The position numbers and the translations under genes were made by a program. A stretch of DNA of 57,971 nt from Thiothrix nivea (lineage in GTDB: Bacteria; Pseudomonadota; Gammaproteobacteria; Thiotrichales; Thiotrichaceae): assembly GCA_002746895.1 (NCBI GenBank), contig PDRT01000048.1, positions 1-57,971 on the forward strand, read 5' to 3'. Under the pieces are notes generated by a model. That model was not told the DNA's origin. It ran no database searches and saw only the letters and a program-made list of their open reading frames with translations. Below, piece after piece: positions 1 to 57,971 of the stretch (position 1 is its first letter; each line of letters begins with the position of its first letter).

Positions 1-141
1 TCAACGGATTCAGATCGATTTACAGGAGCGGACTGGCTTTTTGTCTGTCTGGGAAAACACTACATCTTGTGGGTGACCACGGGAGATCCTAAAGAGCCGG
101 AATTATTTTGTGTAAAACATCTGACTACCATTGAGTATTGC

Positions 142-3100
142 TTACAGCAATACCTTCTCAATTCCGCCATGCGTAGCCTTTGCCACAAAGGCCTGCTGCC
201 AGTTATCCCCCAGCAGATGATTTGCCATCTCTACCACGATGTAATCCGTTTCCAGCCCGGTATCATCAGCATAACGCGATAAACCCTGCTGACAGGCCGG
301 ACAGGAGGTCAGCAGCTTGACATTACCATTCTGTACGCTACCCACACCGGTCAGCTCGGTAATCCCGGCCCGCAGACTTTCCTCTTTCCGGAAGCGTAAC
401 TGGCTGGCAATATCCGGACGACTTACGGCAAACGTTCCCGCTTCGCCACAACAGCGATCAGTCAACACCACGTCCTTACCGGTCAGTTCCGACACCACCT
501 TAAGCGGCGCGACCTTCTTCATCGGTGAATGACAGGGATCGTGATACATATACTGCACACCCTGAACCTCACCCAGCCGCACATCTTTTTCCAGCAGGTA
601 TTCATGAATATCCAGCAGGCGACAGCCGGGGAAGATTCGCTCAAACTCATATTTCAGCATCTGATCCATACAGGTACCGCAGGACACCACGACGGTTTTT
701 ATATCCAGATATTTCAGTGCCCCGGCAATACGGTGAAACAGCACCCGGTTTTCGGTCGAAATTTCCGCTCCCTTCTTAAAATCGCCCCCGGCATTCTGCG
801 GATAACCACAACACAGATACCCCGGTGGCAACACCGTAGTCGCACCGGTTTCATACAACATTGCCAACGTAGCCAGCCCGACCTGACTAAACAGCCGCTC
901 GGAACCACAGCCGGGGAAATAAAACACCGAATCACCCTGCGAATGATCCGGATCACGTAATACCGGCACGACCTGATCATCTTCCAGCCCCAGCATAGCC
1001 CGCGTGGTTTGCGTTGGAATTCCGGCGGGCAACGGCTTTTTCACAAACTGAATCACCTGCTCTTTAATCGCCGGTTTACCTACCGTCGCCGCCGGTACTT
1101 TATGCTTGCTACCCAATAAACCAAAATGTTTCGCCAGCTGATACCCCCAGCGTTGCGCGGTAAAACCAAACTGAATCATTCCGGCCCGCATCAGCTTGAT
1201 TTTGCCGGGATCCTTGATATTCAGAAACATCATGGAGGCCCAGGTCACCGGGCTGGACTTTTTCTTGCCCTGATCGCGCAAAATATTGCGCATTTGCATA
1301 CTGACATCACCAAAATCAATATTCACCGGACAAGGATTCAGACACTTATGGCACACTGTGCAGTGATCCGCCACATCATTCATTTCATCAAAATGCCGCA
1401 ACGAAATACCGCGCCGGGTCTGCTCCTCATACAGAAAGGCTTCAATCATCAGGCCGGTAGCAAGAATCTTGTTTCGTGGCGAGTACAACAGATTGGCTCG
1501 CGGGATGTGCGTATTACACACCGGCTTACACTTCCCGCAACGCAGACAGTCCTTGATCTCCGCATTCAGGGCACCAAGATCATTATTCTCCATTAGCAGG
1601 GCTTCCCGCTCAACCAGCTGTAGTGACGGTGTGTACGCATTCTGTAAGCCACTGCCTGGCATCAGCTTGCCACGGTTAAAGTGCCCCTTCGGATCAACCA
1701 ATTCCTTGTATTCACGAAACTCATCGGCTTCCCGCTGATTAAGATACTGGTACTTGGTCAAACCAATGCCATGCTCACCGGAAATCACCCCGTCCAGACT
1801 CCGTGCCAGCACCATCACCTGATCAACGATCCGCTCAGCCTCATGCAGCATCTCATAATCATTCGAATTCACCGGAATATTGGTGTGTACATTCCCGTCG
1901 CCGGCATGCATGTGCAGCGCAACAAACAACCGCCCCGGCCGCAATTTGGCATGAATTTTGTCCAGCCGGTCACGCAATGGTTTCAGCTCACGACCAACAA
2001 AAATTTCCTTCAGCTGCTTTTCCACTTCCCTGCGGTAAGAAATCCGCAGGTCGCGACGCAGTAATAAATCAATCACCCGGTCATCACCGCGCATTTTCTG
2101 CTGTGCTGTATCGTCCAGCAGATCCCGGTGTGCAGCGGCATCACTCTCAAAATTCGCCAGTAACTGCTCCCAGCGTTGCCTGGTCTCGTTCAGATGACGG
2201 ACCGCATGTGCCTTCTTCGCCTCAAGAATCGAAGCCCGCTCCTCACTGTCTTCATAGTCTGGTACATCACGTAACTCGGACAATTCACCCTGCAAATATT
2301 CCAGTACCGCATTGACCATTTTCAGCTTGTTGCACATCGACTGATGCACATTGATACTTTCGATACCCTCAGTATAGGCGGCCAGATGATGCAGCGGGAT
2401 CACTACATCTTCGTTGATTTTAAACGCGTTGGTATGTGCCGCAATCGCCGCCGTCCGCGAACGGTCTGCCCAGAACTGTCGCCGTGCTTCGGGGCTGACC
2501 GCAATAAAACCTTCACCATTACGCGCATTCGCCAGCCGTACCATTTCCGCAGCCGTTTTTGCCACCGCCGCTTCATCATTGCCAACAATATCCGCCAGCA
2601 GCACCATTTTCGGAATCGAACCCCGCGCACCTTTCGGCGTATATTTCACCGCCTTAATGTAGCGTTCATCCAGATGCTCCAGCCCGGACAGCAACACATC
2701 TTCCAGCTGATCCACATAGTCTTTGGCCTCCACAATCGCCGGAACCGCTTCATGCAGATCAGTCCCATAGAACTCCATGCACACGGTGCGAATCTGCTCC
2801 GGCATTTGATGCAGAATAAATTCACCAGAAGTGATCAGCCCATCACAACCCTCTTTCTGTATCCCCGGCAAACCACCCAGAAACTTATTGGTAACATCCT
2901 TACCCAGTCCTTCTTTGCGGAAATAACGGCCTTCAAATTCCAGTAATTCCGGCTCACCTTCCGGTGTTTTACCATCACGGGCAAAACGCTGTACCGAGAA
3001 TTGCACGGTTGGTTGATCGTGGATTTTGCCGAGATTATGATTAATCCGCGTCACCTCCAGCCACTCGGCATCCGGCGTCACCATGCGCCAGGACAACAAG

Positions 3101-4047
3101 TTATCCAGCGTTGTACCCCACAATACCGCTTTTTTGCCACCGGCATTCATGGCGATATTACCGCCAATGGTCGAGGCACTTTGTGAAGTCGGGTCAACGG
3201 CAAACACCAGACCGTGACGTTTTGCCAACTCGGAAACCCGTTGTGTCACCACACCGGCACCACAGCGCACCACCGGAACACCCGGCAGATCATCGTGCGA
3301 TTTTACGCCACCGGGCAATTCAGCACGGAAATCCACCTCACTGACCGTTTCCAGTTTTTCGGTGTTAATCACTGCACTCAGCTCATCCAGCGGCACCCCA
3401 CCACCGGTATAACCCGTGCCACCACCACGCGGAATCACCGTCAACCCTAACTGGATACAACACTGTACCAGTGCAGCCATTTCAGCCTCGGTATCCGGTG
3501 TTAGCACCACAAACGGCAATTCCACCCGCCAATCCGTGGCATCAGTGACATGCGACACCCGCGCCAGGCCATCGAAACAAATATTGTCTTTACGGGTAAT
3601 CTTGCCCAGACGTTTCCGCGCCTGCAAACGCAGATCCCGATACATTGCAAAGGAATCCGCAAACTTTTTTACTGCCCGTTTGGTAATATCCAGCAGCTCC
3701 AGCGTCAGCGGATTATTCTTTGCCCGCTGATGAATCTGATCCAGTCGCCCGTGCAGAGTTTCCAACAGGGATTGCTGGCGTTTCGGATTCTCCAGCAGGT
3801 CATCCTGAATATAAGGATTCCGTGTCACCACCCACATATCACCCAGCATCTCCAGCAACAGGTGCGAGGAAATACCGGTTTCACGCTCATCACTCAGTTG
3901 CTCCAGCAACTGATAAGCACGCTCACCGAGAATACGCAGTACAATTTCCTTATCGGAAAAAGATGTGTAGTTATAGGGAATTTCCCTGCTTGGCTGTTGC
4001 AGGGGCTGTGAAGGTGTCACCGCAACTGCGGGTATTAAGGCAGTCAT
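142..4047 (-). CDS. FAD-linked oxidase / Fe-S (CCG domain) oxidoreductase fusion, D-lactate/glycolate dehydrogenase-like with N-terminal DUF3683-like region
   Basis: 1301-aa ORF; FAD-binding PCMH motifs ([28 protein letters not shown]), [10 protein letters not shown] and [10 protein letters not shown], then ferredoxin-type CxxCxxC clusters ([29 protein letters not shown]) and CCG domains ([18 protein letters not shown]). Confidence 0.93.
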
Positions 4048-4203
4048 AACGTCCGCTGTCCGCTATTAGCTAAAGAGTTCAAAGTTTAACGCAGCGCAGC
4101 ATTGAAAAAAACTGCATTTTTTTCACCGCATTATTGAAAGAGGAGAAATATTAAGAATATCCTTTCCGGGGGATAAGATTTAGAAACAGGCAGGATTCGC
4201 TGA

Positions 4204-5112
4204 TCAGAACCGGTATAATACACCGAGTGATGCGACCCGCTCTTCAGCCTGTTGATGATCCATATGTCTGTTCACTGAATACTGAAACCTCACCAGAGTC
4301 TCTTTTGACAAACGGTAGTCCATACCAACACCCAGCAGGGTTTCTGTCCGGCCACCGGCAGACGAGCGGTTGGCACCCAGCTGTAACTTGAATGTTTTTT
4401 TATCATCCGGCTGATAAGCGGCACTCATCACATAAGCCTTGTGATCATCGCCTCCACCCTGATCATTCAGATACTCAGCAGCCGCACCCAGCTGATACCC
4501 GCCCGGAAAATGATAGCTGGCCCCCAGACGCGAGACACGTTGCTGGTCATAGCCTTTCAGATAAGCGGCGGCAAAATAGCTGTTTTCATTGCGGTAATTC
4601 ACCAGCACATCCAGTGCTGAATGCTTATTATTATCATTCAGTGAAAAAGACAGCACATAAGCAAACTCATTCAGGCGACCGAGATAGACCAGACTTTTAT
4701 CAACGACGTTATCGGCTTCAAGAATTTTATTCTGATCAGCAGCCTGACCGGCAAACTGATCAACCGGTGCTACCGATACCCGGGTGGGACTCAAATGCCG
4801 CCCGATGCGGATTTCATCATTTGCCCGACGGATACCCACCCAGCCCTGGCGAAACTCATGAAAGACTTCCTTCTGATCGGCCATCGCTGATGCACCTTCC
4901 AGCATATACGTCCATTCCCGTTCCCCATCAAGGATACCGGCACCCTTAACCCCCAGACGCGAACCGGCATCATTTAAACGGTACTTCCGCTGATGATCCG
5001 TATCCAATAACTCATAATTACCACTGAACTGACCAAAAACCACCGGATCCGCCTGTAACGAACCGGATAATATTGCACTTACCACCAGCACTATCAGCAA
5101 GTATTTTGCCAT
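4204..5112 (-). CDS. Gram-negative porin
   Basis: 302 aa, signal peptide, GSRLGVKGAGILDGEREWTYMLEG and WVGIRRANDEIRIGRHLSP porin motifs, C-terminal ...LGVLYRF. Confidence 0.88.
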   Translation of the reverse strand: MAKYLLIVLVVSAILSGSLQADPVVFGQFSGNYELLDTDHQRKYRLNDAGSRLGVKGAGILDGEREWTYMLEGASAMADQKEVFHEFRQGWVGIRRANDEIRIGRHLSPTRVSVAPVDQFAGQAADQNKILEADNVVDKSLVYLGRLNEFAYVLSFSLNDNNKHSALDVLVNYRNENSYFAAAYLKGYDQQRVSRLGASYHFPGGYQLGAAAEYLNDQGGGDDHKAYVMSAAYQPDDKKTFKLQLGANRSSAGGRTETLLGVGMDYRLSKETLVRFQYSVNRHMDHQQAEERVASLGVLYRF

Positions 5113-5171
5113 CTTTTTCTACGTTCCCGTCTACACCGCACTATCAGGACATATCCATATATTTAGCACAC

Positions 5172-5207
5172 AAAAAAAGCCACAACTGCGCGCAGTGTGG
5201 CTTTTTG
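5172..5207. terminator. Bidirectional intrinsic terminator between rpsI and the porin gene
   Basis: Inverted repeat AAAAAGCCACA..GCGC..TGTGGCTTTTT with A/T tracts on both sides. Confidence 0.8.
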
Positions 5208-5235
5208 TATTTTTTGAAAGCTGCTGAACAGCTGA

Positions 5236-5628
5236 TTAACGCTTGGAGAACTGCGTTGCACGCCGTGCCTTGTGCAGGCCGACTTTCTTCCGTTCAACCT
5301 TACGCGCATCACGGGTCAGAAACCCTTCTTTCTTTAATGCGCCACGCATACCTTCATCATACTGTAACAAGGCACGTGAAATACCCAGGCGAATGGCACC
5401 AGCCTGGCCGGTTGTTCCGCCACCGCGGACAGACACTTCAATGTCAAACTTTTCCGCCATGTCAACCGTATCCAGCGGCTGACGCACAATCATCTGTGCT
5501 GTCTTGCGACCAAAAAACTGTTCGATAGGTAATTTATTAACGGTGATATTGCCACTACCAGCCCGCAGAAAAACACGCGCTGAAGAAGATTTGCGACGAC
5601 CGGTGCCATAGTAATGAGTTTCAGCCAT
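5236..5628 (-). CDS. rpsI: 30S ribosomal protein S9
   Basis: 130 aa, [21 protein letters not shown]... and C-terminal [16 protein letters not shown]. Confidence 0.98.
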
Positions 5629-5634
5629 AATTTA

Positions 5635-6063
5635 TCAACCCTTTTTTCCCTGGATTTCCAGAACCTGAGGCTGTTGGGCATGATGATTATGCTCCGCGCC
5701 TGCATAAACCTTTAACTTGCGATACATTGCACGACCCAGTGGGCCTTTTGGCAACATACCCTTGACCGCTAACTCAACCACTCGACCGGGAGCACGCTCC
5801 TGCATTTTTTCGAATGAAAAAGACTTCAGGTTGCCGATATAACCGGTATGTCTGTGGTACATCTTGTCTTTTGCCTTATTACCACTGACCGCCACCTTGT
5901 CAGCATTGATAACCACGATGTAATCGCCAGTATCAACATGCGGTGTATATTCCGGCTTATGCTTTCCACGCAAACGCCGGGCAACTTCTGTGGCCAAACG
6001 GCCTAACGCCTTACCTTCGGCATCAACCACGAACCAGTCGCGTTTTACCTCAGCCGGCGGCAT
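5635..6063 (-). CDS. rplM: 50S ribosomal protein L13 (start reassigned to ATG at 6063)
   Basis: [46 protein letters not shown]...; AGAAGG Shine-Dalgarno 7 nt before the ATG at 6063. The longer ORF in the track overlaps the upstream gene and gives a non-L13 N-terminus. Confidence 0.95.
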
Positions 6064-6077
6064 GATTATGCCTTCTA

Positions 6078-7232
6078 TCAAACAAAAGGCAAAACACCGT
6101 GTCCCCGCCAGGGATTGGGCTGGCCCCACCAGCGTTGGGCCAGTGTTGCATACAGGGAGCGGAAATCCGTAGTATGTGCAACATTGCCATTTTGATCCAC
6201 CCGTGCCAGATTCGGATGACGACCATAGATACCCCGATTGACTCGTCCGCCCATGACCAGATGTGCAGAGGCTGTACCATGATCAGTCCCCAGGCCTTTA
6301 TTTTCAGTGATTCTGCGTCCGAATTCAGAATAGGTCATCACCAGCACCTTGTCCCACATTCCGGCACGTTTCATGGTATCCGCAAAGGAGGCCAGCCCAT
6401 GACCCACCTGATACAGTGCATTGCCTTGTGGCCCTTTCTGACCAACATGAGTATCAAAACCGTCCTGTGTCACCTTATAAACCGGTGCATCAACCCCACA
6501 GACAATCATCTCGGCCACGGAGTGCAAACCATGTCCCAGTGGCCCCTTGGAAAAACGCCCCCGTACATGGCGGCGCGATTTTTTCAGTCTGGTTTCGATC
6601 TGTTGCCCCAGATCAACCAGCTGGGACTGAATCCGGGTCACATGTGCCAGGGCAGCAGTACGCCGGTTGACCGGCACATCCTCAATGAAACGGGTGTGGT
6701 TTAAAAAACTGCGTGGATTCTGCATGCAAATCGCATTCAGATTGCTGCCGGACAGTGGCCCCAACGCATTCTGATCCGGGCTGACCGCAATACCATGCAA
6801 ACCCTGTTTCATGCGTGGTAACACGTCGGATAGCCAGCCAGATGTTGACCCACCCCGCACGGCTGCACTGTCCCAGATGTCCATGGAGCGGAAATGCGAT
6901 AATACGGCTCCAGGATAACCCACACCTTGCACCCAGGCCAGATCACCCTGATCCCAGATGGGCTTCAGTGGCTTCAGTGATTGATGCATGCCCATGCCAT
7001 CCTGTAACGGAATCAGGTCAGGTTTGCGAATGGCGATTTTCGGACGATGCTTATAATAATGATCATCTTCATAGGGGATCAGGGTGTTAAAACCGTCATT
7101 GCCACCTTTCAGCTCAACCAGCACTACAATACGCGGTTGATGCATCGGAGCCGCCGCCAGTGCAAAGTCAGGAACGGCACCCGCCACCGCTGCTGCACCG
7201 GTCAGGTGCATAAACTCTCTACGATTCATCAT
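6078..7232 (-). CDS. DUF1501 domain-containing secreted protein
   Basis: N-terminus [26 protein letters not shown] is a Tat/Sec-like signal; [19 protein letters not shown] and [25 protein letters not shown] are DUF1501 hallmarks. Confidence 0.92.
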
Positions 7233-7245
7233 GGATAAAATTTTC

Positions 7246-8559
7246 CTATGTGACTTGATAGGCTGGGTCCAGCACCAGAAACCTGACAAAACGCGGCTTC
7301 CCCTGTGAGGTTGGGGCTGACTTGACTGGTTTGACCGCCAATAACCAGTGCTGCAACTCATCATCCGGCACATTTGGCAGTTTCAGCGCCACACCACTTT
7401 TGTAACGCACCGCATTCAGATTACCCCGGGTCAGATTGGTCAGCAAACCAATCCGCCGCATCAGCGACTGCGTACTGATCCAGTCCTGACCACCCGCCCA
7501 GCCTTTCACTGTCGGCGGATCAAAAATATCCTGCCCCAGGTTACTCAGGGTATGTGCCAGATTATTGCGCGGCAGGTTGTAAGGCAGGCTGCGTAATGTC
7601 CCCACCGCCAGCTCCACCGGTGATTTAATCAGGTTGCCACGATTGCGTTGATCCCAGAATTGCGGACTTTTCAGAATCGTGTTCATCAATACTGCAATAT
7701 TGTAATTTGAGGAACGAAATACGTTCGCCCATTGTTTCACCACCGCCGGGTGAGGCCGGGAACTATTGATAAATTCATTCCAGAGTTTTTCCACCACATT
7801 TTCCGCTGTGCGCGGATGCCTGAGCAATATATTGATAATATTATCGCCGGTGAAACGGCCTTTTTGCCCCAGAAAGTGCTTAACACCGGTATCATGTTTG
7901 GAGCGGTCGAATACAAACTTGCCGCTTTGCTCATGAATACTCCAGCCGGTAAAGGCTCTGGCCGCTTCCTTGACATCGCGCTCGGTGTAATAGCGTCTGC
8001 CCAAAGTGAACAGTTCCAGCAATTCGCGGGCAAAATTCTCATTCACGGCATCTTTGGTATTTTCATAACCATCCAGATACACCAGCATCGCCGGATCCTT
8101 GGCAATGTCGTGCAGCAACAGACTGAAATTGCCCAGTGCATGTTTTCGCAGTAGGCGGTTCTGGTTCACCAGCAGGGAAGGTGTTTTGGTTTTCTGAATC
8201 GAAGACGGAAAGTAGTTATGCCAGAACAGCGTCATGCGCTCCAGAAACGGACTTTTGGTATGCAGCATGTGCTGCAACCACCAGTTCTGTAAACCGGCAC
8301 CTTCGGCTTTGGCAATACGCATTACCATGCGCCGCCGTCGCATATTGTTATGCAATACACGCATTTTCCGCCAACTGGAAAAACGTGGAATCGCCGGAAG
8401 CGCATTGTCCCGCCGACTCACCAAAAATTCGACTGCCTTTGCCCTTGGCATCATCTCATAACGCTTCACCTCTTCCCATTCCGCACCAAAACCGGTACGG
8501 CTCAGCAGGTGGCGAGCGTCAGTAAAACCCAATTTCGACATATTATATCCGACTAACAC
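7246..8559 (-). CDS. DUF1800 domain-containing protein
   Basis: 437 aa: ARHLLSRTGFGA, WWLQHMLHTKSPFLERMTLFWHNYF, ENFARELLELFTLG; partner of the adjacent DUF1501 gene. Confidence 0.92.
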   Translation of the reverse strand: MLVGYNMSKLGFTDARHLLSRTGFGAEWEEVKRYEMMPRAKAVEFLVSRRDNALPAIPRFSSWRKMRVLHNNMRRRRMVMRIAKAEGAGLQNWWLQHMLHTKSPFLERMTLFWHNYFPSSIQKTKTPSLLVNQNRLLRKHALGNFSLLLHDIAKDPAMLVYLDGYENTKDAVNENFARELLELFTLGRRYYTERDVKEAARAFTGWSIHEQSGKFVFDRSKHDTGVKHFLGQKGRFTGDNIINILLRHPRTAENVVEKLWNEFINSSRPHPAVVKQWANVFRSSNYNIAVLMNTILKSPQFWDQRNRGNLIKSPVELAVGTLRSLPYNLPRNNLAHTLSNLGQDIFDPPTVKGWAGGQDWISTQSLMRRIGLLTNLTRGNLNAVRYKSGVALKLPNVPDDELQHWLLAVKPVKSAPTSQGKPRFVRFLVLDPAYQVT

Positions 8560-8942
8560 ACTATTTCACCGGCTATCGAAATAACCGGAATGTATCTCAA
8601 TAAGCAACGCCCACTGATGCTCCCCAAGCAGGCAGCAGGTCAACCGTAAAAAGATACTGAACCCCAAAAATACACAATTTTAATATTTTTAAATGCGAAA
8701 AACTGCTCAATAAGCGATTAACGCCGCCACAGGTTACCGTTAAATATCGTCGAAGGCTAAACCATAAAACTAATACGGTATAAATAACGACTTTAGACCG
8801 GTCTTCAAACAATTAGCACAGCTGGTAAAGCTGAAAGTATCTATCATCCGGCGTTTATTGCTATCAATGTCAAATATTTCGACGGCCTGCCACCCATGCC
8901 TGCCTGTCATCAGCTAATAATACCCCAAAAGTCATTAAACCA

Positions 8943-9779
8943 ATGTTTACGTTTCACAGAGCAAAATCCACCGTCATTATTTGCTTACTATTATTCCCGG
9001 TCTGGGTGCTGGCACTCACGTCCGGCTTTAACATTAAAGTGGAATCAGAATGGGGCAATGCCGACATCCGGGATGTCAAGGCGGTTGTCGACTCTGTGAC
9101 CCTGGCGATCACACCGTATGTTGGTAACAGAACACTGGACAATATTATCATCCGTAATGATCCCAAAGGCCCGGTTTCCCTGTACCAGCGCGGGAACAAT
9201 AATGAATACATTGTGCTGCTGGATGTGAAAGGTCGTTACTGGTCACAACTGGCTTACCAGTTCTCACATGAGACCTGTCACTTGCTATCCAACTACGATC
9301 TGGTCCCCAATAATGTCACCCGCCAACAGTGGTTTGAGGAGTCACTTTGTGAGGCATTCAGTCTGTTTACCCTGAAAAAAATGGCTGAACAATGGCGGAA
9401 TCACCCACCTTACCCCGGCTGGAAATCTTATGCTCCCAAGTTGCAGCGTTACGTTGATAATATAATGCGCGAGGAACACCGCAGCCTCATTCAGCATCCT
9501 GCAAGCTGGTACCAACGCCACCGTGACACGCTTGAGGCCGATCCCTACGCCGATAATCGCAGGCTGAATGAAAAACTGGCCAGTCACTTACTCCAACTGT
9601 TCGAAAAAAACCCGGAGAGCTGGGCCGCTATCAATTACCTGAACCTTGGTGAGGAAAATACTCCGCCTGATTTGAACCAGTACCTGTCAGATTGGTATAA
9701 AAATACGCCTGCTGCCTATCAGAAGGTCGTTGCAGAAATACAACAACTGTTAAGTAAGGATGAAACTCAGGCCGAATAA
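8943..9779 (+). CDS. Secreted protein with HExxH motif, putative zinc metalloprotease
   Basis: 278 aa, N-terminal hydrophobic signal; QFSHETCHLL (HExxH) followed by WFEESLCEAFSLF as a possible third ligand. Confidence 0.6.
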   Translation: MFTFHRAKSTVIICLLLFPVWVLALTSGFNIKVESEWGNADIRDVKAVVDSVTLAITPYVGNRTLDNIIIRNDPKGPVSLYQRGNNNEYIVLLDVKGRYWSQLAYQFSHETCHLLSNYDLVPNNVTRQQWFEESLCEAFSLFTLKKMAEQWRNHPPYPGWKSYAPKLQRYVDNIMREEHRSLIQHPASWYQRHRDTLEADPYADNRRLNEKLASHLLQLFEKNPESWAAINYLNLGEENTPPDLNQYLSDWYKNTPAAYQKVVAEIQQLLSKDETQAE

Positions 9780-9915
9780 TCATTATTCATCAATACAGCT
9801 TATCGGCATTATTTACTTTTTATGCGTAAATGTGGGATATTAACCACATCATTTCTGAACTTTCCACTCAGAATGACATCACACAAAAGAAGCAAGAACT
9901 TTCAGGGGCTGTATC

Positions 9916-10473
9916 ATGGAAAAACCATTACTTTTTCTGGGTGCCCTTACCATTTTTATGATGGGTTACTGGATCCCCGAAGACCGGCATGTACCGGTTG
10001 AAGGGGCAAAATCCTATGACTGGAACCCGGCATCATTCTGGTACACAGGCGGCCAAGGCGCACAAAAAGGTATTAATATTTTCGCCCGCAAAGGCACACC
10101 GGTTGAAGCCACGACCGGCGGCTGGGTGATATACCGCGAAAATGACCCACAGGGTGATAATTCTGTCTTTGTACTGGGATCGAAATGGCGTATTCACCAT
10201 TATGCCAATCTGGACAACGTAGACGTATCTCCCGGCACATGGGTGAAAACCGGTGAACGAATCGGCACCGTAGGTACTCCGCAACAGGCCAAGGCACATC
10301 CGGCCAATCTGTACTACTCCATCCGTTCACTACCGCCACAGGTATCGGAATGGGAACCGGAAAAGCCATTCTGGTTTGAACGGGTGTTTTATGTCGATCC
10401 GAACAAGTTTCTGACCGAATATCAGGCGACTGATAAAGCCGCAACACACCCAGTATCGAAAACCAGACACTGA
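9916..10473 (+). CDS. Membrane-anchored degenerate M23/LytM-like domain protein
   Basis: N-terminal TM; GINIFARKGTPVEATTGGWVIYR ... VKTGERIGTVGTPQQAKAHPANLYYSIRS follows the M23 fold pattern, but metal ligands appear replaced. Confidence 0.6.
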   Translation: MEKPLLFLGALTIFMMGYWIPEDRHVPVEGAKSYDWNPASFWYTGGQGAQKGINIFARKGTPVEATTGGWVIYRENDPQGDNSVFVLGSKWRIHHYANLDNVDVSPGTWVKTGERIGTVGTPQQAKAHPANLYYSIRSLPPQVSEWEPEKPFWFERVFYVDPNKFLTEYQATDKAATHPVSKTRH

Positions 10474-10597
10474 GTGCCTTCCGCCAACTGATGAGCCAGA
10501 TCAGTCAATGATCTGGTACACTCCGTGCTAACACTATTCGAAACCCCGGAACAGCTGCCGTATAATCAAAATCCCTTGCAACTGTCCGGTTCGGCCC

Positions 10598-13327
10598 ATG
10601 ACATCCAGCACTGACAAACCACTGATTCTTGTTGATGGCTCCTCCTACCTGTTTCGTGCCTTCCATGCTTTACCACCGCTCACTAACTCAAAAGGTGAAC
10701 CGACCGGAGCCATGCATGGTGTATTGAATATGCTGGATCGGCTGCGTAAAGATTATAACCCTGATCATATGGCAGTGGTTTTTGATGCCCCCGGAAAAAC
10801 CTTCCGCGATGACCTTTACCCGGAATACAAGGCCAACCGCCCCCCTATGCCGGATGATCTACGCAGCCAGATTGAACCATTACTGGCAATTATCCGTGCC
10901 CAGGGCTACCCGCTGTTGATGGTGCCGAATGTGGAGGCCGATGATGTCATTGGTACGCTGGCGACGTTATATGAGGGCAAAGTCATTATTTCCACCGGCG
11001 ATAAGGATATGGCACAGCTGGTGACTGAAGATGTACACCTTATCAATACCATGAGCAATACCTATGCGGATATTGACGGGGTAAGAAACAAGTTCGGTGT
11101 CGCCCCGGAGCGTATCCGCGACTATCTGGCGCTGGTCGGTGACAAGGTGGACAATATACCCGGCGTGGAAAAAGTCGGCCCAAAAACGGCGGTCAAATGG
11201 CTGGAGCAGTACGACACGTTGGCAAATATTATTGCCAACACCGACCAGTTCAAGGGCAAAATCGGTGATAATCTGCGTGCAGCTGTGGCGCACCTGCCCC
11301 TGTCTTATGAGCTGGTGACTATTAAATGTGATCTTGATCTGGATTGTTCACCGGAAGCCTTATCGTTTCTGCCAGCAGATGTAGAAACACTGGATCAGCT
11401 TTACAGCCGTTATGAATTCACTACCCGACTCAAAGCATTACGCTCAGGTGCAACGGAAACTAGTGATAACAACGAACTGACTGAAAATGCTGAAGACGAT
11501 TCGAATACAACAACCACCATCAATTACACCACTATTCTGACTCAGACAGAACTGGACAGCTGGCTGGAAAAACTGAAGGCGGCAGAGCTGTTCGCCTTTG
11601 ATACCGAAACCACCAGCCTGAATTATATGGATGCTGAAATTGTTGGCGTATCTTTTGCTGTGGAAAGCGATGAAGCTGCTTACCTGCCGCTGGCTCACGA
11701 TTACATCGGCGCACCGGAACAGCTGCCCCGCGATAAAACATTGGCACAACTTAAACCGCTGCTGGAAGATAACAATCTACGCAAAGTAGGCCAAAATCTG
11801 AAATATGACCGCAGTGTGCTGCTCAATCATGGTATCGAACTGCATGGTATTGCACACGACACCATGCTGCAATCCTATGTACTGGACTCAACGGCCAGCC
11901 GCCATGATATGGATACGCTGTGCCTGAAACACCTCGGTCACAGCAATATCCGTTTTGAAGACATCGCCGGTAAAGGCAAAAAACAGCTTACCTTTAATCA
12001 GATTGCACTGGAACAGGCCGCGCCTTATGCAGCAGAAGATGCGGCCATGACCCTGCAGTTGCATCAGCACTTCTGGCCACAACTGGAGGCTCTGGACGGA
12101 CAACGCAAATTATATGAAGAGATTGAAATACCGCTATTGAGCGTACTGTCCGACATTGAACGTAACGGGGTTCAGGTGGATGCACCCATGCTGGTTCAGC
12201 ACAGCGAAGAATTACAGCTGCGCATGGATAAACTGGTCAAACAGGCGTATGAAGTCGCCGGAGAAACATTCAACCTTGCCTCACCAAAACAGATTCAGGC
12301 GATTTTTTTCGACAAGTTAGGCCTGCCGGTGATTCGTAAAACCCCGAAAGGTCAGCCTTCTACTGCAGAAGACGTACTGGAAGAACTCGCGGCAAAGGGG
12401 TATGAGTTACCACAGCTGATTCTGGAACATCGTGGCCTGAGTAAACTACGCTCAACTTATACCGACAGGTTGCCGGAGCAGATTAATCCGCGTACAGGGC
12501 GGGTACACACTTCCTACCATCAGGCAGTTACTGCCACCGGACGTTTGTCCTCCTCAGAGCCGAATTTACAGAATATTCCAATCCGCAATGCCGAAGGTCG
12601 TCGTATTCGTCAGGCTTTTATTGCCCCGGAAGGCTTTAAAATGCTTGCTGCGGATTACTCACAGATTGAGCTGCGAATTATGGCGCATTTATCGGCTGAT
12701 CCGGGTTTACTGGCAGCGTTTGCCGCCGGAAAAGACATTCATTGCGCTACAGCGGCTGAAGTCTTTGCCACAGAACTGAGTGAAGTCACCCATGAGCAGC
12801 GCCGCGCCGCCAAGGCCGTTAATTTCGGGCTGATTTACGGTATGTCAGCTTTCGGGCTGGCCAAACAACTGGGCGTGGATCGTACCGAAGCACAAAGCTA
12901 TGTTGACCGGTACTTCGCCCGCTACCCCGGCGTTAAGGAGTACATGGACAAGACCCGTGAACAGGCCAGGTCACAAGGCTACGTTGAAACCTTATTCGGG
13001 CGGCGACTATTTTTGCCGGAAATCAATGCCCGTAATGCCCAGCGCCGACAATATGCCGAGCGCACTGCCATTAACGCCCCTATGCAAGGCAGCGCAGCTG
13101 ATATTATCAAACGGGCGATGATTGCGGTGAATCAGTGGTTGAAGAGCAATGATACCCACACCCGGATGATTATGCAGGTACATGATGAGCTGGTATTTGA
13201 AGTACCGGAACCGGAAACTGCAGTGCTGGAAAGCAAAATAAAAGAATTAATGACCGGTGCTGCCAACCTTGCGGTGCCACTGGTGGTCGATAGCGGCATT
13301 GGCAACAACTGGGATGAAGCACATTAA
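10598..13327 (+). CDS. polA: DNA polymerase I
   Basis: 909 aa, 5' nuclease (LILVDGSSYLFRAFHA), 3'-5' exonuclease (FAFDTETTSL) and polymerase motifs (ADYSQIELRIMAHLS, MQVHDELVFEV). Confidence 0.98.
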   Translation: MTSSTDKPLILVDGSSYLFRAFHALPPLTNSKGEPTGAMHGVLNMLDRLRKDYNPDHMAVVFDAPGKTFRDDLYPEYKANRPPMPDDLRSQIEPLLAIIRAQGYPLLMVPNVEADDVIGTLATLYEGKVIISTGDKDMAQLVTEDVHLINTMSNTYADIDGVRNKFGVAPERIRDYLALVGDKVDNIPGVEKVGPKTAVKWLEQYDTLANIIANTDQFKGKIGDNLRAAVAHLPLSYELVTIKCDLDLDCSPEALSFLPADVETLDQLYSRYEFTTRLKALRSGATETSDNNELTENAEDDSNTTTTINYTTILTQTELDSWLEKLKAAELFAFDTETTSLNYMDAEIVGVSFAVESDEAAYLPLAHDYIGAPEQLPRDKTLAQLKPLLEDNNLRKVGQNLKYDRSVLLNHGIELHGIAHDTMLQSYVLDSTASRHDMDTLCLKHLGHSNIRFEDIAGKGKKQLTFNQIALEQAAPYAAEDAAMTLQLHQHFWPQLEALDGQRKLYEEIEIPLLSVLSDIERNGVQVDAPMLVQHSEELQLRMDKLVKQAYEVAGETFNLASPKQIQAIFFDKLGLPVIRKTPKGQPSTAEDVLEELAAKGYELPQLILEHRGLSKLRSTYTDRLPEQINPRTGRVHTSYHQAVTATGRLSSSEPNLQNIPIRNAEGRRIRQAFIAPEGFKMLAADYSQIELRIMAHLSADPGLLAAFAAGKDIHCATAAEVFATELSEVTHEQRRAAKAVNFGLIYGMSAFGLAKQLGVDRTEAQSYVDRYFARYPGVKEYMDKTREQARSQGYVETLFGRRLFLPEINARNAQRRQYAERTAINAPMQGSAADIIKRAMIAVNQWLKSNDTHTRMIMQVHDELVFEVPEPETAVLESKIKELMTGAANLAVPLVVDSGIGNNWDEAH

Positions 13328-13339
13328 CTCTGACTTATT

Positions 13340-13804
13340 TCAGAAACCGATGACTAAAACCTGAGCAGTCACAGACTGCCCCTGATAATCGAAGTCATAT
13401 TCACCATTAACGCGAAAACCATGTTCCTGATACAGACGCAGTGCAACCTGGTTGGTTTTGACGACGGATAAAAGTGCAATACCGTTCTGACGCTTTAATA
13501 AGAACTCAATCAGACGGTGACCAATCCCGCTCCCCTGATAATCCGGGTGAACGTATAACCAGATAATATTCGGTCCCTGATGTCCTACGAAGCCTTTGAT
13601 TTTGCCGTCTTCTTCAAAAACAAATATTTCAGAAGCATGAAACAATTCCAGCAAAGCCGGAGTTTCTGCAAGACGCTGCGGTGGAAAGTTATACGCTTCT
13701 CCAGAATACTCAGCAGGGTGAGACAGGTCATAAATTTCAGCGACCTGCGTAAAATCTTCAGCGTGCAAGGGACGAATCATCTCACCCTCAGTACAGACAA
13801 CCAT
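13340..13804 (-). CDS. GNAT family N-acetyltransferase
   Basis: IIWLYVHPDYQGSGIGHRLIEFLLKR and VVKTNQVALRLYQEHGFRV motifs; likely start is the internal Met at ~13780. Confidence 0.85.
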   Translation of the reverse strand: MVVCTEGEMIRPLHAEDFTQVAEIYDLSHPAEYSGEAYNFPPQRLAETPALLELFHASEIFVFEEDGKIKGFVGHQGPNIIWLYVHPDYQGSGIGHRLIEFLLKRQNGIALLSVVKTNQVALRLYQEHGFRVNGEYDFDYQGQSVTAQVLVIGF

Positions 13805-13830
13805 CTCGCAAATTCCTGAAAGACTCCCGA

Positions 13831-14430
13831 TTACCCCTGTAACTGAGCCGGTACCATCACGACTGATACCTTGTCATAGCTCAGACCTTCGATACTTTTT
13901 TCTACGATCAGCTTAATCTCCGATTTCATGCTTTCCAGATCATAAGCCGGATGGTACTTAATAAAAACAGAGGCTGAAGAAGGTTGCGCCTCACGTTGTG
14001 CCGGATTGTTTTCCGGCAGTACCACATGCACCCGTGCCACCAGTACACCATCAATTTGCATCAGGGTTTCCTGTACACTTTGGGATAAGGCGTAGATAAA
14101 GCGCACCCGTTCTTCCAGCGGTGAGGAAATCAACCCATCCTTCTGGAAGATTTGCGCCATATTGGTTATTTTTTCACGCGGATAACCATGCTCCTTGAGC
14201 AGACGAAGTGCTTGCGGGATTTTTGATTCGTCAATATTTAAGGCATAGGTGCCTTCTTTAGTATTGGGGATCTTTTCGGCATCAATACTATTATCCAGCA
14301 TGATGGCCAGCATGCTATTCGCATCGCTTTCATCAAGCCCGCTGTATAACTCTGTCTTACATCCCCCGAGCAATAAACCGAGACTTAACAATGCTGTGTA
14401 AAGTATTTTGTTATTTATTGTTCTCATCAT
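13831..14430 (-). CDS. sctJ: Type III secretion inner-membrane ring lipoprotein SctJ/YscJ-like, lacking C-terminal TM
   Basis: Lipobox LLGGCKTELYSGLDESDANSMLAIM; EGTYALNIDESKIPQALRLLKEHGYP; KDGLISSPLEERVRFIYALSQSVQETLMQIDGVLVARVHVVLPE; ends SIEGLSYDKVSVVMVPAQLQG. Confidence 0.92.
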   Translation of the reverse strand: MMRTINNKILYTALLSLGLLLGGCKTELYSGLDESDANSMLAIMLDNSIDAEKIPNTKEGTYALNIDESKIPQALRLLKEHGYPREKITNMAQIFQKDGLISSPLEERVRFIYALSQSVQETLMQIDGVLVARVHVVLPENNPAQREAQPSSASVFIKYHPAYDLESMKSEIKLIVEKSIEGLSYDKVSVVMVPAQLQG

Positions 14431-14450
14431 GAATATCCTACAGCAAAAAA

Positions 14451-15014
14451 TCAGCCGCTAGCCCGGAATAGAGTACTGAATGTGGTAGACACTTTTTGAG
14501 CGGCTGAAGCGGCCAACTCCACGCCTGAAGACCAGATCTGAAAACGCATCATCCACTTGCTCAAATCACTGTGGTATTCCAGTGCAGACTGTTGTGCAGC
14601 CTCAATGCCATCCACGTGTGCCTGTAATGAACTGTTCCCCTCATCCGTACTGACTGCCGGATAGGTCATCATTTCAGCAGAAGGCTCATCCCTCCGCTTG
14701 CTTGCATAATTCGAGAAGTCGGGGCGACTACCGGATTGATCCAGCAAGGAATGATAATTCCCATCCACTCTTGCTGCCTGATCAAGCATTTTATCGACCA
14801 GAGTTACAGTATCATTTTGTCCGGGTTCAACAAATTGCAAGACAGAGTGCTCCAGCGGCTGTGGCTGGATTGAGGTGTCATCAAGTTTGCCTCCGGTAAT
14901 CAAGTCCTGAAAACGTTCACTGTCTTTTGCATGAGATGCAGGCAATGACTGAGGACTTTGTTGCAGCGTAGACGCTGATAGTTGCCCTGCGGCTAATATA
15001 CCTGTTTCCACCAT
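14451..15014 (-). CDS. sctI: Type III secretion inner-rod protein SctI-like
   Basis: 187 aa; position between G- and J-like genes; C-terminal SDLSKWMMRFQIWSSGVELAASAAQKVSTTFSTLFRASG resembles SctI C-termini. Confidence 0.65.
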   Translation of the reverse strand: MVETGILAAGQLSASTLQQSPQSLPASHAKDSERFQDLITGGKLDDTSIQPQPLEHSVLQFVEPGQNDTVTLVDKMLDQAARVDGNYHSLLDQSGSRPDFSNYASKRRDEPSAEMMTYPAVSTDEGNSSLQAHVDGIEAAQQSALEYHSDLSKWMMRFQIWSSGVELAASAAQKVSTTFSTLFRASG

Positions 15015-15031
15015 GATCTCACCTGTTAGGT

Positions 15032-15397
15032 TCAGTTTGCCAGATAAACATTGGCAATACTCTGTTCGTCTTCATTGCCATTTGCAGCCACTTCCTCGAA
15101 CAGTGTATGTGCCCCGTCCTGATCCCCCTTTAAATTCAGAGCAATACCTAAAAAGCATTTTGCACTCATGTGGTCAGGTTCATTAACCAGCACATCATCA
15201 CGCAAAATGGATATCGCATTATCAATATCGCCCGCATAAATCTTGGTGATTGCCACTCCCATCTTAATCGGGGTTTGCTCATCACCTACGGCATCAACAC
15301 CATCCATAATAGTCTGAGCATTTTGACTATCTCCCCGGAAGCAAGCCATATAACCGATTTCAGATAATAATTGCAGTAATTCAGTTGTAATTTTCAT
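15032..15397 (-). CDS. TPR-type T3SS chaperone, SctG/YscG-like
   Basis: 121 aa TPR protein (SEIGYMACFRGDSQNAQTIMDGV, IYAGDIDNAISILRDDVLVNEPDHMSAKCFLGIALNLKGD) in the yscG position. Confidence 0.65.
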   Translation of the reverse strand: MKITTELLQLLSEIGYMACFRGDSQNAQTIMDGVDAVGDEQTPIKMGVAITKIYAGDIDNAISILRDDVLVNEPDHMSAKCFLGIALNLKGDQDGAHTLFEEVAANGNEDEQSIANVYLAN

Positions 15398-15423
15398 TAT
15401 TCTTTCACTCTTTTTTCAGGAAA

Positions 15424-15447
15424 CCCTTCCCCCCGTAGAGGGAAGGG
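15424..15447 (-). promoter_or_regulatory. Strong intercistronic hairpin between the needle-candidate gene and the sctG-like gene
   Basis: CCCTTCCC-8 nt-GGGAAGGG perfect inverted repeat; no long U tract on the minus-strand transcript. Confidence 0.6.
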
Positions 15448-15481
15448 CATAGACAAAAATATCTATGTCTGATTGTTATTT

Positions 15482-15718
15482 TTAACCTTGTCTCAATGAT
15501 TGGCTAATCGTACGTGTCAAGGTACGTAATGCCTGAGCCATAGCAGACTCATTTTCAATTTCAGCTGACTCAGCCTGAAATTTGGTTTGCAAGTCAGTTA
15601 CCTGCTGTTGGAAAGCCAGCTGCTCGTTTTGAGTTGCTTCGATTTGAGCAAGTGCTTCACTAAACGATGCGGATAAAGTATTTCCACCCGCTCCGCCAGT
15701 ATTTGCTGCTGCTGCCAT
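15482..15718 (-). CDS. Small helical protein, candidate T3SS needle (SctF) equivalent
   Basis: 78 aa, AGGAGA Shine-Dalgarno; lies between YscE-like and YscG-like chaperone genes, i.e. the yscF position; sequence itself is divergent. Confidence 0.5.
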   Translation of the reverse strand: MAAAANTGGAGGNTLSASFSEALAQIEATQNEQLAFQQQVTDLQTKFQAESAEIENESAMAQALRTLTRTISQSLRQG

Positions 15719-15841
15719 ATTTTATCTCCTAATTATAGATTAAATTCAGAAGTCCCCGATGACACTCACCAAACGCAGGGAAGTTCTGTTTTTAAAGTGT
15801 GGCATTGCGCTCCATGCCAAATACGAACAGTTGAACTACTT

Positions 15842-16051
15842 TTACTTTTGTGTCCAAACCTGTTCTACCACCTCTGTACTCACCTCGAGAGCCTTCAAAA
15901 AACGATTGAGTTTATCGTATTGTTCCGGCTCTACCCCCTGATTAAGCTCAAACCGCACCTCGGAAGCTGCCTGATTGATCTTATCAAGGATGTCATTCTT
16001 AAAAATTCCTGAAACATCGTTTTTTAGGTTTTGCTCTAGTTGTAATACCAT
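15842..16051 (-). CDS. T3SS co-chaperone, YscE/SctE-like
   Basis: 69 aa; RFELNQGVEPEQYDKLNRFLKALEVSTEVVEQVWTQK follows the YscE pattern; immediately downstream of the sctD-like gene. Confidence 0.6.
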   Translation of the reverse strand: MVLQLEQNLKNDVSGIFKNDILDKINQAASEVRFELNQGVEPEQYDKLNRFLKALEVSTEVVEQVWTQK

Positions 16052-16054
16052 TTT

Positions 16055-17419
16055 TTATTTTTCCTCTGCTCCATAATAGATAGGTATTTCTGCGCCATTG
16101 TTTGACAACAATACATGATCCGGAGCAATTTTCTTTATAAAATAATTGTTTCCGAGACTCGAACCTTCCATATACCTGTTTCCTTCCTTGGAAACCAGAA
16201 ATGGTGTCTCACCGACACTGACACTCCGGATAACCAGTTTAATACGCTCCCGCGCATCATATAAATTCTCTACTACCGCCGGGCCGTCACCGTAGAGTGT
16301 CAAAAACTCCTGGTACAAGTCGCTCCAGCGCTCCAGCTCACTCTGTGTTAGCTCGCCGTCAACTTTAATCCGGTTTTCCTGAATCGTAACTCTAATGCGG
16401 CTGGAAAGGCCTTTTTTCTCGATAAACTGCTCCAAAGCCTGCTTGCGCCTGGGCAAGGTTTGCATCGCATCATCTTCAATCGCCTGAATACCGCTGACAT
16501 CCTCCATAATATTGGCTTTAATTTGCTGCCAGTCATTACCGCTGGTCACATAACCGGATGCCGCCAGTTTGCCCGCACCCAGCCCCTTGAAGCGAATTTC
16601 CGTCTGCCCCAGAGCCTGTGCTACCTGTTGTGCACTGGTCACCAGCTCCTCTCCGGCCCAGATTCGGTAATTAACCCGGTCACCGGCACGGCTCATCTGC
16701 GTCATAATGCGGCGCTTTTCCTCCAGTGTATCAACATAGCCACTCACCAGTGCACCATCGGCTTTTTTCTCCACACTCAGATTATCGCTATTCAACGCGG
16801 CGACAATGGCTTCAGCACGTTTTTCCGGCGACTCGGCAAACCCTATGTTTTCGGCCAGCCCCAGCAAATCCGGCAGCAGATAAAGTACATTCGCCAGCAG
16901 CAATACGCCCAGTCCCAAACCGAGATATAGTTTCCCACCACTGCTTTTTTGCTGGCGGAAAGCACGCTTGGCCACCAGTCCAGAAGCCAGCGGAATTTCT
17001 GCCTGATCTGTAGTGGATTGCCGGAAAACGGAGTCGGCCTTTGCAGCGGACGCTGCATTACGTTTGCCTGAACCGGAGTCAACCGCCTGTGCAGCCTCTT
17101 TTTGCCTGCCCTCACGGACATCGGCAATAAAGAAGTCGACATTACCCAGCGTCACTACCTGAAACGGCTTCAGCAGAAACTCTTCTGTCTCTACCGGCTG
17201 CTGGTCAACACTCACCGGCTGATTCAGCACCTTCATGACAATACTGTTTTCCGAGACGGTCAGTTGCAGGTGAGCTTCGGCGATACTTTCGTCATACAGA
17301 ATGATGTCACTCGACATCGACCGCCCCAACACGACATCACCGACTTTCAGGCGGACAATAGCTCCGGCGTTACTGCCGCTGAGAACCTTCAGCAGAAAAG
17401 GGGTTTGTTGAGTTATCAT
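16055..17419 (-). CDS. sctD: Type III secretion inner-membrane ring protein SctD/YscD-like
   Basis: 454 aa: N-terminal FHA-like domain (FLLKVLSGSNAGAIVRLKVGDVVLGRSMSSDIIL), single TM (LYLGLGLGVLLLANVLYLLPDLLGL), periplasmic ring-building/BON-like repeats. Confidence 0.85.
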   Translation of the reverse strand: MITQQTPFLLKVLSGSNAGAIVRLKVGDVVLGRSMSSDIILYDESIAEAHLQLTVSENSIVMKVLNQPVSVDQQPVETEEFLLKPFQVVTLGNVDFFIADVREGRQKEAAQAVDSGSGKRNAASAAKADSVFRQSTTDQAEIPLASGLVAKRAFRQQKSSGGKLYLGLGLGVLLLANVLYLLPDLLGLAENIGFAESPEKRAEAIVAALNSDNLSVEKKADGALVSGYVDTLEEKRRIMTQMSRAGDRVNYRIWAGEELVTSAQQVAQALGQTEIRFKGLGAGKLAASGYVTSGNDWQQIKANIMEDVSGIQAIEDDAMQTLPRRKQALEQFIEKKGLSSRIRVTIQENRIKVDGELTQSELERWSDLYQEFLTLYGDGPAVVENLYDARERIKLVIRSVSVGETPFLVSKEGNRYMEGSSLGNNYFIKKIAPDHVLLSNNGAEIPIYYGAEEK

Positions 17420-18075
17420 CTTTCAATCACATCAACTACATCGAATCCCGGGAAGCGATCATTAGCCGAGACATCCTTATCGGCTCCGCGTGAGCTTAAC
17501 GGGCGCTCATTGCTGAAATTAACTCTGCCGTTCGCATCAACCCATTTATAAATCTGGGCACGTTTTTTGGGCTGCTTATCCATCAGTTTCGCCATGCTGA
17601 TCACTGAATTTACAAACCGCTCCGGGCCAGTAAAGTAGATCACATTATCCAGCTCTGATACTTCCCAGTGATACTGATCATCCAGTACTTGCAAGCGCCT
17701 GAGTGCCTCTGAAAACTCTTGGGGTGACATATTCTTCATGCTTACCGAGCCACGCCGTGCCTCATCTTCCTTGTAGACAAAAATGGCCTCGCCATCGTAA
17801 TACCAGATCAGGCCATAAGTCTTTGCCAGATCTTCAAAAATCTCCCTGGACGGCTTATTTTTATAGTGCATGCTGACAATATCGGCGACCTTCTCACTGA
17901 TAGTGATGGGCGTACCCTGATTAGCTGCCAGGGTTTTCAGCATTTCAGCCAGCGGTTCTTCATCGGAAAAATGGGAATACGGCTTATCGTTCCACGGTAA
18001 TGGTGCAGCGTTTATTATCTGGCAGCAACACAGCACCATGCCAAACAACAGAGTTCGTCGCAACAGCATCACCAA
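17416..18075 (-). CDS. SctC/YscC secretin N0-N1 domains only, fused to a DUF4124-like tail
   Basis: 219 aa, signal peptide; ISEKVADIVSMHYKNKPSREIFEDLAKTYGLIWYYDGEAIFVYKEDEA...YHWEVSELDNVIYFTGPERFVNSVISMAKLMDKQ is SctC-like; then IYKWVDANGRVNFSNERP (DUF4124-like). No secretin barrel. ATGA overlap with the sctD-like gene. Confidence 0.8.
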   Translation of the reverse strand: MVMLLRRTLLFGMVLCCCQIINAAPLPWNDKPYSHFSDEEPLAEMLKTLAANQGTPITISEKVADIVSMHYKNKPSREIFEDLAKTYGLIWYYDGEAIFVYKEDEARRGSVSMKNMSPQEFSEALRRLQVLDDQYHWEVSELDNVIYFTGPERFVNSVISMAKLMDKQPKKRAQIYKWVDANGRVNFSNERPLSSRGADKDVSANDRFPGFDVVDVIER

Positions 18076-18193
18076 CCTCGCTATAAATTAATTTCATTTT
18101 CACCATAATCGCAAATTATTATAAGAAAAGTCGACAGATAACAGGACAAGCGCAACTAAAAAGCAGAATAGCCGCAGAGAGTAATTTTCAGGC

Positions 18194-18225
18194 TTGACCT
18201 TGAAGTAAACTCCAGGGTTTATACT
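18194..18225 (+). promoter_or_regulatory. MerR-type promoter/operator upstream of the merR gene
   Basis: TTGACC -35, TATACT -10, elongated 20-bp spacer with partial dyad ACCTTGAAGTaaACTCCAGGGT. Confidence 0.75.
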
Positions 18226-18253
18226 GGGCCATTATTCGTTACGAATGAGTTGA

Positions 18254-18667
18254 ATGATGCGTATTGGAGAACTGGCGAAGCACAGTCGTCTACCCGTCGA
18301 CACACTGCGTTTTTATGAAAAGGAAGGCTTAATTGCCGAACCACCCCGCAATCCGGCTGGATACCGCGACTATCCGGCGACCACCCTGCAATATCTGGAT
18401 TTCATCCGCAGTGCAAAAGCGGTTGGTTTTTCACTGCAGGAGTGCCGTAATCTGCTGGCCATTTTTGTCCGGCGTGATGCCCACACCTGTGCAGAAGTTA
18501 AGCAGCTCTCTGAAGATAAATTACAACAGCTGGAAGATAAAATGCAGGCATTGCAACGCATGCATCAAACCTTGCGGGCTATATCTGATGCCTGCTGTGG
18601 CGGTGAAGAATCAGCGGCACACTGCTCTATTCTGAACGCCTTACAACAAAAGGAACTGAACCCATGA
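18254..18667 (+). CDS. MerR-family metal-responsive regulator (ZntR/CadR-like)
   Basis: MRIGELAKHSRLPVDTLRFYEKEGLI; C-terminal DACCGGEESAAHCSILNAL metal-binding loop as in ZntR-type proteins. Confidence 0.88.
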   Translation: MMRIGELAKHSRLPVDTLRFYEKEGLIAEPPRNPAGYRDYPATTLQYLDFIRSAKAVGFSLQECRNLLAIFVRRDAHTCAEVKQLSEDKLQQLEDKMQALQRMHQTLRAISDACCGGEESAAHCSILNALQQKELNP

Positions 18668-19863
18668 CAGATTTTTTACACAACTTGCTGGAATTATCGC
18701 TGGAAGCGGCTCCGTGGCTGGTGCTGGGTTTTGCCTTGGGCGGCCTGATGAAAGCACTGATTCCAACCACCTTTCTACAGCGTCATCTCAGTGGCAATGA
18801 TATCGCCTCTATCAGCAAGGCAGCGGTGTTAGGTGCCCCCCTGCCATTGTGTTCCTGTGGTGTTATTCCTGCGGCTATAGGGTTACGGGAAGCCGGAGCA
18901 TCGAAACCGGCTACAGCCTCTTTTCTGGTTGCCACTCCGGAAACCGGGGTTGATTCAATCTCGATCACCTATGCGTTGATCGGGCCGGTGATGGCGGTTG
19001 TACGCCCGATTGCTGCACTGGCCTCTGCCCTGACTGCCGGTATTTTTGTGGCTTTGCTGGGTGAGAAGGAAACACGGCGGGTAACTACATCGACACCCGC
19101 GACTCCCCCTGAACAGCCTGCGGCAAACGCTTGCTGTTCAACATCGACATCTGTGGCGACACAAAACAGCTGTTGCAGCAGTGCTAAAACAATACCGAAA
19201 TCCGCACACGGCTGTTGTGACAATACCGAAACCACCCCGCAACCAAGCTCAGGTTGCTGTGACACACGCTCGACAACCACCAGCACCTTACCCGGACAGG
19301 CATGGTCAGGCATCCGCTATGCGTTCACCCGTCTGCTGGATGATATTGTGTTCTGGCTGGCCATCGGAATAGTATTTGCGGCACTGACCCGCACGTTTCT
19401 GCCTGCAGATTTTTTGCAACACTGGGGGCAAGGAGTCACCGCCATGCTGGTGATGATGCTGGTAGGCGTTCCAATGTATATTTGTGCTACCACTTCTACA
19501 CCGATGGCAGCGGGGCTCATGATGGCAGGTATGTCACCGGGTGTGGCACTGGTATTTTTGCTGACCGGCCCGGCGACTAATATTTCCACTTTAGGAGTGA
19601 TCGGGCGTGAACTCGGCCAGCGCAATATGTGGCTTTACCTGCTAGCAGTCGGTACCACTGCACTGATCAGCGGCCTGTTACTGGATACGGCTGTCAGTTA
19701 CTGGCAGATCGACATTGTCACCCAATTGCAGGCCGGGCATAACCATTTTCCATTGCTGATCAACTGGGCCAGTTTGTTGCTGCTGATGGGGTTGGCGCTG
19801 CGCAAATTACCGCACAAGCTGAGAAATCGCCACCATACTCACTCCGGCACTCAGCAGGTATAA
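18664..19863 (+). CDS. SO_0444-type Cu/Zn efflux permease (DUF318-like) with Cys-rich loop
   Basis: PLPLCSCGVIPAAIGLREAGASKPATASFLVATPETGVDSISITYALIGP; VGVPMYICATTSTPMAAGLMMAGMSPGVALVFLLTGPATN; four CC motifs in the central loop. Confidence 0.88.
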   Translation: MTDFLHNLLELSLEAAPWLVLGFALGGLMKALIPTTFLQRHLSGNDIASISKAAVLGAPLPLCSCGVIPAAIGLREAGASKPATASFLVATPETGVDSISITYALIGPVMAVVRPIAALASALTAGIFVALLGEKETRRVTTSTPATPPEQPAANACCSTSTSVATQNSCCSSAKTIPKSAHGCCDNTETTPQPSSGCCDTRSTTTSTLPGQAWSGIRYAFTRLLDDIVFWLAIGIVFAALTRTFLPADFLQHWGQGVTAMLVMMLVGVPMYICATTSTPMAAGLMMAGMSPGVALVFLLTGPATNISTLGVIGRELGQRNMWLYLLAVGTTALISGLLLDTAVSYWQIDIVTQLQAGHNHFPLLINWASLLLLMGLALRKLPHKLRNRHHTHSGTQQV

Positions 19864-20640
19864 TCAACGCATCTCTAGGCTGGCATGGTGCCCCAGTTGC
19901 CTGGACAAGTCCTTACCGGCGGCAATCACGGCCTCCACCCAGCCGAGTTGCCGCCGCCCGATAGGGGCTGATACCGACAGACCGGCGACGGCCTTGCCGG
20001 TATTGTCGTAAACCAACACACCGATACAGCCCACATCCAGCTCAGCCTCACCATTGTCCAGTGCATAACCCTGTCGCAGAGCCTGGCGACACTCCGTGAC
20101 CAGTGCATCCACAGCAGCAATGGTGTTACGGGTGTAGGCCGGTAAATTGGTGCGCTGCGCATAACCGGCGATAGCATCCTCACCAGCCACACCCAGCATC
20201 AGTTTACCCACCGCAGTGACATGCAGGGGCGCACGGCTGCCGATTATCTGTTGCACATGCATCATCCGGTTTGGTGTCGCTTTTTCGATGTATACGACCT
20301 CATCACCCTCACGTATGGTCAGATTCACCGACTCATTCAGCTTGTCACGCAAGCCTTCCAGCACCGGCAAGGCCAGCGCCCGTAAATCCAGGTTACTGTG
20401 CAGACGCACTCCCAGTTGCAATAAGCGCAGCCCCAGCCGATAAGCACCTGCGGCATCACGCTCGACAAACTGATGATGCGTCAGTGCCGCCAAAATCCGG
20501 TATGCAGTGGAAATATGCAGCCCGGTTTCAGCACTGAGGACTTTCAGACTGACCGGATCAGGATAACGGGCAATGGCATTGAGTAAATTTACAGCGCGGT
20601 CGATGGACTGGATACGGTAGGTCTCTGACTTTTTATCCAT
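19864..20640 (-). CDS. IclR-family transcriptional regulator
   Basis: IQSIDRAVNLLNAIARYPDPVSLKVLSAETGLHISTAYRILAAL and IclR effector-domain pattern. Confidence 0.93.
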   Translation of the reverse strand: MDKKSETYRIQSIDRAVNLLNAIARYPDPVSLKVLSAETGLHISTAYRILAALTHHQFVERDAAGAYRLGLRLLQLGVRLHSNLDLRALALPVLEGLRDKLNESVNLTIREGDEVVYIEKATPNRMMHVQQIIGSRAPLHVTAVGKLMLGVAGEDAIAGYAQRTNLPAYTRNTIAAVDALVTECRQALRQGYALDNGEAELDVGCIGVLVYDNTGKAVAGLSVSAPIGRRQLGWVEAVIAAGKDLSRQLGHHASLEMR

Positions 20641-20667
20641 TCTGTTTCCTGAGTTTATTCAGGGCTG

Positions 20668-21110
20668 TTACAACACGATTCCCTCATGTTTCAACAACCA
20701 GGCTTTACGTTCCAGCCCACTCGCATAGCCCGAACGTCCCGTCACTCCCGATCCCCCCGGTAAGCCGCACTTTTCCCAAACGGAATCATCAGTAATTGCT
20801 GCCAGACACTTTGCTGGAAAGCAGTACCTTCCTGGGCCAGACTCAAATCAAAGGTTTGGCGTAGCCCGGAAAAATATTCCTTTAACTGCTGTTTACATTG
20901 ATCCTTATGGTTGTTTGGGCTAACGGCCCCGACTCTTTCAGACACAAAACCCACCCGCGTTACACCTTCTTCGGAAGCATGAATTTCAACCACACCAATC
21001 GGACTGTCCAGATAATCAAGATACATCAATGTTTGCTCCAAATGGGTATAAGGCGGAATATCTACTGAAACAGCCATCCTCTTTGCGGTGTCACAAAGAG
21101 GAATAGCCAA
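20668..21110 (-). pseudogene. Methylated-DNA--protein-cysteine methyltransferase (ogt-like) pseudogene with internal deletion
   Basis: N-terminal part (YLDSPIGVVEIHASEEGV...GTAFQQSVWQQLLMIPFGKSAAYRG) then stop; the shifted frame encodes the C-terminus GSGVTGRSGYASGLERKAWLLKHEGIVL*. The PCHRV active-site segment is missing. Confidence 0.82.
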
Positions 21111-21128
21111 TGCTTTGAGGGTCTGTCT

Positions 21129-22199
21129 TTACTGATTCCGCCCGATACAATGCAAATCCGCAAACGACTGTTTTAACCGCTCAACAAATGCCTCTTCAGC
21201 AGCCCGTAATGACTTGCGCGGATCGTAATACTTCTTATTCGGCAGGTCTTCACCATCCGGGTTGCCAATCTGGGTGGCGAGATAATTCTTGTATTGAGCA
21301 TAATAATCACGCACACCACAGGAAAATGCCCATTGCATATCTGTGTCGAGATTCATCTTGATCACCCCGTACTCAATTGAGCGGGCAATGTCTTCTGCAG
21401 AAGAACCGGAACCGCCGTGGAAAACAAAGCTGACCGATTTCTCACCCTGTTTGCCAAGCTGTTCTTCAACGTAACGTTGGGAGTTTTCCAGAATTTCTAC
21501 TGACAGTTTGACATTGCCGGGGCGATAGACACCGTGAACATTACCGAAAGCGGCGGCAATGGTGAAATTCTGACTGATCTTGCTGAGCTTGTCATAGGCA
21601 TAATAAACTTCCGTCGGGTGGGTATACAGCTTGTCAGAGTCTACTGTGGAGTTATCCACACCATCCTCTTCACCTCCGGTAATGCCCAGTTCGATTTCCA
21701 GACCAATATCAAGTTTACTCATCCGGGTCAGATATTGTTCGCAAATTTCGATATTTTTTTCCAGTGTTTCTTCTGACAGATCCAGCATGTGTGAGCTGAA
21801 CAGCGGCCTGCCGTGCTGTGCATAATAGGTTTCCTGAAAATCCAGCATGTGATCAATCCAGGCAATATTTTCCAACGAGCAGTGGTCCGTGTGCAATATC
21901 ACCGGAACACCATACATTGCTGCGACCTGATGCACATGCATTGCAGCGGAGATGCAACCGGCTGCTGAAGCTTGCAGGTTGTCGTTTTTCAGGCTCTTGC
22001 CTGCATAGAAGTGACCGCCGCCGAATGATAACTGGACGATGACCGGAGAATTAACCATAGCAGCAGTTTCCAGAATGCCATTCACTGAACTGGTGCCAAC
22101 CGCATTAACACCGGGCAGTGCGTAACCGTTTTGCTTGGCATCGGCGTATAAATCTATTAACTCCTGACCATACAACACACCGGATCGGAATTTACTCAT
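21129..22199 (-). CDS. fbaA: Class II fructose-bisphosphate aldolase
   Basis: MSKFRSGVLYGQELIDLYADAKQNGYALPGVNAVGTSSVNGILETA..., VILHTDHC, FVFHGGSGSS, VIKMNLDTDMQWA. Confidence 0.95.
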   Translation of the reverse strand: MSKFRSGVLYGQELIDLYADAKQNGYALPGVNAVGTSSVNGILETAAMVNSPVIVQLSFGGGHFYAGKSLKNDNLQASAAGCISAAMHVHQVAAMYGVPVILHTDHCSLENIAWIDHMLDFQETYYAQHGRPLFSSHMLDLSEETLEKNIEICEQYLTRMSKLDIGLEIELGITGGEEDGVDNSTVDSDKLYTHPTEVYYAYDKLSKISQNFTIAAAFGNVHGVYRPGNVKLSVEILENSQRYVEEQLGKQGEKSVSFVFHGGSGSSAEDIARSIEYGVIKMNLDTDMQWAFSCGVRDYYAQYKNYLATQIGNPDGEDLPNKKYYDPRKSLRAAEEAFVERLKQSFADLHCIGRNQ

Positions 22200-22255
22200 A
22201 ATAACTGTCCTCAATTAGTTGTCTTTGATGGTAATCCGTTTATTAGCGGCCTTTA

Positions 22256-22295
22256 TTATAGCGGGATTGGTGGGTTATGGTGAAGCTACCCGCTG
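22256..22295. repeat. Dispersed repeat copy 1
   Basis: GGGATTGGTGGGTTATGGTGAAGCTACC; copy 2 at 30466-30505 (28-bp core with 1 mismatch; ~40 bp with 5). Confidence 0.7.
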
Positions 22296-22363
22296 TGAGT
22301 CGCCCCGGTTTTATCGGAGGGTTAATTTTTTAAGAGAATTAATGAGTACCCGCCACCAAACAG

Positions 22364-23749
22364 TCAGATCACCTTGGAATAGCGTTGTTCCATACGCTGC
22401 TCGCGCAGGTAAGTGTCAAATACCATACAGATGCGCCGTATCAATAAGCGTCCGGCAGGAGTTACCCGTAGTGAATCCTGCTCAATAGTCAATAGGTCAT
22501 CAGCCGCCAACATCTCCAGTTCCGCCATTTCCAATGAGAAATGATTGCGGAAGTCGATCCGGTAATCACGCTCTATCATCTTGATATCCAGCACAAACTG
22601 GCAACTCAGCTGCTGGATAATATCCCGGCGTAACAGGTCTTCATTCGTCAGGCTGACACCACGGATAATCGGCAGGCGTTTTTCATCCAGTGCGGCATAA
22701 TATTCATCCAGTGTCTTTTCATTCTGGCTATAGCTGTTGTGAACACTGCTGATCGCGCTCACACCCATCGCAATCAGGTCACAACTGGCATGGGTGGTAT
22801 AGCCCTGGAAGTTACGGTGTAAGTGACCTTCTTCCTGTGCCTTGCTCAGTTCGTCTGTCGGTTTGGCGAAGTGATCCATGCCGATATAGACATAACCGGC
22901 CTGGGTCAGCCTTTCAATGCTGTGTTGCAGAATCTCCAGTTTGTTATGGGCAGAAGGTAATTCTGTGGCATTAATGCGTCGCTGTGGTTTAAACAGATGT
23001 GGTAGATGCGCATAGTTAAACAGTGAAATACGATCCGGTGATATATCAATAATGGTTTCCAGTGTTGTATTGAAGCTTTCTTTAGTCTGTAGCGGCAGAC
23101 CATAAATCAGGTCAATGCTGATTGACTTGGCATCCTGTTCACGGCAGGCATCAATAATCGCAATCGTGTCTTCAATCGGCTGGATGCGGTTGACGGCTGC
23201 CTGAACCTGGTCATTCACATCCTGCACGCCGAGGCTAAAGCGATTAAAGCCGATGTCGCGCAACAGGGCGATGGTTTCCGGAGTCACACTGCGCGGATCA
23301 ATCTCAATCGAATAGTCGCCCTGATCATTATCCAGCAGATTGAAGTGGCTGCGCGTATAGTCCATCAGCGAGCGCATCTGTTGACCATTAAGGAAAGTCG
23401 GTGTGCCGCCACCCCAGTGTAATTGCTCCACCACCCGGTCATTATCAAACAGGGCACTTTGCATATCGATTTCATGACACAGGTATTTAAGGTACTGGTT
23501 GGCCTTGCCTTGATCTTTAGTCACAATTTTATTGCAGGCACAGTAATAACAAACGGTGTCGCAAAACGGGATATGAAAATATAAAGACAACGGTGCGGGA
23601 ATAAAGCAATCGTTGCTGAGCTGAACCTGCTCCAGATAATCGGCCTCGGTAAAAGTGCCGCTAAAGGCCACTGCTGTCGGGTAAGAGGTATACCGTGGCC
23701 CTGCTTCATCGTAACGGGTGATTTTTTCAATATCGAACTGTACTTTCAT
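22364..23749 (-). CDS. hemN: Oxygen-independent coproporphyrinogen III oxidase
   Basis: MKVQFDIEKITRYDEAGPRYTSYPTAVAF; SLYFHIPFCDTVCYYCACNKIVT (radical SAM CxxxCxxC). Start moved in from the longer ORF. Confidence 0.96.
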   Translation of the reverse strand: MKVQFDIEKITRYDEAGPRYTSYPTAVAFSGTFTEADYLEQVQLSNDCFIPAPLSLYFHIPFCDTVCYYCACNKIVTKDQGKANQYLKYLCHEIDMQSALFDNDRVVEQLHWGGGTPTFLNGQQMRSLMDYTRSHFNLLDNDQGDYSIEIDPRSVTPETIALLRDIGFNRFSLGVQDVNDQVQAAVNRIQPIEDTIAIIDACREQDAKSISIDLIYGLPLQTKESFNTTLETIIDISPDRISLFNYAHLPHLFKPQRRINATELPSAHNKLEILQHSIERLTQAGYVYIGMDHFAKPTDELSKAQEEGHLHRNFQGYTTHASCDLIAMGVSAISSVHNSYSQNEKTLDEYYAALDEKRLPIIRGVSLTNEDLLRRDIIQQLSCQFVLDIKMIERDYRIDFRNHFSLEMAELEMLAADDLLTIEQDSLRVTPAGRLLIRRICMVFDTYLREQRMEQRYSKVI

Positions 23750-23825
23750 GTGATCTGCGTTTACTTTGAGCTGGGTGGCAGTTGAAAAGCATACGGATAA
23801 ATAACGATAGCTGTCGTGATACAGA

Positions 23826-24551
23826 TCAAGTTTGAACAGGTGTAGTGAAAATGTCTGGTTTGTCCGCCCCGTTGCTGCAAGAGTCGTTAGGATGACAGGA
23901 AAGCTGTACCCGGCACCGATACAAATCCTGTCCGGTCTGGTAATACTTGGTCTCAAACAATGTCCAGCAGTTTTCAGGCATAAATGCCTCCACCCGGGCC
24001 GCAGCATAACCACTCAGTCGCAAGGCAAAGGCAAACTCTTCCGCATAAATTGACCAGTTGGTACGCAGCTCCAGTTGCCCGCCCAGTTTCAATAATTGCG
24101 GAAACACCGGATGTGCATGCCAGCGGCGTTTCAGGTGGACAGATTTTGGGTAGGGGTTTGGGTAAAGAATAAAATGGTGTTGTAGTTTCCAGCCAGCCTG
24201 CACCGCCAGATTCCAGAAGTCGACCAAGTCAGCCCGCACCGTCAATGCATTGTCTGGCAGAGCAGCCTGATAATCCTTGCCTAAACGAATTGCAGAGCGA
24301 TCAATGCCAATGACCAGTGCATCAGGGTTTTGTCGGGCGATATGACGGGTGCTTAGTGCGGTACCACAGCCGGAATCCAGAATAACCGGCAGGTTCTGCT
24401 GGCTGACCAGGTGTTGCACTGGCTCAAAAGCCCGCCGGGTGTGTTCAGCGACAGGTTTGCGGAAAAGATTTTCCTGATGGCGGCGCACGACCTGTTCCAG
24501 GTTGTTATGAATGCCGGTTTGATGACTGGTAACAATATTCGCCGTAAACAA
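23826..24551 (-). CDS. TrmB-like SAM-dependent methyltransferase (tRNA guanine-N7)
   Basis: VILDSGCGTALSTRHIARQNPDALVIGIDRS; HFILYPNPYPKSVHLKRRWHAHPVFPQLLKLGGQLELRTNWSIYAEEF. Confidence 0.78.
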   Translation of the reverse strand: MFTANIVTSHQTGIHNNLEQVVRRHQENLFRKPVAEHTRRAFEPVQHLVSQQNLPVILDSGCGTALSTRHIARQNPDALVIGIDRSAIRLGKDYQAALPDNALTVRADLVDFWNLAVQAGWKLQHHFILYPNPYPKSVHLKRRWHAHPVFPQLLKLGGQLELRTNWSIYAEEFAFALRLSGYAAARVEAFMPENCWTLFETKYYQTGQDLYRCRVQLSCHPNDSCSNGADKPDIFTTPVQT

Positions 24552-24560
24552 GAAAAACGC

Positions 24561-24773
24561 TCAGTCCAGATCCGCTTCTTCAATCCACGCCATCTGAATC
24601 GCCTCAAGAATCTTCTCACTGGAGCGTTCCGGGTCATCATTAAAGCCTTCCAGCTCTGTCACCCAGCGGTGCAGGTCGGTGAAGCGGATATAACGCGGAT
24701 CAACATCTTCATGTTTTTCAAACAGCTCAATGGCAATATCCAGTGTATCTGTCCATTTCATGGCTTGCATCAC
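24561..24773 (-). CDS. iscX: Fe-S assembly protein IscX
   Basis: MKWTDTLDIAIELFEKHEDVDPRYIRFTDLHRWVTELEGFNDDPERSSEKILEAIQMAWIEE. Confidence 0.95.
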   Translation of the reverse strand: MMQAMKWTDTLDIAIELFEKHEDVDPRYIRFTDLHRWVTELEGFNDDPERSSEKILEAIQMAWIEEADLD

Positions 24774-24781
24774 CTGTCTCC

Positions 24782-25123
24782 TTAATGATTCTCTGACACC
24801 ATATTGATGGTGTATTTGGGAATTTCGATCACCAGATCTTCATCAGCCACCCGTGCCTGACAGCTGAGCCGTGAATCCGGGTCAACACCCCAGGCCTTGT
24901 CGAGGTAATCCTCTTCCTGCTCAGTGGCTTCTTCCAGCGAGTCAAAGCCTTCACGGACGTAAACATGGCAGGTGGTACAGGCACAGGATTTTTCACAGGC
25001 ATGTTCAATCTCCACCCCGTTTTGCAGTGCGGCATCACAAATACTGATACCCGGCTCGACATCAAACACCTCGCCTTCCGGGCACAGCTCTTCATGAGGT
25101 AAAAAAATCAGTTTTGGCATCAC
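24782..25123 (-). CDS. fdx: ISC-type 2Fe-2S ferredoxin
   Basis: [24 protein letters not shown]; gene order. Confidence 0.97.
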
Positions 25124-25126
25124 GGG

Positions 25127-27022
25127 TTATCCTGAAAATTCATCAACACGGTGTCCGGCCATGGCGACGCGTACACTCTCATTCATACGACGGGCGACAT
25201 AAAACTCGGCTGCATGTTCCAGGGCTTTAATTGCTGCTTCAATGGCCTTGTGGTCATCCTGGTGGCGTGCGCTGTCAAGTTCTGCCCGCTGATCCAGCAA
25301 CCGCTGGCGTTCTTCATCACTCAGCAGTTGATCACCATCCGCTTGCAGCGCAGAATCCAGTGCCTCCAGCACCCGGTCAGCTTCCACCTGTTGCTCACGT
25401 AACCGCCGTGCTTCCATATCTTCACGGGCATGATCCATTGATGCCCGCAGCATGGTTTCAATCTCGTAATCGCTCAAACCATAAGATGGCTTGACTTCCA
25501 CTCCGGCTTGTACACCGGTGGATTCTTCCGCTGCGGTCACACTCAGCAGGCCATCGGCATCTACCTGAAACGTTACTTTAATCCGGGCGGCACCGGCCAC
25601 CATCGGCGGAATACCGCGCAGGGTGAATTTGGCCAGAGAACGGTTCTGTTCCACGGTTTCGCGCTCACCCTGTAACACATGGATTGACATGGCGGTCTGC
25701 CCGTCCTTGAAGGTGGTAAATTCCTGGGCGCGGGTAATCGGAATGGTGGTATTGCGCTGGATAACCTTTTCCACCAGTCCGCCCATGGTTTCCAGTCCCA
25801 GTGACAGTGGAATGACATCCAGTAACAGCATCTCGGCATCCGGCTTGTTACCGGCCAGAATATCCGCCTGGATAGCCGCACCCATGGCGACTACCCGATC
25901 CGGATCAAGCTCAGTCAGTGGTGACCGGCCAAAAAAATCACCAATTTGTTTTCGTACTGCAGGCACACGGGTGGAGCCGCCGACCAGTACCACATCCTGT
26001 ACCTCCTGTTTTTGCAGTCCGGCATCACGCAAGGCACGACGACAGGCAACCTGCGTCTTTTTAATCAGTGGCGCAATCAGCTCATTCATCTGATAGCGGC
26101 TGAGTGTACCGTGCCAGTCACCCAGTGCGAGGCTGGCACTGTCATGAGTGGTCAGCCCTTCCTTGGCAGTACGGGCAGTTTCCTTGGCAGTTCGCAGCAC
26201 CTGTGGGTCCCGGCTGGTATCCAGTCCGGCCTGCTCCAGCAACCATCCAGCAATCGCCAGATCAAAATCGTCGCCACCCAGTGCAGAGTCACCACCGGTT
26301 GCCAGTACCTCAAACACGCCCTTGTTCAGGCGCAGGATGGAAATATCAAAAGTGCCACCTCCGAGGTCATAAACCGCGATGGTGCGTTCGTCCTGTTGCT
26401 CTGCTTCTGCCTGTTTGTCCAGACCATAGGCAATGGCCGCCGCAGTGGGCTCATTGAGTAGGCGATAGACATTTAATCCGGCCAGCTTCGCGGCATCACG
26501 GGTGGCTTGACGCTGCGCATCATCAAAATATGCCGGCACAGTAATGACCACTCCGGACAAATCACCGCCCAGTGCTGCTTCAGCACGTTGTTTTAATACC
26601 TGCAGAATTTCCGCTGATACCTCAACGGCGGTGACATTACCGGCGGCAGTTTTAATCCGTGGTACGGCGGATGATGCGGTTTCGTCATTATTCCCGGCAA
26701 ATTCATACGGCAACTGTCCCGCCAGTGTCGCCAGATCGTCAATGCCGCGCCCCATTAGTCGCTTGACCGAAGCCAACGTATTCATTGGATCGTCAGTGGC
26801 CTGTTTCTGGGCGGCATCACCGACAATAACCGGGCCCTTCTGCGGGTAATAAACCACTGAAGGCAGTAAATGTTCGCCCGCAGCATCAGTCAACGTGTCA
26901 GCCTGTCCGCTGCGCACGGTGGCAACCAGTGAGTTGGTTGTGCCAAGATCAATGCCTGCTGCCAGCCGGTGCTGGTGTGGTGCCGTGGACATACCGGGTT
27001 CAGAAATTTGCAGTAAAGCCAT
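25127..27022 (-). CDS. hscA: Fe-S cluster chaperone HscA
   Basis: Hsp70 motifs ([58 protein letters not shown]); start reassigned to Met at 27022. Confidence 0.97.
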
Positions 27023-27065
27023 GAAAAACCAAAAACCTGTTCGTGGATGGAAATAATTAAGGGGA

Positions 27066-27605
27066 TTACAGTTTATCTTCAAGCCGTTCTTCGCGGGCAT
27101 TGACATCTTCCAGCAGGCGTTCATAAAAACGCATTTTCAGCATAATCGCTTTTGCTGCTTCCAGATCGCCGTCCTGCCAGTGGTCAGCAAAGCTGTTTTC
27201 CAGCACGGTCATATCTGCCCGGATCGCTGCACCGACCTCATCCAGTGCATCCAGTGGCTCAGCGGCAGATTCCGCTGCTGCAATGGCTTCCCGCACTTCA
27301 ATCTGCTGCATCAGGAAAGTCGGGTCGGGTGAGGTTTCGCGGTCATCATTAAATTCAACCCCGGCCTGTTCCAGCAGATAGCGGGCCCGCAAACGCGGAT
27401 GACGCAAGCCGTCATAAGCCTCATTCAGCAGGGAGGTGATCTGTACTGCCCTGCGTTTTTCCTGCTCGGAACCATGTACAAAACGATCAGGATGATATTG
27501 GGACTGTAACTCACGAAAGCGTTGCGTCAGTTGAACATTATCGACTGCAAACTGATGTGGCAGGCTGAATAAGTCAAACCAGTTGTTCGGTAAATCCTGC
27601 GACAT
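27066..27605 (-). CDS. hscB: Fe-S cluster co-chaperone HscB
   Basis: [15 protein letters not shown]...[19 protein letters not shown] (HPD J domain); start at Met 27605. Confidence 0.96.
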
Positions 27606-27642
27606 CGGTGTTTCCTGTGGATGTGCCAGCCGGGTGGGAAAA

Positions 27643-27966
27643 TTAAACAGTGAAACTTTCGCCACAACCGCAGCGGGCTGATTCGTTGGGGTTGCTAAAC
27701 TTAAAGCCTTCGTTCAGACCTTCCTTGCCGTAATCCAGCTCTGTACCATCAAGATACACCAGGCTTTTCGGGTCAATAATGATTTTCAGGCCATGATCTT
27801 CAAATACGGTATCACTGTCTTCAATGTCATCGGCAAACTCCATGGTGTAAGCCATACCGGAACAGCCGGTGGTTTTTACACCGAGGCGCAAACCAACCCC
27901 CTTGCCACGATTGGCAAGGAATGTCGCAACACGATCAGCAGCCGTTTCCGTCAGGGTAATCGCCAT
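27643..27966 (-). CDS. iscA: Fe-S assembly protein IscA
   Basis: [13 protein letters not shown]...[16 protein letters not shown]...ARCGCGESF. Confidence 0.96.
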
Positions 27967-27973
27967 GATGCTG

Positions 27974-28354
27974 TTACCCCTGCTTGCCCTGATAATCGTC
28001 AATCGCAGCGCGGATAGCATCTTCTGCCAGGACGGAACAATGCACCTTGACCGGTGGTAATTCCAGTTCTTCGGCAATGTCCGTGTTCTTGATGGCACGT
28101 GCTTCATCCAGGGTCTTGCCCTTGACCCACTCGGTCAGCAGGCTGGAAGAGGCAATTGCCGAACCGCAGCCGTAAGTCTTGAACTTGGCATCTTCAATCA
28201 CACCATTATCGCCGACCTTGATTTGCAGTTTCATAACATCACCACAGGCGGGTGCGCCGACCATGCCGGTGCCAATACTGCCATCACCCTGGTTAAAACT
28301 GCCCACATTACGCGGATTCTCATAGTGATCAATTACTTTGTTACTGTATGCCAT
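27974..28354 (-). CDS. iscU: Fe-S scaffold IscU
   Basis: [62 protein letters not shown]. Confidence 0.98.
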
Positions 28355-28471
28355 GTCAAACGCCTCTCAATACTTATGCATGGAATAAAATCAAGTTCGG
28401 CCACTGGTGGAGTATATTCTCAATCTCCTGCGGTGGTCGCTTTTTATCTTGCCGCTCTGTCTCTGTTTCAC

Positions 28472-29695
28472 TTAGTGGGCTGCCCACTCAATCTTGCTCA
28501 GATCAATACCGTCACAATGCATCTCCCATAGCGGTGACAGATTACGCAAATGATCCACAGCATGATGAATGCTTTCCAGCGCCTGATCGACTTCTTCCAC
28601 CGTGGTGAAACGGCCGAAGGAAAAACGTAGCGAACTGTGTGACAACTCATCGTTTCGCCCCAGTGCCCGCAGCACATAGCTGGGCTCCAGGCTGGAACTG
28701 GTACAGGCTGATCCGGAAGAAATGGCCAGATCTTTCAGTGCCATCATCAGACTCTCACCTTCAATAAAGTTGAAGCTGACGTTCAGATTGCCGGGAATCC
28801 GTTGTTCCAGATCGCCATTCAGATAAATTTCGTCAATATCCTGTAGCCCCTGCCACATCCGGTCACGCAGCATACGGATTTTTTCATTATCCGCAGCCAT
28901 TTCTTCCCTGGCAATGCGGAAAGCTTCACCCATACCGACAATTTGATGGGTCGCCAGCGTACCTGAGCGCATACCGCGTTCATGGCCACCGCCGTGCATC
29001 TGGGCTTCAATACGTGCCCGTGGTTTACGGCGGATATACAGCGCACCGATTCCTTTCGGGCCGTAAATCTTGTGTGCCGAGAAACTCATCAGATCAACCT
29101 TCATGGTTGCCATGTCGATTTCCACCTTACCGGCACTTTGCGCCGCATCAACGTGGAACATGATCCTACGTGCGCGGCACAGCTCACCGATGGCAGCAAT
29201 ATCCTGAATCACACCGATTTCATTATTCACATGCATCACTGAAACCAGCGTGGTGTCATCACGCATTGCGGCTTCCAGTCTGGCCAGATCCAGCAGGCCA
29301 TTCGGTTCGGGGTCCAGGTAGGTCACCTCAAAGCCTTCACGTTCCAGCTGGCGACAGGTATCCAGTACAGCCTTGTGTTCGGTCTTCACCGTAATAATGT
29401 GCTTACCACGACGCTGATTAAAGTGTGCTGCTCCTTTAATTGCCAGATTATCCGATTCGGTGGCACCACTGGTCCAGATAATTTCTTTGGTATCCGCATT
29501 AATCAGGGCAGCGACCTGTGCCCGGGCTTCTTCGACGGCTTGCTCTGCCTGCCAGCCAAAAGCATGGCTGCGGGAGGCCGGGTTACCGAAAACACCATCA
29601 GGGGTGAGGAATTTCATCATTTTGTCAGCAACACGCGGATCAACCGGAGTGGTTGCTGAGTAATCAAGATAAATTAAAGGCTTTGTTTCACTCAT
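28472..29695 (-). CDS. iscS: Cysteine desulfurase IscS
   Basis: [52 protein letters not shown]. Confidence 0.98.
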
Positions 29696-29718
29696 TATTA
29701 CGCTACTCTGCTGATTCA

Positions 29719-30189
29719 TTAATGTGTTGTTGAATTAACCATAAATTCAACGGGTTGCTGATCCTGTCGATGAGGCTCTTTTCGGTCACCTAAACGCTGT
29801 GTCATATCCGCCAGTGTAATATCCGATAAAAAGGAACGGATCTGGTCACTCAGGTCAGCCCAAAGGTCATGGGTCAGACAACGCCTATTATCCTGGCAGT
29901 CCGCCATACCGCCGCAACGGGTTGCATCAACACTTTCATCCACCGCTGCAATAATGTCCGAGACGACAATACCGTTCGGGTCACCACTGAGCTGATAACC
30001 TCCACCAGGGCCGCGCATACTAACGACCAGCCCGGCTTTGCGTAACTTTGAAAACAATTGTTCCAGATAGGATAATGATATATCCTGTCTCGCTGATATT
30101 TCAGCCAGTGATACTGGCTGACCACTATGATGCAATGCCAGATCCAGCATGGCAGTTACTGCATAGCGGCCTTTTGTTGTCAACTTCAT
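29719..30189 (-). CDS. iscR: Fe-S responsive regulator IscR
   Basis: [18 protein letters not shown]; Cys signature [19 protein letters not shown]. Confidence 0.97.
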
Positions 30190-30225
30190 GCCTTGCTCTC
30201 CGTTAAAGCTGGAGCAATGCTACCA

Positions 30226-30250
30226 ATACTTGATTTATTTAGTCAAGTAT
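30226..30250 (-). promoter_or_regulatory. Type 1 IscR-binding site upstream of iscR
   Basis: Minus strand ATACTTGACTAAATAAATCAAGTAT, 25-bp near-palindrome matching the type 1 IscR consensus. Confidence 0.8.
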
Positions 30251-30465
30251 TGAGGTTATGAACCTATGGTCGCCTCATAGGGGATTAATTGATCTTATGA
30301 GGCCAGAAAGGAAATCATCATCCCGGCCTGTCTTTTTCCGGTGGCATCAATGAAACTAACCCCGATTTGCTGTCCCTGGCGTCCCATCAGGTAGACACAC
30401 AGCGGAACCCAAGGCCGTATTTATACGATCAGAAATCCGTTCTGAATTAAATAAAACTCAGGTTA

Positions 30466-30505
30466 TTACGGTGGGATTGGAGGGTTATGGTGAAGCTACC
30501 AGCTG
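30466..30505. repeat. Dispersed repeat copy 2
   Basis: GGGATTGGAGGGTTATGGTGAAGCTACC, see copy 1 at 22256-22295; overlaps the 3' end of the adjacent CDS. Confidence 0.7.
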
Positions 30506-31047
30506 TACCTGACGCTGACCGGCGCATATTTGCAGTTATTCAGAGGGCGGGTTTTACTATTATCGCACCAGGCCCCTTTTAACGCATCACAGGTGTATCC
30601 GGCAGGCAAGTCATCCCCCGGATAGTAAACCTGTCTGCCCAGAAAACATTCCAGCTTTAGTTGCAACTCAATAGACTCATAATCCGCCAGGCCAGTAGGC
30701 AGGTCACGGTCAAACCAAGGTGTACTGCCATCTTGCCACAACCACCGGATTCTGGTATTAACACAGCTGTTTGCGGGCCGGGTATCTTTATTGGCACATC
30801 CGCTTAAGGTGTGCAGACATTTGTATCCGGCGGGCAGTCGCAGATCCGGATTATCGGATCGGTAAACCCCCTTATACTCACCTGTGGTGATTTCACACTC
30901 CGCGATCAAATTATTCTCATGCTTTTCCCAATCGCCGGAGCCGCCCGGCAGGTCACTGTTGAGTATGGGAGTTTGCCCGGCTGTTGAGATGGCGGTGCAG
31001 AATAATGTACTAAGTAAGAGCAATATAATATGTCTGAAGATCATCAT
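30496..31047 (-). CDS. Secreted Cys-rich protein with two WxxW (mucin-2 WxxW-like) domains
   Basis: Signal peptide; NSDLPGGSGDWEKHE...C and TPWFDRDLPTGLADYESI...GYTCDALKGAWCDNSKTRPLNNCKYAPVSVRYSW. Confidence 0.72.
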   Translation of the reverse strand: MMIFRHIILLLLSTLFCTAISTAGQTPILNSDLPGGSGDWEKHENNLIAECEITTGEYKGVYRSDNPDLRLPAGYKCLHTLSGCANKDTRPANSCVNTRIRWLWQDGSTPWFDRDLPTGLADYESIELQLKLECFLGRQVYYPGDDLPAGYTCDALKGAWCDNSKTRPLNNCKYAPVSVRYSW

Positions 31048-31060
31048 GATTTCTGGAGGG

Positions 31061-31972
31061 CTATTTGCTGAACATCAGTACATCCTGCGTCAGGCTGTTT
31101 AGTTGATAGTTGCCTGCTAGCTGTCCAGTGGGTTCGCGGATAATCAGCTGGTTGGCGGCTGGGTCAAAACTCCACTGGCAGTTTCTGCGCCGGTGATCAT
31201 CATTGGGCTCCAGTGAAAGAAACTGACATTGGTCACCCTGATATAGAGAGAGGGTTCTGCGGAAGCGGGCAGGCGGAAAGGCTCTGCTGCCTGCTTTGCG
31301 CCAAACCAAAGTGCTTTCGTCATCGTCTTCTTCGTAGGAATGAACCCAGGTTTGGTGTATAAACTTCAGTGCTTCAACGGTAGGGCGACCCATTGTGCAG
31401 GGAACAAGGCTGATGGTATCCAGTTTGACCCCAAAACCATTACCGGTGTCCCGTTCCAACTGACTGAACGCTACGGTCATATGATGAGTTTCAGGGCACA
31501 AAATAAAAGCGGACTGATGCCAGCTTGCTTGTGCGGTGATAACGTGGTGATCCGCAGTTCCGCAGTTGCCGACGGCATGATTGAATAAATACAGGTCGAA
31601 ATCAGCATAATATTCCCGGTGAAACGCACTCCAGAAGGTCAACAGATAGTGCTTTCCAGGTTGTGTCTTAACAGTTTGAGCTATTTTATAGCCTTTAGAA
31701 GAAGCCAATTGCAGAAATTTTTCGCCAGAGTGAGCGTAGCTTGCAATAACAGCCGCTTTGGGAACACCGGAGATTGTCCAGCCCGGAATATTGTCAGTGC
31801 GGGCGAAACGCACACCAAATTCGGCATCCGTCAGCTCTATATCCTCAAAGCTGCCGTTGATGATCAGGTTCTGGTCGTTGACGGGATTACAGCTATTTTT
31901 TATGTCATTCGCCTGGAGGCTTTGAGCGACAAGAAAGGTGAGGAGGAGAACTGTCAGTCTGTGAATGGTCAT
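31061..31972 (-). CDS. Secreted protein with N-terminal DUF642/galactose-binding-like domain
   Basis: Signal peptide; NLIINGSFEDIELTD...IPGWTISGVPKAAVIASYAHSGEKFLQLASSKGYKIAQTVKTQPGKHYLLTFW pattern. Confidence 0.6.
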   Translation of the reverse strand: MTIHRLTVLLLTFLVAQSLQANDIKNSCNPVNDQNLIINGSFEDIELTDAEFGVRFARTDNIPGWTISGVPKAAVIASYAHSGEKFLQLASSKGYKIAQTVKTQPGKHYLLTFWSAFHREYYADFDLYLFNHAVGNCGTADHHVITAQASWHQSAFILCPETHHMTVAFSQLERDTGNGFGVKLDTISLVPCTMGRPTVEALKFIHQTWVHSYEEDDDESTLVWRKAGSRAFPPARFRRTLSLYQGDQCQFLSLEPNDDHRRRNCQWSFDPAANQLIIREPTGQLAGNYQLNSLTQDVLMFSK

Positions 31973-31983
31973 AGCATAGGATT

Positions 31984-32277
31984 TTAGCTTATTTTGAGAT
32001 ACGTCAGGCAGATTATAATTTCAGGATACTGGTCCGCTGGTCGCTGTAGTACTGTTGAGCAGATACAGGTATCGACGATAACTTTCACGGGACACACCGC
32101 TGTTTATACTCATAATCATCTTCGCATTCTATCTGACCGAATAGCTTGATGATTTCCTGCTGCTTACGGCGTTGTATGTACTCTTACAGGACTTCCGCTA
32201 CCATTGCCTTGGTACCTCGATATAACTCCTCAGAAACCAATACACGTTTGACCACCGGGGTAAAATCTTCGTGCAGG
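31984..32277 (-). pseudogene. Decayed vapBC-type toxin-antitoxin remnant
   Basis: Minus strand reads ...MVAEVL*EYIQRRKQQEIIKLFGQIECEDDYEYKQRCVP* (VapB-like C-terminus with in-frame TAA), GTGA overlap, then VKVIVDTCICSTVLQRPADQYPEII... (VapC N-terminus), truncated after ~34 codons. Confidence 0.75.
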
Positions 32278-32422
32278 CAGAATATAGAACAGGATTTTTA
32301 AGACAAGGCTGGACGTGAAGGCTATTAATAGGGCTTTGATTTTTTAATCCGAAGCCCTATAAAAAATAACTTAAGCAGGTTATGTTAGTTTTTTAAACTT
32401 ATGTATTACTTGCTCGTTGGAT

Positions 32423-32977
32423 TTACCACGTAAATTTCACAGTAACCGGGTTATCACGGCAGGTTTTGTTAGAGCTTGTTTGATTATTAATACACCAAGC
32501 GCCTCTTTGTTTGTCACAACTAAACCCTGCGGGTATATTAGTGCTGTCTGGTGTATATATTTTGGTACCAAAACGGCATTGAATTTTCATATAACGATCA
32601 ATATTTTCCCAATCACCTGAGCCGCCGGGTCTGTCAGAGTCAAAGAAGTGTGTCTCCTGACCAGTTAATGTCCATTTATATTTAACTTGCATGTTCTGGC
32701 AACGGCCACTGCTGGTCTGCTTGTTAATGCACCATCCACCTTTTTGCTTATCACAGGTGTAGCCTTGCGGCAAGTTATTTCCAGGGTGATATGTATCCCA
32801 TCCACCTCCCTGTTTTTGGATTCTACAGGTAACTTTTACATAACGATCGATATTCTCCCAGTCACCTGATCCGCCGGGCCGGTCAGAGTTAATCCACCCT
32901 GTATTAGCTGAAAACGCTGCACCTGACATTAAGAGTGTTGCTAGAAATAATGGTTTTCTTAGATTTAGTGAAGTCAT
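32423..32977 (-). CDS. Secreted Cys-rich protein with two WxxW-like domains
   Basis: Signal peptide; internal duplication SDRPGGSGDWENIDRYVKVTCR...GYTCDKQKGGWCINKQTSS / SDRPGGSGDWENIDRYMKIQCR...GFSCDKQRGAWCINNQTSS. Confidence 0.75.
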   Translation of the reverse strand: MTSLNLRKPLFLATLLMSGAAFSANTGWINSDRPGGSGDWENIDRYVKVTCRIQKQGGGWDTYHPGNNLPQGYTCDKQKGGWCINKQTSSGRCQNMQVKYKWTLTGQETHFFDSDRPGGSGDWENIDRYMKIQCRFGTKIYTPDSTNIPAGFSCDKQRGAWCINNQTSSNKTCRDNPVTVKFTW

Positions 32978-33322
32978 GTTTCTTCTCCTTTAATTTACTA
33001 GGTGTTAAAAATTAATATATGATTGAACCCCAGAGCAAACGATAGTTAATTCTTGATTTCCGATTGCTTGATTTTTTAGGGGTATTCGAACCTTTCTTTG
33101 AAGAGGCGATGTTTTGCGGTTTTTTTGGTGTTGGTCTGTTTAATTGTTGGCTCCGTTGTTTTACTAAGACTAACTTTTACGCAATTTCCTTTCATACTGC
33201 CAGTATCTCGCAGTTAATTGCATAGGGGCTATACTCATAGCCAGTGTGTATATAATAACTAATTTAAATGTCATTATTTTTTTCCAGTTTTATTCATAGA
33301 GTTGCTATCTTTTTTTGCACAA

Positions 33323-33562
33323 TTAATCTTTGTTAGATTTAGCTTTGGTGTCTTTTTTCGTTATTAGTAAGCCACCAGCTATCCATTTTCTTGCTTCTTT
33401 TTTCTGAAGCTTTTTGGTTTTTCTTACTTCCGTTGCATGTTTATTCTGTGGAACGATGAACCAGCTGGCTGCAGGTTTACTTTCTGCTATCGCTATACTT
33501 CCTGAAAAGCTGCTGACTATAAAAACGATTCCAAATATAATCTTCATTTTAGATATCATCAT
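33323..33562 (-). CDS. Small secreted/exported hypothetical protein
   Basis: 79 aa with signal-like N-terminus; 4-nt overlap with the upstream CDS (33559/33562). Confidence 0.5.
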   Translation of the reverse strand: MMISKMKIIFGIVFIVSSFSGSIAIAESKPAASWFIVPQNKHATEVRKTKKLQKKEARKWIAGGLLITKKDTKAKSNKD

Positions 33563-34461
33563 TGTATCCTCTGAGGTTGTAATTGCCGTAGTTGCAGTTG
33601 TTGTAATTGCCGTGGCTGAGCAGGAACTGCATTCATTTGTTGCTTACCTCTGGGTTTTGGTAAATCACCAGTGATGCTTTTCATCAGTTCATTTGCATTA
33701 GGGCGTCTTTGTCTACTCAAACCACCATTCAGTTCAGCATCTCGTGGCAGTCGTTTAGGGCAACAATACTGACCATAAAGTCTCGATTTCTCAATATCCG
33801 TATCATCGGTAAAGATGTAGGAGTATTTACCATCAAGAACATGACTGACGCTGACCCAGCGCCACCACCATGTCCAGCCTTGCTGTGGATTTGATGGTGA
33901 GCTCCAGGGCGAATGCACATCACCATTCGATATGGTGCTATAACCCGGCCCCACAAAGTCAGCAAATCTGTCTCCACTGGCATCATCGCCTATTATCCAG
34001 TTAGCGTTATTACTGTTTTTTAAAACAGCGGCAACTCGAGCCCCAATCATCTGGCAACAATTAGGTGCTTGTGTTGGGCGGATTAATGGTGCGGTATCGA
34101 AGGTATCGCAAAATATCTGATTCACATGATGAGAGGTGTCCCCTAAGCCGTTATTAAACTTTCTCCTACCCAGTGTTGAAACACCGCCATCGCAGGCCTG
34201 CCAGATACTCGGCGGGAAGTCAGCCTGTACAGGTTGCCCCATCGGATTACCTATTTGTGAGGAGTGTTCGATCCTGTGCCATTTTTCCACAAAACCTTCC
34301 GGACAAGCCTGACCTTCAGGTCTCCGCGCATTGGGATTACCACCCGTCAGTTTAAGAATTTCCTGTTTGGAAACTTCTGCGGCATAGGCAGGGCTAAAAG
34401 CTAATCCGGTAGATAAAATACTTAATATCAGTAGCCTTTTCATAACCTCATTCCTTTGCAT
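33559..34461 (-). CDS. Secreted hypothetical protein with Q/L/R-rich C-terminal tail
   Basis: Signal peptide MKRLLILSILSTGLAFSPAYA; Cys-containing body; tail QPRQLQQLQLRQLQPQRIQ. Confidence 0.65.
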   Translation of the reverse strand: MQRNEVMKRLLILSILSTGLAFSPAYAAEVSKQEILKLTGGNPNARRPEGQACPEGFVEKWHRIEHSSQIGNPMGQPVQADFPPSIWQACDGGVSTLGRRKFNNGLGDTSHHVNQIFCDTFDTAPLIRPTQAPNCCQMIGARVAAVLKNSNNANWIIGDDASGDRFADFVGPGYSTISNGDVHSPWSSPSNPQQGWTWWWRWVSVSHVLDGKYSYIFTDDTDIEKSRLYGQYCCPKRLPRDAELNGGLSRQRRPNANELMKSITGDLPKPRGKQQMNAVPAQPRQLQQLQLRQLQPQRIQ

Positions 34462-34678
34462 ATGGACTGGACAAAATAAAAATACCTGATAGAGATAGAG
34501 TCAGAATATTTATGGACTTAATATTATTCATTGAACCCCTCGCGAACAATTTATAGAGTATTAATGTTTATACTCTGTTCAGGTATTCCGTGAATACATC
34601 CATACGACAAACTTTCAGAGACAGGCATATACACGCCAAAGTAGTGATTTTTCTGACTGGTCTGTGATCAGAATGATG

Positions 34679-35785
34679 TTACTCATCCCAACAATTAGCA
34701 GGTTGTCCCTTAACCCGTACCCAAAACCGCTGCGTTTTAAGCTGATGCAAGGCACTCTCACCCCCCTGAAACTGCCCGTGAAAATTCCAGCCACCACTGG
34801 TATTCGCATCTTCCAGCTGCCACGGCGGGTCTGAATCGGCATGATAATGCTGCGCATCCATGCCTTTAATCCAGTGTCCGTCATGGAACTCAGCCATTCG
34901 CCAACCCTCACCGCAAACATCATCAGCCACCTCAGGACTGGTTAATTGATCACCTCTGGTCAGCGGACTCAGCTTGAGCGCACCGGGATACCAGCCCGTA
35001 AAATTCTCCTTACCCGGATTTACCGTATAGGCTGGCCGGGGAATATTACCCACTTTTGCAACACATAAAACCGCCCGCTCAGCCGTGCAACTGGTATCGC
35101 CCTCATAAGGATTACATTTGCCCGCATCGGCATTGACTGTGCCGTTACAACCCACCTGCACCCATCTGGCCGAACCACCGGGAACAGACTGACCACGATA
35201 CGTCCAGGTCATCCCATTGCGAGCCGGTGGCGGTGGTAGGGGCGCACAGCTGAAGGTCAGATTTACTTTTATCCAGTGCTGTTTCGTCCACTGAAAAGAC
35301 GGATTGATGGTTCCCGGCCTTGCATCGTTCGCAAAAACCAGCTGAATGCTGTGATCTGAAAAGCTGGATTGTGCATTAAGTGAAGTGGCCTGCGAATTAT
35401 TGGTTTGAATATACATGCCAGCGATGCTTGTCACACAGTCACTGTCCGGTAATCGCGGGTTTATATCCTCAAAACGAAGCGATGAGACTGCACCATCATC
35501 CAGTAAATCACCCAGATTACGGTTAAAATCAATGTGTATTGCTGTGGGTTGTATATCAATATTGAAAGGGTCTGATGCGACACTCCCGGACATCTTACCG
35601 TTGCTGGACAGCTCCACAGCCGCTTGTACAGATACGCGCCGTTTTATTCCGGGATGCACATATATATCAATCTGGTCACCGTATAAGGAGGCTTCATTAC
35701 ATTTACAGGCACTAACACCGGGTGCGATGAAAAACAAGCTGGTTAACAGAACCACTTGCAGGTACAACACCCGGATGACCAGCAT
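34679..35785 (-). CDS. Secreted Cys-rich hypothetical protein
   Basis: 368 aa, signal peptide; C-terminal region CTAERAVLCV...GWYPGALKLSPLTRGDQLTSPEVADDVCGEGWRMAEFHDGHW...RFWVRVKGQPANCWD. Confidence 0.7.
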   Translation of the reverse strand: MLVIRVLYLQVVLLTSLFFIAPGVSACKCNEASLYGDQIDIYVHPGIKRRVSVQAAVELSSNGKMSGSVASDPFNIDIQPTAIHIDFNRNLGDLLDDGAVSSLRFEDINPRLPDSDCVTSIAGMYIQTNNSQATSLNAQSSFSDHSIQLVFANDARPGTINPSFQWTKQHWIKVNLTFSCAPLPPPPARNGMTWTYRGQSVPGGSARWVQVGCNGTVNADAGKCNPYEGDTSCTAERAVLCVAKVGNIPRPAYTVNPGKENFTGWYPGALKLSPLTRGDQLTSPEVADDVCGEGWRMAEFHDGHWIKGMDAQHYHADSDPPWQLEDANTSGGWNFHGQFQGGESALHQLKTQRFWVRVKGQPANCWDE

Positions 35786-35956
35786 GAACTTATTCCTCGA
35801 ACATGATGCTAAAAACGCAGATTCGATGGGGAGACCAGCATTTCTAGCGCCAATAATAACTCAGTAAATTCATGCTATTATATGACATTCAAAGCACATT
35901 ACTCTCATTTGTAGCGGAATATCGTCACATGTGCATGCATTGACACGACAGTCCCA

Positions 35957-38900
35957 GTGAAACTTGCACTTATGCCAAAAGTATTGCTTTTCTTATTAAT
36001 CGTAATTTTTTCAGGCAAATTGTTTGCAACTGACCTGCATTTTTCACATTTGGGGTTACAACAGGGAGGAATCAATACACTGGCACAGGATAAGTATGGT
36101 TTTGTCTGGATAGGTACAAATAATGGCTTGATACGTTACGATGGCAGCACTATTGTCACCTATCGTCATGATCCGGATGACCCGCAGAGTATAACAAGTG
36201 ATGCTGTTATTGCACTGCATTATGGTAATGATGGGCGTTTGTGGCTGGGTAGTGCGGATTACGGTGCCGGTTATTATAATTACGTGACAGATACCTTTGC
36301 CCGTCTTGATACTCGTATTACCGGCCCGAATGTTTATCGTTTCTACGACAATCAATCAAACAAAGGAGTGTACGCCCAAACCAGCGCGGGGCTGTTTTAT
36401 CTCGGTGTAAATGATGTTCCTGAATTGGTCTTGAGTCAGCCCTATTCTGAATCTGTATTAGGTATGTATTCCGATGCATCAGGCACTCATGCCTTGCTGG
36501 AAACCGGGCAGCAACTGACCTTGGGACAAAGTCCTGACCGGCCTGAAAGCTACCGGATCATCCCGAAAACTCTGATCCAGTACTGGCAAACGGCATTTTG
36601 TCCACAGCTGATTAGAGAATCGACGCTGGCGGGTGGAGGTTCCGGTTTATTCTATTGTCTGCGGGATGGCAAAGTGGTCGACTCTGAGTTAAATGAAACT
36701 TTCTTTCAGGCGGGCATCAACCTCGCACAGCTACAGATTTATGATCTGGTGGAAGACACCCGTGGCGTTATCTGGGTAAGCAGCGATCTGGGGCTGTTAC
36801 AAATCACCGATGAAGAGCTAAATATTATTAACAGTAGTGGTGTGTTTGACGGCAAAAGCCTGTCAGACAATCAGCTGGCGGCGTTACTGGCCGGACAAAA
36901 ACAGACTGTATTTATTGCTACACAGCAGCAGGGCTTAAGTATTCTGAATCCGGATGATTCAGGTATTACTTATGTTAATAATTTACACACAGCGTTGCCG
37001 GAGACTGCTAAAAATCCTTGTCAATCAGAAAGCAAAGCAGAACCAGTGATCTGGAGTACACTACAGGACAGTGACGGTGGTTTGTGGCTGGGTAATGAAG
37101 CTGGTTTGTATTATCAGCCTGCTGATGCGGGAAGCTTGCAGCAACTACAATATATTTCCGGCAAACAGGGTAATGACGCGGAGCTATGCAACATCCTCTC
37201 ATTGGAAGAAGCTGCCGGGAAAATCTGGATTGGTACCCAACAGGGTCTGATGCACTACGATAAACAAAATCAGGTTTTGGCGCGGTATACGTCCCGCCCT
37301 GATAACCGCAGCCACAATGGATTAGCCGGGCAGCCTGTCACTGCTTTAAAGTATGACCCGAAGCGAGCCAGTCTGTGGGTCGGCACGGATCAGGCCGGGT
37401 TGCAGCGGGTTGACTTGAATAGCGATCAGGTGCAGCAGTTTCCTTATGAAAGCAATAATTCACAACTGCTGCCGCAGGCACAGATGCATAGCTTGTACCT
37501 GGATGAGATTAACCGGCTATGGATCGGGAGTAGTATGGGCTTATCGTTGTGGAATGAAGATAGTAATACCTTCAGAACGATCCGTGCCTCCGATGATCCG
37601 GCGACATTAAGTGATGCTGCTGTTTATGCTATCCACCCTGCCGATCAAGGCAAACTCTGGCTGGGTACTGGTAATGGTCTGAATATGTTTGACACGAACC
37701 GGTTTGCTGTGGAAAAACGTTGGTTTGAGCGCGATGGCCTGCCAAATCCGGTTATTTACCGTATAGCGGCAGGTAGTGGAGGAGATTTCTGGCTGAGTAC
37801 GGCTAATGGCCTGAGCCATTTTAATCCGGCGAAAAACAGTTTCCGCAACTTTTTTCCTCAGCATAAAATGCGATCCGCCAACCTTCATGCAGCCAATGGC
37901 CACAGAGGAAAAAAAGCTCCACTTTTTCTCGGTGGTCCGGCAGGTTTAAATATTATCAATTTGCAGACCATCACTGATGCTAGCAAAGCACATCTGCCGT
38001 TAATCACCCGGGTTGATGTCTTGGATGACGATAAAAAGGCTGAAACGATACGAGGTTTATTGACGGTAGACAATGTGCGGCAACAGTTACTATCCCGCCA
38101 TCTGCGGCTTAATTTTACCTATCCATTTTTTGGTGGTGATGAGTTATTGCAAAGCCGTTATCGTCTGCTGCCGGTTAATGATAACTGGTCAGATACACCT
38201 GTTGGAGTAAATTACGTTGAATATGTCAGTTTACAGCCGGGGAACTACGAATTTCAGTTACAGGCAGATTTAGTCGGTAACCAGGTCAGCCGTTTCCAGT
38301 TTGTGATTGAGCCTTATTTCTGGGAAACACCTTGGTTCAGGGGACTAATATTGGTAACGCTGTTCGTACTGACTATTGTGTTATCGATTTATTTGTACCA
38401 GGGCTGGACTAAACTCTCCGCTGAGAAAATGACCCAGCAGCATTACCGTATTGTTGAACACGAGCTGCGTCCACACTTGTATGAGACAAAAAAGCACTTG
38501 TCGAATCTGATGCAATCGCCGCGCCTGACCATTAAAGATAAGCAGCATATCCGCTTCACAGTGATGCCGTTAATCAGTAAGTCGATCGACTTTATTGCAG
38601 AGCTACGAACCCTGGTAGATCTGAAACGAACAGTTAAACAGCCTAAACAATTGTATATGCTGGAAGATGTTTTAGATGAGGTGTTGTTGTTTTTTAACGA
38701 CTATCAGCAACGAATCACGATAGGAGAAGTAGAGGATTTAAATATCCTGACCCATCAGGATGCGGTGTATTTGCTGGTGAAAAATTTGATATCCAATGCT
38801 ATTAAGTATTCTCCCGATGGTAAGCCGGTGACGCTGAAGGTATACCGTAAACAGAAAAATCTGGTGATTGAGTGTCTTGATCAGGGGATAGGGATCAGCA

Positions 38901-39100
38901 AAAACAAACGTAAGGCAATCTATGAGCCTTATAAACGCTTTGCGGGTGAGTATAAGAATATCAATGGTCAGGGCATTGGTCTGGCGATCGTGCGCTTTAT
39001 TGTGCATACCTATCAAGGGCATATCCGTATTGAGGACAACCAGCCGCAAGGTTGCCGGTTTATTGTCGAGCTGAAGGGAGTAGTGACGGATGACAGCTAA
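35957..39100 (+). CDS. Two-component sensor histidine kinase with periplasmic beta-propeller (Reg_prop/Y_Y_Y) sensor
   Basis: Repeated W(I/L)GTxxGL propeller motifs; TM ~38340-38400; H-box-like VEHELRPHL; N box LVKNLISNAIKYSPDG; G boxes DQGIGISKNKR and GQGIGLAIVRFIV. Confidence 0.9.
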   Translation: MKLALMPKVLLFLLIVIFSGKLFATDLHFSHLGLQQGGINTLAQDKYGFVWIGTNNGLIRYDGSTIVTYRHDPDDPQSITSDAVIALHYGNDGRLWLGSADYGAGYYNYVTDTFARLDTRITGPNVYRFYDNQSNKGVYAQTSAGLFYLGVNDVPELVLSQPYSESVLGMYSDASGTHALLETGQQLTLGQSPDRPESYRIIPKTLIQYWQTAFCPQLIRESTLAGGGSGLFYCLRDGKVVDSELNETFFQAGINLAQLQIYDLVEDTRGVIWVSSDLGLLQITDEELNIINSSGVFDGKSLSDNQLAALLAGQKQTVFIATQQQGLSILNPDDSGITYVNNLHTALPETAKNPCQSESKAEPVIWSTLQDSDGGLWLGNEAGLYYQPADAGSLQQLQYISGKQGNDAELCNILSLEEAAGKIWIGTQQGLMHYDKQNQVLARYTSRPDNRSHNGLAGQPVTALKYDPKRASLWVGTDQAGLQRVDLNSDQVQQFPYESNNSQLLPQAQMHSLYLDEINRLWIGSSMGLSLWNEDSNTFRTIRASDDPATLSDAAVYAIHPADQGKLWLGTGNGLNMFDTNRFAVEKRWFERDGLPNPVIYRIAAGSGGDFWLSTANGLSHFNPAKNSFRNFFPQHKMRSANLHAANGHRGKKAPLFLGGPAGLNIINLQTITDASKAHLPLITRVDVLDDDKKAETIRGLLTVDNVRQQLLSRHLRLNFTYPFFGGDELLQSRYRLLPVNDNWSDTPVGVNYVEYVSLQPGNYEFQLQADLVGNQVSRFQFVIEPYFWETPWFRGLILVTLFVLTIVLSIYLYQGWTKLSAEKMTQQHYRIVEHELRPHLYETKKHLSNLMQSPRLTIKDKQHIRFTVMPLISKSIDFIAELRTLVDLKRTVKQPKQLYMLEDVLDEVLLFFNDYQQRITIGEVEDLNILTHQDAVYLLVKNLISNAIKYSPDGKPVTLKVYRKQKNLVIECLDQGIGISKNKRKAIYEPYKRFAGEYKNINGQGIGLAIVRFIVHTYQGHIRIEDNQPQGCRFIVELKGVVTDDS

Positions 39101-39908
39101 GACTGGCGGAACACTGATTCTGGTAGATGATGAACCAACGGCTCTCCAGCGCCTGTTGAGCTTGTTGCAGGATGAGTATGAATGCCATTATGCACTGACC
39201 GGCACAGGCGGCTTACGTTTATACGAACAGTTGGTAGATAAAAATCCGGTGGTGGTTTGTGATGTGAAACTGCCGGATATGGCGGGTTTTGATGTTTGTC
39301 GTGCTATTAAAGCACAGAATCCGGCCACCTATGTCATGCTATTGACCGCTTATAATGACAGTGAACTCAGAATGGCCGGGCTGAATGCCTATGCGGACAG
39401 CTATATGGACAAGGTACAAAGTGATGAGGAAATCAGGCTAAAAGTCAGGAATGCTTTTAATACCATCCATTTTAATCATCCGGTGGAACCACCGGCGGTC
39501 ATGAATAAAGCTATAAATAACCACAATTTTGACAATTTCGAAGATCTGGTCAGAAACCGTCTGTTGGAATACTACAAACAGCCATCTACTGAGCGGGATA
39601 AACGTATCTGTAGTCTGGAGGCAATGGCGGACTTTACTAACCAGTCACCTCGTACCTTTCAGCGCAAAATGCAAAGGCTGGTTGGCCTGCCCTTCAAAAC
39701 GTTTCAGCTGAAAGTGCGCCTAGATCGGGGACGGGAGCTACTGATGGATGGCTTCAGCGTTACACAGATTGCCGAAATACTTGAGTTTTCAAGTCCTTCT
39801 CACTTCTCGCGTGCTTTCCGCGATTATTACGGTATGACGCCGGGGAAATATAAACGGTGTGCTCAAACTCAACCCGCCAGCAAATCCGCCCTCTTCGGAT
39901 TACGCTGA
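39090..39908 (+). CDS. Response regulator with AraC-type DNA-binding domain
   Basis: REC domain (LILVDDEP, VVVCDVKLPDMAGFDV, LLTAYND, DKVQSDEE) plus AraC HTH (VTQIAEILEFSSPSHFSRAFRDYYGMTPGKYK); overlaps the kinase 3' end. Confidence 0.93.
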   Translation: MTAKTGGTLILVDDEPTALQRLLSLLQDEYECHYALTGTGGLRLYEQLVDKNPVVVCDVKLPDMAGFDVCRAIKAQNPATYVMLLTAYNDSELRMAGLNAYADSYMDKVQSDEEIRLKVRNAFNTIHFNHPVEPPAVMNKAINNHNFDNFEDLVRNRLLEYYKQPSTERDKRICSLEAMADFTNQSPRTFQRKMQRLVGLPFKTFQLKVRLDRGRELLMDGFSVTQIAEILEFSSPSHFSRAFRDYYGMTPGKYKRCAQTQPASKSALFGLR

Positions 39909-40165
39909 TACAATACAGCCATGTTACCGATTTGCTGGATAAGCACAGCTTTGTCAGCACGCTTCAACAGTTGTTGTATCATCTCATCGCGGGCATTGCG
40001 ATCACCCACGCTGATTTTAACCTTGATTAACTGATGATAATCCAGCGCTGTATCAAGTTCTTCCAGTATACTGTCTTTCAGACCGTGTTGACCGATCATC
40101 ACTACCGGTTTGAGGTCGTGGGCCAGTCCCTTGAGACGTTTTTTCTGCGTTTCTTTTAATTCCAT
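39869..40165 (-). CDS. yhbY: Ribosome assembly RNA-binding protein YhbY
   Basis: LKGLAHDLKPVVMIGQHGLKDSILEELDTALDYHQLIKVKI. Confidence 0.95.
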   Translation of the reverse strand: MELKETQKKRLKGLAHDLKPVVMIGQHGLKDSILEELDTALDYHQLIKVKISVGDRNARDEMIQQLLKRADKAVLIQQIGNMAVLYQRNPKRADLLAG

Positions 40166-40244
40166 GGTAGGCTTTCCGAAAATTATCCGACAGTGTATGA
40201 AAGTATGAACTTTCGCCGGTAAGTGTAAGCACTAAATCAATCCT

Positions 40245-40865
40245 ATGGCAAGAAGCAAGAGCAGTCAGCGCTGGCTGCGTGAACACTTTGATGATGAATA
40301 CGTGAAAAAGTCGCAACAGGACGGCTATCGCTCGCGTGCTGTCTACAAGTTAAAGGAAATTCATGAAAAGGACCGGATTATTCAGCCGGGCCATACCGTG
40401 GTGGATCTGGGTGCGGCACCGGGTGGCTGGAGTCAGTACGCCAGTCAGCTGGTCGGACAGCAGGGGCGGGTCATCGCCAGTGACATTCTGCCGATTGATC
40501 CGCTACCGTTTGTGGAGTTTGTAGTTGGTGATTTTCGTGAGGATGAGGTGCTACAGGAGTTGCTGGGCTTATTAGGTGATAATAAGGCCGATCTTGTTAT
40601 TTCGGACATGGCACCCAACATCAGTGGTATGGAGGCTGTGGATCAGCCACGTTCCATTTATTTGTGCGAACTGGCACTGGATATGGCAACTCAGGTGCTG
40701 AAGCCCGGCGGGGGCTTTGTTGTCAAACTGTTTCAGGGTCAGGGGTCAGATGATTTTCTGAAAGCCGTGCGTAAACATTTCAAACGTGTAAAAATCCGTA
40801 AGCCATTGGCTTCAAGACCCCGTAGTCGTGAAGTATATGTGCTTGCACAGCATTTTATGGTGTAA
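40245..40865 (+). CDS. rlmE: 23S rRNA (uridine2552-2'-O) methyltransferase
   Basis: [31 protein letters not shown]...[15 protein letters not shown]...SDMAPNISG. Confidence 0.97.
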
Positions 40866-40925
40866 TATTTGTGAGAATTTTTGATCGTGGTTTTTGCGGC
40901 CACCTAGCGGAAATGGAGTATTTCC

Positions 40926-42851
40926 ATGAATGAATTAACCAAGAATTTACTGATTTGGGCAGTAATTGCGTTTGTACTGATCGCCGTATTCAGTAAATTC
41001 AGTGCGCCCACTCAGCCACCTTCACAACTGTCTTACTCGGAATTTATTCAAAGTGTACGCGAGAGTGCTGTCAAGGAAGTGGATATTAAGGGGCAGACCA
41101 TTGTCGGTACCACTGCGAATGGTACAAAATTCACAACCTACAGCCCACCGGATGATCCACAACTGGTGAATGACCTGCTGGCTAATAATGTCAAGGTGCG
41201 CGCCGCGCCACCGGAAGAACGCTCTATCTTCTGGGACATTGTGATTAGCTGGGTGCCGTTCCTGCTGATTATCGGTTTGTGGATTTACATCATGCGCCAG
41301 ATGCAGGGCGGCGGCGGTGGCCGGGGTGCAATGTCATTCGGCAAGAGCCGGGCACGAATGATGACGGAAGATCAGGTTAAAGTGAATTTCAGTGATGTCG
41401 CCGGTTGTGAGGAAGCAAAGGATGAAGTCGGCGAACTGGTGGAATTCCTGCGTGATCCGGGCAAATTCCAGAAACTGGGCGGTAAAATTCCGCGCGGTGT
41501 GCTGATGGTGGGTTCACCGGGCACAGGTAAAACCTTGCTGGCCAAGGCGATTGCCGGTGAAGCAAAAGTACCGTTCTTCAGTATTTCCGGCTCTGATTTT
41601 GTGGAGATGTTTGTTGGTGTCGGTGCCTCCCGGGTACGTGACATGTTCGAACAGGCGAAGAAACATGCACCGTGCATTATCTTTATTGATGAAATTGATG
41701 CCGTAGGCCGTCAGCGTGGTGCCGGTCTTGGCGGTGGTCATGATGAACGCGAACAGACGCTGAACCAGCTGCTGGTTGAGATGGATGGTTTTGAGGGCAG
41801 TGAAGGCATTATTGTGATTGCGGCCACCAACCGTCCGGATGTCCTTGACCCCGCATTATTACGCCCCGGTCGTTTTGACCGTCAGGTAGTGGTGCCACTG
41901 CCGGATGTGCGTGGTCGTGAGCAAATTCTCAGGGTACACATGCGAAAAGTACCCCTGGGTGATGATGTTAAACCGTCACTGATTGCCCGCGGTACGCCGG
42001 GATTCTCCGGTGCCGATCTGGCGAACCTGGTTAATGAAGCGGCATTATTTGCGGCGCGTGCGAATAAGCGCACGGTGGATATGTCCGAGTTTGAAGATGC
42101 CAAAGACAAGATCATGATGGGCGCTGAGCGCAAGTCAATGGTGATGAATGAGGATGAAAAGCTGAATACGGCTTATCACGAAGCAGGACATGCCATTGTC
42201 GGGCTGAAAGTACCGTCACATGATCCGGTGTACAAAGTCACCATTATTCCGCGGGGCCGGGCACTGGGTGTGACCATGTATCTGCCGGAAGAAGACCGTT
42301 ACAGTGCCAGCAAGGAACGTCTGGAAAGCCAGATTTCCAGCCTGTTTGGTGGCCGAATTGCTGAAGAACTGACACTGGGCGAGGAAGGTGTAACGACCGG
42401 TGCCTCCAATGATATTGAGCGTGCCACCGAGATTGCACGGAATATGGTGACCAAGTGGGGCCTGTCCAATAAGCTGGGGCCTTTGTCTTACTCTGAAGAT
42501 GAAGGAGAGGTGTTCCTTGGCCGCAGTGTGACACAGCATAAGCACATGTCTGATGAAACAGCCCATGCAATTGATCAGGAAATCCGTGATTTTATCGACC
42601 GTAACTATCAGCGGGCAGAAAATATTCTGAAAGAGAATATTGATAAGCTGCATGCAATGGCCAAGGCGCTAATGAAGTACGAAACCATTGATCGTAAACA
42701 GATTGATGCGATTATGCGTGGTGAGGAGCCACCACCACCTTCCGACTGGTCTGATGATGGTGAATCCGGTCCGTCCGGCACACCACCTTCGGCCAAAAAG
42801 AAAGAGACTGACACGGATGTGGACAATTCAATTGTCGGTGATCCTGCTTAA
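40926..42851 (+). CDS. ftsH: ATP-dependent zinc metalloprotease FtsH
   Basis: Walker [32 protein letters not shown] zinc site. Confidence 0.98.
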
Positions 42852-42874
42852 AAATAGGGGTATCTTTATTAATG

Positions 42875-42901
42875 AGGCGCGGTTTTCCGCGCCTTTGTTT
42901 T
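42875..42901 (+). terminator. Intrinsic terminator after ftsH
   Basis: AGGCGCGG-TTTT-CCGCGCCT followed by TTGTTTT. Confidence 0.8.
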
Positions 42902-42921
42902 ATGATGGGGCGGATTAATCA

Positions 42922-43782
42922 ATGACGAATAGACTCTCTGAATTACGTTCTGAAATAAGCGTCATGGGCATTCTTAATGTCACGCCGGATTCCTTCTCGG
43001 ACGGCGGGCAGTTTGTGGTGCGTGATCAGGCATTACAGCATGTTGAAGTCATGATTCGGGAGGGTGCTGCGATTATCGATATCGGGGGAGAGTCCACACG
43101 TCCGGGGGCGCAGGATGTCAGTGCAGAACAGGAGCTGGAGCGGGTAATCCCGGTGCTGGAAATGATCAAGCAGCGCTTTGATATTCCGGTTTCTGTCGAT
43201 ACCAGTAAATCTGTGGTGATGCAGCAGGCCATTGCCGCCGGTGCTGATATGATTAATGATGTCAGGGCACTGCAGGAAGACGGTGCATTACAGGTTTGTG
43301 CGGGCAGTGAGGTTGATGTGTGCCTGATGCACATGCTGGGCCAGCCGCGTACCATGCAGGTTAATCCGTCCTATGCTAACGTGGTGAGTGATATTGCTGA
43401 TTTTTTCAGCCAGCGTTTGACTGACTGCGAGCAGGCCGGGTTGTCCGCTGAGCGAATCTGGCTTGATCCGGGGTTTGGTTTTGGCAAAACACTGGAGCAC
43501 AATATTGAATTATTGCAGCAACTGGATGAACTGAATCGCTTTCAATTACCACTATTGGTAGGTATGTCACGCAAAACGATGATTGGAGCGATACTCGGGG
43601 ATTGTCCGGTGGCTGAACGTTTACAGGGCAGTGTGGCTGCAGCAGTGATTGCGGCGATGAATGGTGCAAAAATGCTGCGGGTACATGATGTGAAGGCAAC
43701 CGTTGATGCATTAAAAATGGTACAGGCCATAAAATACAAAAAAACAGGCTTAGTGCCTGCTACAGGAATTGATCATGTCTAA
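42922..43782 (+). CDS. folP: Dihydropteroate synthase
   Basis: [56 protein letters not shown]. Confidence 0.97.
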
Positions 43783-45109
43783 AAAATATTTTGGAACAGA
43801 TGGTATCCGTGGCCGGATTGGTGAATATCCGATGACGCCGGATTTTGTGCTCAAGCTGGGTTGGGCGGCGGGTAAGGTTTTAACCACCAATGGCCATCCA
43901 CTGGTACTGATCGGTAAAGATCCACGCATTTCCGGCTATATGCTGGAATCCGCATTACAGGCCGGACTGGCGGCTGCGGGCGTAAATGTCCGCCTGCTCG
44001 GGCCAATGCCGACTCCGGGGGTGGCTTATCTAACCCGCGCTTTCCGTGCCTCTGCCGGCATTGTGATCAGTGCTTCGCATAACCCCTATCATGACAACGG
44101 CGTAAAGTTCTTTGCTGCCAATGGCATGAAGCTGCCGGATGAGACTGAACACCGGATTGAAACCTATCTTGAAAGTGAGCTGGCAACCGTGCCTTCAGAA
44201 GAGCTGGGGCGAACGGTGCGTATTAATGATGCTGCCGGGCGCTATATTGAATTCTGTAAGCGCGGCTTGCCAAACTCGTTGTCGCTGAAAGGTCTGCGCA
44301 TTGTCGTGGATTGTGCCAATGGTGCGACGTATCATATTGCCCCGGATGTTTTCAGTGAGCTGGGAGCCGAGGTCATTGCGATTGGTAATCAGCCGGATGG
44401 ATTTAATATCAATAAAAACTGTGGCGCAACAGCGGTGGGTTCTCTGAGTGACAAGGTGCTTGAATACCGTGCGGACATCGGCATAGCACTGGATGGGGAT
44501 GGTGACCGGCTGATTATGGTCGATCACAAGGGCGAGAAGGTGGATGGTGATGAGGCACTGGCGATTATTGCGGCATTCCGGCGTAATGAGGAAGGCCTGA
44601 AAACCGGTGTGGTCGGTACGCTGATGAGTAATCTGGGACTGGAGAAAGCCATTAAAGGCTTTGGTATGCCCTTTTACCGCGCCAATGTCGGTGATCGTTA
44701 CGTTGTCTCACAGATGATGGAACATAATTGCCTGTTAGGTGGCGAAGGTTCCGGCCATTTGATTGTACGCGACCATACGCCGACCGGTGACGGGATCGTT
44801 GCCGCACTGCAGATTCTGCGGGCCATGATCGCCACGGGGCAATCCCTGCACGATATTAAGCATGTGATGAATAAATATCCGCAAACGCTGGTGAATGTAC
44901 CGGTTAAACAGCGGATTAACCTGGATACAGCCACCGGTGTGCAGGATGCCGTAAAGCAGGTCGAGTCACGTCTGGGTGAGCGCGGGCGGGTGCTGTTACG
45001 TGCGTCCGGAACCGAGCCACTGATCCGGGTCATGGTGGAAGGCGATGATGTCGGAGAGACCTTCCAGTTGGCGAATAATATTGCGGCAGCAGTGCGCGAG
45101 GCTGCCTGA
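43775..45109 (+). CDS. glmM: Phosphoglucosamine mutase
   Basis: [46 protein letters not shown]. Confidence 0.97.
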
Positions 45110-45187
45110 TCCTTATTCCTTAAAAAGAATTGATTTCTCGGCATACTATCGGTACTCTTTCGCCCTTGCTTAGAGGAAAGGACAGGT

Positions 45188-45952
45188 ATGAGACGTTCAT
45201 TGATCGCCGGAAACTGGAAGCTGAATGGCTCCGGTGCTTCTGTTGAAACGTTGGTAAATGGCATTCTGGCTGGTGCTGCTGATCTGAGTGATGTATCCAT
45301 TGCAGTTTGTGCACCGTATGTTTACATCCCGCAGGTAGCACAGTTATTGCAGGGCAGTTCGGTCGCTCTCGGAGCGCAAGATGTCAGTGAACATAATGCA
45401 GGGGCTTTTACCGGTGAGGTTTCGGCACCCATGCTGGAAGAGTTTGGCTGTCAGTATGTCATTGTCGGACACTCTGAGCGCCGCGCCCTTTTCGGCGAGC
45501 GTGATGAAGATACCGCAGCCAAGTTTGCAGCGGCACGCAAACAGGGTTTGACACCTATTTTATGTGTCGGTGAAACACTGGAAGAACGTGAGCAGGGTGT
45601 AACAGAGACGGTTGTTGGCCGACAGCTGGATGCAGTGATTGCCTTGGAAGGAGAGGCAGCACTGGCGGATGCGGTGATTGCTTATGAACCGGTCTGGGCA
45701 ATCGGAACCGGCGAGACTGCAACACCTCAGCAGGCACAGGATGTCCATGCGTTTATCCGGAGTAAAATCGCTGCATTAGATGCAGAGGTCGCTGACAAGG
45801 TACAGATACTATATGGTGGCAGTGTAAAAGGTAGTAACGCTGCTGAATTATTTGCGATGGCGGATATTGATGGTGGCCTGATTGGCGGGGCTTCGCTACA
45901 GGCGCAGGACTTTCTTGCGATTTGTCAGGCAGGACATGACGCAGGCCACTAA
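45188..45952 (+). CDS. tpiA: Triosephosphate isomerase
   Basis: RRSLIAGNWKLNGS; YVIVGHSERR; VIAYEPVWAIGTGETATPQQAQ; ILYGGSVKGSNA. Confidence 0.98.
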   Translation: MRRSLIAGNWKLNGSGASVETLVNGILAGAADLSDVSIAVCAPYVYIPQVAQLLQGSSVALGAQDVSEHNAGAFTGEVSAPMLEEFGCQYVIVGHSERRALFGERDEDTAAKFAAARKQGLTPILCVGETLEEREQGVTETVVGRQLDAVIALEGEAALADAVIAYEPVWAIGTGETATPQQAQDVHAFIRSKIAALDAEVADKVQILYGGSVKGSNAAELFAMADIDGGLIGGASLQAQDFLAICQAGHDAGH

Positions 45953-45971
45953 GCCAGTTTAGAATTTAATC

Positions 45972-46430
45972 ATGTTATATAATATTTTACTGATCGTACA
46001 GATTATTATTTCCGTTGGAATTATTGTGCTGGTACTGATGCAGCATGGTAAAGGTGCTGATGCCGGTGCTGCGTTTGGCAGTGGTGCATCTGGCACAGTG
46101 TTTGGTGCCCGTGGTTCAGGCAGCTTTCTGAGTCGTTCGACTGCTATTCTGGCGACAGTATTTTTCCTGAACTCAATTGCGCTGGCCTGGCTGGTTTCTA
46201 ATCACACCACGGAGTTCAGTAGTGTTATGGATGCGATTCAGACGGAAGAGTCTGCACCGGCTCCAGCAGCTACTGGCAGTGAAGTTCCGGTAGTACCCGG
46301 ACAGGAAGCGAACACAGCCAGTCAGAGTGAAGTGCCTGCTCCGGCTGATGAAGTACCTGTTGCCCCGCCTGCACAATCGTCGGAAGTGCCGACGGCTCCA
46401 GCAGCGGAAGAGAATACGCAACAACAGTAA
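45972..46430 (+). CDS. secG: Preprotein translocase subunit SecG
   Basis: LVLMQHGKGADAGAAFGSGASGTVFGARGSGSFLSRSTAILATVFF; P/A/E-rich tail. Confidence 0.95.
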   Translation: MLYNILLIVQIIISVGIIVLVLMQHGKGADAGAAFGSGASGTVFGARGSGSFLSRSTAILATVFFLNSIALAWLVSNHTTEFSSVMDAIQTEESAPAPAATGSEVPVVPGQEANTASQSEVPAPADEVPVAPPAQSSEVPTAPAAEENTQQQ

Positions 46431-46446
46431 GCAAAACGCATTTAAC

Positions 46447-46533
46447 GCCGATGTGGTGGAATTGGTAGACACGCCATCTTGAGGGGGTGGTGACCATTAG
46501 GTCGTGCGAGTTCAAGTCTCGCCATCGGCACCA
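46447..46533 (+). tRNA. tRNA-Leu (GAG)
   Basis: GCCGATG...CATCGGC acceptor, anticodon loop TTGAGGG (GAG), long variable arm, GTTCAAGTC T loop, encoded CCA. Confidence 0.93.
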
Positions 46534-47157
46534 TTTGATAATTCGGGGAAATCTGAAAAAGTCCTGAAAACCAGCTACAGAGCTGATTGTTGTGTTCTTG
46601 GTTATCAATGTTCGAGCATATACCGTGACAGCCCTGCCAAAACTGATGCATGAGCATGATATGGAGCATGTTTTACTGTTTCTGAGTACAGTACTGTTTG
46701 TATTGAGTAAAAAGCCAAAACCACCAACCGAATCTGTTAGTGGCGATAGACCAAGCGACGCGTTGGGTTAAGCAGGAGTGTTGACCATTTTGAGTCCGGG
46801 ATGCGTATGAAACTCACCCCATTAAATGGCTATGTGTGAGTGACGCATGGATGAGTGAGGGGCGGCGGCTTTTATTCAGCGGGAGCTGCTGGCCGTTTGC
46901 AAGCCCGGTTTTCTAATGTCGAAAAATGTATTAACATAAGATTTTCTTTGCGAATTTTGTTCAGTGTGAACAGAAGTAACTAAAGAAGCAACCGTTAGTT
47001 GTGGTGGTTTCTAACCATTTTTGACCTGGATTATGTTTAACGTGTTGCTTTTTGCCAACAATCGTAATAGTCTTCACTCTGGAGACTGTTCCTGGTAGCT
47101 GAGTTCCGGTTTGAGTGCTTGGCGGATTTTAACTTTAAAAGATAGTAAGGCGGAATT

Positions 47158-47955
47158 ATGAAACTGAAACTGAATGTTTTGGCAGTTGCGGTGGCTGCTT
47201 CATTGGCTTTCCCTATGGCAGCTCAGGCAGATCTGAAGATCTCGGGTGATATCGGTTTGGCGTATGACAGCGAGGCCGAGGCCTTTGGTCACGAAGGCTC
47301 CGAGGTGAATCTTGATGCCACTTCCCAGACTGGTAGCGTGACTTATATGGGACATGCCGAGGTTGAGCTGGCTAGAGAAGATGGCTCTGATGTTAAAATT
47401 GATGAAATCAGAGTAGGCGCAAAAGGTGGCTTCGGCGAAGTATGGCTGGGTGATGTCGATAATGCCTGTGACCAGTTTGATCCAAGTCCATACGACGAGT
47501 TCCTGTCTCAGGAATCATCATCCTGTCGTGGTAACGATGCCTACAACCTTGTATACAAGAACAAGATCAACAATGTTGAGTTCGCCGTTTCTCATAACCC
47601 GAACGAAGAGGAAAGTGCTATCGGTATGCGGGCTGGTCTGGGTCCTGTCAAAGTGAACCTGGGCTATGAAAAGCTGGATGATGACAAGTATAAGGATGAC
47701 GATATAGTTTCTTACGGTATTAAAGCTGGTTTTAATAACTTCGAAGTTAATGCTGAAGGCAATGATGACGACGAGTGGGGCTTCAGTGCCAAATATGCGA
47801 TTAATAATAACACCATCTGGGCGGGCACCAGTGATGAAAAAGATGTTGTCGTTGGTTATCACTATGATCACGGCAATATGAAATATGTTATTGAACACTA
47901 TGCTCCAGATGAAGGTGACAAGATTACTAAAGCCGGTGTTGTTTACAGCTTCTAA
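47158..47955 (+). CDS. Gram-negative porin
   Basis: Signal peptide MKLKLNVLAVAVAASLAFPMAAQA; KISGDIGLAYDS; acidic beta-barrel pattern ending GVVYSF. Confidence 0.88.
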   Translation: MKLKLNVLAVAVAASLAFPMAAQADLKISGDIGLAYDSEAEAFGHEGSEVNLDATSQTGSVTYMGHAEVELAREDGSDVKIDEIRVGAKGGFGEVWLGDVDNACDQFDPSPYDEFLSQESSSCRGNDAYNLVYKNKINNVEFAVSHNPNEEESAIGMRAGLGPVKVNLGYEKLDDDKYKDDDIVSYGIKAGFNNFEVNAEGNDDDEWGFSAKYAINNNTIWAGTSDEKDVVVGYHYDHGNMKYVIEHYAPDEGDKITKAGVVYSF

Positions 47956-47991
47956 TCAGTCGATTTAGTTGATATTTTATTGTCACTAAAC

Positions 47992-48017
47992 AAAAAGGCA
48001 GCTTCGGCTGCCTTTTT
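47992..48017 (+). terminator. Intrinsic terminator after porin
   Basis: AAAAAGGCAGC-TTCG-GCTGCCTTTTT. Confidence 0.9.
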
Positions 48018-48029
48018 GTTATTTATAAA

Positions 48030-48045
48030 TTGACGTTCACGTTAA
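48030..48045 (+). promoter_or_regulatory. Candidate operator for the adjacent MerR-family regulator
   Basis: Dyad TTGACGT-TC-ACGTTAA just upstream of the merR-fad operon; near-palindromic, LiuR-like. Confidence 0.55.
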
Positions 48046-48076
48046 GTAGTTATAGTATTCGTAAAGAGGAATTTCC

Positions 48077-48475
48077 ATGGTCCAACTACTGAGTATTTCC
48101 GAACTGGCCGGTGAGTTGGGTGTAACCGCCCGCACTATTCGTTTTTACGAAGATAAACAGCTGATTAAACCACAGCGGGTCGGCGCAAACCGGGTCTACA
48201 ATTATAAAGACCGTGCCCGAATGCAGCTGATCCTGCGTGGTAAGCGGCTCGGCTTTTCGCTGGATGAGATTCGCGAGTATATGGACTTATACGATGCTGA
48301 CCCTGATCCGGCACAGCACGATCAGGTCCGGTTTCTGCTGGAACGTGTGCGATTGCGTCAGGCAGAATTACATGAACAGCAACAGGATATTCAGGAAATG
48401 TTAGGCGAGCTGGCGGGGATTGAAGCCGAATGCCTCAGTATTGTTGGTACAACAGATAATGATGCACAGCTGTGA
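48077..48475 (+). CDS. MerR-family transcriptional regulator
   Basis: LLSISELAGELGVTARTIRFYEDKQLIKPQRVGANRVYNYKDRARMQLILRGKRLGFSLDEI. Confidence 0.92.
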   Translation: MVQLLSISELAGELGVTARTIRFYEDKQLIKPQRVGANRVYNYKDRARMQLILRGKRLGFSLDEIREYMDLYDADPDPAQHDQVRFLLERVRLRQAELHEQQQDIQEMLGELAGIEAECLSIVGTTDNDAQL

Positions 48476-48505
48476 TGCTGTGCGGCAGGCCGCAGGAGAA
48501 GTGGA

Positions 48506-49630
48506 ATGAGAAATGTAGTGATTGCCGGATACCGGCGTACCCCGTTTACGCTGGCTCACAAGGGCAGTTTGGTTAAGGTTCGCCCGGATGATCTGGCGGC
48601 TGTCGCGGTCCAGGGTGTCATGGCACAAACCGGTGTCGATGGCAGGGAGATTGAGGATCTGATACTGGGTTGTGCCTTTCCCGAGGGAGAGCAGGGCCTG
48701 AATGCCGGTCGTTTGGTTGCCTTATTGGCAGATTTACCACAAACCGTTGCCGGAGCCACGGTTAATCGTTTTTGCGGCTCATCCATGCAAGCCATCCATC
48801 AGGCCGCCGGAGCCATTCAGATGAATGCCGGAGAGGCTTTTATCTGTGCCGGTGTGGAGTCAATGACCCGTATTCCAATGGCGGGTTTCAACCCGGCACC
48901 GAATCCGGCGCTGTATGAACGTATACCCGCTGCTTATATGAGTATGGGAATGACGGCTGAGAATCTGGCAAAAAAATATGCCATCTCCCGTGAGGAGCAG
49001 GAGGCCTTTGCCGTTACCAGCCACCTGAAAGCTGCGGTGGCACAGGAAGCCGGTCATCTGGCCGATGAGATTGTCGCGGTGGCCGGGGTGACACAGGACG
49101 GCTGTATTCGCCCGGAGACAACGGCGGAAACACTGGCGGAATTGCGGTTGGCCTTTGATGAGCAGGGTTCCGTGACGGCGGGTACTTCATCGCCGCTGAC
49201 CGATGGTGCGGTGGCGACTCTGGTTTGCAGCGAGGATTTTGCCAAAGCCCACGGTCTGGAGGTGCTGGCAAAAATCCGTAGCGTCGCTGTCGCCGGGTGT
49301 GCGCCGGAAATCATGGGAATCGGCCCGGTACACTCAACACGCAAGGCACTGGAACGCGCCAGGCTGCAAGCCAGTGATATTGATATTATCGAACTGAATG
49401 AGGCATTTGCTGCCCAGGCGATTCCCTGTATCCGCGAACTGGGGCTGGATGAGGAGAAAATCAATCGGGATGGCGGTGCAATTGCACTGGGGCATCCGCT
49501 GGGAGCCACCGGTGCACGGATTACTGCCAAAGCCGCTGCATTGCTCAAGCGTGAGGGCCAACAGTTTGCGCTGGCCACCCAGTGTATCGGCGGTGGACAG
49601 GGTATTGCGACGATTCTGGAGGCCGTCTGA
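48506..49630 (+). CDS. Thiolase (acetyl-CoA C-acyltransferase)
   Basis: VNRFCGSSMQAIHQA; ELNEAFAAQAI; GGAIALGHPLGATGAR. Confidence 0.95.
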   Translation: MRNVVIAGYRRTPFTLAHKGSLVKVRPDDLAAVAVQGVMAQTGVDGREIEDLILGCAFPEGEQGLNAGRLVALLADLPQTVAGATVNRFCGSSMQAIHQAAGAIQMNAGEAFICAGVESMTRIPMAGFNPAPNPALYERIPAAYMSMGMTAENLAKKYAISREEQEAFAVTSHLKAAVAQEAGHLADEIVAVAGVTQDGCIRPETTAETLAELRLAFDEQGSVTAGTSSPLTDGAVATLVCSEDFAKAHGLEVLAKIRSVAVAGCAPEIMGIGPVHSTRKALERARLQASDIDIIELNEAFAAQAIPCIRELGLDEEKINRDGGAIALGHPLGATGARITAKAAALLKREGQQFALATQCIGGGQGIATILEAV

Positions 49631-51963
49631 TGAGTACGCCAGACATTCAGAAAGTGGCCGTTATCGGGGCCGGAGTGATGGGTGCCGGTATTGCCGCACA
49701 CATTGCGAATGCCGGTATTCCGGTGGTGTTGCTGGATATTGTGCCAGAGGGTGCAAAAAATCGCAGTGTGATTGCCGAGTCTGCCGTAGCAAAAATGCTC
49801 AAGGCTGATCCGGCACCGCTGATGCACAAGCGCAATGCAAAACGGATAACGACCGGTAATCTGGAAGATGATCTGGAGCTGTTGAGCGATTGTGACTGGA
49901 TTATTGAGGCCGTGATTGAGAATTTGCAGATTAAACAGGAGCTGTATCGCAAGCTGGAAACAGTACGCAAACCGGGTTCCATGCTGTCTTCCAATACCTC
50001 CACCATTCCGATGCAGGATCTGATGGCTGGGCAAAATGATGATTTTGCCCGTCATTTTATAATTACTCACTTCTTCAATCCGCCGCGTTATATGCGCCTG
50101 CTGGAGATTGCGTTCAGTACACAGACCGATACCGCCGCACTACAGGCGGTGCGTGATTTTTGTGATGTACGTCTGGGCAAGGGTGTGGTGGTGTGTAAAG
50201 ACACGCCTGGTTTTATTGCCAATCGCATCGGCATCTTCTGGATTCAGACGGCTGTACTGGAAGCCTTTGCCATGGGGCTGACGGTTGAGGAAGTGGATGC
50301 GGTAATTGGACGACCGATGGGGGTTCCAAAAACCGGGATATTTGCCCTGTCGGATCTGATTGGTCTGGATTTGCTGCCCTACCTGATGGAAAGCATGCAG
50401 CGTACTTTGCCGGAAAATGATGCACTGTTGCAGCGGACTGAAATTCCGGCCTTAATTACCAGGATGATTGCCGATGGTTATACCGGGCGCAAGGGCAAGG
50501 GTGGTTTCTACCGCCTGAATCGGGAGGGTGGCAAGAAGATTAAAGAATCGATTAACCTGCAAACCGGTGAATATGCACCATCGGTAAAAGCACGGCTGGA
50601 CAGTGTGAAAGCAGCACGCAACGGTGGTTTGCGGGCACTGGTCAGTCATGAGGATAAAGGCGGCCAGTATGCCTGGCGGGTCTTGTCACAGGTGTTGAGC
50701 TATGCTGCGTCACTGGTGCCGGAGATTGCGGAGGATGTGCAGGCGGTCGATCGGGCCATGAAGCTGGGTTACAACTGGAAGTACGGTCCGTTTGAGTTGA
50801 TGGACCAGCTGGGAGCGGCGGAATTTGCTGACCGGCTGGCTGCTGAAGGCCTGCCGGTGCCACCGCTACTGGAGCGGGCACGGGACAATGGTTTTTATCA
50901 GCAGCAGAATAGCCGGATTTACTATCTGAACGGTGCTGGTGAGGCGCAGTTATTGCAGCGTGATAACGGTGTATTGCTGCTCAGTGACATTAAGTTACAG
51001 CGCGAGCCGCTGGCGAAAAATGCTTCTGCCAGCTTGTGGGATATTGGCGATGGTGTGGTCTGTCTGGAGTTCACCAGCAAAATGAATGCACTGGACCCGC
51101 AGATTCTGGAAATGGTCAATCGTGCCGTGGCACTGGTACAGTCCCGGTTCAAGGCACTGGTCATTTATAACGAGGGCAGCAATTTTTCGGTGGGCGCCAA
51201 TCTGGGGTTGCTGCTGTTCGCGGCCAACATTGCCACCTGGCAGCAGGCCGGAGAGATAGTGAAAGCCGGACAGGATGCCTATAAACGCCTGAAATTTGCT
51301 CCATTTCCGGTCGTGGGTGCGCCGTCCGGTATGGCACTGGGTGGCGGTTGTGAAATTCTGCTGCACTGTGATGCTATCCAAGCCCATGCCGAAACCTATA
51401 TCGGCCTGGTCGAGGTCGGGGTGGGTCTGATTCCCGGCTGGGGCGGTTGTAAGGAAATGCTGCTGCGTTGGATCAATCATCCGAAGCGGGCGGGCGGGCC
51501 GCTGCCGCCGGTGGTGAAGTGCTTTGAAATGATCAGTACTGCACAGGTGGCAAAATCGGCACAGGAAGCACAAGGTATGCTGATTCTGCGCCCCGGTGAT
51601 GGCATTACCATGAATCGTGATCGTTTGCTGGCGGATGCCAAGGCCAAAGCACTGGCAATGGTGGACGGTTACGAGCCGCCGGAGGCTCAGGAGGTCAGTC
51701 TGCCAGGGCCGACTGCCCGCACAGCAATGGCAATGGCGGTCAGGGACTTTCGCAACATGGGGCGTGCCACTGCACATGATGAGGTAGTGTCTCTGGTACT
51801 GGCCGATGTCCTCAGTGGTGGTGACACCGATGTCACCGAAACGCTGAGTGAAGATGACCTGCTGGAGCTGGAGCACAAGGCGTTTATGACACTGGCGATG
51901 AACCCTGATTCACTGGCGCGTATGGAACATATGTTGACCACCGGCAAACCCCTGAGGAACTGA
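49630..51963 (+). CDS. 3-hydroxyacyl-CoA dehydrogenase / enoyl-CoA hydratase
   Basis: VAVIGAGVMGAGIAAHIANAGIPVVLLDIV; HFFNPPRYMRLLEI; C-terminal ECH-like domain (VVGAPSGMALGGGCEILLHCD). Start at the ATGA overlap. Confidence 0.94.
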   Translation: MSTPDIQKVAVIGAGVMGAGIAAHIANAGIPVVLLDIVPEGAKNRSVIAESAVAKMLKADPAPLMHKRNAKRITTGNLEDDLELLSDCDWIIEAVIENLQIKQELYRKLETVRKPGSMLSSNTSTIPMQDLMAGQNDDFARHFIITHFFNPPRYMRLLEIAFSTQTDTAALQAVRDFCDVRLGKGVVVCKDTPGFIANRIGIFWIQTAVLEAFAMGLTVEEVDAVIGRPMGVPKTGIFALSDLIGLDLLPYLMESMQRTLPENDALLQRTEIPALITRMIADGYTGRKGKGGFYRLNREGGKKIKESINLQTGEYAPSVKARLDSVKAARNGGLRALVSHEDKGGQYAWRVLSQVLSYAASLVPEIAEDVQAVDRAMKLGYNWKYGPFELMDQLGAAEFADRLAAEGLPVPPLLERARDNGFYQQQNSRIYYLNGAGEAQLLQRDNGVLLLSDIKLQREPLAKNASASLWDIGDGVVCLEFTSKMNALDPQILEMVNRAVALVQSRFKALVIYNEGSNFSVGANLGLLLFAANIATWQQAGEIVKAGQDAYKRLKFAPFPVVGAPSGMALGGGCEILLHCDAIQAHAETYIGLVEVGVGLIPGWGGCKEMLLRWINHPKRAGGPLPPVVKCFEMISTAQVAKSAQEAQGMLILRPGDGITMNRDRLLADAKAKALAMVDGYEPPEAQEVSLPGPTARTAMAMAVRDFRNMGRATAHDEVVSLVLADVLSGGDTDVTETLSEDDLLELEHKAFMTLAMNPDSLARMEHMLTTGKPLRN

Positions 51964-53753
51964 TGATGCCTGTATATAATGCCCCTTTGCGTGATTTGCG
52001 CTTTGTGTATAACGAACTGTTTGAGGGTGCCGATCTGCAACAACTGGAAGGTTTTGAAGAAGTCTCTCCTGATCTGGTAGCGGCGGTTCTGGAAGAAGCC
52101 GGACACTTTTTTGAGAAGGAAATTCTACCGCTGAATCCGGTCGGTGACCGCGAGGGTTGCACCTTCGACAATGGTGAGGTCCATGTGCCGGACGGGTTTA
52201 AACGGGCTTACGATGCCTACTACGAGAATGGCTATGGCACCATTACGGCACCGCTGGAATACGGTGGTCAGGGCCTGCCGAAGACGCTGGGTTTTATGCT
52301 GGAGGAAATGCTCTCCTCGGCGAATATGGCATTCAGCATGTATCCGGGCCTGACGGAAGGTGCTTGTCGGGCACTGGAAAAATTCGGTTCCGGGAAGCTG
52401 AAACAGACCTATCTGGAAAAGATGATTACCGGCCAGTGGAGCGGGGTGATGTGCCTCACAGAAGCACATTGCGGTACTGATCTTGGTCTGATCCGCACCA
52501 GGGCAGAGCCGCTTGATGAAGCCTATGAGTTAAATGGCAGCAAGATTTTCATCAGTGCCGGTGAGCATGATATGACCGAAAATATCATTTATCTGGTGCT
52601 GGCCAGAACACCGGATGCACCGGAAGGCATACGGGGTATCAGCCTGTTTCTGGTGCCCAAGTTCAACGTTACCGAATCCGGTGAGATTGCTGATCGTAAC
52701 GGGGTCAGCTGCGGTTCTATCGAGCATAAGATGGGGATTCATGGTAATTCGACCTGTACCATTAACTTTGATAATGCCCGGGGTTATCGGGTCGGTGAGT
52801 TACACAAGGGCATGCAGGCGATGTTCGTAATGATGAACACTGCGCGACTGGGTGTGGGTATGCAGGGACTCGGTATCAGTGAGATCGCCTATCAGAATGC
52901 GGTGGACTATGCCCGTAACCGCCTGCAGGGACGAGCACTGAAAGGCGCTGCACAGCCTGATAAACCGGCAGATCCGCTGACGGTACATCCGGATGTACGA
53001 CGCATGTTGCTGACCATGCGGGCTTATACCGAAGGTAATCGGGCATTGAGTCTCTGGGTGGCACGGGCGCTGGATATTGCTGATAGGTCAATCGATCAGC
53101 AACAGCGTGAAGATGCCGAAGCCTTTGTCGCACTGATGACACCGGTTGTGAAAGCCTTTATGACTGATTGCGGTTCCGAGATTGCCAATATGGGATTGCA
53201 GGTATTGGGTGGTCATGGCTATATTGCCGAGTGGGGCATGGAGCAATATGTACGTGATGCGCGGATTGCACAGATTTATGAGGGCACTAACGGGATTCAG
53301 GCACTGGATCTGGTCGGGCGCAAAATGCCGGAAAAAATGGGCCGGAACCTGCGCCCGTTTTTCCATGAGGTAAGCACCTATCTGGAAGAAAAAGGACATG
53401 ATGGGCATGACGAGTTGCAGCCGTTAATCAGGGCACTGGCAAAATCGTTTGGCCGCTTACAGGTGGTGACTGGCTGGATTGCACAACAGGGGTTAAAAAA
53501 TCCGGAAGAAGGTGCGGCGGCAGCCACGGACTACCTGCGATTGTTCGCGCTGGTGGCATTGGGTTATATGTGGTTGCGCATGGCTGATATTGCGCTGGAT
53601 AAACGTGGGGGTGATGAAAGTGTATTTTATCAGGCCAAACTGGATACGGCGCGGTTTTATTGTGCGCGATTGCTGCCACAGACCGGCTCGCTAATGTCGG
53701 CAATTATGTCAGGCAGTGGGAGCCTGATGGATTTCGATGAAGCCGCGTTTTGA
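51963..53753 (+). CDS. Acyl-CoA dehydrogenase
   Basis: MCLTEAHCGTDLGLIRTRAEP; VLGGHGYIAEWGMEQYVRDARIAQIYEGTNGIQALDLVGRK. Confidence 0.95.
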   Translation: MMPVYNAPLRDLRFVYNELFEGADLQQLEGFEEVSPDLVAAVLEEAGHFFEKEILPLNPVGDREGCTFDNGEVHVPDGFKRAYDAYYENGYGTITAPLEYGGQGLPKTLGFMLEEMLSSANMAFSMYPGLTEGACRALEKFGSGKLKQTYLEKMITGQWSGVMCLTEAHCGTDLGLIRTRAEPLDEAYELNGSKIFISAGEHDMTENIIYLVLARTPDAPEGIRGISLFLVPKFNVTESGEIADRNGVSCGSIEHKMGIHGNSTCTINFDNARGYRVGELHKGMQAMFVMMNTARLGVGMQGLGISEIAYQNAVDYARNRLQGRALKGAAQPDKPADPLTVHPDVRRMLLTMRAYTEGNRALSLWVARALDIADRSIDQQQREDAEAFVALMTPVVKAFMTDCGSEIANMGLQVLGGHGYIAEWGMEQYVRDARIAQIYEGTNGIQALDLVGRKMPEKMGRNLRPFFHEVSTYLEEKGHDGHDELQPLIRALAKSFGRLQVVTGWIAQQGLKNPEEGAAAATDYLRLFALVALGYMWLRMADIALDKRGGDESVFYQAKLDTARFYCARLLPQTGSLMSAIMSGSGSLMDFDEAAF

Positions 53754-53821
53754 ACACTATCCCCGGCCCCGGTTTCTTGTGCTGCACGGAGTGAGGAATG
53801 GTAAAGCTTTAGGAGCAATCA

Positions 53822-54613
53822 ATGAGTGATGTAGTCAGTTTATCGGTGGAGGAACATATTGCCACATTGACGCTGAATCGTCCGGAGGTGCTGAATACGC
53901 TAAATGATGAAATGGCGTATGCACTACAGGAGCGGACTGCGCAGGTCGCTGAGGATAATGCGGTGCGTTGTCTGGTGATACAGGGTGCAGGCGGCCATTT
54001 TATGGCCGGGGGCGATATTGGTTATTTTGCCGGATGTATCGACATTCCGCCTGCTGAGCGTCATGCTGAAATCAGCAGGATTATTGAGACGATTCATGAT
54101 GCGATACGCTCAATCCGCCTGATGCATAAGCCGGTGGTCGCATCGGTGTCCGGTGCAGTGGCCGGGTTTGGTATGAGTCTGCTGGCGGCCTGTGATCTGG
54201 CGGTGGCTGCGGATAATACGAAATTTGCCTCGGCCTATTGTCAGTTAGGTATCTCGCCGGATGGTGGCGGGACTTTCTTTTTACCGCGTCTGGTCGGTGA
54301 TAAACGTGCCCGGGAAATCATGTTTCTCGGTGAGCGGCTGACCGCACAGGAGGCATTACAGCTGGGGCTGGTAAATCAGGTCGTGGCGACTGAGAAACTG
54401 CAATCTGCGACTGCGGCACTGGTAAAACGGCTGGTGAAAGGCCCGCAGCAGGCCTTGATAAAAAGTAAGCTGTTGCTGAATCAATCGCTGAATAATACGC
54501 TGGAAGCACAGTTATTGCTGGAGCAGCAAAATTTTGCCGAATGTGCGGTCACAACTGATTTTGAGGAAGGCATACGGGCGTTTATGGAAAAGCGCATACC
54601 GCAATTTGCCTGA
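53822..54613 (+). CDS. Enoyl-CoA hydratase/isomerase
   Basis: HIATLTLNRPEVLNTLNDEM; KPVVASVSGAVAGFGMSLLAACDLAVAADNTKFASAYCQLGISPDGGGTFFLPRLVG. Confidence 0.93.
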   Translation: MSDVVSLSVEEHIATLTLNRPEVLNTLNDEMAYALQERTAQVAEDNAVRCLVIQGAGGHFMAGGDIGYFAGCIDIPPAERHAEISRIIETIHDAIRSIRLMHKPVVASVSGAVAGFGMSLLAACDLAVAADNTKFASAYCQLGISPDGGGTFFLPRLVGDKRAREIMFLGERLTAQEALQLGLVNQVVATEKLQSATAALVKRLVKGPQQALIKSKLLLNQSLNNTLEAQLLLEQQNFAECAVTTDFEEGIRAFMEKRIPQFA

Positions 54614-54731
54614 CAGTTTGGCGGTGATTCAGGCCACTGGTCTGACAGTGCTGGCTGCGAACACGGGGGCCAGCCTAGAATAAAGACTTTCGGTATTTGG
54701 AGATAATCCACCGGAACAGATCAAGGCACAA

Positions 54732-55136
54732 ATGGTGGAACTACCGACGTTGACCGTGGCAGACAGTTATGATGCCGGAGCGCAGCAGGATAATACCTCC
54801 GCAACGGATAAAGCCGATGAGTCTGACGACAGTGAGACGGTGGAATACAAGCGCTTTGCGGTTACCTCCCCCCAAACAGATGAAGCTGTCCGGGCCAATA
54901 ACGGTAATGTGATGGTACGTCTGGCACTGGAACCGGCTTTACAGGAAGGGCACGGTGTTGTGATTTACCTGGATGGCAAGCAGGTCGCCAGTGGTGATGC
55001 CACCGCTTACTCACTGGAAAATATTGATCGTGGCAGACACAGTCTGTTTGCGGTGCTGCATAATGCCCATGATGATGTGCTGAAAAATACTGAAGCCGTC
55101 AGTTTTAATCTGCTGCGTGCTTCCATACGGCGTTAA
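54732..55136 (+). CDS. Hypothetical protein; looks like a 5'-truncated DUF4124-family gene
   Basis: 134 aa; upstream in-frame codons RLSVFGDNPPEQIKAQ follow a TAA stop and resemble the end of a DUF4124 domain; no signal peptide in the annotated ORF. Confidence 0.5.
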
Positions 55137-55192
55137 ATCTGCTCTGTTTCCTGTTAAAATCCCGTACAGATCTAATACCACGGGAGCAAGGC

Positions 55193-56242
55193 ATGATCGC
55201 CACCAACACACTGACTATTATCCAACCTGATGACTGGCATTTGCACCTGCGCAGTGGCGAGATGTTGCAGAAAGTGCTTCCGTATACCACAGCCCATTTT
55301 GGCCGGGCGATTGTGATGCCGAATTTGCAACCACCAGTGGTTACTGTAGCGGATGTCCGGGCTTACCGGGAACAGATTGAGGCAGCCTTGCCGCAAGGGA
55401 GCACGTTTCAGCCCCTGATGACCTTGTACATGACCGAGCAGACCGATCCGGAAGCGGTGCGGGCAGGCTATCTGTCGCATGAGGTAAGTGCTGTTAAACT
55501 CTATCCGGCGGGTGCTACCACCAATTCGGATGCCGGAGTGAAAGATATAACTAAAATTTATCCGGTGCTGGCCGTAATGGAAGAAATCGGTATGCCGTTG
55601 CTGGTGCATGGTGAGGTGGTGGATGCCGAAGTGGATATTTTTGATCGGGAGGCTGTCTTTATTGAACAGAAGCTCATCCCGGTGCGCGAGCAATTCCCCA
55701 AACTGAAAATCGTCTTTGAGCACCTGACCACCAAAGACGGCGTGGATTATGTGCAGTCTTGCGATAAACATGTCGCGGCGACAGTGACTCCACATCATCT
55801 GGTGATTAACCGCAATGCGCTACTGGTGGGGGGGATTAAGCCGCATTATTACTGTCTGCCGGTAGCGAAACGTGAGCGGCACCGGCAGGCTTTGCGTGTT
55901 GCGGTGACCAGCGGTGATACCCGTTTTTTTCTGGGGACGGATTCAGCACCGCATCGGGATGGAGCCAAGGAGAGTGCCTGTGGCTGTGCCGGAATTTTTA
56001 ATGTCGCGAATACACTGGCGGTGATTGCAGCAGTGTTTGAGCAGGAAAATGCGCTGAATAAACTGGAAGGTTTTGTATCACTGAATGGCCCGGCCTTTTA
56101 TGGTTTGCCGGTGAATACTGGAAAAATAGTCCTGGAGCGTTTTGAGGCACCGCAGCCACAGCCGGAAAAGCTGATGTTGTCTGACGGAGAAATCACACAT
56201 TTTGATCCGATGATGGATCTGCACTGGCGGGTTAAGTATTAA
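55193..56242 (+). CDS. pyrC: Dihydroorotase
   Basis: [61 protein letters not shown]. Confidence 0.97.
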
Positions 56243-56245
56243 GGT

Positions 56246-56806
56246 TTATCCTGCCCTCAGGACCTGGTTACTGAGAGCATCACGTATTTCACTGGGCTGT
56301 TTCTTTCCACCCAGCGGCTTGTCCAGAATCAGGTCAACCTGGTGGCCGAATTGTTCACTGACCTGTAAAGCTGTGGTTGCCGGAGGTCGTCCAGTAATGT
56401 TTGCGCTGGTTGAAATAACAGGATGCCCCAGTTGTTGACAAAGTTTCATGCATACGGGGTGATCACTGATGCGTACGGCTATTTTCTGAAAATGACCACG
56501 TATTAATGGCGAAACCTGCGCCCGTACCGGCAATAACCAGGTCACCGGGCCGGGCCAGGTGGGGCTGATTCGTGCCATAATTTCATCATCCAGTGGCGGA
56601 ATAAAGTCATTGAGCTGATTCAGGTTGGCAGCCAGTAAAATCAGTCCCTTATCTGCCGGGCGCTGTTTTGTTCCCAGCAGACGTTGTACCGCCGATAAAT
56701 TGCGCGGATCACAGCCCAGACCGAATACAGCTTCCGTGGGATAAGCCAGAATACCGCCATTTCTGATGGTTTCCACGGCTTTGTCTATGGAATGGCTGGT
56801 GGGCAT
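56246..56806 (-). CDS. tsaC: Threonylcarbamoyl-AMP synthase (Sua5/YciO/YrdC family)
   Basis: GGILAYPTEAVFGLGCDPRNLSAVQRLLGTKQRPADKGLILLAA; WPGPVTWLLPV; ISTSANITGRPP. Start at Met 56806. Confidence 0.93.
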   Translation of the reverse strand: MPTSHSIDKAVETIRNGGILAYPTEAVFGLGCDPRNLSAVQRLLGTKQRPADKGLILLAANLNQLNDFIPPLDDEIMARISPTWPGPVTWLLPVRAQVSPLIRGHFQKIAVRISDHPVCMKLCQQLGHPVISTSANITGRPPATTALQVSEQFGHQVDLILDKPLGGKKQPSEIRDALSNQVLRAG

Positions 56807-56810
56807 CACT

Positions 56811-57971
56811 TTACTTTTTTGCCACAGCGTCGCCGTCACTCTTCCCGGTTGCCGCTTTGGTTCTGGTGGTTTTCTTTGTGGTCGGTGTTTTTTTGCTGGG
56901 ATCTGTTTTGGGCTTTCGCTTGGCCCTGGGCTTCGGTGGCGGTGCGTTGGCAATAATGTCCAGTGCCTGCTCCCTGGTCACCTTCACCGGATCAAGGTCT
57001 TTGTCCACTTTGGCCAGACGGATTTTCCGGGTGCCATCCGTGACTTCCGGCCCCCAGCGGCCTTTGACAATTTTTACTCCATCACCCAGATCATTGATCA
57101 GTTTGGCCAGTTCTGCTGCCTTTTTCTCTGCGGCTTTTTTGGCACGAATAGCGGCTCTACCCTTCGGTGGCGGCGCATTGGCGATCATGGCCAGGGCTTC
57201 TTCTTTGGTCACGGTCAGCGGGTCACGGTCTTTGGGCAGCCGGGTTTTGACAATCCCATCGGTGACAAACGGCCCCCATCGCCCTTTCAGTATCTGAAGC
57301 TCATCACCAAAGTCCTGGATAATCTTCGCCAGATCTGCGGCTTGTTTTTCTGCAATCAGCTCCAGTGCCCGTTCCAGTGTCACGGTGTAAGGATCATCCT
57401 CCTTGAGTGAGACAAACTTGTTGCTGTAACGGAGATAGGGGCCAAAGCGACCAATGCTGGCACTAATAGTTTGACCTTCGGCGGTTTCACCCAGTGTTCG
57501 TGGCAACTTGAATAATTCCATCGCGTCTTCCAGCGTGACATCATCCATTTTCATGCCAGCCCGCAAACTGGCGAATGTGGGCTTTTCCTCATCATCACGG
57601 GTGCCGATTTGTACGAATGGCCCGTACTGACCCATGCGAACCGAGACGGGTTTACCGCTTTTCGGGTCGATACCCAGCTCTCTGGGCTGCAGCACATCAC
57701 TACGCTGTACGCTCTCCATTTTGTCATCAACCAGTTCATGGAATGGCCGCCAGAACTGATCCAGCACCGGAATCCATGCAGTTTCACCGCGGGAGATTGA
57801 GTCCAGCTGATCTTCCAGATTGGCGGTGAAGTCATAGTCAACATAGCGGGTGAAATGTTCGGTGAGGAATTTATTGACAATCCTGCCAATGTCTGTCGGT
57901 GTGAAACGGCGTTGTTCCAGTTCAACATATTCCCGTGCCTGTAGTGTTGAAATAATGCTGGCATAGGTCGA
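56811..57971 (-). CDS. topA: DNA topoisomerase I, C-terminal part (5' end beyond window)
   Basis: Reading frame open to the window edge (RFTPTDIGRIVNKFLTEHFTRYVDYDFTANLEDQLDSISRGETAW); TOPRIM C-terminal repeats (GQYGPFVQIG, GRFGPYLRY, GRWGPFVTDG, GRWGPEVTDG); Lys/Thr-rich tail. Confidence 0.92.
   Translation of the reverse strand, partial: STYASIISTLQAREYVELEQRRFTPTDIGRIVNKFLTEHFTRYVDYDFTANLEDQLDSISRGETAWIPVLDQFWRPFHELVDDKMESVQRSDVLQPRELGIDPKSGKPVSVRMGQYGPFVQIGTRDDEEKPTFASLRAGMKMDDVTLEDAMELFKLPRTLGETAEGQTISASIGRFGPYLRYSNKFVSLKEDDPYTVTLERALELIAEKQAADLAKIIQDFGDELQILKGRWGPFVTDGIVKTRLPKDRDPLTVTKEEALAMIANAPPPKGRAAIRAKKAAEKKAAELAKLINDLGDGVKIVKGRWGPEVTDGTRKIRLAKVDKDLDPVKVTREQALDIIANAPPPKPRAKRKPKTDPSKKTPTTKKTTRTKAATGKSDGDAVAKK

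What the first reader, a model, noticed from the sequence alone, without database searches (positions are those of the whole stretch)
17416..18075. Secretin reduced to N0-N1 periplasmic domains and fused to a DUF4124-like tail
Seen: the 219-aa protein matches SctC/YscC N-terminal domains (EDLAKTYGLIWYYDGEAIFVYKEDEA), then switches to IYKWVDANGRVNFSNERP, a DUF4124 hallmark, and stops. The N3 and outer-membrane barrel domains are absent. The stop overlaps the sctD start (ATGA), so the truncation sits at an intact coupled junction. Inference: it could act as a soluble or cell-wall-facing cap on the SctD ring instead of an outer-membrane channel.
Basis: partly seen in the sequence, partly recalled or inferred. 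Interest (0 to 1): 0.8.

Follow-up and report, generated by a model that had tools for sequence, protein, structure and literature searches.

The report
Injection machine without its outer-membrane channel
Filamentous sulfur bacteria of the Thiothrix group carry a type III secretion machine whose outer-membrane ring protein keeps only its periplasmic base and a short new tail, and the rest of the host-injection kit (channel, recognisable needle, gatekeeper, translocator) is missing too, so the machine probably no longer injects host cells and may end inside the cell envelope.

Summary
Confirmed, and family-wide. The gene (minus strand; ATG start at 18069) has a signal peptide, SctC-type N0 and N1 domains, a DUF4124-like tail, and stops. 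All 24 orthologous loci in Thiothrix, Thiolinea, Thiofilum, Leucothrix, Cocleimonas and related MAGs are equally short. Twelve of 14 outgroup loci encode full secretins, including the nearest, an Endozoicomonadaceae MAG. The gene is under strong purifying selection, tail included. The tail hits DUF4124 in 23 of 25 members and does not resemble the start of N3.

No dedicated T3SS barrel turned up in 23 genomes, one of them a single closed contig. They also lack the gatekeeper (0/23), the SseC/YopB-type translocator (0/23 real) and a needle subunit over the Pfam cut-off (0/20). Each model rang in 3/3 outgroup genomes. The export core is intact in relatives. A Tgl-type transglutaminase gene lies beside sctC in seven genomes and is a candidate substrate.

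Closest precedents are rhizobial RhcC1/NolW, which keeps a partner barrel (RhcC2) not found here, and the secretin-less Myxococcales T3SS. I read this as a new variant of T3SS, most likely ending in the periplasm. Function and destination are inferred. An unlinked borrowed secretin is the main rival. I found no paper on it.

The parts
17416..18069 (-). sctC-short: signal peptide + N0 + N1 + DUF4124-like tail, 217 aa from ATG (219 aa from the TTG at 18075)
18076..18079 (-). GAGG ribosome-binding site upstream of the ATG
   Evidence: sequence
17767..17979 (-). N0 domain (residues 33-103 in TTG numbering)
   Evidence: Pfam T3S_SPI-1_N0; AF2/Foldseek
17572..17757 (-). N1 domain (residues 107-168)
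   Evidence: Pfam Secretin_N, weak; AF2/Foldseek to InvG/MxiD N0-N1
17500..17559 (-). DUF4124-like motif IYKWVDANGRVNFSNERP (residues 173-192); W178, G183 and P192 invariant in 25 members
   Evidence: not an N3 remnant
16055..17419 (-). sctD, inner-membrane ring (FHA, three BON domains, Y4YQ_C C-terminal domain)
   Evidence: TIGR02500 over cut-off
15842..16051 (-). sctE, needle co-chaperone family
   Evidence: PF08988 over cut-off
15482..15718 (-). 78-aa fast-evolving protein in the sctF position; no SctF model matches it
15032..15397 (-). sctG-like TPR chaperone (CdsG/YscG type)
   Evidence: NF052304 E 4e-10, under cut-off
14451..15014 (-). 187-aa protein in the sctI (inner rod) position
   Evidence: position and conserved synteny; no family hit
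13831..14430 (-). sctJ lipoprotein, 199 aa
   Evidence: TIGR02544 over cut-off

Best explanation
This is a reduced but maintained SctC of a Thiotrichaceae-specific type III secretion system. Shown: the protein is N0+N1 plus a conserved DUF4124-like tail, it is shared by all sampled systems of the family, it is under purifying selection, and no dedicated secretin barrel, gatekeeper, SseC-type translocator or recognisable SctF needle was found. The SctR-V/N/O/Q/K/L export core and SctD/E/G/J are present in relatives. Inferred: N0-N1 assembles as a ring on the periplasmic face of SctD, as InvG/MxiD N0-N1 do, and acts as a periplasmic collar or cap, with the tail docking to the wall or another envelope partner. 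The machine then ends in the periplasm or cell wall and exports its substrates there; the Tgl-type transglutaminase encoded beside sctC in relatives is a candidate. It no longer injects eukaryotic cells.
For: Orthologues in 22 of 57 related genomes, including own; 24 loci found by an independent scan, all short with the same tail, while 12 of 14 outgroup loci encode full secretins. DUF4124 in 23 of 25 members. Purifying selection: dN 0.006 vs dS 0.38 for one close pair, with no nonsynonymous change in the tail. No TIGR02516 match over cut-off in 23 genomes; the closed genome G033 has three full-length secretins, two GspD-family and one PilQ by gene context. Gatekeeper 0/23 vs 3/3 controls; translocator 0/23 real vs 3/3; needle over cut-off 0/20 vs 3/3. 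Full export core beside the operon in relatives. N0-N1 fold matches InvG/MxiD. Tgl-type gene in 12 of 23 T3SS-positive vs 0 of 9 T3SS-negative relatives (Fisher p 0.012), beside sctC in seven.
Against: No localisation, complex model or secretion assay. PilQ and GspD exist in these cells and could be borrowed. Absences rest on profile searches, and needle or translocator proteins evolve fast; the 78-aa protein may be a divergent needle. The Fisher test ignores relatedness. The window's own genome (68% complete) shows no SctV or SctN, so activity of this particular copy cannot be judged. G010 has SctV and SctN but no sctC was found. The Tgl-type protein lacks the second catalytic Glu187 of the Bacillus enzyme, though the Cys is kept.
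Confidence: 0.55

Rival explanations
1. RhcC1-like linker: SctC-short docks an unlinked outer-membrane secretin (PilQ, GspD or the second GspD-like protein) onto SctD, so the channel exists but is borrowed.
For: Rhizobial RhcC1/NolW is the same truncation, and Abby and Rocha (PMC3459982) proposed it links SctD to the Tad-type barrel RhcC2. PilQ and GspD secretins are common in these genomes. DUF4124 occurs in TfpC, a type IV pilus maintenance factor (PMC7593972).
Against: In the rhizobial and Paracoccus systems the split secretin has, or is reported to have, its own RhcC2-type gene; none was found in the closed genome G033. The second GspD-like secretin occurs in T3SS-negative G002 and G012 and is missing from several T3SS-positive genera. 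Short barrels in G009 (482 aa) and G007 (560 aa) are one-genome cases. The companion loss of gatekeeper and translocator is unexplained.
Confidence: 0.25
2. The outer membrane is crossed by a non-secretin route, for example a different pore or a filament that pushes through, with the tail recruiting it.
For: The conserved tail suggests a partner, and flagella cross with non-secretin rings. The operon holds extra conserved NfeD-like and STAS proteins.
Against: No outer-membrane protein is conserved in the loci read; NfeD and STAS are not pores.
Confidence: 0.12
3. A decaying T3SS, with the short SctC as a relic.
For: Several canonical parts are missing, and the window's genome shows no SctV or SctN.
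Against: The same architecture persists across several genera; dN/dS is far below 1 and the tail itself is conserved; the export core is intact in relatives.
Confidence: 0.05
4. Assembly or annotation artefact.
For: None found.
Against: 24 independent contigs, including isolates and a complete chromosome.
Confidence: 0.01

Closest known systems
RhcC1/NolW of rhizobial T3SS (and a similar split in Paracoccus kondratievae pKON1)
   Same: A short SctC of N0-N1 plus a short tail, encoded in the T3SS locus; the SctD-binding part is kept.
   Different: Rhizobia carry a separate Tad-type barrel RhcC2, and Paracoccus a pilus-secretin-like gene in the same locus. None was found here. NolW tails do not match DUF4124, and the rhizobial loci keep a translocator gene (NopX/NolX).
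Myxococcales secretin-less NF-T3SS
   Same: Lacks secretin, recognised SctF, tip and translocon (PMC3459982).
   Different: Described as lacking the secretin altogether and branching early; here N0-N1 is kept and the nearest relative has a full secretin, so this is most simply a secondary loss.
Canonical SctC (InvG, MxiD, EscC, YscC)
   Same: N0-N1 sequence and fold; position in an sctC-D-E-F-G-I-J operon.
   Different: No N3 or secretin barrel; DUF4124-like tail instead.
DUF4124 proteins such as TfpC
   Same: The Y[KR]W.D..G...[FY]S...P motif, in a secreted periplasmic protein.
   Different: Only about a third of the model matches, and it sits at the C-terminus of a secretin base.

Membership tests
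SctC secretin (TIGR02516) | N0-N1 periplasmic domains | tested here: met
SctC secretin (TIGR02516) | N3 and secretin barrel; score over the curated cut-off | tested here: not met
   109.9 vs 238.45 bits; profile positions 2-143 of 463 only
Non-flagellar T3SS | SctJ, SctD, export gate SctR-V and ATPase SctN | tested here: met
   met in relatives; in the window only SctD/E/G/J, and SctV/SctN not found in its incomplete genome
Host-injecting T3SS | SseC/YopB translocator, HrpJ-type gatekeeper, SctF needle | tested here: not met
   with positive controls 76, 78, 81
RhcC1/RhcC2 split secretin | Short N0-N1 protein | tested here: met
RhcC1/RhcC2 split secretin | Separate Tad-type barrel gene RhcC2 | tested here: not met
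Myxo secretin-less T3SS | No secretin-derived protein at all | tested here: not met
   N0-N1 is retained
DUF4124 (PF13511) | Score over the gathering cut-off | tested here: met
   31 vs 22 bits, positions 12-30 of 56 only; E <= 0.01 in 23 of 25 members
SctC N3 remnant | Tail profile aligns with the N3 start | tested here: not met
   score 7.6, below the best of 40 column shuffles (12.5)
Tgl transglutaminase (neighbour gene in relatives) | Catalytic Cys116 plus Glu187 or Glu115 | tested here: inconclusive
   Cys conserved, Asp at the 115 position, Trp at the 187 position

The most novel reading that the evidence does not exclude
The secretin-less injectisome works between sister cells of the filament or at the cell wall: a T3SS turned into a septal or wall-building exporter, for instance delivering a cross-linking enzyme across or into the septum, where an outer membrane may not have to be crossed.
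Probability: 0.1. Interest if true: 0.9.

Novelty: new variant of a known kind. Interest (0 to 1): 0.66.

Why it matters
T3SS is taught as an injection device spanning three membranes. Here a whole family of free-living filamentous bacteria keeps the export engine and the periplasmic base of the secretin but no recognisable outer-membrane channel, gatekeeper, translocator or needle. That is a secondary return to the kind of secretin-less state inferred for the T3SS ancestor and still seen in Myxococcales. It offers cultivable organisms (Thiothrix, Thiolinea) in which to ask what such a machine exports and where. It also isolates the SctD-binding role of N0-N1 from channel formation.

Tried and rejected
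N3 remnant: by eye the tail resembles the N3 start of full secretins (YAWAEDHVINY...PGVA), but profile comparison gave no alignment and scored below shuffled tails, and the PGF part is missing from the Leucothrix-type members.

Common origin with RhcC1: NolW tails do not hit DUF4124, and the SctV tree leaves the order among Endozoicomonadaceae, Paracoccus, rhizobia and Thiotrichaceae unresolved, so I make no claim.

Partner barrel: the third secretin does not follow T3SS presence.

PF04888 hit in G027: an RHS-type protein, not a translocator.

N0-N1 plus SctD complex: not possible with single-chain prediction. Tgl-type model: confidence too low to search (pLDDT 51). Septum ultrastructure of Thiothrix: two literature searches gave nothing usable.

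Full report
Observation. The protein is encoded on the minus strand at 17416-18075. The listed TTG start is probably two codons early: ATG at 18069 has a GAGG ribosome-binding site. After a signal peptide come N0 (PF21304, E 9e-10), N1 (PF03958, E 6e-5, under cut-off) and a DUF4124 match (PF13511, E 3e-7, 19 of 56 model positions). TIGR02516 stops at profile position 143 of 463. phmmer finds InvG, EscC and MxiD in the PDB. The AlphaFold2 model (25 sequences, mean pLDDT 81, N0-N1 about 84-94, tail 54-79) superposes on InvG and MxiD N0-N1.

Conservation. The query finds the same short protein in 22 of 57 related genomes (23 hits, of which G045 is only a DUF4124 match). A scan of one genome per GTDB species returned 38 loci: 24 from Thiothrix, Thiolinea, Thiofilum, Leucothrix, Cocleimonas and related MAGs, and 14 outgroups. 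All 24 stop 198-227 codons from the match start with the same tail; 12 of 14 outgroups run on into a full secretin, and the other two frames are interrupted. Nearest by SctV is an Endozoicomonadaceae MAG (56% identity) with a 619-aa SctC that has a barrel, so the short form is most simply a loss. DUF4124 is detected in 23 of 25 members; W178, G183 and P192 are invariant. Between two close relatives dN is 0.006 and dS 0.38, with no nonsynonymous change in the tail. The ATGA overlap with sctD is not conserved.

Is the tail a relic of N3? By eye it could be. Profile alignment of the family with full secretins ends at residue 171, and the tail alone scores below column shuffles against the N3 region. 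DUF4124-like is the better description, as a partial domain. Whether it was acquired or evolved in place is open.

The system. Operon sctC-D-E-[78 aa]-G-[187 aa]-J is conserved. In most relatives a neighbouring operon carries SctQ-R-S-T-U, an NfeD-like protein, a STAS protein, SctV-N-O, with SctK-L nearby. SctV is found in 21 of the 22 short-SctC genomes; the exception is the window's own, 68% complete, assembly. In its closest relatives SctV lies on another contig than sctC, so absence there is not informative.

What is missing. PF00263 finds mostly full-length secretins. In the closed genome G033 these are two GspD-family proteins and a PilQ by its aroB-side context. TIGR02516 gives no hit over cut-off in 23 genomes. 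The gatekeeper model PF07201 rings in 0 of 23 Thiotrichaceae genomes but in 3 of 3 outgroup genomes. The translocator model PF04888 rings once in 23, in an RHS protein, but in 3 of 3 outgroups. The needle model PF09392 rings over cut-off in 0 of 20 but in 3 of 3 outgroups. The 78-aa protein in the needle slot evolves fast and has no family match; it may be a divergent needle. These are absences at profile sensitivity.

A possible substrate. Beside sctC in seven genomes lies a gene for a roughly 400-aa protein with a low-complexity N-terminus and a Tgl domain (PF20085), otherwise known from Bacillus spore coats. It occurs in 12 of 23 T3SS-positive and 0 of 9 T3SS-negative relatives (p 0.012, not corrected for relatedness). 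The catalytic Cys is invariant and the neighbouring acid is Asp; Glu187 of the Bacillus enzyme (PMC6490927) aligns with Trp. Secretion and activity are untested. It was not found in the window's genome.

Mechanism. Shown: architecture, conservation, selection, missing parts, intact core. Established for relatives: N0-N1 of SctC contacts the SctD C-terminus (PMC3459982). Inferred: SctC-short forms a periplasmic collar or cap on SctD, the machine ends in the periplasm, and its substrates act on the wall, sheath or septum. Thiothrix filaments have a mucous sheath, rosettes and gonidia (PMC8570282), which suggests envelope roles but proves none. That septa might allow transfer without crossing an outer membrane is my own speculation.

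Comparison. RhcC1/NolW is the nearest known protein and shows that this truncation can be functional, but it keeps a barrel partner. The Myxococcales T3SS shows that a secretin-less system can persist. The combination here, a retained N0-N1 base with a DUF4124-like tail and no barrel found, was not found in the paper library. That library is partial, so it may be described elsewhere.

Noticed in passing
L055:3825-5114, L120:8470-9777, L125 (two copies); not found in the window's genome: Tgl-type (Bacillus spore-coat family) transglutaminase genes beside sctC in Thiothrix-group genomes, with low-complexity, probably disordered N-termini; candidate T3SS substrates.
   Followed up: partly
L116:5080-5628 and L116:4757-5083: NfeD-like membrane protein and STAS-domain protein embedded in the SctU-SctV operon of relatives; not standard T3SS parts.
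   Followed up: partly
window 18254-19863: A MerR regulator and an ArsP-type permease with a Cys-rich insert lie between the IclR gene and sctC; in close relatives (L112, L113) the IclR gene directly precedes sctC.
   Followed up: partly
L136:2262-4121: Full-length SctC of an Endozoicomonadaceae MAG begins with a LysM-like segment before N0.
   Followed up: no
L184 (Paracoccus kondratievae pKON1) 15427-16038 and 8414-9676: An alphaproteobacterial plasmid T3SS with a short unannotated N0-N1 SctC and a separate pilus-secretin-like gene: apparently another split secretin.
   Followed up: partly
L026 (G011:C35:162317-162520): A broken sctC fragment with two stops, near the two Tgl-type genes of Thiofilum: apparent local duplication.
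   Followed up: no
window 15482-15718 and relatives (alignment A3): The protein in the needle slot diverges far faster (18-42% identity to the window copy) than its flanking chaperones.
   Followed up: partly
L152:644-2092 and L153:523-2205: Two one-genome oddities: a 482-aa secretin and a 560-aa TPR-secretin lipoprotein, neither conserved with the T3SS.
   Followed up: partly
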